From Styela clava (lineage: Eukaryota; Chordata; Ascidiacea; Stolidobranchia; Styelidae): a stretch of 64,000 nt of DNA. This document shows, in pieces, positions 1-64,000 of this stretch. Positions within the stretch are counted from its first letter, which is position 1. Every line of letters starts with the position of its first letter. The position numbers were made by a program, and so were the translations under genes. The notes under the pieces are model-generated. The model was given only the letters and a program-made list of their open reading frames with translations, was not told where the DNA came from and did not search any database. The stretch covers positions 15,810,001 to 15,874,000 of the forward strand of contig NC_135261.1 in NCBI RefSeq assembly GCF_964204865.1, in the 5' to 3' direction.

Positions 1-526
1 CATTGAAGCTTATATTTGTAATTGTATCAGTGTGTGTAAATAGCACTACAACGATACAACATCAAACGTTGGGATATGATAGAATTTCCATATTTGGACA
101 GAAATAGGATTGGATGAAGCACCTAAACGAATAAACATGTTCTTGAAAATGTGAATCTATTGATCCCATTCTGCCTTTCTTCTTTCAGGAGACAATGTAT
201 GTTCTTCATTGCCAGACAGTATGAACAAAAAAAATTACGTATTTCACAGAGCTTGTTTAGAAAATATAGCATCATTAAGCGACTTGGATAAGTGAGGATA
301 TCAATCGCGCTCTTCCGATTGAAATATTATTGCTACAGCATCTATAGACTTTTCGTTGCAACTATTCATTACATAATTCTGAAATGTCACAAATTGATGT
401 AAATTTGGATAACTCGCCAACAAACTCTCAAAAGTTTTCAGGGTTATGAAAAGACTTAATTTTGTAGTTTAAATAAGATAAAACTAAGATTTAGCCATTG
501 TAAAACAAAATGCAGACCTTAAAAAC
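1..526. other. no gene seen; upstream flank duplicated at about 8330-8880
   Basis: AT-rich DNA with no open frame of note. Parts match the stretch before the exon-1 remnant at 8881, for example GCCAGACAGTAT near 210 and near 8580, and the run before the exon in both places. The two blocks look like copies of one segmental duplication that carried promoter-proximal DNA and exon 1 of the lipocalin-like gene. Confidence 0.45.
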
Positions 527-3257
527 ATGTGTATTTCACTTTTGATGCTTGTTATAAGCATCAAGATTAACCAGGCAAAGAAATGTATAATTCCAGAGAA
601 CAATGAAGACATCGACTCTACTTTCAATGAATTTCTTGAAATCAAGGATTTTAGATATTAAAAAAACAATTGCCTCTTCTCTTAGTTTTCTTAAATATTT
701 TATTAAGTAAACTCATACTTATATTTTATTAAGTTTACATTGATAACGAAATATTGAAGAATTTGCATTTATCTTGAAGAGTAGTGAATAATGTAGAAAA
801 TCAGTAGGAAAATTGTCAAATTCACTGTTTTAGTTAAATGAAATTTTTACAATTTTTTTGGTAAAGCTAAATTTTTGTATAGTTTCCCACAATGATAGAT
901 GGAAACTGGAATGAACATTGAAAAAGATTTATATATCCTGTTTAATTTTCATAATGACAGTTTGCGAATGATTGGTATCTAGGACTACATACCGATGACG
1001 CATTGTCGACAACAGATGTTATAGGTTCAAAAATCTGAAATATCACAAAAACAAAGATTGGAAGTAAATTTTTAATCACAAGTTTCTATGAAAGGTGAGT
1101 GAATATTAGTTTATTGCATAGTAGAAGTTTGAAAAAGTAATGTTTTCAAGGTCTATGAATGTTTGACCAACCCTTGACCCCAGAAAACTTCTTCCTGTAC
1201 TTTGCTATTGCAAAATTTCTGATGTTTATTTTGTAAGCGCTTTGGAGAGTTGACGCTTATGAACTGGTTGATATGTTCAGAACCAGCATTTTAATAAGCA
1301 AAAATATTCAACCACATTTTTTTAAGGCTCCTATGGTAATAAGGCACCATTTTCTGGGCTAATTTTTAATTATAGCAACTAAAGTGAAGCTCATCGAAAT
1401 ACAATCAAGTTATTTGATTCACAACTAATTTTTGAAACCAGATTGAAAACTGACAAATAACACGCTGAACTGCGAAAAAGAGGCAATGTTCACCATCATG
1501 CTTGAATATCATTTACGGTACATCTCATTTTTCAGTTCTCCCCCCCCCCCCCCCCAAAAAAAAAAACAATGAAGGCTTATTGTATCAAACTAAGATCAGG
1601 TGTTTGTAGAGCGAATAAGAGCCAAGGTATGAATTTTATATAGATGACATTTAGAAAAGTTACTTAACACTTTATCAAATAAAAAGCTTTTTCTCATTCT
1701 AGTATAGAGTCAGAGGCTTTGTCTATAAATGCCCTATTAGCAGATGGAAGTTTGGATAAAGATGCAGTAAAAGTAGGTAAGGCACATTAAATCCAACCTT
1801 TTTTAATAAGATGACGAAGCACTTGCATATCTATCCAAAAAATAAATGCTAATAAATTGACTTGGTGATATGATGAACCACAGTCTACAGCAACTCATGA
1901 GGTCTGGTATTTAAAATGTTGGATATTCTCAACTGATCAGTGGCTATGTGAAGCCTCCAAATACGAGGTCAGTAGACCTCAAAAATGTAATATTTCTATT
2001 GAGTGTGAAGGTCAGTTAGCATTGCAATTTTCAGCATCTTAGCCCCTATTATCAAGTTGAATTGAACATTACAATTGCTTTTTTCTCAGTAAACAACAGA
2101 TTGAATATTTGATGCCATATTCAATAATGACATGTTAGTTCTAAGTGACGGAGAGAACTATTTGATTCGTGCATTCTGCAGTCTTTCAGGTACATTATTG
2201 TCTATGTTATAACATCTTAAAAACTGTTTATAGTTTGGATTTTTGTAGTTTTTATTGCAATTGCAGTTTTGAGTTCACCAATTGTTTGGGGAATGTTATG
2301 ATACACACCGTGCATCAAATTCCCCAGACACCAAACTTCCTGCTGATCAACCCTTTCTGACATCAGCTTTCTTATACAGTCGAAGATTTGATGGGGGGAG
2401 GGCAACCGAGGGTCTTGCTAAAACCATTAATCAACTCCGTCAATCCCTCTACTTTGCCTAAATGATATCTGCACTTTCTCAGCACCGCTACATAATGTTC
2501 CATATTCACTCCTTCATTTTTGCCAATAAGTCAATGAACCAGCTACACAATGTTTGGAAATGGCTTTACATTTTTTCATGCTGTACACTATGATGAGTGT
2601 AACGTTTTTCGGAGATGTTGTACTCAGGCAATCAATATTTTTGCCATTGACATACGCAGACAGCAAAAAGTGCAATTTAGCACAAAACTGAGTTGGGGAT
2701 TGACAATTTACAAGTCTATCTTCTATGCCCAAGGGATTGTTCAGAACATTTTCTAGAGAGAACCTAACTTTTGTGCAAAACGTCATAGAAATTTTTGGGT
2801 ACCAGTATACACAAACAGAAGTTCAAGTGTAAACAAAATCAATTAAATTACCGTACTCCATTTTCACGAAAGTTACTAGAAAATATCTAAGTTCCGTTTT
2901 TGGAAGTAATCCTGTATATGAAAAATGCTCGAATACAATTAAATGAAAATAAAATAGATTCCATACTCATTGAATTTCATATTTTTTTTTCAATTCTGAC
3001 TAGTGAATAATGGACTTTACTGAAGTATTCTTTAGTGAACACTTGTTGATATGAATTATTTTAAAAATCAATGTATAATTCAAACATCAAATTGGAGACC
3101 CATCAACTGTTTTGGAACAATAACATATCTGAAAGAAGCTAGAACAAACAGAGCTAATTATAGGATATACTGTTGTACATGATAAATTTCCTTGTTTTTT
3201 TAAGCTTTTATATTCTATTTATTTTAAAGAAATACTTCAGTTATGATTTGCAAAATC

Positions 3258-6200
3258 CAGTGGCGGCGCGTGGTCATTTTGACAACCGGGGCAAGCTACT
3301 GCGGGACCAAGTCACCCCCATCCACGGGGACAGGATGAGCACTGTAAGTTCTCCCATCATTTTATGAGTATAAAAACCATTCCATCGGTAACAACCAATC
3401 GGCAAAAGCGACAATTTTTAACGATAAGAAAGTGTCTTTAAAACCGGTCCAAGTCAAGGGATTAATAAATATAGACATAGTTTATTTTGAAACCTCTTTC
3501 AAAAGAAAAGGCAATATTTACCCGAATAAATACAATGACATATTAACAGAAACTTCGGGAAAGCAGACAAAACCTAAAATAAGGTTTAAAACGTTACTAT
3601 GAAGAAAGGAAAGTTAATGCAAAGATAAGGACATGCGTCGCTCACTCATAGATATATATGCTGCTAGACTTCTACTGCTTGAACATATATGCAACACGCC
3701 GCGGTTCCTTGGAAGCAAATAAGCTTGGAAGCTCAATAACGCGCTGATTAAAGTCATGCATCCCAGAAATAACGTCTCTGTGAATAGATAAAACAGCCAA
3801 GGAATTTAATCTATCTTGCTTCATTGTGTTTCTGAGATACGTTTTAATACGCTTCAGCGTGCTGAATGTTCGCTCTGCGTCGGCGGAAGAAATAGGCGTC
3901 GTCAAAATGATGTCCAGAAATTGTGCAGACGCCGCAAAGGTAGTTACTACAGTGTTATCTATGAGGAACCCATAGAGCGCGCAAGTTGATGTGATGTTCA
4001 AAAAAGTTTGATTGGTGTATATACATCGCAATTCATTTTCCAATTTACCCACGTTTATCATGGGGTAAAATTTGGAGACAGTAGCCAACAAATGGATGGA
4101 AAATTGACGTGCAAATTTTGAAAAATTTATTTTTGGGGTTCATCAAAGAGAACGCGGCAAGGTGTTCAGTGCGCAGACGATCGCCTATTTGATTCACCAG
4201 AATGTCACAGCATTCCTTTGCAGACAAAATCAAACGCTGCGTTGTTTGCCAGCGGCGTAAAGAAGCACTCCATGTGTCGTCGTATTTTATTGTTTCCCGG
4301 ATAGGAGATACAGCATCGCAGAAGTCTGAAATACACGACTGCACAGACGCTCCATCCATTAGCCTTGACTGCAATGCGCCGTATAATACATCCCACGTGA
4401 TAGAATATTGTGGAGAAAAAAGCGAGAAAAAATGAAAACTCACCATCTTCTAGCAGACGCTTTAGACCTGCCGCCTCCCTCACAGAGCGTTCGTCCCAAA
4501 CCGGAGAGCTCTGAATGCCATTGAAACACTCAATGAGCTCAGACCTAATTTCGGACACGCCCTGCACCACGCGTGATTGGAAGTTCCAACGTGTTGGTGC
4601 ACAAGCTGGGAGACGGCGGCTACATATCTGGCGAAGGAGGTCAGAGCGCTTCGGCGAAACGGAAAAAAATGAAGAAAACCCCGAAATATTTGAAAAAAAT
4701 ATACGGACGAGAGGGGGATCAAGACACATATTTTTAATAACGAGGTTAAATTGGTGTGCATAACAATGTAAAAAATGCGCATGAGGAAAATCTTCTTTTA
4801 TATAAACTTGAACACCATGTTTCGACCCACTCATGACTGCCGCGCCGGCATAAGTTTGAGCTATCAATTTTAACTTCGCGTTGTAAGGCTGTAACACTTC
4901 TTTCAGTACAGCCGATATCCCGCAAGCCGTGCGATCAACGATTGATACAAAGCTGTGAAATCTCTCGGTAGGTTTACCATCTTTCACAAACCGAAAAATC
5001 ACAGCCAGTTGGGAAACGCACGTGATGTCAGTTGTCTCGTCAGACTGAATCGAAAGGAACTGGCAATTCTCAATTTCCAGAGCCAAATGTTGTAAATAAA
5101 TTTTATACATTGAGTCGAGCAAATCATTTTGGATATCCTTAGATGTCCCTTTCGAAACAGTTGCGGCATCAAGATGATCTCTCAATACTGTATCTAGGGA
5201 TGCGGTGTATTCCACCATATCCAAAATACCCCTTCTATTAGAAGAGCCAGCCCGTTCATCGTGCCCACGGAGGGACAGCTCGTGACAACCAATGAACTTC
5301 AAAACATCTATCAATCGACCGAGAACATGGCGGTTTTTCTCGACGTTTTGGTTGTGCCGACGAATAGAAACCGCGCGTCCTTCATCCAACTGTGCTGCAA
5401 TATTAACATTTCCGAATGTTCGGTATTTTACTGCATTGTCCAGATGCTCCATAGAAGATTGATGATCCCTGGCACGCTCGGAAAGATGTTTAAGATCTCT
5501 AAAACCAAATTTACACCAACGTGAGTCACGGGCGGTAGCAAAAAGTAGGCAATAAAAACAAAAAAGTGCATTTTTGTCCTCGCTGTAACACAACCATTCG
5601 TGTTTTTTATACAAAGTTTCTGCGCAGAATGTACGCCGACGCTTTCCTCCGTCATGGGATTGTTCAGGTGAACAATTTTTTGGTTGATAAGGCCCAAGAC
5701 GTTGTACCTCCAATTTTTGTTCCAGCGGCAGCTGCGAAAACGGAGTGCGAAGTAGTGCATCAACCTTATTCATTATGAGGTCTAAGGCTAAGAAATGCGA
5801 AGCCGGAAAGAAGTGAGGAGCTCAAAAGGAATGTGGAAAATCGAAAGCAAATGGACTAAAGGTCTCTAACTGATTCAAATAGCGAAACAAGCGATAAAAA
5901 CGAAGGCGAGGAAACTATCAACTCTTTAAGCAACCAACGAACGAGAAGGAATGCGTGAATATGTCAACACGTTGTTGTAAGAAACGTCGGCATTGTGTCG
6001 TCATAATTTCGGGGCTAGCCCCGATCGGCCCCGATGATTTAGTAAAAGAAACAGAAAACAAACGAGACAAACGCGGCGAGTGGAAGATAAAAGAGAGAAT
6101 ACGATATACAATGAGCAACCGGGGCAAAATCGGCGTCGCCCCGTCGACGTTCGGCGAAGGCTTTGCAAGCGAAAAATGAACCATGTCGGGAGATATGGCT

Positions 6201-6311
6201 AGTGTAGACAGTCTGTGCAACCGATATTGAGGTATTTTTCGAATATTTTTCATTATACCGAAATAAAAACCGGGGCATTGCCCCGATTGGCCCTATTGAC
6301 GCGCGCCACTG
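3258..6311 (-). mobile_element. hAT DNA transposon, complete ends, 3054 bp
   Basis: The ends are imperfect inverted repeats: CAGTGGCGGCGCG at the left, and the complement of CGCGCGCCACTG at the right. The flanks carry a perfect 8-bp target duplication, GCAAAATC, at 3250-3257 and 6312-6319. An 8-bp duplication and CAGTGGC-type ends are characteristic of hAT elements. The interior holds a broken transposase on the minus strand and GC-rich sub-repeats (CGGGGC type) near both ends. It sits in the last intron of the decayed lipocalin-like gene, so it landed in an already intron-bearing copy. Confidence 0.88.
3672..5773 (-). pseudogene. hAT transposase, ZMYM1-like (TTF zinc finger, DUF4371, hAT dimerisation), two frameshifts
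   Basis: The N-terminal frame (5773 to about 4430) has a TTF-type zinc-finger region (FCFYCLLFA, then RDHQSSMEH, about residues 60-110), a DUF4371-like core (SIQSDETTDI) and HCYAHQFNLV. The reading then shifts near 4430-4446 into a second frame (SLFSPQYSITWDVLYGAL) and again near 4100-4125 into a third. The third frame ends with the hAT C-terminal dimerisation motif SSADAERTFSTLKRIKTYLR. Together this is about 640 residues, the usual size for the family. The break near 4440 has a GTGAGT, but joining to the nearest AG gives the wrong frame, so I read it as a frameshift rather than an intron. It should not make active transposase. Confidence 0.88.
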
Positions 6312-7236
6312 GCAAAATCTCATCCCCATAATATGCATTCTTAACATATCTCAGGTGAATGGATTGTCTGGGCAATGTTTCCAGCCATAACTCCTACAAT
6401 TTATCAAGTCAACTTAATGTGGAATAAACTCATGGGAAAGGGAATACACGTACAACTATACTTTACCAAAACAGCCTGAATCAACCACCAACTACATTAT
6501 AATACAGATTTATATTACTCCACATATTAACCAGAAATAAACCTTATATACAGCACTGTTTCAAGTTGCAGAAACTTTTTATGAAAATATAATCTAACAG
6601 GCGTTGGTTGGAGAGTGGCAATCAAATAATACCATGAATATTTGGTAAAATCCATTGGCATTGGTGTATAAAATTAAAAAGCTTATTCTTGAAAAAAAAA
6701 TTAAATTTTTTGGGTTGCATTGAAACACACATTAGAAATAAACTTATTAAATCACAAGTATTTGACACCGCATTATACTTTATAATCATCATACATCATT
6801 TAAGAACAACTATAGAAATAATTGCTTCATTCAGACTACCTCATAGAGTGAACATAATTATATTATTGTCAATAATGACTTTGAGAAGTTTTAATGAAAG
6901 TAGTCTTTGGACAGTAAAGAGTGAAGCTTCAAGGAAAGCTTTGATGCGTTCTAGGCTCCAATCGATATAAATTCCTGAGCAAATGAATATGGTAATGATA
7001 TCAATGCAGTTTAATCATATGATGAGCTTGTTTGGATTATATTGGAGTTACATTATTAATTTCATCAGGAATGACGTTAAATTATTCCTTATTTTACCAT
7101 CAAAAATCAGAGTGACAGTGACAGAGATTATGCTATCAAATGCTACAGTATTTTGCTGCTAAATCTCCGTGTAAACAAAAATGATCTTCACAAAAATTAT
7201 CATCGATCAGAAAAATAAACAGAAGCCACACAAGGT

Positions 7237-7400
7237 ACTAATGAATATTTGGTGGAAGATTTATGCAGGCAACCAACATACAGGGTGGCCCAAAAGTAGG
7301 TATACAGTTCTTAAACTATTTTACTGTATAATTATTTTAATAACGTATACCTACTTTTGGGCCACCCTGTATATATATCTTCCACCAAATATTCATTAGT
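7237..7400. repeat. 24-bp perfect inverted arms enclosing a mariner-like MITE
   Basis: Positions 7237-7260 and 7377-7400 are exact reverse complements, including GAATATTTGGTGGAAGAT. The DNA between them is mostly the hairpin MITE at 7281-7369. The arms may be the ends of an older element into which the MITE jumped, or the whole may be one hairpin. Confidence 0.7.
7281..7369. mobile_element. mariner/Tc1-type hairpin MITE, 89 bp
   Basis: Terminal inverted repeats of about 25 bp begin CAGGGTGGCCCAAAAGTAGG and end with the exact complement. They are flanked by TA on both sides (7279-7280 and 7370-7371), the target duplication of the IS630/Tc1/mariner superfamily. It is too small to code for anything. 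Confidence 0.85.
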
Positions 7401-7511
7401 CATGAATTTATTACAATAATATTAATAGGTTATGAATCACCACAGAGATATGTCATAATTTCAATGTTTCGCATGGAACATTCCGTAAAACGAATTGGAA
7501 ATGTATTTCAG

Positions 7512-7660
7512 ATGAATAGGTTGTCTGTCCAACTATGAATCGAACAATTCATCAAGTGACCCTGATGTGGAACGAACTCATGTAAAAAGGAAACAATGTA
7601 CAACTTTACCTTGCAAACGTAGTGGAACATCCAGAGATTTCCATCGGTTCCGAATGATAA
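7512..7660 (+). pseudogene. loose last-exon remnant of the lipocalin-like family
   Basis: After a TTTCAG acceptor, the sequence is close to the last exon of the gene at 9610-13705 (LMWNELM, NVQLYLA, VEHPE). It has an in-frame TAG at the third codon, a deletion after VVC, and a TAA where the intact copy has GAA. No other exons of this copy are next to it. Confidence 0.75.
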
Positions 7661-8880
7661 TGCTGCTAATATTTTGATTTCAGATGTGGGTGTTTACCAT
7701 GTATCTATGTATTCCGTTCGTTATGCAAATGCATACAATCAAATTTAGTTTTACTGAAAACCTACAACTGAAATGACATTACTTCTCAAATAACAAAGAT
7801 ATTGTTTATTAACAAAATATTGATTTTAACATAAATTTGCATATTTTGGATGTAGAACAATTTATTAAATAAAAAATAGACGAGAATATCGTTTGGAAAC
7901 CGAAGACTTATCGATAGATAGTTAGGGGATCCCCCAAAACAGAAACTGCAGTTTCGATTCATCCGCTCTTGTAACTTGCGCACTGCGCATCGCACACACA
8001 CACTCGGCGGGTCTCAAAATTCTCTCGCTTTACAAAAATCTAGATCACTTCATCAATAATTGATTGATAACTCGCTAATTATACGACATAATTCGCCCAA
8101 ATTCAATAGGCTTCTGGTCCGAGATAAGATGAATGCACATGCAAAATCTGGAGCAGATTCAATCTCGCTTTCGTGAGATATCGCGTGCATCTAACAGACA
8201 TACCAGACATACAGACAGACAAATACCTATCAACATACTTACCGATTAAAATCGATAAGTAATAACTTGTGTTATTTTTGATTTCTTAAAAATATCTCTT
8301 CCAAATCAACAAGGTTGTTGTGCAGCAGGAACTTTTCTTGTTACAAGATGCATCTGGTTTGAAAACTAGAATGGTTACCGCATTTTACACAAAGGAGTAC
8401 CATTTCCTTTTTCATTGACAAACTTGATAATGAATATATCAGCTTATACTCCCCAAAGATTTTTACTTCAAACAATTCCATTAGCTGGTTTGAACATTGT
8501 ACACCAACACCATATCTTTTAAAAATATATTGATCACTTTTTCAGCCTCCTCTGCCATGAAGCAAGGCATGTTGCACGTAGCCAGACAGTATAAACAAAA
8601 AACATGTGTATCACATTCTATCACATTGAAAATATAACATAATGTGCACAAAGATATGAGCAGAATGCAAGTTTTGCAAGAAACAGTCTGCACTGTTGCT
8701 CATATAAGTAAGGATGTTAATTGTTCTCCCTCGAATAGATATCTCCGGCAAAGATGGAGCACAAACAAACAAACTTGGAGTGTTATACTAAATAAATTAT
8801 TTAGTTTAGGTCATGATAAAGATTTTATTTTGTAGTTTTCAAAATTAAAATTTAGCAGATTAGAAAAGAAATTTTTCGTT

Positions 8881-8955
8881 TGCTATGAGCTTCGAGATTA
8901 ACCAGGCAGAACAATGCAAAATTTTAGAGAACGTTGGAGAAATTGACTGGGATAA
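8881..8955 (+). pseudogene. loose exon-1 remnant of the lipocalin-like family
   Basis: Reads FEINQAEQCKILENVGEIDWDK, the counterpart of KQCKIPEDNEDIDWDK in the intact gene. The expected GT donor is GC (AAG|GCATGT). No recognisable exons 2-6 lie between here and the intact gene at 9610, so it appears to be a stranded duplicate. GC donors can function, so a short transcript cannot be ruled out. Confidence 0.6.
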
Positions 8956-9609
8956 GGCATGTATATACTCCGAGAAAAAACACTTCCGATTTTCATATTG
9001 ATAAAACACCACTTATTTTGTCACTACACTTTTTAAAAAATTTTGACAAAGATAAAAGTAAGAAGATACTGCTTTTGAAATCAATCTATCTTAGGATTTG
9101 AATATTGTTTTTCCTGGATAGCAAAAGGATGTGGTATATGAATTGAATTAAAAGCTATTCTTTGTCAACTTAATGCTTCCAAATTCCAACAATCCATTCA
9201 TTGAGAAAATATGGGGAAAATTGAGCAAATGTACAAAAAAAACAGGTATCCTTTATTATCTTCTGAAAGTTTTATCAGAATTTACCATTGTCTAAGATGA
9301 TTTTGAAGACTATTATTACTTAGAAACATATGATGCTTGCACTTTTTAATACCTTTGGAACTATGAATGAACGTAGGCTATAATTCACAATATGATCGGC
9401 TGTCTTACAGGTTTACTGTATTTCTATAAGAACACATGGAAAGTTCTTTTAATTGCCCTTCGAGCACCTATTTTAGTTGTTTCAAAAGACCGGATGTTTC
9501 TCAAATTATTTTAAGTCTAACCTACTTTTCCGTAAATAGGGAAAATTGAATTTATTCTTTATTCCAACGTTAGTTTAGCATTAAAATACATAGAGCAGGT
9601 TGAAAAGAA

Positions 9610-12600
9610 ATGTTCATCTTGATGACGAGCAAGTTTATTGTATTATTGATGTTGGTTCAGAATTTTGAATTCATTCAGACTAAACAATGCAAGATTCCAG
9701 AGGATAATGAAGATATTGACTGGGACAAGGTGGGAATGGATTAAAACTATTGAATTCATATGATTTGTAACTTTAGATTGAAAATACATAAAACATCATA
9801 TTTATTTTATGTGTGATGAAATATTACATATTACAACACGCTGTGTTTAGCATGATCACAAATATATTCAGACATCAAGTAGAATCAGTCAACATTTGTT
9901 TGAAACAGTCATCATAATCTGTAAAAGCTGAGATCGCCATAACCCAGAAATAATATCAGATCAGTTATATTCATGTGCATTTACTATGCCTTTCCTTGGC
10001 AGTTTCCTGATGCCTGGTATGAGGTTCTACATACCAATGATCCAGTGATGGGAAAAGATGTCGGTGGTGTAAAACTCAGGAATTTTACCAGAACAAGAAC
10101 AGGTGTGAGCATGATGATCACAGAACTACATCAGAAGTTAGATATTTTATTCAAATAAATAACCAGAATTCATATTCGAGTTATTGGACATAATTGTGCC
10201 CTAGTTAAACTTTAAATAAATATTAAATAGAAAAAATATTAGACTAAAAATGGTGCTAACTATGATTCAATGCAACCTTTATATTTTAGTTCTCATTCAC
10301 AAACTATGACAGTTCATTTGATAACAAAGAGAGCAGGTGTCTATGAGCCCAAAAAGAGTGATGGTATATATTTTATATCAATTAGTAGATTTCTATTAAA
10401 AATTTGCATAATATATCAGTAAAAAAGTATAATTTCAATTTTCAAATAGAATCGGCTGTTCTAACGTCACACACCTTAACACCAAAGGGTGGAAGAAGTG
10501 AAGATGCAGCAAAAATTGGTAAAATTACTATTACCTATAGATGTGAAATGCTATTGCCTAAATCTTCGCAACTTTATTTTTTATATTTAGATTATGCAAT
10601 GTTCAATGATGATGTTTTGATTTTAAGTGATGAGAAGAATTACTTGATAAATGTATTTTGCAGTCTTTCAGGTATACACATATATAAAAATGCTTGGAAT
10701 AGAACCTTATTCATTAAAAACCCATCCTACGCGCGAAAAGTGATGTAAAATTTTTTTTTTTAACATTAGCTCTTATGGGGAATGTGATCACCAGAGCAGA
10801 AATTTGCATTTTTTGTAATTTTCTAGGTATCTTTCATTGTATACGTATGCAGTTTTGAAGATAGAATATTTTTTACATTTTTTTTGATATTTTTATCATG
10901 ATAAACATGGTCAAGATTTTTGATAATCGTTCATTGAAATTTTAATGAGCGCGGTGTTTCCGATGACGTCATTCACACTAGACCATGAGATTCTGCCAAC
11001 GCGTCGTGCTCTGTGGTATATGCGCTCCAACTGCTTGTGATAACAGAATACTGGAATACCGGTACTGGGACCACAACTTGCGTTCAACGAAAGACCTATT
11101 TTGGTTTTTATTGGATGTTATATATTTCATGAATTCCATGTAACTATGTATATTTCTGGTACAACTTTCAAAATCCAATGGCCTAACTCAGTTCATATGT
11201 TGACACCATGTACCTATCCCGAAATTGGTGATGTTCAGGGCTGGATTTAGACTATGAGAGACCCCTTCATATTTTTGAGCTCGGAGTTTTTCTCTGAACA
11301 ACACCACATTTAATTGCTTAAAATTTAAAAACATGAGTGCATTAAACTTTTCATTCTCCCCATTCATGGGTGTGAATTTTTAATTAGAAGAATAAAAATT
11401 TACTTGAGGCAGTTTTGCTTTCAATTTTTTTGATCAAACAACCGCTACAGCCAGCAGAATGCGCATAATAATAATTTCCCTTATTATGATGCAAACGACG
11501 CAATAATGGCTGTTTACAATGTGGTTGAAACCAGTTGTGTACAGAATTTTCTACTCTGAAAAGCTTGATATCTATATATACTTTTCGTAGGGTTCAAACT
11601 TGTCAAGTTTTCAAAAGAATTACAAACTTCGAAACCGAATTTTGAGGCTCTAGGTTTCAGCCTACCTAGCCTATTGGTAAATCCAGAAATCCAGCCCTGG
11701 TGATGGTCCTTACAGCAAATTTCTGGCCCTAATCACTCAGCAGATTGAAATTAATGGTTTTCAGCATTTATTAGCAAAGATAAATATTTTAATTATACAT
11801 ATAGTTCAAATTAAAGCCTGTATAATGATATTATAAATATATGTCCCACTATTACTGCATTGTGAGAAGGCTTTCCACACTATCAAGTCTATAAGGTTTT
11901 AGCGACTTCCAGATGGAAACTGCAGTCTTCATTTCGCATATTCTTTTCATTAATGCCATTAGCATTTGAAGCTTGACTGATTCCAATGTACATTTTCCAT
12001 TGTTGTTTAATGTAATATCCTAAACGTGACTTCAAATTTTTTTCTCACTTCAATCATCACATGTTTGAATACCCGAGCTGACTTCTACTGATTTGTTATT
12101 ATTTACAATTTTTTTTTGTAAATTAACTGTCGTTTTTGCCAAGTGTCCACTAAGTGAAAATCTACAAAAAAAAGCAGTGGTTTAATAATGGACTACATTT
12201 TTAACCGAATCCAAAAATGTTCCGTAACTTAGTCAACCCTTCCTCCAAGGAGTTTTTGATTGTTCAAACATCTTAATTTACTGTTAAGCTTGATAGCGAA
12301 CATGGGGGGCAGGGGGGAGCTGACGGTGATGGTCGTATCGCTCCCCAGTCTATACCGAATAACTGTGAGTTTTGTATATAATTGTTGTTGATACAACTGT
12401 ACAATGCTTGTATTCTGGTTGACAAAATAAATCTCTCTCTCGTATTCAGTCATGTTTTTTAACCTAGTTAGGAGACCGGTATTGTACCATTATAGGTTGG
12501 AGATATTCATCTTTTTTGTATACCGGTACCGTACAACTTATCCTGCCTATTGACAGGATGGCCAACATTTTTGTAGCCTATTGTTCTTAGGCCTATTTCA

Positions 12601-13705
12601 GTATTTACTAAATAATTTAGTTTTCACCTCTTGCAGCCTTGGTACGGTACCTGTAGTTTAAATAACACGTCATCATGCATTCAGTAAATGATTGCTTATA
12701 GTTATAGATTGTCAATGTTATAGATTGTCAATGTTAAACGCTTCCAGTACCGGTACCGTACCCAAAGCGACATTAGCGTTGCATTTGCAGCGCATATCCC
12801 ACAGAGCACGGCGCGTTGGCAGAATCTCATGGTTTAGTGAGAATGACGCCATCGGAAACACCGCGCTCATTAAAATTTTAATGAACGATTATCAAAAATC
12901 TTGACCATTTTTATCATGATAAAAATATCAAAAAAAAAGAAAAAATATTCTATCTTCAAAACTGCTCACGTCTACATTGAAAGATATCTAGAAAATTACA
13001 AAAAATGCAAATTTCTGCTCTGGTGATCACATTCCCCATAAGAGCTAATGTTAAAAAAAAAATTTTACATCACTTTTCGCGCGTAGGATGGGTTTTTAAT
13101 GAATAAGGTCTATTCCAGGCCATCACCATCACATTGCAATATATTGTCATAATCCCTCTCTGTTCCTATTAACAATAAATGAAAAACCTTACTCTATCAC
13201 TGTGTTGCCAATATTTACAAACAATGATAAATCAAAGTTTGGTATTCAAAATTAATTCTGAAACTACAGTGAATGTCGGAGTATTTGAGCTGTTTTCAGC
13301 AAATGCAGTGTAATAAAGCTTAACAAGCACCATAAATATGTTTGAACTTACAGAATGTAAAATGTCTTTCCATAAAAGTCTGTTTGTGTTGAAAAAAAAG
13401 TGCTGTCACTCAAAACTATTTTAGAGTATCTCAATTTGATTCTGGTTGTATTGCCTATTAAACATGAAAAGTACGATATATCAGCATCTTAGTCTCAGCA
13501 CTTCACCTCTGCATCATTTATTAAATCCAATTTGAAATATATTTCAGATGAATGGGTTGTCTGGGCTGGCTTTCCAACTATGAATCCAACAATTCCTCAA
13601 GTCACCATGATGTGGAACGAACTCATGGAAAAAGGAATCAATGTACAACTTCATCTTGCAGAAGCACTTGAACATCCAGAGAATTTCATGGGTCTTGAAT
13701 CGTGA
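9610..13705 (+). CDS. secreted lipocalin-like protein, about 192 aa, six exons
   Basis: Exons: 9610-9729, 10003-10102, 10313-10363, 10450-10518, 10591-10671, 13548-13705. The start ATG gives a hydrophobic leader (FIVLLMLVQNF), then TKQCKIPEDNEDIDWDK, a Trp-containing FPDAWYEVLHTND, beta-strand-like stretches (TVHLITKR, DDVLILSDEKNYLINVFC) and a C-terminal helix-like part (MMWNELMEKGINVQLHLAEAL) ending ENFMGLES. Size, leader, early Trp and paired Cys suggest the lipocalin fold; the family call is inference. The weak point is the exon 2-3 junction: the best acceptor (before 10290) gives a stop, and only a weaker AG at 10311-10312 keeps the frame. The last intron (2.9 kb) is filled by a transposon. 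Alternatives are another calycin-like secreted family, or a recent pseudogene. Confidence 0.6.
10695..13117. mobile_element. DNA transposon with about 330-bp inverted repeats, no transposase seen
   Basis: Positions 10695-11031 and 12787-13117 are near-perfect reverse complements. Both ends read TGGAATAGA-CCTTATTC, followed by CCTACGCGCGAAAAGTGATG. Such long inverted repeats mark a foldback or TIR element. I see no clear target duplication and no transposase frame inside, so it looks non-autonomous. It lies wholly inside the last intron of the lipocalin-like gene and contains a nested hAT-type MITE. Confidence 0.85.
11236..11699. mobile_element. nested hAT-type MITE, 464 bp
   Basis: The ends are CAGGGCTGGATTT and the complement of AAATCCAGCCCTG. 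The flanking 8-mers GTGATGTT (11228-11235) and GTGATGGT (11700-11707) match at 7 of 8 positions, as expected for a slightly aged hAT target duplication. No coding frame is seen. It inserted into the interior of the larger inverted-repeat element. Confidence 0.8.
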
Positions 13706-13823
13706 AAAATTTGCAGATATTTCAAATTCAAATTGAGATGTTCCCCATGCATCGATCGTTCTATTGAATTATTTACAAATTCTTTGTATTAAATCAAATA
13801 TCAGACCTCGCAAATAATTTAGG

Positions 13824-13833
13824 AATAAATAAA
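13824..13833 (+). promoter_or_regulatory. overlapping polyadenylation signals AATAAATAAA
   Basis: Lies about 120 nt past the TGA of the lipocalin-like gene, a normal position for its 3' end. Confidence 0.55.
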
Positions 13834-16562
13834 AGTCATGGCTTTGTAGAAACAAAAACAATCTTTAATCACGGAAATTACAAAGTAATTGACACAGTAG
13901 TTAACGAGAAAATCGGTTTGTTTCTCTACAAGAAAAAGAAATACAAACACCAAGAGGAACAAACAACATAATAACAAAACGATACAGAGATCTATTTCGT
14001 GTCCGAAAAAGCGTTTTACTGCATAACATTTTTACCTTTACGATTGCCTCATCATTCAAATATTAATTTTCTCATTTTAAACTCCGATTCAAGTAAGATA
14101 CAATGTTAATTTTAGGCCTATATTAAAACCTATATTTTAAGTGAACAAATATTAAACCAAAAAAAGAGGGAACGCTGTATGAGGAACCAAGTTTTGCTTT
14201 ACGGGGTGCAAAATATGAATTTAAGATTTTTACATTCACATTAAATTAAAATTAAATGTCTTCAACATATACTAAAACCATGATGAGCATCCATCTCTTT
14301 CGGGGTACAATGTAACGAAATCCTCGTGTTGAATGAACGTTTTCGGGAAAAAAAAATCACCCCACCGCAGTAAAAGAGAAATATTATAAAATTTCATCAG
14401 GACATTTTAAAACATAAATTATGTCACTGCAAAAATTTCAAGTTGATTGTTGTTATAATAACTTATTCTACTCTTCTACTACACTTTTTTCAATTTCCGC
14501 TGTAAACCAACACAACGTAACTGATTTCGTTTATCTGTAGTTAGCGCCGATCACATTGTGTGGAATACTCTTAACCCCGATGTTTAATGATTAGTAAATT
14601 TTCACAATAATGTACCGATGCGATGAAACACATACCAAGTAATTAAGTCCAACCCAGATTTTATCGAATGCTAATGAATCATTCAATGTATGAACACCAT
14701 GAAACATAACAAACAAATATTTCTATCTACTTATTGTATCAAACAAAATTGGGTAATTTTGTTATGATCTATATCACAAAAATAAAAATTAGTGTTTTTA
14801 ACATACACACTTTAATCACAGGCTATTTTGCGACCCTATAACAAACAGAGTAACAAAACATCGCTAGGTGAATTTTGTAAACGTATTTTTAAGCGCATTG
14901 GAATTACAGAAAAACTACGGTTGCGCACAAGCAATAATGTAAAATTCAAATATACAGCTTGCAAAATTGAAAAAAATTAAAAAATTTATCAAAAACTCCG
15001 TACAGTATACTTCACGCAATACCTCCATACAGGTAAATTTTATAAAGTTATTTTTGAGCGCATTGGAATTACACGGAACAACATGTTTACCATACACGAT
15101 AAAATACCTCCATGTAAACACCACGGTAAGAAACATCAAAAATCCACCAATTCATATTATCTCTGTGCAAATATATCAAGATATAAACATACGATTATAA
15201 ACCCTGAAAAAAAAAATCCAACAATATAACTCGTACCCATTAAGATGAAATTAAAACGACCTTCATTCCGATTATAAAGACGCACTATTCCGCAATAATA
15301 ATAAACATACTATCAAAAATTCTGTAAATACCAACATAAAAACAACTTCTTGAAAATCAGTAATCTTTATCTCCGAAAATACATGCGAAAGCTCAAATAT
15401 TCGACCATGTGCACTGGAAGAAATTCCATACCCCAATATCAAAAATTAATGTATTGATTCTACATAGATACCAAAAAGCTGAAACGATGATTTTCATACA
15501 GATAAACAACAGTCATAATTGACTATCAAAAAATTAGAGTAATCTAATACACCGATTCTAATGTCTAATGGCTAAAATGTCTAAAACCCAGTGATTTCCA
15601 GCGATCATGTGGTATGAACGATTAAATAATTTTAATCGCTCATTGCCGACCATTGAATATCTTTCACATTTGGCAAATTATGGCCGTATAAAGATTTTCA
15701 TATTCAGTTAATATAATACTACCTTAAAATGCAGAAGTCCCACCTACGATTTTTCTATTCCTTTGTTAAAAGTCTATATCCATTCTACAAAGCAAAAATG
15801 TAAAATCATAACTCGAACTCAAATGTCCATGTCCATTGATTTGATTGTCGAGTTATGTTTTTCAAAACCCAAATGCGCAGCGCAAATACTTTCAATTTTT
15901 CTCCCACGGCGAGGAAGCAATTAGTTTGCTTATAACAGACAAATTACTTCTGATAAAAAACAATCTGAATCGTTTCACTTGCACTAATCCTTTTTAGACA
16001 AACAATCCAAAATCTTTCGTACGCGAATGGTTACAAGCTCTATCAGCTATCCAATTAATTACCAGTGACGCCAAAATACAAACAATCGCAAATCTTCTCT
16101 TTAGCGGTTTCAAAGATTAAACGATAAGCTAACAAACTTTTTCTCTTACGTTCATTTCAAACTTCTTTACCCTGAAAGGTCATCGGCCAAGACAGCAATA
16201 AAAAAAAAAAACTAACTGACCACTGCCGAGTTTGGACCCATCGGGCAGAACCCATTGGACCCAGCGCCTCTGGAGCACATGTTCCACTGCTATTGTCTGA
16301 GATTTGCCTCGCTTGAATCATATGTATATATTCATTTTGCTCATAACGCGGTAAAACAGCGTTAACTCCAAGTATTTCGTCACAGAAACAAACAAAGATG
16401 CGTACGAGAGTGCCCTATATAAATAACCTATCGTCCGTACCGAAATGTGTTGGCTACAAGATTTGATGATGGTTTCATCATCTTTGCACCGTTACATTTG
16501 CACCTGTAAAATTTTGCACGCTCGAACATTTGCACCCAGACGTTTGCACCCGCAGATTTTAG
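13834..16562. other. gene-poor AT-rich stretch with a direct repeat and a small GC-rich island
   Basis: No convincing gene. A direct repeat of about 43 nt occurs at 14866-14908 and 15031-15074 (both contain GCGCATTGGAATTACA). A GC-richer island at about 16215-16310 is open on both strands and is listed as a finding. Confidence 0.5.
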
Positions 16563-16745
16563 GGTACTCCCGAAGTATGTGAACCAAGATGGCAGACAAC
16601 GGATTATTTTAGTTCTATTACGAGTTCGGGGACTAGCCAAGTTTCTTTCATAGTAATTGTACCCGAAATTATGGCCTAACCCTAACCTGGTACAGACAAT
16701 ACGTTCCATTGTTCGCCATCTTGGTTCACATACTTCGGGAATACC
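16563..16745. mobile_element. short inverted-repeat MITE, family member 1
   Basis: The arms read GGTACTCCCGAAGTATGTGA and, on the other strand from the right end, GGTATTCCCGAAGTATGTGA. Both continue ACCAAGATGGC. The core contains CCTAACCCTAACCTGGTACA. A second copy with the same arms and core lies at 33984-34093. Confidence 0.8.
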
Positions 16746-17237
16746 GATTTTAGCACACATATATACTTTTGCACCCACCGACATTTTAACTCACACACTA
16801 ACACTAAATCAGGAAATTAGAACATCAAGGCAAACTCTTGATATTTTGGAGACATGCGACCAGGTAATGAAACATTGGATATTGAAATTTCCTAAGATTC
16901 TTACACAATGATTCGAAAAAATCATCCAGCACTTAATCTTGACTTGGAATTGCCACCGCGGACGTGTAGTCTCGTTGAGCACACTGATTTTATTTATATT
17001 CCACATCACTCAAGGTAAACTCTAGGTATTTGAGAGTTTTTATTTTGGGCGTGTGTTAATACTGATCTTAAATCACCACAAATAAATAGAACTCATATAT
17101 ATATATACAGTATATCTAAATTATTCAAATTTCATCAAGATTTGTTCATTTTATTAAGAATAATATATATATATATATATTATTCAAATTTTATTAAGAT
17201 TTGGTCATTGGCGGGTTTTAAAAGATTGCTAGTGACG

Positions 17238-18647
17238 TAGGAATGTAAGTTTCAGAATTTCGAAGCGATTCGAATCAACATCAATTAAAATCGATTCGAA
17301 GCAATTTAGGAAAAAGAGGCTTGATTCGATTTTAAAAAGTATTACATAGATAACACAGGGCAATTGCACGACGCAGCTGTTTCATTACTTTACGTTTACA
17401 GATTTCCAAAGTCGTAACACTCCCAGAGTTGTTATATTTCATGTTGGTAGCAGCAGCTTGAGTGGGACCAATGGTTTCGCTCAAATTTGTTCGACTACTT
17501 CAAATGTTACAAAGTTTCACAAATAATTTAATATCCTAAACGTTCATCTAGATTCTAGATCAACGTTTTCCAAACTGTGTTCCGCGGAACACTAGCGTGT
17601 CTAGACTAGACTGACAAACGATCCTACAATACCTTCCGCAGTATGTGAAAGTTATTGTCTCACGTCACGAGTAGTGTGATAAATTTATTTCGCAATGGCA
17701 GCATTGGCATCCAAATGCCCAATTTGTTCCAATTCTAAGCAAGCGAAGAATTGCATTTGGAGGAAATTAAAAGTTAGATATTATACTGAAGTTTGAGCAG
17801 TCATGTAACATTCATTGTTTGAGAGTATTTATTTTTCGCTGTTTGGGTAATACATGAATACTTGGCAAGGTTTCTTGAAGAATTATCAACACATACGACT
17901 AAAAATTAGGCACGCTCATATCTGAATTGTGTGATTTTAATAAATCTTATATAAATGATGAAACATTTACTGTGGGTACAATTGAATAATCAAATCAACA
18001 ACTTGAATGGAACATAAAAATTCAAATTTTGTGTCGATTTTAATAACATTGTGCCCACAAAGCCTTCTTATTGGCACCAGTGGATTTTTTTGTATGTGCG
18101 TGTGTGCAGTTATCTGCATATTCAGTACCAATTCGTTTTTGTGTAGAACCATATTAACGATCAGTCGATCGTGGTCGAAAGCAGATTGGCCACCCCTGCC
18201 TTATACCTTATTGAAAAACAAGTCTACGATGCATCCTTCGTTATCATTGCTTCTTTTAAAAGCATGACGCAAACGGTACTAAGTAGCATTTATCATTTAG
18301 ATGTACTTTGAAGGTCAATCTTAGAAGAAACAATCAATAGAGACTAGACAACCGGTATTGTATGTAAATAAATATGTAACCCTCTTTGTAACAAAAAATG
18401 AATCTCAGTCGAATATATTTGGTAGTCGATAAATCCATGCAATATGTTTTTCTAGTAACTTCATTCACTTTTTACGCTCATTATTGTTATTTTTATCAAA
18501 ATTTATACTATATTTCCTCCAAATTTGAAGAAAGTTAACGATAATATGATGATATACTAAATAGAATCAGATTCGGAAATATTCGAATCGGAACATTGTG
18601 ATTCGAAAATCGATTCGCAAAAAAAATATTTGAAACTTACATCCCTA
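17238..18647. mobile_element. inverted-repeat element rich in GATTCGAA, copy 1, 1.4 kb
   Basis: The ends are TAGGAATGTAAGTTTCA and the complement of TGAAACTTACATCCCTA, followed inside by many GATTCGAA/TTCGAATC words. The interior holds sequence that looks like further nested repeats (for example TTCCGCGGAACAC near 17580). There is no transposase frame. Inverted shorter relatives lie at 37966-38736 and 33117-33467. Confidence 0.75.
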
Positions 18648-19438
18648 CCAGTAAGTGACACCATAAAATGATTGTAGAATATACGCGAATAATCTTACCA
18701 AAATTACAAAAGAGTGTTTATTTTCTGTGGTAGTAAGATGCTCGGCCCTTCCCTCCGAATAATGTGGTGTGTCATTAATGCAGAACGACAATGTTTTGAG
18801 ATTCACAAGCTCTTGCACATTGCTGCAATTACCTACCAAGTAACTAGAAAAACATGAACCATGAAACACTTCATCAAAAAAATTTCGAATGATGATATTT
18901 TAAAAATGTTATTAAAAAAAAGAATATTGAAAGAGTGAGTACCCATGATTTTCAGCCGCTTATTGCCAATAGTGCATGTTCGTTGTAGCTTTTTATTTGT
19001 TGTGTCTATTCCATTTCCTATATGGAATTTTTCTACGAATAAGAGTAATAGAGTATTTCCTGCCTTCGTTCAATAGCTGAGTGTTTGTATTTTTCGTGAT
19101 ATTGTAATATTGTGTATTCGTGATTCCGTATTCATTCTGTGTACTTGTATCTAATACTTAGGAGTATTTCATTCTCTGCTATCGGAATAATTCAAGTTGA
19201 TTGTCAAACTTTACAAGATATTTTGGTAGTAGAGATATTGTTTGTTTATTGACTTTACGGAGTCGGGCGGAGATAATTCGCTAATTTTGATCTAACTAGT
19301 AATGGAAAAAGGACCCTTCTCTATATGTATTTCGATAGTGAATGATTATCAACACGGTTAAAATGTATATTCTAATATTGTTTATGTTAATAGAGTTTAT
19401 GTATTCTCAATTTATGTAATTTAACTTGAAGTAACGCC
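18648..19438. other. no gene seen; 5' flank of the oxygenase gene
   Basis: AT-rich DNA with no sustained open frame. It presumably holds the promoter and 5' untranslated region of the gene starting at 19439, but I see no distinctive promoter motif. Confidence 0.4.
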
Positions 19439-22236
19439 ATGACTGACAGAGACGAACTCACAATAGTTGATTTTCAAAATTTTAATCCGGTGGAACATGA
19501 AGCTCCAAAACAAAGTATGAAAGCTGTTAGTGAAAAAATATACGAAGCGTTATCTACTAAAGGTTATGTTTGCATTCAAAACTGCGGAATTGGAAGGTAA
19601 TTTTTTTTTTATCTCTGACATGTCACATTTTATTCTAGAACTTGTTGCACTCAGAGACTTAACAAATAATCGAACCGACAATTCCTCGTTTTGTACTATA
19701 TATCATTTTATATTATTTCAGGTCAGAAATTGCAAATGTTTTTGAAAATGCAAGCGCATTTTTCCATCTGGATAACGATATAAAATTGAAGTATCGATTG
19801 GATCAGGATTTTGTTGGTTATGTACCGTTTGACGGCGACATGTAAGTTCAACGCAAAACATTTTTGTATATGTAAATTTGCGCTACTCTCATAGGCCATA
19901 ACTTAGTAGTCATAGAAGTGAAATATTATTCGAAATATCTCACATCGCCGACCACATTGTAACGATTTCCTATGTTTTTTGGAATTGGAATGATTTAAAT
20001 AGATTGATCGTACACAAACCCTAAAACTGATTTTTAATAAGAAAATGCACGTTTATGCACGTCAAGTCACACTAACTCGCCCAGTTTGGAATGAACGTAT
20101 AGCGCACGTTATTTTGTCTGGTAGATACACGGACAATAAACAGGTGAAAGTTTACAGTCAGTCCAGTTAAACGGCTGAAAACATTTTTCGGAAAGACAGG
20201 TTTCAAAAATTCGAAAAAACATATTCCATTGTAGTATCTGTAAAAGAGCACACAACATTCTGTCGATGGAAAAAGGGTTGTAGTTCAACAGGCAATCGTA
20301 TTGATATATATATATATATTTAATCGGTCTAGTGCAGTCAAAGCAACACAAGCTTGGATATGACAGCATTACATATACATGGACCGATGGACGTATCTTG
20401 TGGTTGAATTCAAAATTGTAAGAACGAAATCTATTTCGTCTCGAACTCTCTAACAAAATTCCCTCAATATGTATACGCTATAGTTGTCAGCTACGGTGCA
20501 CACAACTTACTAAGGTTAAGGTCATCTAATATCTAAAACAAACATCAAAAATCGCTGATATCACGACAATCCAAGAGCAGGTCCGCGCGAACCTCCTGAA
20601 AAAATCGAACATCAACTAACGGGTTTCGAGCCACTGAGGTTATATATTACTTCTAACTCAAAGCCCTATAGAGATGGTGAGACAAAACTTGTGGATGTTG
20701 TTCTAGTTGTTATTTATTTTCTATTGGAATTATGTTCTTACTTTTTTTGTATAAGGAAGTTTCGTCACGTTGTTCCAAAGGGGAAAGAGGCTTTATATCT
20801 TACTGGGACAGGATTCTCTTCGCCTAATATAAATTGGCCTTCCGACAAATATACCCCAGAGTTCTCCAAAAACATTAAACAACTCGGGGAAAAACTTCAC
20901 AAACTGGCAAACTTCATGATGGATATTCTTGCGCAAGAAATGAAATTGCAGGTGATTTTAAAAGTATATAGGATTAAAATAGAGAGCATAATAAATAGTT
21001 CATAAAAATATTAATAGAAAATATTCAAATAATAAAATTACACGTTTTTCACTCAATTTTTTTTTACCAGGATCAGCAATATTTTAGAAAGCTGACTAGT
21101 CGAATGAATCAATCAGGAAACTACACAATGATTCGAATAAATCATTATCCACCAGTTGATGATAATCAAGAACTACCACAGGGAAGTTGTAGACTTGTTG
21201 AACACACTGATCTCACTTTTGTTACATTTATATTTCAAAATACTGAAGGTGGATTACAGGTAATTGACAATTTTGATGTGCTCTTCCTATATACCCTTAT
21301 AGATTTACTGATACCAATTCAAAAATCGAACCAAAATGATGTTTTTTGAAAAATATTTTTAGTTTTATAGCGCTTTGTTTGATTATGGATTACGGTTTCA
21401 GATGCTCGACAGAAATGGTGAATACATAGATGTCCCGTTCGTTTCGAATAGTATGCTTCTGATCACTGGTGATGTAATACAGAAATGTACCGGAGGAAAG
21501 ATTCGGTCAATTGTAAGTAGTGCCTGCGACACTTAAATACTTGGTGGTAGTTGAGACTGAGAAAGGTATCAATAGTTTCATTTTCCGTTTTTTCAATATT
21601 TTACAAAAGTAATGTACTATTATGCTCCCATGTAACAAATCGCACCCCGTCACACACCAAATTTTATGAGGTTAAGGATTCAAAAAACGTTTGATATATT
21701 TTAGTTGTATGTTAAAGCACTCATTCTATCTGAAAACTTCGTAAAAGAATCTATAAATGTTGTTTAACTTCACCATACGCACTTGACGAAGTTTGTCTGG
21801 CTTCTATTTTATGTATTATTATATGATATACATATTTATCCCGATGAGAGGAAAACCGATAAGACGGATCAATCATATGGCGAACCACAACCTCTCGTCC
21901 AGTTACCAGTCTATATCGGATATGGGATTAGTTAGCGAGTTATTCGTTTCAGACGCACTAATTTGGACATGCACACTCACTAGGGCTAAAAGGGACAGTG
22001 CATATTTGAATTTCTAGAAACATCGAGTTGCCGTTTCGGACGACTCAGAAACGAGAAAAGACAGAATTTCGATAACCTACTCCGTACGCCCCGATAACGA
22101 GGTTCCCGTTGAAGGTATTGAAAACGGCTGGACCGATTTGGGATCGAGTAACTACCGCTGGACGGCGGGCGCAAAAACCATGGGAGAAATTATTTGGAAC
22201 GAAGCCAAATGGAGCTACGGAGTTAAGTCTACATAA
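19439..22236 (+). CDS. IPNS-like iron(II)/2-oxoglutarate-type oxygenase, 330 aa, six exons
   Basis: Exons: 19439-19596, 19722-19841, 20756-20951, 21071-21259, 21402-21512, 22018-22236; all junctions are GT/AG and keep one frame to TAA. The N-terminal part (about residues 8-110: LTIVDFQNF, KGYVCIQNCGIG) matches the non-heme dioxygenase N-terminal domain. The C-terminal jelly roll has NYTMIRINHYPP, then the iron ligands His203-x-Asp205 (VEHTDLTF) and His260 (KHRVAV), and the Arg274-x-Ser276 pair (RIS) that binds the 2-oxoglutarate carboxylate. Length fits the isopenicillin-N-synthase/flavonol-synthase group (about 300-350 aa). It has no signal peptide, so it is probably cytosolic. The substrate is unknown; the close plant and microbial relatives oxidise small molecules. 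Intron 5 carries a repeat just before the last exon. Confidence 0.9.
21831..21945. repeat. SINE-like interspersed repeat, copy 1
   Basis: Shares CATATTTATCCC, ATCATATGGCGAA, CCTCTCGTCC and ATGGGATT in the same order with 45319-45420. It lies in the last intron of the oxygenase gene, ending some 70 nt before the last exon. The class is not determined. Confidence 0.6.
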
Positions 22237-22695
22237 AGACAGGATTGTCAAATTGAAAAGAATGATAGAATTGATTAAATATTGAACACAGATATCAGAT
22301 TTCGGGCTATCTATATATATATTGGCACTTGTAAATACTGAATAATTTGGCAATACATCAATATTATATCAATGTATTATGAGTTCTAGACTATTGAGTT
22401 GGTCTTATAGAGATATTTTAATGAGGTTTGCCAAATCATCAATTTACCGCTAAATGGATATTAATGAGTTAATGAGCATTATAACTTGAATAACAAGAAA
22501 GCAATGTAGTATATGGACACGCAATACAAAGTAGTGCGGATATCTAAACTTTTAGAGTGCCGTATCATAGTCTTCCAGACTTCGATTCGCAATTTTCAAT
22601 CTTGAGGCGTTATCACACACACAAAACGAATCCCATATAGACGGTGACGCTGACGGTGATTGGCCTTCATAAATATTTTCACATTTAGCGTTTTA

Positions 22696-22701
22696 AATAA
22701 A
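22696..22701 (+). promoter_or_regulatory. polyadenylation signal AATAAA
   Basis: First AATAAA after the oxygenase stop codon, about 460 nt downstream; likely the 3' end of that transcript. Confidence 0.45.
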
Positions 22702-23672
22702 GGCTCGTGTGAATTTTTCTGAAAACATATTTTGATATAATTACGTTTACGTTTATATATATGAAATATGTTGAGTATGATAATACAAGCTTATATTTAT
22801 CATTTGCATGATACGGTTTTGTAATTAGTATACGATGTATAGTGTTATCACGATCGAAACAGGACTGTTTTCATTATCAAGCATCATTTTATTTTTGATA
22901 GAAGAAATACATTGTAGATAAAAATAATAAAAATAGAACTAAACTTCCAGTCAAATTCTAATTTAAAATACCATCTTACCTGTCATAAAGTCATCGATCT
23001 CAACATCTTTGGTTTATTTGAATCGTCACAACACAATCAAATCACGAATGCTACCCATTATGATTCCTGACTATTGATTGGTAGGCAATAATAGAAATAC
23101 TAAATAAAATGAATTGTACGGAATACGGTCACTTAATGGTCAAGGTGCATTTCTCCAAACTCTCCTATGTGACGGGAAATGCTTCGCCAACCCCAGGAAT
23201 ACTGTCCACAACGCAGGCTTATTTTTAACCACTTTGATGAGCCGGTAATTCAACAATACTTTTCAACAGAATATATTCGTCAAATACGGTATCAACTCTC
23301 TCAGCCAAAAGCCCGTTGCTGGGCACACCGTCTTGGATTAAACTGTATATATGCTTAGTCATCTTAATCATTATTATTTAGCAGTTCCTCGTAGTCATTA
23401 GGACATATACTATATACAGATGTCGCTGTTGCGCCATCTAATACCCCATAGTCCTCGTGGCATCAGGCGGTTTATTGAAAATTTAATAACTCTGATGTAG
23501 AGTAATGGGATTTTAGTTAGGATTAGCGAGTTTGAGAAAAATATGGTGTTACAGATAGGGTATTGATAGGATATTAGAAGTAGAAGATAAGGTTAGCTGA
23601 TGGAGTTGAGCAGCGGAAAATGGGACAAGAGCGCTCAGAAATGTAAGCGACTGGGATACCGGTAAATGAAAA
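22702..23672. other. intergenic, no gene seen
   Basis: AT-rich with a more balanced patch at about 23140-23360. That patch has no long open frame and may be an old repeat. Confidence 0.4.
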
Positions 23673-24140
23673 GCAGGGGTCGGCAACCTACGGCCCGCGG
23701 GCCGTTCCGGCACGCCGAGTAACATAATCCGGCCCGCGACGCTCCACTGAATTATAGTAACAAAACAACTGTTTTGACGATTATGTTTATTTACGTAACA
23801 TAATTTATTGTTAGACACGTGTAGACTAAATTATATTATATTCTATACAAGTATAAAATTCATAATTACTCGTTAATGAGGATTTAATTCAATCATAATT
23901 AGGCAAATGGCAACAAAACGTAGAAAAGTTGATGCTGAGTGCAAAGGGTTCAATGACGCCGAAAATATTCAAATGACAATTCTTGAGATGCAATGGATCC
24001 GTGAAATGAAAAGAGGGGGATCGTATCGAGATCATATCGGAATTGAGCTGAATACGCGAATTGTAGGTGTTAGTGGGCTGAGAAACGTTAGATGTCGACA
24101 AAAACATACCTATTCACTGAAATTAGATGAAAATATTTGA
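23673..24140 (+). mobile_element. remnant of a hAT transposon with a GTF2IRD2-like transposase start
   Basis: Begins with CAGGGGTCGGCAACCTACGG and GGCCCGCGGGCC, a typical hAT terminal sequence. A frame from 23907 starts MATKRRKVDAECKGFNDAE, which resembles the first residues of transposases related to GTF2IRD2/SPIN-type hAT proteins (KRRKVDAEC). The later QKHTYSLKL may be the end of the BED-type finger (KHxxxLKL). It stops at 24140; I do not find a right terminus or the catalytic core, so this is a truncated, inactive copy. Confidence 0.6.
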
Positions 24141-24679
24141 TAGAGCGGTAATGATGTTTGAGGAAAAAGTATCAGATTGTGGGAGATAAATACACATGTT
24201 TCTTTTCAGATGTGCAATCTAATTGCAAATTGTGTTGGGGCATAGATTGAGTCTTCTAACACGCTTCTAATACAGGAATCATCATTATTTGCTATTTGAT
24301 CAAAGAATATACGGTTCCTTGTTTAAAACTGCATATTCTAATTAAGACACGAAGTCAGATTTTGTAGTCAGGCTCAGATTCTTGACATTGAAAGCCGTAG
24401 ATCTCATGCGGTGTTATTTAAAATATATAATCACTATCGAAAGTATACTATCTTCACCGACTATCACATAAGCCTTGCCATCATTCAAAGATTTGTCCAG
24501 ATTTGCTATCACATATACACAATGTATGACATTTAATATTTTGTTTCAGAGAGGATTCGGTGCTAAGGTAAACATCTGCATCTCAGCTATATTTTTGAAA
24601 TACTGATCTGGACACCACTTGATATCCAACGATGTTATTCCATATACTCAAACAAACATTACGGAAAAACAATCACATT
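24141..24679. other. intergenic, no gene seen
   Basis: AT-rich. One 18-nt stretch at about 24551-24568 is flanked by AG and GTAAAC, but nothing supports it as an exon. Confidence 0.35.
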
Positions 24680-24685
24680 TTTATT
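24680..24685 (-). promoter_or_regulatory. polyadenylation signal (AATAAA on the minus strand)
   Basis: About 130 nt past the stop of cionin-like gene B, a normal distance for its 3' end. Confidence 0.5.
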
Positions 24686-24815
24686 CATGTATTGTAAGAG
24701 TTGACAAAAACACACTGAAAATAATAAGAAAATAATGCAGCTTTTGAAAAAATCATCCCAGTAATAAACTGTTTTCTTTTTAAGTCCGTATATTTCGCAT
24801 GGGATAATTCTACTT

Positions 24816-27800
24816 TTACTTTCCGTATGGGGTCCAACCGTAGTAGTTTCTGTCTTCTATCTTTATGTCTTTCTCATCTTTGTCACTGACGACGTCAGCA
24901 TACACTGTAATGCGAATTCATGAAATTACATTTGATTTTGACTGTAATTTATTTGTCACTTTTTTTCAATCATGTTACAGTATAAATGAGGCAGCCAAAT
25001 CGTCCAAAATTAGTGAAATATAATCCCTGTGAAAATATATAAATGGCAACCATGTTTCTCAACCCGCACTGTTCTGCACATGTTACCTTTGACCCTCAAT
25101 ATAAATAAATAAAACAATAAAAGATTGCCAAATGCAGTTCTGCCACACTTGTCATACCTGTCGCCATATTTGTCGTGAAAGACTGTAACTTTGCTTGCAG
25201 ACGTTTCATCTCCTGAATCATTTTGTCTATCTGAACTCCTCTTGCGTCATTGTTTTCTGAAATTAAAAATTTATCGTCGATTTATAAATCAGACCGTCAA
25301 TGAGCATCAGTGCTAAAATGTTCTTTAAAAGTAATCAGTATAATAGGTAATTATATTTCTACGTAAATATTTGTTTAAAAAGATTGATGATTTGGGGGAG
25401 AATGTACATTTCCGACAAACAAGGTGTGTGCATTTTTATGTTGGATTTGTCTTCCTTCACTGGTTGATGTGCGGTATGATGCAATACTACAGTGGTTCCC
25501 AAAGGTTTTTTCCTCAAGTCGCACTTTGAACATTCAAATAACATTTGAAAACATTTTGAACTCAAATGTTTATAAATTACTACTCTGCATAAAATTCTCT
25601 ATTCAAACATTTGAACTTAAAAAATGGTAAATCACGCCACGGCTGTTTACCAGACTTATATTAAAAAATTCTTATTCACGCATAAATGAAAATCATTGGA
25701 GTGGAATAAAGTAACCAATCAGAATAATTTGCGCTAAGAATCAGATTAATAGTTGAAAAAGAAGTTTTGCTATGAGTAAAGGGGTCTAAACTGCAAAAAT
25801 TACAAGAAAAATCTTGTAAGATAACACATTTGGATACCAGGATACCTCTCTCACATGCAAATTAAATGGGTACTATGCGCAGAACAAATTTCAACATTTT
25901 TTTATCGTCGTCTTTGACGAAATTCAAAAAATTGGATTGGTTTTAATGAAAAATAATGTTTATTTCGCAATAAAATTTTTCGTTTACGAGCAGAGATACG
26001 TCGTTATATTGACACAAAATATACCCAAAGTGCCAAATTGACGAGTTAAAAACATCGCTTTTCAGTTTTAGTATTCCTGCATTGTCATGCAGTCGAAAAT
26101 CTGAGTTGCAGATCCACTACTTCAACGTCTGGTCACTGATGCTCGCGTAATAAGGGATATTTCTCACCGGGTGCACGATTCCAGATTCCGGCGAACAAAC
26201 TAATTATATTCTGATATTGAGCTTAGTAATTCTTGTTGAAGTAAACAATCATCGAAAATATCAAAATTATCTATATTTAAAAGTCACACGAGTTCTTATC
26301 GACTTTCTCGGTTTTTCAAAAATTTAAAAGACTGACGTAGCCAGTGGTGCAGTACGAAGTCGCTTATGAGTCGTATTGCCAACAGAGGAATGCTAAAAAA
26401 CGGTGTTATAAAAAATACCAAGAAACGAAAAAACAAGGAATTTTATTATAGATTTACTTAGATTTTATCGCAGATCTTGGGATTTTTCCCAGGGCGATAT
26501 TTTTAAAATAAAAATGGAGAAATCGCCGTAACTGTTTCAGAAGCTGTTGCATGTCGATTTAAGGCTCTGAATGTGTTATCATGATCATTTACAACAGATA
26601 AAAAAAACTCACTCAAACACACACTTCGGGTTAAATGTTTTTTTTTCGAGTCAAAAAAGAAATTCCCATTTTTATGGCCTTTTTCATGTTACCGTTGCAT
26701 TGTTTTACCAATTATGTCAAATTTCTATAATTTTAACACTATTACACACAATAGGAAAACATTTTATGAAAAGTCGTTTAGAGATTGATGAACAAAAAAG
26801 TATTTCATATTATATTTACTGATTCTGAAAACAGAAAGATGTACATTATGGTCTTTTCACTGACGACCGGTTAGATTAGATTAGATCAGTGTTTCCCAAC
26901 CCGAGTCCGCGGTCTCAAATGAGTCCGCGGAACTTAACTATCAGACAAATTACGATTTTATGTTAGGATTTACATAACACATAAAATTTATTCGAATAAC
27001 ATTAATCGAGTCAATAATTACTGGATACTGAGTAGAGCTGGGCATATATTCAACTATTAGAATAGCAATTTACTATTTAAAAATTTGGTAACGGGTGACG
27101 CGACAGGTCACTTGCGCGTCGCTTAATCAGACTTGCGGATTTCCGACGAAAACACGAGTCTGCACACGCTTTGATAAATACCCAAAGTGGTGTTTCTTAC
27201 GAGTTCGAACAACGAGAAATAATTTTTTTTTGTGGTGGATGTCAATGGTAGAAATCCAAATTTTCTAAATTGAAAAGCGGCAATACTAAAAATAAAACGG
27301 AGAACGCTATCAGTTTTGTTTTATGATGGTCCGCGACCGATTAATAACGTTTTTTTAGACATTGCAAAAGACAAAATTTCAAGTGCTACTGTAGTATACG
27401 TACCAGGGCATTTTTCCTTAGAATTTTTTGCTTTACTGCCTCTACATTGGTACGTACAGTACTGGAGCGCCGTAAGTGTTGTACCAACAGCTCAGATTTA
27501 TCGAATTCACAAAAATACGAATGAATTAAAACAAAATATAATCGGGCCACGCATTTTTGTGTCCACAGATTGTCATGATATTTTCTGAGCAGCATTGCTT
27601 TCATTTTGTCAACAGAACCGCAGATTAAAATGATTTTTGATTTACTAATGATTTTTGATTTACTAATATACTTTAAATATATTTTTAATAAGTACTAAAT
27701 CAAGTTGTACTTTCTGGAAATTTATAGCAGATAGTAGGATTTTTCTAACGACGATTACAAGTTCGCAAGATCGCAAAAAATATGTATTATAACTAAATAT

Positions 27801-28648
27801 ATATAATGGGGCAATATATTTTCACATTATTATGTTCACAGATTGCCGTGGCATTTTGAAGAAGTAATGCTTTCATCTTGTTGTAAGTCAACGCAACCGC
27901 GAGTTACCATGAACACAATTAAATTAAAATAGAAAGACATTTAAATTGTCGTCGTTGTCATGGATTGAATATTGTGCGACAGAAAAAGCCATTATACACA
28001 AAAAGTTGGCTTTTCTAACGAACGCGTAATTGCGGCGAATTTCCAATTTTGAAATTTGTTAAATTCTGTTGTGTTTGGTTTTATCGCTTCTTCACACAAA
28101 GTGCGGTTGCAATAGACGCACCTTGAGTCCGCAAAGGTTTTTGCTGATAAGAAAATAGTCCGCGGACAAAAAAGGTTAGGAAACGCTGGATTAGATAATC
28201 AGAAACCACTTACATGTATGTATGACATATTAGACTTGAAGTGTATAAAATGGTTTATTATGGAAATCCGACCGAAATATTTGGTTTGTTACTTCATTAG
28301 ATTCCTCGTTTTGTTATGAGATTTTCAAGCAACAACGTGTGCATTCAATACATATCATTTATACATATATACCGTATGTATTTCAACCTTCAAAACAAGT
28401 TCATTCTGATGACAGTCTGAATAGTACAGTGAGGTTAAGTTTAGTGATAACATTCTCATGCACAATTTTGTGTTACTAGCTTCACCTCGCATTTTGAGTC
28501 TTGCGTAATAGCTATTGTCCTCTATTTCCTTTGAAGGATCGCTGCGGGGTGTTCGAGTTTCTCCAAGAGCCACAGTCGAAAAGAAAACGAGAAAAATCAG
28601 AGTGCGGATAGTTGACACAAAGTTAACATCGTTCCTCTTTGAACACAT
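24816..28648 (-). CDS. cionin/CCK-like prohormone B, 116 aa, ending NYYGWTPY-Gly-Lys
   Basis: Exons on the minus strand: 28648-28486, 25256-25158, 24904-24816; both introns are phase 1 with GT/AG sites. Exon 1 gives a signal peptide (TLIFLVFFSTVALG) and an SDPSKEIEDN stretch. Exon 2 is a short amphipathic helix (IDKMIQEMKRLQAKLQSF). Exon 3 is acidic (DVVSDKDEKDIKIED), then Arg, then NYYGWTPYGK and TAA. Cleavage after the single Arg, Lys removal and Gly-dependent amidation would give NYYGWTPY-amide. NYYGW is the start of ascidian cionin (NYYGWMDF-amide). Met, Asp and Phe of the receptor-binding end are all changed here, so this copy may have a different receptor or be relaxing. Intron 1 (3.2 kb) holds a hAT-type element. 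Exon lengths and phases match gene A. Confidence 0.85.
26887..28188. mobile_element. hAT-type element, 1302 bp, perfect 8-bp target duplication
   Basis: The ends are CAGTGTTTCCCAACC and the complement of GGTTAGGAAACGCTG. GATTAGAT is duplicated exactly at 26879-26886 and 28189-28196. Subterminal GTCCGCGG words occur at both ends. A 90-codon frame at 27316-27588 has no transposase motif, so the copy looks non-autonomous. It sits in intron 1 of cionin-like gene B. Confidence 0.88.
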
Positions 28649-28779
28649 GGTGTTTAATCAATTATCATTTATCTTAGGTTAATGAACTTGATATAATAAA
28701 AAGGATAGGTTAGCATTCAAACTGTAAAAAGTAAGACTAAATCGAAATTATGTTTACTTTGCTACTCAAAGAAAAAATT

Positions 28780-29513
28780 CTAAGGGCCTTCCCAATCGTA
28801 GTTTTCAAACTGATGTATAGCAAATACAGTTTTATTGTCTCGTAGATTTCTAATCTTATCGCCGCACAATCATTTCACTCGATTGACAACAACATAAAAC
28901 GCCAAATCTAATTCAGAAAGGCTATTTATACTGAAATTTCAAATTTATTTTTTCGATTTTCTGGCATCTATGATGACATCCGTCTTTTTCAATTTTTCTT
29001 GTGCAAAATCGACACTTTTTATACACATTTCTGACTATTTTATGTCGTTCATGTAATTGCATACTTGTAATGATACTATGGAAAGTATACATATATCTGA
29101 TATTCTTATCAGATGAACCTGAAATTGCAGAAACTTTCATGAATATTTATAATTTTAAACCATAGCAAGACAAGTTCATGTAGTCTCTTGTGTGGTAATT
29201 TATACTGTTGGTTGTTTCTCTGAATCAACGAGTCAATTCTGACACCCAGAGATACAAACATGGAATTCAATCAAATTTTGAGAAGCATGTACCCAATCAT
29301 CTGCTTCAAAACACTCTTCACTTGCCACACAACCCCATTTATCAATCCGTGCAAATATGTTATTTCACATCTTGCAAGCGTGAAAAGGGTTTATAAGTGA
29401 TTAAAATACACTACAGAAGAACTTACATCGTTCTTCCCGAAACTATAGCGCTCTGTCTCGCGAAATGTTTCTTCAAATCGTATTGCTTTTTTAGGTCTAA
29501 ACCACGAGTAATT
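28780..29513 (-). CDS. possible third small peptide gene, last two exons only
   Basis: Minus-strand candidate exons are 29513-29427 (29 codons: NYSWFRPKKAIRFEETF, then RETERYSFGKND) and 28809-28780 (FENYDWEGP, then TAG). The first ends in a perfect GTAAGT donor. The second follows a TATACATCAG acceptor, and the frame joins at phase 0. The product would be charged and short, with Pro-Lys-Lys and Phe-Gly-Lys motifs like peptide-hormone processing sites. I found no first exon or signal peptide between this and gene A (which ends at 31392). It is not clearly homologous to genes A and B; the resemblance of NYSWFRP and NYDW to NYYGW could be chance. Confidence 0.3.
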
Positions 29514-31391
29514 CTGCTGGCGCGTAATAATACATCATCGCATATTAGCTTCAGGAATTCTTGACTCTTGAATTTGCTAAGAGATCAGTCTCCATTACGT
29601 CTAAGTTAATGCACGTGACCTTGCTTTGAGGAAATTGTAAAAAAAACTATGTCTTCTCTTGTATGATTCGAGTTTGGTCGCATTAAGTCTCAAATTATTG
29701 GTCTCAATACAGAAGTAAGATGGGAAATTCAAGCACAAATATAAGACAAGATTGAGGAGCCAATTTGACCAAGTCATGATGATTTAAATTAAATGAAAAA
29801 AGCTCAAAGCGCTAAACCAATATCTATAAATGCGTGGAATAGATTTTAAATAACATTTACTTGTATTCCATGGCATAGACTTTATAACAGAGTTTCCGAA
29901 ACTTTTTGTTTCTCAGCAACCCTTGGGCAATTGGGCAATTTATATTCTTTCGTGCACCTCATAAATAGTCTATTATTTTTGGCTACTTAAGTTGCTCTGA
30001 TGCACAACATATATCCTATAGCAAGGCAACCCGTTACATGCCATATAAACTGATAAAAACTTTAGATTTATTACTAATTAAAGCACACGAAATTATTAAA
30101 TAACAATGTAATATAAGCTTGAACAAACACACTACAATCAAACGAACAATACATCGGCTGAAGGTGTTTTGAGCTGTGATCTGTGATTCCAAGCAGTACT
30201 GAAAATCTCGACTCTTTTTATACGAATCGCACACCGTGGACCAAGAACCACTTTAATTTCTCTGCGGTGTCTGAGCCTTCACGATGAAAGGATTCCTAAG
30301 ATATGCAATTTCGACTTCACCAAGATTTTCATTCAATTTCATTTTCCGACTTCATAAGATATTTAGTGACCAACTCTTTGATCTCAGATTTAGGATTTTT
30401 TAAACCGAAATTCTGATACAGTATTAGACCATGATTGATTGTCAAGATAAGATTGGTGCTATGTAAATTTTATTTTCGATAAAAGGAGACGACTCTATTG
30501 GTTTTTCAGCTTTCTTAACTACTTTCTCGTAGAAATTAGATGCGAACGTAATTTCTGTAGTTGCAGTTAAAGTTTCTACTGGGGAGAGAATGTGACTTAC
30601 TAATGGGGGTTCCTAATTCAGGTCTTCAAGTTATTAACATCAGGCGATAAAAATATTCTAAGGCGGATTTAGAGTTACGGAAAGAATAGACTTATACTAT
30701 ACTTGATCTAATGTACCCCTTGTGAAGTCGAAATTAACTTATGGGGATACATGTACCCCAGTTTGGAAACCCCTGCTTTATCAGAACAAACTTCCGAAAG
30801 CGACGTTTTCTTGCTTCCGAAGCCGTGACAGAAACGATTACATATTTTAACGTTTACGGCAATAAACATCGACATGACTGAAACGAGTTATATTCGATCT
30901 TGTTTCTCAGAATCGCATCAGGCGCAAGATTTTATTACATGGTTCGAGTCCGGCTTACGAAAATATCTAAGAGTCGCCTAAGCGCTGATTTAACATGGCC
31001 GTACCCGCCTTCGTAAGATTTACCAACCCTACGTATTAGAGAGATTGGTTGATGACTATTGTTCGTATAAGTTAGCATACTGAAACAACCCAATGCCTGT
31101 TTATACAATATCGATATATTGGAAGAAAAATGTATTTGAAAAAAAAAACGATAAATAATATGCAATTACAATTGTTTTATGCTATTACAATACCAATTGA
31201 TAGTACTTCAAATCGCACGTCGCATTGCCATTTTGTCAGATATTATTATCTGATCTTGTGCACCTACGAAATTGCCAATTAAAACAACACAAATACAGAG
31301 TAATAAATAACATTTGACTGGAACTCGTTGATTCTCATTTGAATGTCCGAAGTAAAATCGAATAAGAATGTTTCACTGTTTGGGCGAACTA

Positions 31392-33053
31392 TCATTTTCC
31401 AAAAGGCATCCAACCGTAGTAATTTCTCTCTCCTATGTCAATATCTCTCTCGTCTTGGTCACTGACTACGTCATCGTACGAATGTGGACGTTGGCGAGAT
31501 GAGTCTTAAAACAAAACGCCGAGAGAAAATATGGTTTAATTGAAGTTATGGGTGATACAGTCTGTGGACCAAAATGTCGATATTGACGCACAAATATCAG
31601 GCTAATTCAATTTTGACGACTTAAGTGTTGCAAAATTTGAGGCCATTTCTTAAATTAGGCATAATTTGACACGACATTATTGAAATACAGTAACTTTATG
31701 TAGTTTTAAATTTATTGTGAAAAATATATTATTGAAGTGAATGATTGTACAGTATGTGGTATTCCATATACTTCAGTTCAAAATCATTAAGTAGAGACAT
31801 TTATTGATGGATTTAATAATTTTTCAATAAATAAAAGCATGGTATTTTGTATCGTTACTGAAAACAATTTAGTTTTTACCTGTTGTCGTTCCTCCAGTTG
31901 ACATAGTCGACTTACAATACTCTAATTCATGTTGTAGTTGTTTATATTCCTCAATCATTTTCTTGAGTGCAATTTGAAATTCGACAAGTCCGCTGACATC
32001 TGAAAAAAAGGGATGTATTGATAATGCAATAGTTTCATTTTATATTTTTACGTTGAAAGCTAAACCATCACAAAAATGTCATTTATTTTTCAGCTTTCAG
32101 GTTTTTCGTTGACGCAACGAATAGTGATTAATTTTTTATATGAATTATCTATTTTTAAGCAGAACCACTGAACCAATGAATATGCAGTGTCTCTTTTCAG
32201 TGATCAAATTTTATCAACCTCAGGATCAAAATTGTCGTTTTGTAAATCCACTTAATACAATGACGACCATGACATTTTGAAGATTAACATTCATATTTAA
32301 TGTAACAAAGCTAACATCATTCACCACAGCGGTGTGCATGAATGACAACAAAATTTCTGGAAATTTTTTTAAAATTACTGCAACAGGATTAATAGCGCAA
32401 ATATCGAAAATATAGATTCAGCATGGCACACCAACTGGGGTCTTCACTTTAGAGTGGCACATTCTAATAAGTTCACATAAAATTTACAAATGACACATAG
32501 CATAGTAAAGATGTGAAGACGTGGTTATTGGTGCATTTATTGTGTCAAAGTTTGATGTGATATGGCGAATGTCCTTTTCTGTTACATAACATGTGCGGTG
32601 ATTTAGTCTGTTCTAATTGTTTTACAGCTTTGCAGATTATTTATGTAATTTGAAGAACATGAATGATAAACTGCGGATTCAGATTCTAAATACACCAGAC
32701 AATTTTAGAGTAGCCATAAAAATTATCAATCTTCCATTGTACTATGCACTAGTGATTGAAAAAGTTGTTGCATATGCGTTAATAAGTTTTACTGGCAATG
32801 GAACATAAGGGCAACCAATAATTGACTCAGCCAAAATTCAGTGGCCAATCAACATACCGTGAAGCTTACGTCCACCGCGTAGACTGGTGTCATCAATTTT
32901 CAGTTTTCCTTCTTCCCTGGCGTCACTGGTCTGGTGTATACGAGATCCAGCAGATAGAGGAATTGCCAAGAGGCAAAGAGAGGCAACAAACGCCCAAGTT
33001 CGTTTTGCTAACTTTGTCCAACTTTTATTACGTTGTTGTAACTTGCTCTTCAT
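31392..33053 (-). CDS. cionin/CCK-like prohormone A, 138 aa, ending NYYGWMPF-Gly-Lys
   Basis: Exons on the minus strand: 33053-32870, 31999-31880, 31504-31392; both introns are phase 1 and GT/AG, and the frame is continuous to TGA. Exon 1 has a basic N-terminus and signal peptide core (WAFVASLCLLAIPLSAG). Exon 2 is helical (LKKMIEEYKQLQHELEYC). Exon 3 reads YDDVVSDQDERDIDIGER, then NYYGWMPFGK and stop. Processing at the single Arg before Asn, plus Gly amidation after Lys removal, would give NYYGWMPF-amide, seven of eight residues identical to cionin (NYYGWMDF-amide). The tyrosines follow acidic residues, the context used for sulfation. The only change, Asp to Pro, is at a position constant in CCK, gastrin and cionin. 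Secreted; the receptor would be CCK-receptor-like by analogy. Confidence 0.9.
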
Positions 33054-33116
33054 TTTGATATTTTGAATAAAGAAATTGTTCTGCTGAAATCAGACAAAAA
33101 AGCATTATTTGACGAC

Positions 33117-33467
33117 TAGGGCTGAGAATTTGCGAATACCTTATGATTTCCGAATCGAATCTCGAATACTTGGAAGATACGTATTGTATCTGACTTTTTA
33201 TTGTAATAGATCTTGCAGACATATAAATTACTGAAAACATAGTTGGCTGAGTCGTCGCACACTATAATAAACATGTTTCATTAAAAAATGGCATAAGACA
33301 GAATTGCATTTTAATAATATGGCTGCCATAAATAAAATTGAAGTATTTATCATCATATTCGGTGGACGAAAAAAAAACAAGATGGGGGCGATTCGAAATT
33401 TTTATCTGAACCAATCCGAATAAATTACTCTTCGATTCGAATATTAGATTCGAAATAATCATCCCTA
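33117..33467. mobile_element. GATTCGAA-type inverted-repeat element, short relative
   Basis: Ends are TAGGGCTGAGAATTTGCGAA and the complement of TTCGAAATAATCATCCCTA, with TTCGAATC words near both ends. It is related to 17238-18647 by its ends and lies only 64 nt upstream of the start codon of cionin-like gene A, so it may have displaced that promoter. Confidence 0.6.
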
Positions 33468-33983
33468 ATAACGAATTGAATAAGCAGACATAAAGTATGA
33501 GAATCTCACAGTAACAAATGCTTCCTAGTACAATAATGCGAAGTGCGTTATACAAACTTCCAATTGTATAAAACGTAAATATTTGATTGAAATTGTGCCA
33601 ATGCCCCGTAGTAGCTGATCGATACCTGTGTGGATCGTCTTTCAAATTATCCAACGTTGTCCGTCCTACAAATCTCTTTGTAACAGTACTGACTTCATTT
33701 CATATGCACCGCTTACTTATAGATAGTATCGCACTTTTTCTTTCTGTGTCAGTAACAAGCTTTTCTTTTGTCATTTTAACATGGGAATAAAGTAATTACA
33801 TTAAAAGAAAAAAAGAAATCTTTGCTATATGAACGCAATTGACACTTGTAGAAACAAATGCGAATTTAATATCCCTACGCCTTTTTCTTGTTAAAATAAT
33901 GAGCGAATGTATTTGCGCTGATGAAAAAAGGAAATATATTAGTACCTAATTTTAAATTTCATAACCTCTGTGACAGAATTTTG

Positions 33984-34093
33984 GGTACTCCTGAATTAGG
34001 CGCATCAAGATGTCGCACAACCTGAACCCTAACCTGGTACACAACCTGAGTTCAGGTTGTGCGCCATCTTGGTGCGCATACTTCAGGAGGTCC
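33984..34093. mobile_element. short inverted-repeat MITE, family member 2
   Basis: Arms GGTACTCCTGAA and GGACCTCCTGAAGTATGCGC (right end, other strand) both lead to CAAGATG. The core AACCCTAACCTGGTACA is shared with the copy at 16563-16745. Confidence 0.75.
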
Positions 34094-37000
34094 GAATTTT
34101 GATTACCCTCTTATATCCATTTACTTAATAAACAACATAAATAAATAAAGTGAAAAGTGGAGGTTTAGTTAAGAACGTAGGACAGCTTTTGAATTCGATT
34201 CCTTAGTACATATTTGAGCCTAAATGATAAAGATGCATGCGCATACAAAAACATTCAAGTGTTTGAGATATGGCTTTCAATCCACCAATTGGGCCAGGGG
34301 TCGTCGACATAGCATGGTTGAATATTAGAGTTCTTTGCAAATATCTGATCCCTTTACATATAGGCCTGTCTTTCCACTGCAGCGCAACGCAAAAAATATT
34401 GAATAACATTTACATATATAACAGGACAGGAATAACAGGACATATCACATTTTTTAAATGCTGTCATTTTGATCTCACTGGACCGAGCTACGATAATAAC
34501 CTGTTAAAACCGAACGCGTTGCATAAATATAACGACAAATCAAGTTTTTGCATATTGCAGGAGCAGATATGATTCCCTCCCGGAAATTGCGATTCTCCGT
34601 ATGGTAAAATCCTGAATTGTTTTCTAGTTTCAACAATAGTAATAATTCACACATAGTTATTTGATGTGCTAATTGTATGTTTAGAATACAAAACCGTCAA
34701 TCGGATTGAACGTTATATAGATGGGTCATGATTTGTCAATTTAATCCGACAGTGCATTTACAAATGATGTTATTCTTCACAGCGCATGTCAATTGTTCAA
34801 GGTTACTGATGAATATGCAAGATAGTTTTACCTAAAATTGTATTTAAAACCACGATAGTCTGTAGATGGACTGATAACTTTGTGAAATACTGGACTGTTC
34901 TCTGATCACAGAATAGTTCAAAAAGTCAGGTTTGCAGATAAAAACAGTCTGCCTAACTAGTCCCCTCCTTACGGTATAACACATGACCCTGTTTAAAATG
35001 CGATACGATCAATACAAGTCAATCACATGAGTAAATATGATGTTTGAATTGGTTCTGGTAATTTATGAGTTCGAAATAACCCAAGCCATTATTCACAGGA
35101 CATTAATTAGTCTAAAGTTAATTTAACAAAATTTATCGAGTTGAATCGTTTTACTAGTTCATCAAGTCAAGTTAATTTCAAGTCACTTTATCGTGTTAAG
35201 CCAAATCGTTTCAAAAATTTTCTCATTAAAGTCGAATTTTTCCAAAATATTTCAATAAAAAAAATACAATTAAACAACACTAGATATTTCGACATATATT
35301 TGACTTCATTAAAACAATGGCCAAGCTTAAGTGACGTGACATACGTTTACATATAATTGTGAACTCGGGGAAATTTATACCTATTGAATGAAATAAATAC
35401 CTTCAGGTAAAATATGTAAAATTTAACCAACCAGTTCCAAATTATGGTTAATATGCATCTAAGTAACATATATAAAAACGTTTTCAATTGAAAATACTCT
35501 TGTTAAAAGTCTTTCAAAAATTAAAAGTTTAGTAATAAAATTTGAAGAATTTTAATATAATATTGCTTCCAATTCGTAAAGGGAAATAACTTTTGCAAAA
35601 TTTTTTTAAACTAAAAATAATTAGGAGACTTCGAGTTAGAATTACGGTGTAAACTTTTAATGCGAGTAAATAATAAAATAAATAAATTAATGTTATTCAA
35701 ATTGAAAAGCTAAGTATTGGTAAGAATATTTATAAAAAAATATATTGTTATGCTGAATCTTAGTCCAGTTTAATCTACCCATTAATTTTATCTGTTTTGG
35801 GTCTATATTTTTAATATCATCAAAGACACACCTTATCGGAAAATACCAGTTGAAAGTGAAATAGAATCATTCTCGAGTTCTGGTTTTAATGTATGAAAGG
35901 TTGATTGACGATGCGGAATCAAGATCAGATTACGTTTGTGTCGTATGAAATTGGAAGCAGAACATCAATATTCATGATAGCTACTTTGAATGATTAGATT
36001 CCAGCGCTGTAAATGACTTGCCGCTTTGTAAGTGCGGAAATGTTATATATTTCGCAATATTTCTAGATCATTTTATTGAAAATAGAAAACAACACATGCA
36101 TGAAAAGTATTTGATAAAAAAAATCATAGACGTGCAATATGGGAATATAATATTCAGAGGGTCAAGATACCTCCTAAATCAATGCTTTTGCGATGGTCTT
36201 AGAATACTATGAAAATGTTACCTGATTGATATAAGTCAAAAAAAATATAAAGATATGGAGGTATTAATATCCTCAACGTGAATAAAATTGCAAGATAATC
36301 ACTTTTCTTCTGATATTTTCTACTATTGTGACGTAACCGTAGCAAAATAAAGAAAGATGAGCAATCAATTCACAACTAATGTAATTTTAATGAAGAGCAT
36401 TTTTATGACGTCATACAAGTTTACTTATGTGCTTTCGGAACAAAATTGTTGAAACTTTTTTCAAGTTACTCTAAATCTGAACGATCGTTGAACGGAATTA
36501 TATGATGGAAAAAAATGGTTTCTATTTAAGTTGTAATATGAAACTGTGAGAAACCCGCATTACAAAACAATTTGACGGAAAACAAGATAACAAAACCCCC
36601 CATATATATGTTTAATTAAAATGTAAGTAAATTATCCCGAGTGAATCAACCCGCAAAATCTAGATTTTCCCGATACAAAATACATTAAATATGGATGTGA
36701 AGAGTAATACCTTAACGAAAGTAAGCTGCCTAAAACGCCTCTGATTTCTTTACACTTTTGGCTTTCACATTATCAATCTATAAACAGCTTTGTATCCCAT
36801 ACAAAGCATGATTTTGGATCCACCCTTGCCTGTTCGTGCTTCCATTCATTGGTTCTAGCATAATTATAATAATTTATTGCCTAGTCCCAACTTGATAGAT
36901 GCATAATATGTGGTTGATTGCAGGGTTTTTCGTCGACAAAGTACCGAAACCAAAAATAAGCCTAAGTATTACCTAAATTTGTTCTCCAAATGACAAGTAA

Positions 37001-37965
37001 AAATTAATTTTTCATGTCCAAAACAACAGGGTGGTTATTCATCATGTCGTACATAGAAGATATTTTGAAAACGTGACAGCTCTTGTCACGAACGCCAAAG
37101 TTCATCGAAAAAAGGCGTAAATGAACGATTTGTCATCACCAAAAGCTCAAAGGGCGGGACAAGACTAATGAGAAAAGCTCATTTTATTTTTAAAATTACA
37201 AATGAGTAACGTGGAACTTTGATTCCCAATCTATATCATTCTAACAGCTAAGTGATGTGGAAATTATAATTGGTGATGAAAGTTCCATGATGTTGAAAAT
37301 TTGTTTCAAAGGTAGTATCTTTCCAATTAAAAAATGAAGATATGTGAGCCAAATATGTGTGTGTGCCATATGTGTGTGTGTGTTGGATATGTGTGCTAAA
37401 TACTATAGAAAGTCAGTGAGTTTAAAGATGGGAAAATCTTGGGTCAAAATTTTTGATTTTTTTCACAGTTTTATTTATATTGAATATCCAAAGCTAGCAT
37501 TGGAGCCCAATATAGAGCTCAGTGATTTTCAACTTTTTATATGCTGTGATGCAATTTCACACGCATACAACGTGAAAGAAATTTGATATTTTCCCTTCTT
37601 AACATTGATGTGTCAAACAACGGTAAAGAAAAACTTTTCTAATAATTTAATTCTTGTAATTTAGTCAAAAAATACGATACATCCCAACGCAACGTGTAAT
37701 TTTAAGCTGTGTAATTCTTGCAACATTCATTTTGTCTCATACATTATTTACTTGAGTTTATGTGAAAGTACAGTATATATAATCTAAATATTTGTCATGG
37801 CCAGACGTAAAGCATTGAAAAATTTTCCCTTTCCACCCAGTATTACCTAACTGACCTTATCAGATTTTTAGTTTTTTTTCTCGTTCGGCATCATACGGTG
37901 TCATAACTTCACCACGTGGTGACAGTCGCAAGCCGCGAGATTAAATAATAGAATGGTGGCGGGCC
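34094..37965. other. gene-poor AT-rich stretch
   Basis: Only short chance frames are present, with no exon-like block with paired splice sites and no clear repeat. It may contain distal regulatory DNA of gene A, but nothing in the sequence shows it. Confidence 0.4.
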
Positions 37966-38736
37966 TAGGGATGGCGGGCCTAAGGAATATTTCATTTTCG
38001 AATCGAATTCCGAATCGGAATGTTCCGATTCGAATATTTCCGAATCTGATTCTATTTAGTATAACATCATATTAGCGTTAACTTTCCCTAAATTTGGAAG
38101 AACTATTGCATAAAATGTGATAAGATATCAATAATGAACTTGAAGAATGAATATTGTTAGTAGAAAAACACATTGAATGGTTGCATCAACTACCTTATAT
38201 ATATCAGAGGAGTTTTGTGTAGTTTGTATAGTGATTGTTTCTTCTAAAATTATTTTTCAATATTCATCCAAATGACAAACGCCAGTGAAATATGTGTTCG
38301 TACCGTTTGAGCCGTATTTTAGAGGAAAGCAAATGATACCGAGGGAAGAAATCGCAGACCCATGTTTTAAATGAGGAATAATTTTGTTATTATAATGGCA
38401 TTTTATAGGTAATTAATAGAAACGTTTATATAATGTTAGATTTGTAAAACTTCTTAACATTTTAAATAGTCTAAAAAACATGATTTCCTCTAAAGCCGTG
38501 ACCTATGTAAAATACTCATAGTGTTCCGACTCGGGAACGCTGTAAACATAGGGGAAATAAACGCTTTTGGTCGATGTTGAGACCCGTCCCTGCATCGTGC
38601 AATCGCCGCGTCTTATCTAAATTATCATTTTTTTTAAATAGAATCAAGCGGTTTTTTTCTTAAATTGCTTCGAATCGATTCGAATTGAGATTGATTCGAA
38701 TCGCTTCGATTCGAAATTCTGAAACTTACAACCCTA
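37966..38736. mobile_element. GATTCGAA-type inverted-repeat element, copy 2, inverted and shortened
   Basis: Its left part (TTCCGAATCTGATTCTATTT, then AGTATA) is the reverse complement of the right part of 17238-18647. Its right end (CGAATCGCTTCGATTCGAAA, then TTCTGAAACTTACA) is the reverse complement of that element's left end. It is about 0.77 kb against 1.41 kb, so one copy has an internal deletion or the other an internal insertion. Confidence 0.75.
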
Positions 38737-41700
38737 GTGTCGGCAAATCACGACCAGACGATCGCCGTGAAAATATGTTTTCTCGAGTCCGTCATCTATA
38801 TTCCTTGAATTCGTGTTTAGGACTAGAGCATCACCTTGAACAAAAAATTCTACTTTGTACTAGAAATGAAACTTGAAGTAGATCCATGATTTAACGTCTT
38901 GTTGATCAACTTCAAAAACGGTTTGGACTGAAAAATGTGACTTTAAAAGAATATATACAACAAGTCAATCAATCAAAGTATTATTGAGGTCAACATTGAT
39001 CGCAAATGATTCACAGATTTACAATTAAACACGAGATTTAGTGCTTTAGACTTGCTCATATGTTTTTCTATGCGTAACTGAATAAAAATGAACAAATTTG
39101 ATTCGTATATCCTTTAAATTATACCCATACCTTTTTACTATGTGACTCAATTCTTTTCCCCCATACTTGGCGCCCAAATTCTAAAACGGAAACGTCATGA
39201 ATATTTTTTCCGTTTTATTCAACATTGAATCATCACCACATTGAAATTGACTTACTCAATCTCACATCCGGTGAGGTTGCTCGTTAATAGAAAGGAAAAT
39301 TTCTTTGGAGTTTGTAAATCATTCTTGCAGGGGTAATTATGCTGGATATTTAAAGTTGATTTTCAATTACTATTTCAAACTGCGTCTTAGTGAAACCTGA
39401 GGTCGTGCAAATATTGACCAAAATTATATCTCTTGCTGTACACTAACACGAATGTATTTCTGTAACGTTTCGAACGAAGTCCTATCCCTGTCAGGGAATC
39501 ATATTTCAACTGTGACAAGAAATGCGATAGCATGCTCATAAATAATCATTATCAAATTGCTGAATTTGCAAACAAGCGTTAGAGAATTTTCAATATCTCT
39601 TTTTTAAACTGAATTTTGCCAATAAAAAAATGTATAAAAGTAGGTGGTGATTTGTCAGATTTTCACTGTACATGCATGTACTCCTTTGTGAACACAAATT
39701 TTGGCGGCAAATTGCAGACTCAACGTGAAGAGCGCATGACGTAAATGATTGAAGCTTCCTTTCAAACAAACTGTCGTTGAACGAATGCTTTCGGGATATT
39801 GGTGGCTTCTTGGTAGACCACAAACGCAATTGGTGACATCCTCGTTCCGGTTATTCAAATTTAACTTATCCATATATCATTTATAAGCAAGTTTGGCGTG
39901 TCGTTGAAGACCATTTCGTTGGTATGCAATTAGGTTATACACCTTGTCAAGCGCAGGGTTGTCACGAAACACCGAAATTCACCTAATTAATTAATTAATA
40001 GAAAGACATATTTTGAATATTGATGATTTAAAATACATTCTATATATTACTAATCTAGTCCATTTCCAGAACGTCATTTTTGTGCTTTTACTTGTGACCT
40101 TAAGGTGGGCATTCGGAAATTTGTGATTAATTTAGTGAAAATATGAAATGGATATCCAATTTTGTATGTACTTGTACGAATGACGTTATCCATACAAGTA
40201 ACTTTCTTGAAGTGTACATGTGCGTAGGGGATATACGTAAGAAATAATTTACTACTGAAAATGCCAGAATTTAAAAAAAGGAACATATATAGTGTACGTT
40301 TAAAATGAAATGGCACGCGATCTAAACACTCAATTGGTTTTCAATCTCACACAAATTCAATGATTTAACCTATATTACCAAATGTGTAGAACATTTAACG
40401 GTTTGCGAATATTTCTGGAGCATGAATACACCCATATGAAGAGCATTTTGTGAGATATACATGCCGAAGATTTCTAGTTTTGACTTCAGAAAATTGAACG
40501 GGAAAGATAATACAAACACGTTAAAATTTGGCGTGCTGAAAACTTCCCATGGAAAGTTGTAAAACAAGTTTAGAAATATGGTCATTACATATGTAAACAA
40601 GAGAGAAATGGTCAAATATATGGACACGAAGGCAAAACACGAAATATTTTACCCACAATTTTCCCCACAACCCTATTCTGGCCGAAGCTGAAATAGTGGA
40701 CCATCGTAACTTACTATTATCGGTAACCGAACCAGCTCCTGTGATTATGCATCACTGTTATCGAAAAACTTTTGCGTAGCAAGATTTTGCAAAATCAAAA
40801 CGCAAAACAGCTTTCACCCTTGGCGGATTGAAAACCGTCTTCCCGTGAATAAAAATATTACAGAGAAGTTTTGGATAAAATATCAGATATCATAGGATTT
40901 ATAGAACATTTAAAAATAAATAGAAGTAATATCCTACTAGCGACAACAACATATAATTAATCAATGGAAACTTCAAAGCAATTGGTCCAGTAAGTAGAGA
41001 GAAAGGCGTTTTTTTCATAACAACAAGAAGAAAAGCAATACCAACAAGTCGATCAACAACAACATATTATTAAAACGATCCATATGTGCATTTCGTGTTC
41101 AAAAAGCAGAGCTCGAATTGGATTTTGATTGGGTGGAATGTATTTGAAAGACATTTTTTCGGGGTCAATGTTCCGAAGAGCAAATTTTCTGAGCGAATTT
41201 TTTTTAGTACAGGATAATTCACCATTTGTGGCATTTGTAGGTAAGTGAGAACAGTTTGATATAGCCTATCACAATCGATAAACATAGGTTTTTGACTAAA
41301 CAAAATAAATTTGCCCAAATCAGATACACTTTAGCACATTCTAGCGGCTTATTTAACTTAGTTCGTCGTAGAATTGGGACAATCAGAACATATTATCTCG
41401 AATATCCATGGTTCAGCATAAAACATGGAAACCTCACATCATCATGACTGAACACTTCATAAATCATGCTCGCTTGTTCGAAAGGAATACTGACCCGTTT
41501 TCATATCCATTCTTGAAAACAATTCGTTTTATCTATGTCATCGTTGGCGTCGAGCGTTCGAGAGATACGCAAATCAGACGCCACTGCGTAAACTAATTCA
41601 ATGACGTAATCACGTTTTCAACAATAAATATTGACTAATTCGCACCTAATTGGTCATATTCAATTTGTGCTATATTGTCTGTAATTGTATTACACACGGA

Positions 41701-44700
41701 GTAGTTTCGGTTCCTTTATTTGCGCATGATCAAAGCAAATGAGCTGCAAGATTGTCTGGAATAAAATTTGTAGGCGACAAAGATAAGTCGTATTACTTCA
41801 GACAATCATGCACGATTGTTGAAAAAGATTCCAGCACTCATATTTTCTTGATAAAAAAACAAAGACGGATTGCTCAATCATGCACTTGTCTCAAATTTTA
41901 TCTGAAAGCTATTCAAACTCATTGACAAGCTATTTGAAAGATTATTTGATGTCAAGGTATAAAGGTAATGCTTTCCGATAATACGCTCAGTTGAAGTGAT
42001 CCCATGTGTATTAAAATTCGAATGCCGCACAAATTTACAACTATATTGAAATTTATTAAGTGAAAATGTGAAATAGAATTAGGTTCAAATTTCTAAACGT
42101 AATAAACGGACCTCACATTATGTGGTATAATGTTTGACAACAACTTATCATAGATCATACAAAGCTGCAAGTTGGCATAACGCATTGAACTCAGTAACTT
42201 TCTATTTTTAATTACTAATAACAGCTGTTTCTTCAAGATATCTTTTAAATGTATATAAGTTTTATTGTAGTGGGTAAACAATATGTGATTTTGTTCCGAT
42301 AATTCGGACAAAATTCGTAACGATAGAAAACCCAATAATTTCCTTCTGTTTATTTTCTGAGTCACAAACCCCAGATTGTTTTGGAGAAATATTCCTATTT
42401 TCTAAAACGTGATCGAGACCGAAAGTCCCATTAAAAACAAGTTTTTGAGGCCTATTCCAGTTAAAAAAACATCTGTTTGTTTCTCGGAAAAGTTTTGTAA
42501 GCTTTACGCGACTTATTGTACAAGGTTCGGGGTGATATAACTTGGGCCCGCAAATAATAAATTTTGAAGAATCGAAAAATGATTGGTTATACGACAATGA
42601 AACTGAAATGCCACCTAAATTGTATTGGTATTTTAGATGTCAATATACAAAAGAAGCTTCAAAGTTGAATACCAAATAAAATGCCTAATTGAATCCCGTT
42701 AGTTTGGATTGCATATTCACTTCATCATATCAACGTAAGTCAAGAATTTACATGGATTAAGACAGTTGTTTGGGTGGGTGGGAGGGATCGCCACGCACGA
42801 TTGCTTCGAAATAGATATGTTATGACTCTGCAAGTATACGAAGTATTTCATGTACCGAATCAAAAACAGTGTGTGACGCCATAACAGTGACTTGTGTAAC
42901 TCAAGAAGTAAACGCACTGAAAGTAGGTTATTATTGTACGACCCCATGCAAACACGAGCCATGTAAAACTTACATACAGAAATACCATCACTACACTCAA
43001 TCAATCGATTAAAAAAGACGGAAAAACAATGACTGGCCTTGATTGTGACGATCCACTCTATTTCTGTTGAAAAACAAAGTAAAATATCAGTCTCGACCGT
43101 GGCTCATCACTAGACAAACAAAATTGTTCCGGTTCTTGGTTATTTCGTAACGACTATTGTCTGATTCTAATGCAGTTTTGAAGTGGGTTTTTGTTGTTCT
43201 CGAATAAGGTATAACGATAATCTCCCAGACGACAATGCACCGTTTGTGCTGTGAGGTCTTCAAGGAAACCGTACGCTAAATACCCCATGCCCATCAATTC
43301 TGACAATAGAATTTTGTAGATGGAGTTATAGTTACGGCGAGGCATTGTAATATATATTCGTAAACTAGGAATTGCCTCCTAATAGTTAAGGCGCTCTACT
43401 TGATCTATCTAATTACTCATCAATTTTTTTTTTCGAAAAATCGCCTAAGTATTGTGACAGCATGCTTATAAAAAAAGCTCGAGATATCGTTTTTTTTAAC
43501 ATTGTGATTAATTTTGCTTGTTACCTGCTGTACTCACTAGTGAAATATATAGTTTACTTCAAACTAAAATTGTGCAGAGCTAAGATAAGAAGTTTTAAGT
43601 TGAATACAAAAGTTAGGAATGTCTTAATTTATTCACATATATGTTATGCAGATGATGCTGGCTTTTTTCATGTACCAGGCTAAATGTGATCATTTTGTTT
43701 AATTTCAAACTATGAACCCGCGATTTCCGTTGGAAATACTTTTATCCTCACGAGAGTTGCAAATTTGTTGTTGGTTCATGTCAGAATAAATGTTGTTTTA
43801 GTTGTTAACGTGCTAATGGAAGTTGGACTTGTTTGTGTCAACAAGTTGGAGATGAATGTCATCGTGGATGATTCATTTTATTTTTTGGGGCTACCAGGGA
43901 ATAAAAACGGAGAAGTTGGGAAAAGTAGGAAAACACGAGAGTTTGTTTAAGAATGTTATTTGTTGTGTATTTTTCAGTCTGTCTGATGAGGTACCGTATC
44001 CATAATATGCAAACCATATTCGTTACCGTTACATGTTGATATAATTCTTGCGCAATACCGGAAAAGTTATGCAGACTACACACATATTTTCATACCCGTG
44101 TCAAATGCTTTTCCTACCGGCACGCACGTAAATCGCCTGCTTCGGTCGCTGGTCTATAGAAATTGAAAGCTCGGCAAATTTCCTTTCATTTTTTCACATA
44201 TACGCTCTATATAAACAGACATATTACGTGTTGAGAAGATTCCTATAAATAAGTTTGTTTGCGACTACCCCGTGTCTTGCGCAACGGGGCATGCAAAGAG
44301 AAAGGTCGATTTAAACTCGTCTTCAAATTTTGAGTTTGTTTCGTTCAGAGAATTGAGGGAACTTGAAGTGTTTTTATGGTCTCAGACAATATAAATCAAA
44401 TCAATAAAGAGGAGGAACATTTGTTATTTAATGTTAGCGCAGAGGGAATCAAGTGTATATATCATCCGGTCATTGATTTACTATTATTTTTGAGCCGTAG
44501 GTTAGGGTAAATTAAGGGAAAAGTGATTACCTTAATCTAATCTAACTTATCCTAATATCGCCTAACAAATTAAATAATCAGAACATCAGTGGTGTGTAAT
44601 AACAGGATACCACATTGATTCGCTTCATGAATTCTAAAGCCACATATGATCCCATTTTCAATAGTAGTTCTGTTACGCTGTGACTTACTTAAACTCTAAC

Positions 44701-45318
44701 AGTCATCATTTTTTGATTATTGGGTCTCATGTTATGTGTATTCAAAGATCGATGCATTTCCTGATTCAGCTATCGAGTTGTGAGTTCAAAATATTCATGA
44801 CGCAGGAATATTAGATAACAATAAATATCTGATGTCATTCAACTTTGACCCTGTTTTGTTTTCTGGTCCAAACAAACGAACGGGGCAATTTGTTTTCGAT
44901 TTTCATTTCGGACAGCTCATTTCTCTTCCAAGGTTTATGCCATTAAAAATAAACTGCACGAAATATCATTTTAAAAACCAATATCAAGAATAGCTTTTCA
45001 TAATCAAAGTATCTTTACCTATGTTGACAAAATGTATACCGTATTTACTTTTAGGCAGTCGATTCGTAGTACGAGTAGTATACAGAAAGCAATCGGGCGG
45101 AAGGTGGATGTACATAACACATATAAATATATTCATTAAAACTAAGATCTTACTTCAAAGCACTAATGACTAAGACATCCGAATTTATTAAATGTTTTCG
45201 CTCTGAACATGTGAGTGATCCACGAATTCAAAAGTCAGAGTTGCTAACATAATTGAACAAGATACTACTACAATGAAGCATTAGGTCGGTATAATAAATA
45301 GGATGGGATCAGATTTAC
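38737..45318. other. gene-poor stretch with weak exon-like fragments
   Basis: No supportable gene model. Minus-strand fragments at about 39640-39830 (Cys-containing) and 43154-43345 (63 codons), and a plus-strand Cys-rich patch at about 43756-43872 with in-frame stops, are the only pieces that look faintly protein-like. None has a convincing chain of splice sites. Confidence 0.35.
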
Positions 45319-45420
45319 ATATTTATCCCAGGGAGAGAGTTAAGCCAATAAAATGGCTTAATCATATGGCGAATCACGGCCTCTCGTCCGGTTATGGGAT
45401 TCGTTGATGGGGACTTGATG
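45319..45420. repeat. SINE-like interspersed repeat, copy 2
   Basis: Same ordered words as 21831-21945 (CATATTTATCCC, ATCATATGGCGAA, CCTCTCGTCC, TTATGGGATT). It lies about 220 nt upstream of the start of the large Ig/EGF/FN3 gene. More repeat-like GC-richer DNA follows to about 45500. Confidence 0.6.
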
Positions 45421-45638
45421 GTGGAGGAAGCCGTAATCGACCAGCGGTTACGTGAACCACCCTACAGCGGCGAGGCCAAAAATCCTTTCGCGCATAACTA
45501 TTCCCATAATTTTAAATTCCTCGAATTATTTCAGATACCCCGAGCTCTAATTATACATAAATTATAATTAATGTCAATATACTTTAGAATAAATACATAT
45601 CAAGAAGTGTGTGTCTTTGGCCATTAGACTGTTACACT

Positions 45639-48600
45639 ATGGGCCACCATGTCGCGCAAGGCGCGGTGGTGATAGCGATGGCATTTTTAGCCAGTGCACT
45701 CGTCGACATACCAGCTGATTTGAAAAGTAAGTTGAAATTATTGAAATAGATTTATCAGTATTTTTGCATGTGCTTTTACTTTAGAAATGGCCCGGATCTG
45801 TAACTACACTTATAGTCGATGCGACATAATTTTATTGTACTTTATCTTACCGTATTTATCGTAAGAAATTGATTTGATTTGAACTATTATATTCTAACAA
45901 AAGTTTTGGATCTTGTGGAATACGTCCTTCCGTGATACGGTTACCAAGATTAAACGGACTGAACTCTTACTGATTTGTACTATATTACAACGAGTTTAAT
46001 CAGACCAAACATGCTACCGATATGTATATTGAAGGTAGTTCAAATGTCGCATTAACAGTCTCTTCGATTATATATCTACTGTACTGCTAGAAGAAAATAA
46101 ATTTAGGACATCCGTTTGCAACGTTATGATTCTCGTATAAAGCCAAATGTATTCATTCCGTAAACTAAGCTACAATGCACAAAGCGTTATTAAAAATATA
46201 TTCAATGTTAACACATGTCAATATTCCGTGATCAGACGATAATATGTATTATTGACTTTCATGCTTCTGAAATATTTTCAAGTCATCATTCCTAATTTTA
46301 TATAAATTTTCAGGTGGGAAAATGTCACGATATGGTGCTTGTAGAAAATTGTTTTCTCAAAATATCGAGAACTTTGCAATAGAATCCGAAAATCATGGAT
46401 CGTACAAGAAAGTTTGCAACTGCAGTTTTCATGTTGATCCTCCACAATCTGGATTACGAATTAAATGCCATTTTGCCAAGGTGTTTAATTTAATATTTTA
46501 TTTTAGAGTTTTCTTACATCCCTTTTGTTTTTCATATATTTGACACGGATGGGCAATATAAAATGTATAGTCAAAAATTGATAAATAAAAAGGATTATTT
46601 GTATGTACTGTGTTATACAATTGTCAGTAATGAATTGTCATTGATAAATGTGCAGAAAAACTTCGTCTCTGCTATATAGCGTAAAAGCTGCCTAGAACAA
46701 AAATTATTGTCGTTCGTAATCCATGTTATAACATTATCTATCACTTGCTTTGCAGGATACATTGATTCCGATTTCTGTTGATGCATATCGACACTTGGGT
46801 CAAATTTTGTATTTTCTCATTCAGTATAGAATAAGGTAATGTATATTGGGTGAAAGAATTTTTTACACTTTCAACTAATATCACCCACAATGACCAAGTA
46901 GTTTGTTATACATTTGTGGTGCACTCAATTTATTACAAAGAAACTCGCTAACACACGAATATAATCGAAATCTTCATATTTTTAAATCAAATTTGCGTTT
47001 TCTCGAAAGACTGTGACTGAATTCCAATGTTCAATAATAGTTATAGTTACCATAAATATTAGCCTATACTACACACCATCCAGTTTGGTCGACTTGACAT
47101 AAACTTATGTATTTGGTAGCTCTCATTAAACGCATTCTTTAACCAGCGTTAAAAGATATATTTCCTGGTGAAACTAACAACATACTTTTATAATATTAGG
47201 GGAACAGGGGATCCTTGGCTTGAAAAACGAATTGAGGTTTCGGCAAATCCCCAAGCTCAAATTGACATGGACCTTGGAAGCGGTGATCCGAATGTTTATG
47301 AAGTTAACGTATACGCAGTTTTAAGGTAAAGGTTATTTTGCAATTACAGAAATAAATTTTTTCAAATTTTTTTTATAGAATTCTACTACTTTTTCGTTGA
47401 ATATTTTAATGTCGAGAAACCATTCATATGCACGTGATACAAATTGTTTGTATCGCCGAACGGTGTATAAAAACAACCTTTTTTAAAATATCTATTTGTG
47501 TATTAGGAAATATTTCATGCCACTCCATGAACTATTTCTGTCGCGCGATTCTATTTTACCACAAGACGTCACGACGGTCATGCGAATAGAACTGTAAATG
47601 AATGTTCTATGTTTCTTCTTATCTATGTTTCATGCGTGTTGAAGAGTAAATGCTAACTTCGGATGTTCGTGTTCGGGAATGTATAAAATGGAAATATTTG
47701 ATTCAAATCAATTTTTTCTCATTTCGAGTATTAGACTTTACGAGTGTTCATTTTATAAGAATCAGTCTATTCATAGCCTATTCTAACTCTAGTATGATGC
47801 ACGTAAAATTGCATGAGCTATAGATAGCTTACCACAGGATTTTTAACCGAAATTCCGTACATAATGTTAAATAAGAATGCTTTTCGGTGCAAGATTTTAT
47901 TTTTCCAATTTTCTAGTGACAACACAAGAAGACTGATTCTTTCAGATCAATTATCGGCCGCTACCGGAAGTAGCATATTTCCGACTGGCACTCATAACAA
48001 ATATCCTGGGAATAAAGTTACAGAACACAGTCAAACTCAATACACACAGAGCTTTAGCATGAGTTTTGACAGAGTCACTGACACGTCGATGGATATTACA
48101 TTTACTACAGACAACCCGGAGGTTTTCAAGTAAGTCGGCGGTTACGAAAGACGAGACATTACGCGATTTGGTACAGATTGTTTTCTGGCTTCTTAGAAAT
48201 TACCCCTATAGACGCAAATTTCCTTCCCGACGTAACCCAAACACAGCTGGGTTGGTTACGTAAATACTATTTTGTCGCTAAACGAGTCGAAGGAACGTTC
48301 TATGTTTGGGGTTAATAGACAGTAAATATTTTCATCGGTACATCGGCTCAGATTGGACTAATAATGGATGTCGTCATTACTTGATTTGCATTTATACAAG
48401 ACGGATATATAAGCCATATAATTGATTTAATAATGTGAAACACAAGTGTTGTTCCTATATATACAGACTGGGTCATTCCAATCATCTGAATTGATGGTAC
48501 ACTACCAAATTATATCGTGAATGCGTGGCCAACATGTTGCCTTCACCTGGTCATTTCAAATGTCGCTGTGCGTCTTGTTGAATTTATCGTTTTTCACAAT

Positions 48601-49189
48601 TTTAGTTTAGTCAGAATTTAATACCTCATAGCCGTTTTTTTAATCATATTGAATTGCTTCGCGCCAATCAGTATTTACTGGGACAAAATGTAACGCTGTA
48701 ATTCGATATAGTTTCAGTAGAACTTGGAATATCAGTGGTTGATAATATACGTGTCTTTTACATGCGCTTGGCCGTGTTTTGAGAAAATGCTATTGGAAGG
48801 ATTCTAAAAAAATGTATGTTATGAACCCGATGACCTGGTAAACGCTTTGGCGTCTACTCATCATGTAATAAGTGCGTGTCCAGTGTCATGTTTGAAGCAA
48901 AAGTGTTGAGGAATACTTAAACATATGTAGAAACCTACTTGAACAAATGTACAAGTTATTTACAAGTTACATAAAAATACAATAAATTTTATGAATTTTT
49001 ATTGATTTAATTTTTATTTTCGGTTCAGAGTCGAATACATCGACAACGGAGAAAAACTTTTAATTCACCTCGATGAAAATGGTCAAGCTACTCTGAGTGG
49101 TTTAACTCCTTCCACAGACTATATTTTCATTGTGTCGTATTATAGAGACGGAGAATATGTTGAAATGAGAAGGAAAACAGTCACAACGT
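45639..49189 (+). other. N-terminal block of the Ig/EGF/FN3 gene: signal peptide, unknown domain, FN3-like
   Basis: Exons 45639-45726, 46314-46480, 46756-46835, 47200-47325, 47917-48129, 49029-49189 (residues 1-278). Residues 30-155 hold an unrecognised domain with Cys in [15 protein letters not shown] and IKCHFAK, then [20 protein letters not shown]. Residues about 205-278 read like an FN3 domain ([17 protein letters not shown], then [19 protein letters not shown]), the classic L-x-P-x-T-x-Y-x-x-x-V pattern. Confidence 0.8.
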
Positions 49190-52100
49190 GTGAGTATTCA
49201 AAATAAATATACAAAATGGCTCAAAACCAACCTCAAAGTAATTAGGTGGTGTTATTGTTGAAGTGTTTTTAGCTATTCTTAACCATTATTTCGTTTTGGA
49301 GCCGAAGGAAATAAATTTACCATTCATTTTGTTTCAGTAGCGTAATTATTAGACGCAAAGTAGGCCTTTGAACTGTTGCTAAATTATTCTTGTTGTGAAA
49401 AAATCATTTTTCTCCTCAACTGACGGACCAACCGATTTTAAAATTTCACTGTTTACAGATGGAAGAAGTCTGGGATTTATATTGCCTAAAGAAAGTAAAA
49501 CTATAACCATAACATTACCCAGTCTACTAATTTAGCTGGATAACCTTCGGAGACGTTTACTGCATTGTAAATTTAACAACAATCGCTAACCCACCCGGCC
49601 ATTCAACTCGGAACCGTTTCTTAAGCCTGGTCCCCTTATAACTCAATGTCATATCCAAATTCTTAGCTGCTGGTGCTGGAGGCGGATTTTACACGAACAC
49701 ATATAAGCCTACTTACAACTTTAACAAACAAGATGTCACTCTTGAATGCCCTGTGATACAAGACGTCGCAATTCAAACGATTGCCTGGTATAAAGGCGAA
49801 GATCGCTCGGATGCAGAACTTATTGCATCTTATGATGTTGATTCGAGCACAACAACGGTGGGTAAAAATTAGACTTTTTTATAGTGACGTATTAAAGAAT
49901 ATGAATATTCTTTATTGTTATTTCACAGTATGCAAGTGACAGAGATCCCAAGATCGAGGTGGTGGACGGAACTGTTCTAAAAATCAAAGACGCGACACCA
50001 GACTATGCAGGACACTACAAATGCCGTTTTACACTATACGGATCAGTAAGTTGACGCCGTAAAAAATTCGATATTGAAACGCAAGGCGCACTGAGGGCAG
50101 TGGACGACAGTGATGTCGCAATAAAAACATCCTTTTAAAACAGGACATTTTATCAAATGAGATATAATTATGGCTCGGATACCGTATATTATAAACCCTC
50201 TGCACTCCTTGTCGAGAACTATAATTTTGTTCAGTTAATGAATGAATGTCATTTTAGAAGTTTGACGTTAATTGAGGCCACGATATTGCCAATTGCTATG
50301 ATAGTGTCGACTTTAATCGTGGCTGATATTGTTGGACTGGGGATGAAAACAAAACAGTAATATTATTCTACCAGTTCATACTTAGTTATTTTGAATAAAA
50401 TTTATAAATGATTCTCTGGTATTGATTTTGATGGAAAACTTTTTCTAAAGTCAATATTTTGTTTTGCAGCAAGACACAACATGGCAAAATGCTTATCGAC
50501 CAGATTTAGTGACGCTGTACATTACTTGGGAGACTAGACCGGGGATAAGAGCTTATTATATTCAATACAGGCCATAGTAAGTGATAACTTGTTTTTCTAT
50601 GTAATTTGACAATGCTGGAGATATTTGTGGATTTATCATAACCATTTAGGTAGTCACTCGTTTATTCAGTTGTTTGCAAGCTCTTGCCATCTTTTTAAAA
50701 TCCCATCACGTCACCGATGGTACGGCAAAGTATGAAGCCATTTTAACAACAACTGAACAAATTCATTTCCTTACGCCTGGGTGCATGCTCCTTGTTGTAT
50801 TTAACGAAAAGAGCCTGCGAAAGTTGGTGATGCAAATTTAGTTAGGTTATCTATGCAATCACTTGCTCATAGCTATATTAGATATAATTGTAATGGCAAT
50901 GAAACTATGCGGTGGATAGGACATAATGTATGCATGATAAAAACCAATGTATAGATCTAAGATTCAAACATCATCAATTTATTTATATCTTGTTCAGTTA
51001 CCAAGACGCCTCTGGTCGTTGGTATGTTATTACTCTTCCGGACACTGATCGACCAAGCACTCTTGTGAAAGACCTGACGCCACAAACAAGATATTCGTTC
51101 AGAGTTTACGATTACAGGTAAAGTTCATTAGGTAAAGTTGTACTTATCTGAACGCCTATATGTTTCACTGCACTTACATTTTGTTAAAGCAATTGAGGCT
51201 TCAAAATTAGATTTAATGTAATTAGTAATATCTTATTTATAAGCAAATTTGTATATGTTCAGTTATATTAATTTTATTCACATCAATTTTACGTCTCTTT
51301 TTTAGTGGCGGAATACAAGGAGATCTTCTGGATACACTCGATGAAACAACAGGGAGACTCAACGAAGAAGGAGATTTAGAACCTCCCGGTATTATATCAT
51401 GATTTGATATACTCGTTCTTCTCCTAAAATGCAATAAATTTCAAACATTTTTCTACAAGAGATATCTCACAATAAACGAAAACTGCTTGTTATATAATCT
51501 GCTATAATTTTGAGAATTGCATAGTTTTGATATAAATGTACCACGATCACAAAGATGTGCTTAATATTTCACATTTTATTAGTCTTCATGTATCCTACAT
51601 TAAGTATAAAGGGCAAACGCCTCAAAACATAATTTGTGAATGAAATAAAGCTACAATAGAAAATATTCTCTGGGATGAAGTACAGTGTTGCGGTTGCGGC
51701 TGTTCTAAATTTACAGAAAAATGGAGTTTTAAAAAACCTGGACCAAACAATTAACCCAAGCTGGAGTCTAACGAAAGAGTCAGTTTCTACTATCTCGCTT
51801 TCCCATACAAATCGTTCTTTTTTCTTTGATACGGTGGTTCATCGATCGACATGCTCACAACAGCAACTTATTTATAACAAATTTTTAGCGCAAAAATGAG
51901 TCACATGTTCATCGAATATGCCACACGAAAGGTTCCGCAATGTAAAATGTAACCCCCGTAAAAGAAGTGTTTATTTGATATAAAAATTACAATTTTTCAC
52001 TATTAAAACGTGGAGTAATTTTCACATAATATTTTAACCCAAGATGCATTATCACGCCCTGATTCTGACATAAATTTGTCCTGGAAAACTTTGAGAATAT

Positions 52101-55100
52101 AGCACTTAGTCATTATCAAAGAATGATCTCTGTTTTAGAACCAGTACTCCCAGATCCTTGCGGTCGCTATTATTGTGGAAGAGGTCGATGTACTTCAATT
52201 CCAACTGTTCATTGCGAGTGCGATCAAGGTTTTACTGGAGAAAGATGCGACATTGGTATGATAATTCAAACTAAACTCAAGAACAAAGTTTTTTTATTGT
52301 GATATTTGCAATGGGCACTTTTCGACAGCGCTTGTTTCATTGTGACAAGGCTTGGAAAATTTTATCTGGTATTTTGTAGGGGCGATGACATAGTTGGACT
52401 AAACTTTACTGACCCTAACCTGAAGTTTTGTCCATAAATAAGAATACCCGAAATTAACCAAATACTTTTATTTAAGGTTTTTGAAAAGCATATTTTCCAA
52501 TAGTATCAATTGAGTTTTAGTGATGCAGTGGGTTGCCCCGAGTGGAATACGCAAAAAAGTGTGATGCAGACAAATAAATTCCGGATTTGCACCTTTGAAA
52601 CCAGGGGATATTATGTGCAATGCTCTTAAATATAGCTAGTTACTTTGTATGTTTCATAATGTTGATGCCGATGCAATAAATTACTATTTACATCTAAAAT
52701 TGTTTCAGCGATTAATCTGTGTGATTCTGATCCATGTCAAAATGGCGGAACCTGCCATTCTCAGTTTGATCGGTATCTCTGTCAATGCAGAAGGGGATTT
52801 TCTGGAGATAACTGTGAACGAGGTTGAGTAGTGTATACTTTCATTAAAATTAAAATTTTTGTAGGAAACGATTATTTCGCAAGTAAAGTAAAGTTCTGTA
52901 TAAAGCCATAGAGCAGAAAAAGTGTTTGTTTTTAGTTGTTTGTTTTAATCCAATATATAAATAATATGATATTATAATATAATAAGTTCAGATAAAGCTA
53001 GAATTCAATATTTCAATCTACGTTTGGCCCTATGCGCTCGATGTTTGTTTGGACGTAGCCCAAGTGAATAGCTGTTGATTTACGTTTCGGGCTTGGCCTG
53101 CCAAGAAGCCATCGAGTTTACAAAAATGAGTTTGCCATGAGGAACCAAATACTTTCCAATTTCTCCTGACTTTCCAAATGTATTCAATCTCTTGCTCCGA
53201 GTCTTGGTTGAGACAATAATGATATGGGACACTCTCTAAATCTAGGACTCATATATTCTTTAGAACGAACTCTTTGTAATCCAAATCCATGCCAGCATAA
53301 TGGTGTTTGCATTAGCTCAAGAACCGGCTATAACTGCAGATGTAAACAAGGATACGGAGGTTCCAGATGCCAAACTTGTACGTTGTTTTGGTTTTAAATT
53401 TTTGGTTTATATGTTACATCGTAGAGTAACGTTATTGGCAATGTATGCTTCATTATTTGTATCTTTCTCTAGTGGACACTCGCAGCCCATGTGATACCAC
53501 CCCTTGCTTGCATGGTAAATGTACAGTTCTCGGAAGAAATTATCATTGCGAATGCAACCGTGGTTACGAAGGCAGAAATTGTGACCAAATTGACAACGGT
53601 AAGTTATCATTCCTTTTGTACATCGAGACTATGGAACTCTCTTACCTTGTCATGCGAGACGCCATTTGTAACTTTTGTAGAGCCATCAATACTTCTCCGT
53701 TGCGGAATCCAGGAAGAAACGTACGGAAGAGCTGACATGATTCAATGGGTCGCTGTACAAGATAGTGGTCGAAGACAAGAAATCTATACTTATGATGTTG
53801 CGAATAATCGAAAAACTGAGGTAAAGAAGATGATCATAAAACAAAATCAGATGATGTTTACCATAATTATTCATTTTTTCGTGCATTCTTCTTTTCCAGA
53901 GAAATGTTGCCCAGTTCAGAGATAGATTGTGGAGTCCAACCCCAGATAGTCTTCTCATCAGAGATGCAACATTATCTGATGTAGGCACATACGAGTGCAT
54001 TGTATCCTATACTGACATCAGGATCACTCCATCACCAATGGTATGTGTAATGCTAGTTATACCGTAAATATTGTTAAGATTCCGTCAAGTGTGTTGCTTA
54101 TTTTTACTATATTTGAATATACGGTATATATATTTAATGTAACATTTTTCAGAGACTAATTCAAGTTCCTTATGACGACACAAGAGTAACAGTGCGTTGG
54201 AGGCCAAATCGAATGTTTATCGACCATTACAATGCTAAATATAGGTAATTATTTCTCAACACTTTTCACTTTCAGTTAATGTGAAATAATAATATGCAGT
54301 TGCTTAGGACAGTAAAGTAGCTCATAATATCCGATCTTGAAGTTATTATCTCCTTTGGTGTAAAAGGTAATACAGCAAGCTTCTTCACATCCAATGACCT
54401 TTCTGGGCGTTTGTCCGCGAAATACTTATTTCTACAGCTCGGAAACTTTTCAGGTTTGATTGCCGCCGCATTGATTCAAATTTAGTTATTTGAATTCATT
54501 TTTACAGATATTATTGCCATATAATATTTCTACAAACCCATGGTATATCGTGAATATACATATCAGTAACACTGGACTAGAATTTGCAGGTTTATCAGTC
54601 CGCCATTAATAAATCAAGGAGATGGCAGTATGTGAATTCATACACAAATATACATATATCCCTGTGAAAATTGAAATTTATTCAAATGAAATACTGAGTC
54701 CAATACACATTATTTCAATGTATTTGCCTGCTTTGTTTGTAGGGACGTATACAATGAAGATGATTTCGTGACAGTTGAAATTCCGCGTGGATCTAGTCAA
54801 CATACATTCAATGATCTCGAGCCTGGTAGCGTTTATGAAATAGCAATCACTCCTTACACTCGGTAAGCATAGAAGTACAACGTCTGTATAATTCGCGTTT
54901 GTCTTAGAAATTTAAACATTTCATTGTGTCATGAGACATTTGAAGTATTTCATACAAAATTGTGTTTGTTTGATATTATCCTACTTCGGCCAGGCGACAC
55001 GTTACAGAAATATATGTATGTTGGTGTGTAAATATAGGCGTGTTGTTGTGCAGCAAGACTCTGGAATCCCTTAGCACCACAGTTGAGTTCCAATTTTCTC

Positions 55101-58100
55101 ATTTTCAGGTCCTTAAACGATCTGTTCCCGAATATACAAATTAAATGTTGCCAACTGTTGAATATTTTTTTTTATCTTGGGGAATCTTAAACCTTTAGTG
55201 CGGTAATAATACTATTTCAGACCTGGTGAAGTCAATCAAGACATTGTTTATGATGTCCTTCCGTCAACTTCACCAACCACTGCAGCAACAACACCGACTA
55301 CTACTCGTCCACCCTCGAGGGCTGACAAACAATATGGTAATTACCATTTTTGTTTCCAATTCCGTCTCCATTGTTGAAAAACAATAACTACTTGAAGTAA
55401 ATCACTTACCCTATAGCTTTGTTGTCATGGATTGATTTGCATAAACTAGAGAAATAATTGTCGATGCAAAACATATTATTTATAAACGACGTTATATATA
55501 AATTACGATGATGATATAAAAAAAATGGCTGATGGAGAGTCACCAAACTAGTATTTTTAGAAATAATTTAGTTTCAACTCGATATTGGGCGTAAAATTAA
55601 AACTCATTTTTTGCCTCACGCAGTATGATGAATAAAGAAAAATTGAAATGCATCATATGTGATGTCTTTGAATTTTCGAATTTCGATTCATTTGTAAACG
55701 TAAATCATTTTACGCCTATTTACATTTTCAGATCGTATTGACGTCACAGTGTATGGACCATCTAAACCAGTAGACATCGGAAGCACAACTTATATTCATT
55801 GCGTATACCCAAGTTTTGAGGAATACAAACCTGTCATTGCATGGAAGAAAGTTAATGGAAATAGGAGTGTGTACGTGTATAACCAGGTATATTATATAAA
55901 TACCTAACTTTCCTTTGATTTAGTCATGTTTTGTCATGATGTTTAAAAGTACTATGTTGAATAAAGCATTGTAAAAAAAAGCGCGAGTTATTGAATTTCG
56001 TAGTACCGCAAATTGAATTACCATGCAAAAATTTAATACAGGCATTTAGGTAGAAAAATAAGCATAATATTGTTTACTTTTTCAATTTTTTCAAGGCTTT
56101 CTGAAATACAATCTATTTTTATTATAGCAAATGCCACCAAGATCTTCGCGAAATAGAATTTCAATGACCACCGAGAGACAACTCCGTATTAAAAACTTCC
56201 AGCAAACTGATGCTGGAATATATGAATGTACTGTTAAGTATGACACACCATATACTCAAAAAGTCGGAACGGGAAGCGTGAATCTTGATTCTGCTGAGGT
56301 ACTACTTGGTTGTTTAATATTTTTTATGTCACCTTACATTTCGGATTCATAACCGTCATCGATATTTATTGCTTACCGGGAGCAAAATCCATATTGTGGA
56401 TGAATTAGCATTGCTTTTCGTTTAGGCCATTTTGTATTAAGTCCAAATATAATAGAGCATAGCATATTTGTTTGTAAAAGCCTCAGAAGATTCCATGGGC
56501 TGCAAAGTCACGAAATAGGTTTGAAGGTTTGCTGAAGCACGTAAATAACTTTATAATCATGTATAGTAATGTATTGATGAAAGGAATAAAATACAGACCA
56601 GCTAGGTGATGTTGCTCTTAGTCTGCCAAGGATAGTAAAATCTAATTCACAGAATATATGTGTTGAAATTATAGCAGATCGCAGATCGCCTGGAGATATT
56701 GTATGCATTTTCTTTTTCAATTTGCTTATACTTGATTCGACTTTTTCTTCTTTATAATATAGTGTCAGAGTTATTTTATAGGTGCCGCTGCTCGATAACC
56801 ACCACTGATTTCCCGCGTGCTTTTCACTCTGTAATATGGCCTATTTATAATTCATTGCTATTTGCATGTTTGCGCCTATTTAAACTATGGTTATAAATAA
56901 ACTACTTAATATTGAGTGTTCGCAATCAGGCTATCTCTAGCCGCTTACACGTATCAGCATTTCAGACCTCTGTCTACCCGGTTAATCAGGGAATACCCTA
57001 CGAGTTATCCGGTAGGATGGGATTTTCAAACCTGTACATTTTATTCTTAAAACTTAACTTCCGAGCTTCCAAATTAAATTAAGATGGAGAATCTTGGGTG
57101 GTTCAAATTTGGTTCCCCGCGGCTTCCCTTCCCCAGTAAAGATGTGTGTTAAATTTGGTTTATTTCTTGATTTTGTATGTTATTTTTTTGCTAGTTGGAA
57201 AAAATAAAATTGACTATGAAACCATTGGGTTGAAACTAATGACCTGTTTTTTCTATATTTTCTATTTCATGGATTGCTACTGCAATATAGCGCATGCTTT
57301 TTCAGGTCGAAGAACTTCCAGCTCCGACAAGGTTCAGAGCAGATATCACGGGACCAACCACTACAGTCTTGACTTGGCAAGCACCCAGAGTTCGAGGAAT
57401 CACTGGCTATGTAGTTATATATTATCCTACTAATCGTCAGTTTGGTGCACAAGAGGTAATGTTAGATTTTACTTGCGTACTTGATGAATTTTTATTGATG
57501 GTATAGGACATAGGTTATTCATGAATGATCACCGAATCCGCAGTATGAATTCTAATACTTTTAACATATACTGAATAACAATTATTTGAACTTTATGATC
57601 ATCAACTAACTTTGACTGTAATAAGTTACTAATCTAATAACCTAAGTATGCCAAACCATATCGTAAATATCTCAATTATTAGAACCTTACATGACCAGGT
57701 CATCCAGGTCCATGTTTCGAGAAAACTATGAGATACTGCATTAAAATATTACCATGATTATTAATAATATTATGTTCTTATTTGATACTATCCATACAAA
57801 ACTTATATTGCAGAGAAGAGAAGTTTCAACACCGCAGGTGGTTTTGGATGATTTGGTGGAGGGAAATGAATACAAGGTTGAAATCAGAGCTTCCGATAGC
57901 AGAAGATACTCAGAACCATTAGAGGGCTTATTTGAGCAACTGGTAAGACATTGAATCATTATTTAAGCAAGTACTGATTTATCAACATTCACTCTTTGAA
58001 TGAATTTAATATAATATCTCCAATATCTTCGCAATATATTGGGTATAGGCTATGCCAAACAAGAAAGATTCCTGTCTGTACAATATAAATAGCTCCTTGT

Positions 58101-61100
58101 ATATCAGAGGCGTTTATACAGGACCTTCTTCTGAGTGCTGAATGAGTATTAATAATATGTTGGGTATATGTATGTAAAAATGTTCGAGAATAACATTTCG
58201 TTATCAGAAGGGGCGATATTAATTATATGCATGATGGTCTTATTTCTAAATACATATTTCGCATCTCCAACAGCAAGGAATTTCATTTGTCAACTTTGAA
58301 TCGGTCTTTATTTAATTATTTTAGGTTTTTAACTTTTAATTTTTATTCAAAACCCACGTTCTGTGCACAGTTTCTCAAATCAATATGACACGAAACACCA
58401 TCAGTTGAAAATGCTAAGTGATTTCATTTAGGTTGAATTACTTCCGGCACCAACCAACTTCCAGGCTGAAATGTTGTCTAAAACCCAAGCCCGCGTAAGT
58501 TGGGATCGTCCTGCTTCTGGTGACATCACTGGTTATAAAGTGCAATATTGGGATGTCAGTCAACCTACAGATGATACTATAGTTGTAAGTATTCAATCAA
58601 GTATCAATTTTGGTTTGTAAAATATGGGATTTATTTCTTATAATCTATCATATAAGTTCATTAGTAAAAAACTAACTTTTAGAATAAAAAAGGAATTAGA
58701 ATTTCGAGCAATCATTTTGAGGTTACAACAGAATATTTTATTTGTCATCAATAAGATTTATTTCAAGTTTGTCTCGATTTGTTTCGAATCGCAGTTGCAA
58801 AAAGAAAAAAAAATTGAATTGTATTTAGATGACCATAAAAAAGATTAATAATATTATTAGTATTTTATCTATATATTGAGCAAGATAACCTGTAAATTGG
58901 CGATAAGGTGAGCTATGAATTGCAGGGGATAATCACATTTTGATGTGCCGTATACTCTCTAACAACGTTTGGAAATATAATCATTGCTGACAGATTTCGT
59001 TAATCTCAGCATGTTTGTCAATGTGGAAGTCTCTATCTTTATTTTTAGACAAGGGTAACCAGGTTGAATCAAATAGTGTTACCTGAACTAATTGATGGCA
59101 AACAGTACCAAGTTTGGATTCAGTCTTCAAAAGGTTCAAATCTTTCGCCACATCTTGCTGGTCAATTTACAAAGACGGTACGTTTACATTAAATTACACC
59201 ATTTTTGATTTTTTTGAGTTATGGAGAGTTCCAAACCAGTAGGTTCCATTCATGGTCAATGTATATTCAAAATTCTTTTTAATATAAAGTTGTTGCCATA
59301 TTGTTAACATGTATGGTTTTTCAAATTTTTCAGACTCCCGCAGCCCCTAATCCTCCAACTCAAGTCCAATTTAAAAACGTCGAAAATGACAGAGTCACTG
59401 TATACTGGGATGCACCTCCTGGATGGACGTCTTCAGATAAATACCGGTAAGATTGTACTAAATAATTACAACGAACTCTTTTTATCCCAGAACAGGCATA
59501 CCCAACTGGCGACCGCGGTCCGAATCCGGACCTTTCGGGTATTCGATTCGTGCCGCGCCTAATTCTTTATTTTTGATCATTAGCCCCACTTTTAAAGTTT
59601 CCTTTTATAAAACCACCATAATAAACAATCATGTTTAGCTAATAATCATTAGTCAGCCGAGAAAATGAGTGTTGAAGGATGCCAAAATATAATTTCTGGA
59701 AAGACCGGACCCAAATATTTTTGTATGCGGATCTTTTGTAAAAATAGTTGAGAAGCCCTGTCCCAGAACATAGCACGGTTTTTACATTGGTTACAAGCCC
59801 CATATTTTGTCATATTCAGCGTTACTGTTCAATCGCTGAACGAAGATTTTCCTTATTCAAAACAATACCCTGATTCTGCTCAAAACCTGCAACAAGTAAA
59901 CCTGCTTCGTCCCGGTGTGACATACAGGTTTACCGTCAATAGTGTGCGGAATGGAGTCCTCAGTGCACCTGCCTACCAACTTATAAAAACAGGTAAAATG
60001 TAAATTTCTTTAGCGAGTTCAACATGGATTATATGAAAATAATCGTTATTTTGCCATGCATATGCCAGCTAGCTTCTACTGAGTTTGTGCATTGCAGTCG
60101 ATGGGTTTCATAGTAGACAGTTTTATTGAGTTCACTCGTTGAAAACATTCTCGGTAGCGCACCGTCCATTAATATTTACTGATTATATCCTGCAGATGAG
60201 GATTTTATACAGTCGGATTGCTGGACTGGTATTTGTCGTACTATGGTCAACATTACTGTTCGTCGGTTTCGACTTACACTTGCATTATCAACTTTCAATA
60301 TACTTTGTCATCTTCTCACATTACCAACAAGTTTTGTTAAATATCTTACGGCACGATGTACTTTAAATATGTTCAAGTGGTTTTCTCATCCAGCATTTAT
60401 CGACAGTTTTAACCGCGTCCACATATTCATTGAAAATCCCAAGATATATCAGATATATTTCACTTGAACTGGTTTAATTAATATATTTTAATATGCAACT
60501 TAAAAATCAACGAAGCTAATTTTATATCTAGTTGAAGTTATTGCACTTTCTGCTCCCTATCCGGATAGTGTGACTTTGGAATGCAAAGCAAAAGTTTCTG
60601 GAAGACCATACCGAGTACGATGGTACAAAGTGAGATCTGATGGCAGAGAACAAATAATACTCACATCCGTTTCTACATCTCGTAGAAATCAGGTAATGTG
60701 GAATTTCGGATAAATTTAACTATAAGGTTTGTCAATCCGTGACTGTGATAAGCATATATTTGGCTTTATACGGGTAGTCATCTCCAAAATTATTGTGTCG
60801 TATTGGACAAAAATCTAGTTTCGTTACGATTCCATATACTTTGGTCATTTTTCATTCAGCTTCCAGATCGAACCCGCAATAAATAATTGGAAATTGTAAT
60901 CTTTCTCTTTTGGTATAATTTACATGATCAGTCGTGAGACTCTGGATAAGTCGATGAGCTGAGTTGACTGCTAATTTTACCAGAGCTCGCACAACGATAT
61001 GCCTAACCCGCAACTGAAAACATAGTTATCGCTATCGTCTTTATCTATATAATTTGATTCATATTTGAGTGAATGCAAATTTGCCTTCTCCGATATTGAT

Positions 61101-64000
61101 ATTGGGAAATTTCCTATACAAAATAAATGTGATTCTTTTGTACAGTTAACGGAGAATAATTTATCTTATTCAGACAACTCCAAATCCTAGCAATCTACAG
61201 TTCAGAGGCCGACTCAGTAGTCCATCCATCACTGAACTGACAATTCAAAACATACAATATCCAGAAGACTTCGGAAGGTATAAGTGCGCCGTAACAGCCC
61301 CAAGCGGCACCGGATCAGACTTGATGGAAATCGTGAGTACATAATAACCATGACCGTTTTTTATGATCTGTTATTGATGTTAAACTTGATTTTTACAAAT
61401 ATGTATACAGGTTGCAAAATATCCCGACAGCATTGCACCTCCTTATAAATTTGCGTTTCGGTTTGTAAATGAGAGAGACGTGGTTGTAACGTGGCAGCAT
61501 CCATATCCCGAAGACATCACCGGATATGCCGTTCGTTACTGGCCAACATCTCGTAGATATGGACCTGAAAAGGTGAGACGATTTTTATTTTTATTCAGAC
61601 ATGTCTGGATTTTGGAAATTTAAGGCCCGTGTAGTATTCATCTTATCACTTGACTACCGTGCTCCAGCAATACCATCCATAAGGTCACTAGTGTATTTTC
61701 TTCCCATTAGGTTAAATATAAAAGATGTGGAACGTACTTTAATAGCGTCTGGTCTGTTGACAGAATACTTGATTGCACTGGGATTTTTAGAATTTGATGT
61801 TAATAGGAATACCCACACACCAGTTACTAAGCACTGTGAAATTAATAAGATTTAATAATAAACCGAATCAGATATTGATAATTAATCGCGGATCAATATT
61901 TCGTTTTGTTCAGGAATTAGAAACATCTACTACGGAAGCAACTTTGACCGGTCTTGTGAAAGGAACAGAATATCAGGTTGAAATCAAATCGAAAATTAAC
62001 GATAGAGTTTCAGATGATTCTTTAGTTGGTGCCTTCATACGTTTTGTAAGTATTACATTTATATGAGAATATATTCAATATATATAACTGATTGAATGAC
62101 CGATTAGCTAGTTTTTGTTAACCTGTTTACCCAAGCATTAAAAGATATAATTTCTTGTATCTTTTTCACTAAATCCACAACGCTATATGTTTTGTCCATG
62201 TAGTTTACGAATTCAACTAATTTATTATATAATTGTTCTTTTTTTTACAGGCAGACAAAGTTAGTGATGTTAGAGTCCACCGATTACCTGATGGTCAAGA
62301 GTTGATCATAAGTTGGCAAAATCCAGAAGATATTGACGGAATATTGTTTTCTATAAGAAACCCTGTAAGTATATTTTATTCTAAATTCACTTTTCGTTGG
62401 CCCGCGGGCCAATTACGGCCCGCATAACGATTTAATATTGCCCGCCGAACTTGGGTGAAATAGTTTACCACTTGATGTTTTATTTCTTGACGTTCTGAAT
62501 GCCGCAATTGTTACGTCATTATCACAGTTCAAGCATGTGTATATTTGTAACAATTCAATTACACCGGCATCTTAATTATACGTACCTGTATAAGGGGTAC
62601 ATATGGGTCGCGTCAGTGTATGCGCTCCCCTCTACCGGCCCGCGAATATCCTTCTGATTCTAAATTGACTCCCGGTCAATCAACTTTGGGAACCACTGTT
62701 ATATATTAAAAAAATAATTTATTTTCATGAACTACACTGTAAATGTTTGCCACAACCTTCTGCCCTTTTCCCTCCGCCCACTCTTATTTAATCAGAAGCA
62801 TGTCTTGACTATTAATGAATATTAACGTATTGTAGAACACACATACATGGAACGATCAACCGCCAATGTCACCTGACACAACTTCAAGAAGGATTCGTTT
62901 ACCGATGGCCCCGGGAGAAACTGCCTCATTCAAGATTAGCACATTGAAAAATAACATTCCTACCCCGGTGGTGTTTAACTACACAGAAATCGGTAAGTAT
63001 GTTGTTATGAGGCGAATGGTTATCTGAACATTGCAAGAGTTGAATTGACTCTTTCATTTATAACCTGGTGTCTTTGGTTAAGGCTGATGTGACTGCCTAG
63101 CAAGGCCAATTGAGTAGCGTCACTATTTGAAGCTTTTAGAATTGCATACAACCTAACCCAGGCTATTTATAATTTAAGAAGGTTATGTTGAAGTGATAAG
63201 ATTCTGTTTTTCAAGACGTACTCAATTTGTATGTATATTTGCTTTCTGGAAGTGAGTGAAACATCATAATAAAATTAGTTTGTAAGCAAGCAAGCATAAG
63301 TTCAATCTCAGCAACGGTAAAAGTTTGCAAGTCACTTAAGAATATTTGCCACCTGTGCTCTAATCATATTTGAAAAAAAAAATTTCACGAATGATAATTG
63401 AGAGCTTCTTTTAAAAATCTCAAGCCGTTTTTATTATTGTTCTGTTTTTTTCCTTCCATTTTTACATTATAATGTGGGATTGAATAATATTGGTTAAATA
63501 AACAGAGGTCGAGGTATAGAACAAAGTAAACAGAAAATAGTATGACAAGTCTACCCATGCTAAACTTTTCAACAGATGTCATCGAAATTGAAGATACTGG
63601 GACAAACCCACCGATCGCGACACCGACAAACAAACCCGGAGATGACAGGTAATAAAGTTTGTATTGTGATTTGATTAGTGGTTGCATGACATTATATTAT
63701 TTCCTTTATACATATCGGTATGCACTGAAGAAAACAAACCAATTTTGAGGAATTTCACATAAACTGAATAAGAAACCACCTGTAATTGATGAATTGCTAT
63801 TATCTGATTGTTCCTTGCAACAAGCTAGTTCTATCGTCTGATACACTAATCCAATTTTTTTTATTTTTAGATCTCCTTTGCCTTATCCATCACCGGTATC
63901 AAACTTGCAAGCCGAGGCACTTAGTCCTACATCACTGAGAGCTAGATGGGAACCCACACCCGATGTTTACTTTGACAACTACAAGTATAATTTGAATGAC
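45639..64000 (+). CDS. large secreted or membrane protein with Ig, EGF and FN3 domains, 5' 36 exons (partial)
   Basis: 36 consecutive exons join in one frame with GT/AG introns and give 1598 codons; the gene runs past the window end. The ATG at 45639 is followed by a signal-peptide-like stretch ([15 protein letters not shown]). Order: unrecognised domain (about 30-200), FN3-like (about 205-278), Ig1, FN3, four EGF (485-641), Ig2, FN3, Thr/Pro linker, Ig3, three FN3, Ig4, two FN3-like, linker, start of a further FN3. No transmembrane segment or kinase appears before the end. Ig plus EGF plus FN3 recalls Tie receptors, but the count and order differ (Tie has EGFs after two Ig domains and three FN3). 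The role is probably cell adhesion or reception. Exon blocks are described in the next entries. Confidence 0.9.
49667..51388 (+). other. Ig1 and FN3 block of the Ig/EGF/FN3 gene
   Basis: Exons 49667-49857, 49929-50045, 50470-50576, 50998-51117, 51306-51388 (residues 278-484). Ig1 has [13 protein letters not shown] and YAGHYKCRF, the Cys-Trp-Tyr-x-Cys signature, split by a phase-0 intron. The FN3 has [12 protein letters not shown] and [18 protein letters not shown]. The last exon is an acidic linker ([17 protein letters not shown]). If its donor is not used, the frame ends at TGA 51400-51402. Confidence 0.85.
51433..51650 (+). promoter_or_regulatory. two intronic AATAAA signals behind an in-frame stop
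   Basis: AATAAA at 51433-51438 and 51645-51650 lie inside intron 11, right after an in-frame TGA (51400-51402) reached by reading through the exon 11 donor. They could support premature polyadenylation; in AT-rich DNA they could also be chance. Confidence 0.35.
52139..53598 (+). other. four EGF domains, one per exon
   Basis: Exons 52139-52255, 52709-52822, 53264-53377, 53473-53598 (residues 485-641). All are bounded by phase-1 introns, the usual shuffling unit. Each has six Cys in EGF spacing, for example CQNGGTC with [12 protein letters not shown], and CQHNGVC with [12 protein letters not shown]. None has the D-x-D/N start of the calcium-binding type. Confidence 0.93.
53681..55336 (+). other. 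Ig2, FN3 and Thr/Pro linker block
   Basis: Exons 53681-53820, 53900-54040, 54153-54244, 54743-54862, 55221-55336 (residues 642-844). Ig2 has LLRCGI, IQWVAV and DVGTYECIV. The FN3 has VTVRWRPN and [17 protein letters not shown]. The last exon encodes a Thr/Pro-rich linker ([18 protein letters not shown]) likely to carry O-glycans. Confidence 0.9.
55732..59992 (+). other. Ig3 and three FN3 domains block
   Basis: Exons 55732-55886, 56128-56298, 57306-57455, 57814-57942, 58432-58584, 59049-59177, 59334-59446, 59820-59992 (residues 844-1235). Ig3 has YIHCVY, IAWKKV and DAGIYECTV. Each FN3 takes two exons: [16 protein letters not shown] with [32 protein letters not shown] with [27 protein letters not shown] with [14 protein letters not shown]. 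The first two are close to each other, suggesting a recent module duplication. Confidence 0.92.
59493..59760. mobile_element. hAT-type MITE, 268 bp, perfect 8-bp target duplication
   Basis: Ends CAGGCATACCCAACT and the complement of AGTTGAGAAGCCCTG; TCCCAGAA is duplicated exactly at 59485-59492 and 59761-59768. It lies inside an intron of the Ig/EGF/FN3 gene, with no coding content. Confidence 0.88.
60532..64000 (+). other. Ig4 and C-terminal FN3 block, continuing past the window
   Basis: Exons 60532-60692, 61174-61332, 61411-61572, 61914-62045, 62251-62364, 62836-62992, 63576-63648, 63871-64000 and beyond (residues 1236-1598). Ig4 has VTLECKA, VRWYKV and DFGRYKCAV. Next is an FN3 ([16 protein letters not shown] with [16 protein letters not shown]), an FN3-like pair with [14 protein letters not shown], a TPTNKPGDD linker, and the start of another FN3 ([17 protein letters not shown]). 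The frame is open at base 64000. Confidence 0.9.
62395..62702. mobile_element. probable hAT-type MITE with degraded ends
   Basis: It starts near GGCCCGCGGGCC and GGCCCGC (62400-62424) and ends CTTTGGGAACCACTG (about 62684-62698), a hAT-like terminus read from the other strand as CAGTGGTTCCCAAAG. A similar single end occurs at about 25491. No clear target duplication was found. Confidence 0.45.

Follow-up and report, generated by a model that had tools for sequence, protein, structure and literature searches.

A tandem pair of cionin-type prohormone genes in Styela clava with Pro in place of the penultimate Asp

Within the window, that is the whole stretch of 64,000 nucleotides of Styela clava DNA analysed here, a six-frame search found the motif YYGW twice, both times on the minus strand, as NYYGWMPFGK-stop and NYYGWTPYGK-stop; looser patterns gave two additional matches, which were unrelated. 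In spliced models these endings belong to two minus-strand genes, B (142 aa) and A (116 aa), of three exons each, and all four introns are GT-AG introns of phase 1. The pair occupies positions 24816-33053, from the last base of the gene A stop codon to the first base of the gene B ATG, which is exactly the span originally predicted for it. The exons are as follows.

Gene B exon 1, 32858..33053, minus strand: ATG, signal-peptide-like stretch and start of the propeptide; donor GTATGT; database protein P0001 differs at S37A only
Gene B exon 2, 31880..31999, minus strand: amphipathic propeptide segment; homologous exon in gene C
Gene B exon 3, 31392..31504, minus strand: acidic linker, single Arg, NYYGWMPF, amidation Gly, Lys, stop
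Gene A exon 1, 28486..28648, minus strand: ATG, signal-peptide-like stretch and start of the propeptide; database protein P0002 differs at F22L and Y47F only
Gene A exon 2, 25158..25256, minus strand: amphipathic propeptide segment
Gene A exon 3, 24816..24904, minus strand: acidic linker, single Arg, NYYGWTPY, amidation Gly, Lys, stop

Both models start with a hydrophobic N-terminal stretch (judged by eye), and the precursors end in R-NYYGWMPF-GK-stop (gene B) and R-NYYGWTPY-GK-stop (gene A), so that the ending NYYGW-x-P-[F/Y]-GK-stop, expected in both genes, was recovered by the six-frame search and the spliced models alike. Two predicted proteins of Styela clava match the pair at 99% and 97%. 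P0001 (LOC120330149) has the same length as the gene B model and differs from it at 1 of 142 residues, while P0002 (LOC120329205) equals the gene A model in length and differs at 2 of 116; all these differences lie outside the peptide. The replacement of Asp by Pro in both copies is thus present in the database proteins as well. It might be argued that the Pro codons reflect a sequencing or assembly error, but we found no point in support of this, and it would take two base changes from GAT in each of two genes, which moreover use different Pro codons (CCA and CCT), together with the same error in database proteins that differ elsewhere. We consider such an error practically negligible.

The original prediction proposed a genome search for a canonical NYYGWMDF copy, and one was indeed found. 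This gene, C, lies on the same contig, 1.8 Mb off, and ends in R-NYYGWMDF-GK-stop. Like A and B it has three exons, GT-AG introns of phase 1 and an acidic linker, and it shares NYYGWM with B; it differs in having Asp for Pro, a linker longer by one residue and exons longer than those of B (223, 147 and 149 nt versus 196, 120 and 113 nt). In the 376.6-Mb genome, searched on both strands, the pattern YYGWxx[FY]G had four matches, more than chance would give as judged by the two of the reversed control pattern, and these four are A, B, C and one site with an in-frame stop. GWMDFG[K/R] matched a single site, in gene C, which left no other terminal exon of canonical type for A or B. When the precursors of A, B and C served as queries, genome matches were confined to exons of the three genes, although such searches can miss strongly diverged copies: the first two exons of gene A were missed with queries B and C and found with query A. 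Precursor B matched gene C exon 2 with an E-value of 3.4e-11 when a 9.1-kb stretch was searched; in searches of the whole genome it matched exon 2 of gene C with 1.3e-6 and exon 3 with 2.6e-4, and precursor A matched gene C exon 3 with 0.0013. Both A and B thus show the precursor homology to a canonical cionin gene by which tunicate cionin genes are recognised by descent, and together with the spliced models this upholds their identification as cionin/CCK-type prohormone genes arranged in tandem. As gene C is present, A and B are additional paralogues and no replacement of cionin in Styela clava.

The chordate C-terminal Trp-Met-Asp-Phe-amide motif is encoded by gene C and absent from B (WMPF) and A (WTPY), and therefore the latter two are classed by descent with cionin, as its paralogues, and kept apart from the WMDF-type peptides. 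Against the curated Pfam PF00918 cut-off of 22.2 bits, B (21.1) and A (17.6) score below the threshold, gene C (27.1) passes it, and Ciona procionin reaches 105.3. Apart from the two Styela clava proteins, three protein searches returned nothing but Ciona cionin and two metagenome proteins of unassigned species; the last search covered candidates of up to about 157 aa, a range outside which gene C (172 aa) falls. Ciona procionin and the two metagenome proteins are annotated with PF00918 and have Asp, their E-values being weak (2.0, 0.71 and 2.5). Ciona cionin (CION_CIOIN; P0004), with a precursor of 128 aa, similar in size to the Styela precursors, shares the NYYGW core, the single Arg before Asn and the amidation Gly followed by Lys. 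However, it has Asp, and its sequence runs on past GKR, whereas A, B and C of Styela stop right after Gly-Lys; relative to it, gene B has Pro, and gene A has Thr and Tyr besides Pro. Vertebrate CCK and gastrin resemble A and B in a Tyr near the C terminus, Gly-Trp and a C-terminal amide (predicted in A and B), but their common GWMDF-amide is where A and B differ (PMC8921109, PMC10942981). All chordate relatives compared have Asp where A and B have Pro. To call this Asp invariant, as was done originally, is nevertheless an overstatement for the wider family: insect sulfakinin and nematode NLP-12, described as protostome-type members, end in HMRF-amide and PLQF-amide, respectively, according to PMC10942981, so their penultimate residue is not Asp either, while they lack a Trp-x-Pro tail. 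We noticed no description of the A/B pair or of Styela cionin genes among the matches listed from the open-licence literature, which comes without preprints and most subscription journals.

Was Asp lost once or twice? Both had been considered, a change that predates the duplication and one fixed twice. Over the last 90 nt of coding sequence A and B are identical at 68 positions, A and C at no more than 56, and B and C at no more than 58; exon 3 also gave the sole DNA match found between A and B (92 nt, 77% identity). At 8 of the 12 variable codons that encode the same residue (synonymous sites), A sides with B and not with C, whereas the remaining 4 group otherwise; the Asp-to-Pro change is therefore, judging by these sequences, most likely older than the A/B tandem duplication. 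However, if gene conversion took place between the two genes, Pro could falsely look ancestral to both, and dS between A/B and gene C is saturated. A different question is whether the pair is functional at all. Outside exon 3 the divergence is wide (over their whole length the A and B precursors agree at 39 of 107 aligned residues), as would be expected if both were decaying duplicates without function and Pro a product of drift. On the other hand, reading frame, splice sites and processing sites are kept in both genes, P0001 and P0002 are likewise intact, and the A-B tail gives a dN of 0.157 and a dS of 1.24 over 27 codons, i.e. a dN/dS of about 0.13. Decay is thus very unlikely.

A genome search for CCK-type receptors, also part of the original proposal, yielded two loci, R1 and R2, the latter on contig C18. 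Their translated pieces, which exclude the N termini and the third intracellular loops (one splice donor of R2, next to the exon that encodes the ECL2 Arg and following it, being uncertain), match human CCK1R best, with 205.2, 159.6, 116.2 and 103.5 bits, versus 92.2, 97.2, 61.0 and 58.1 bits for the best non-CCK receptor. Residues at ligand-contact positions compare as follows.

Human CCK1R R197 (sulphotyrosine-binding Arg): R1 Arg, R2 Arg
Human CCK1R N333 (6.55): R1 Asn, R2 Asn
Human CCK1R R336 (6.58, main Asp-contact position): R1 Lys, R2 Lys
Human CCK1R Y360 (7.43, amide-contact Tyr): R1 Tyr, R2 Tyr
Human CCK1R Y176 (4.60, Tyr hydrogen-bonds Asp): R1 Tyr, R2 Phe
Human CCK1R H210: R1 Tyr, R2 Tyr

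In human CCK1R, the reported contacts of CCK-8 Asp7 are H210, N333, R336 and Y176 (PMC8604728, PMC8208569), while another structure paper reports the absence of any TM5 contact (PMC9174195). With Tyr in both R1 and R2, the H210 position does not distinguish between the receptors. The basic residue at 6.58 in both agrees with the canonical ligand and does not speak positively for Pro ligands, and the Phe that R2 has at 4.60 may be an old feature.

Taken together, A and B are probably diverged cionin paralogues acting on CCK-type receptors, the receptor action being a prediction from sequence. An ancestral cionin gene would have been duplicated, with the canonical form persisting as gene C; in one duplicate the penultimate Asp of the Trp-Met-Asp-Phe-amide tail would have changed to Pro, and this copy would then have been duplicated in tandem into A and B, A later acquiring Thr for Met and Tyr for Phe. 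The precursors would enter the secretory pathway and be cleaved after the single Arg before Asn, followed by loss of the C-terminal Lys, amidation from Gly and sulphation of one Tyr or of both. The resulting NYYGWMPF-amide and NYYGWTPY-amide would act on CCK-type receptors via the double Tyr, Trp and the amide, and would miss the Asp side-chain contacts with the 6.58 residue and those around it; a difference from canonical cionin in potency, efficacy or receptor preference is therefore expected, the preference being most plausibly for R2, with its Phe instead of Tyr at 4.60. With 0, 1 and 2 sulphates, the calculated [M+H]+ values are 1076.47, 1156.42 and 1236.38 for NYYGWMPF-amide, 1062.47, 1142.42 and 1222.38 for NYYGWTPY-amide, and 1094.44, 1174.40 and 1254.35 for the canonical peptide.

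One alternative is that the Pro peptides bind CCK-type receptors through sulphotyrosine, Trp and the amide but activate them poorly, thereby tuning the action of canonical cionin from gene C as endogenous partial agonists or antagonists. Binding is plausible, since the sulphotyrosine Arg, N6.55 and Tyr 7.43 are kept in R1 and R2; the reported Asp side-chain contacts are impossible for Pro (PMC8604728, PMC8208569), and the WMDF-amide motif is termed essential for receptor activation (PMC8149874). Even so, we regard this role as rather unlikely. It is also conceivable that the Pro peptides no longer belong to the CCK system and act at a different class A receptor, the cionin precursor being only a delivery frame: three tail residues of gene A (Thr, Pro, Tyr) are not those of canonical cionin, and the genome holds further class A receptor-like exons (17 of 24 matches of the search that gave R1 and R2 lie outside the two CCK-type loci, with 19-39% identity). 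Yet the double Tyr, Gly, Trp and the amidation context are retained in both A and B, and such a departure seems quite improbable.

Returning to action on CCK-type receptors, a bolder version, to which we attach only tentative credence, is that the Pro-cionins form a new chordate CCK branch of the Styela lineage that evolved together with an R2 which lost the Tyr 4.60 contact to Asp and prefers Pro ligands, the ancestral pairing persisting between gene C and R1. If true, it would be a ligand-receptor split lying beside its ancestor within one genome. According to a review, invertebrates including Ciona typically have one CCK/gastrin-type gene (PMC8921109), compared with the three found in Styela clava. 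The Asp of WMDF-amide is an anchor in the human CCK1 receptor structures (PMC8604728, PMC8208569), and here two paralogues with a constrained tail without it occur in one animal beside a canonical copy and two receptors, so that peptide-receptor change after duplication becomes directly testable. CCK-type peptides are reported to stimulate gastric enzyme secretion in Styela clava (PMC8428848), and thus a physiological assay exists.

Neither Rfam at its gathering scores nor a tRNA scan found anything in the window, and the RNA fold of gene A exon 3 is unremarkable (z -0.98). A Pfam scan of 10 chosen window ORFs gave matches for 5, all to known families. When the A, B and C loci were compared as DNA, the matches other than exons were repeats adjoining gene B and 61 bp shared by gene A intron 2 with the gene C region. 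The one array that a tandem-repeat scan detected in 24000-34000 is short and lies in intron 1 of gene A.

We found that the original prediction of a tandem cionin/CCK-like gene pair with Pro at the penultimate tail position, which is usually Asp, holds: both spliced models from the window (64 kb, 34.4% GC, contig C16:15810001-15874000, in a 376.6-Mb genome of 379 contigs) have exclusively GT-AG, phase 1 introns and end in NYYGW-x-P-[F/Y]-GK-stop.

Gene B: exons 33053-32858, 31999-31880, 31504-31392; minus strand; spliced model, 142 aa
Gene A: exons 28648-28486, 25256-25158, 24904-24816; minus strand; spliced model, 116 aa

The gene B precursor terminates in GER-NYYGWMPFGK-stop and that of gene A in EDR-NYYGWTPYGK-stop, and each model matches a predicted Styela clava protein (taxid 7725, Styelidae) over its full length, at 99% for gene B (1 of 142 residues differs) and 97% for gene A (2 of 116); these two matches are the basis for assigning the window to that species. 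By analogy with known cionin biology, the precursors would be cut after Arg, lose the Lys, and be amidated and sulphated.

A canonical NYYGWMDF copy, for which a genome search had been proposed, does exist. The pattern YYGWxx[FY]G gave four matches in the whole genome (two for the reversed control). Two of these are A and B, a third contains an in-frame stop, and the fourth, at C16:17643039 (plus strand), encodes YYGWMDFG. This fourth site is also the single match of GWMDFG[K/R] (control pattern, 0), and we refer to it as gene C.

Gene C: exons C16:17639094-17639316, 17641300-17641446, 17642920-17643068; plus strand; assembled model, 172 aa

Its introns are in phase 1, and its precursor ends in AERNYYGWMDFGK-stop. 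Gene C scores above the Pfam PF00918 cut-off of 22.2 bits (27.1), while B (21.1) and A (17.6) fall below it. Genome searches with precursors B, C and A (7, 6 and 5 matches, respectively) returned exons of these three genes and no further copy, though strongly diverged copies may be overlooked, because queries B and C missed exons 1 and 2 of gene A. By eye, a pyrimidine tract and AG lie just ahead of the ATG in all three genes (about 33084 in gene B; gene A has the weakest), a possible acceptor of a 5' UTR intron or of a spliced leader. The repeat at 33985-34089 looks like a short dispersed element, as parts of it match two sites upstream of gene C (87 and 82%) in opposite orientations.

Whether the Pro predates the duplication or was fixed twice had been left undecided. 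Over the last 90 coding nucleotides, A and B share 68, against at most 56 for A-C and 58 for B-C (one codon taken out of C in both). At 15 tail columns the three genes agree in residue; 12 of these columns vary synonymously, grouping A+B in 8, A+C in 3 and B+C in 1. In the acidic linker, A and B share a one-residue gap relative to C and, as aligned by MAFFT, also to Ciona and P0005. The simplest reading of these sequences is thus that Asp-to-Pro preceded the A/B split, the alternative being that gene conversion spread the Pro. The A-B tail (27 codons) has dN 0.157 and dS 1.24, dS to C is saturated, and exon 3 is the only match found between A and B DNA. Ciona procionin (P0004) and metagenome proteins P0003 and P0005, recovered at weak E-values (2.0, 0.71 and 2.5) and all with precomputed PF00918, have Asp where A and B have Pro; they also extend beyond GKR, whereas A, B and C end at Gly-Lys. 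Most simply, A, B and C would stem from one ancestral gene already without the C-terminal extension.

The proposed search for CCK-type receptors was also productive. Human CCK1R gave 24 genome matches, seven of them in two loci and the remaining 17 at 19-39%.

R1: contig C3; four matches, 53, 58, 58 and 39%
R2: contig C18; three matches, 49, 53 and 50%

Compared with PDB, translated pieces of both loci matched human CCK1R and CCK2R better than every other receptor (205.2, 159.6, 116.2 and 103.5 bits; the top-scoring chain outside the CCK receptors reached 92.2, 97.2, 61.0 and 58.1). We then compared the residues at the CCK-8 contact sites of human CCK1R (human numbering). Both loci have Arg at R197 (the sulphotyrosine contact), Asn at N333, Lys at R336, Tyr at Y360 and Tyr at H210; R1 and R2 differ at Y176 (4.60; Tyr, Phe), I329 (Leu, Thr) and N98 (Ser, Thr). 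Asp7 of CCK-8 is described as contacting H210, N333, R336 and Y176 (PMC8604728, PMC8208569), the TM5 contact being reported absent in section 6 of a third paper (PMC9174195). An acidic residue at the penultimate position thus still has a basic partner in both receptors, which the presence of gene C would lead one to expect. We hypothesize that R2, without the Tyr 4.60 contact, is the better candidate receptor for the Pro peptides; its Phe may be old, the comparison being with human CCK1R.

One paper describes CCK, gastrin and cionin as sharing the WMDF-amide tail, which it terms essential for receptor activation (PMC8149874). The Asp was overstated as an invariant family residue, as the wider family includes the sulfakinin HMRF-amide and NLP-12 PLQF-amide tails (PMC10942981). 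A and B are, from their sequences, a variant within a known family, candidate hormones with a putative receptor preference. A review gives one CCK-type gene for a typical invertebrate species, Ciona included (PMC8921109), and the two Ciona cionin receptors are said to be products of its own lineage (PMC8149874). One ascidian genome holds a canonical cionin gene, a tandem Pro-type paralogue pair and two CCK-type receptors, a richer set than first described; among the matches listed, we noticed no account of Styela cionin genes in the open-licence literature.

Four other features were observed in the window.

3672-5821, minus strand: relative of hAT-type DNA transposons, with DUF4371 and a hAT dimerisation domain encoded in overlapping ORFs
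20999-21349, plus strand: 2OG-Fe(II) oxygenase domain (E 1.2e-6) in an ORF that resembles an exon
53430-53735, plus strand: EGF-like ORF (E 7.2e-5)
61791-62066, plus strand: weak fibronectin type III match, under its cut-off

The last two are possibly pieces of one extracellular-matrix gene.
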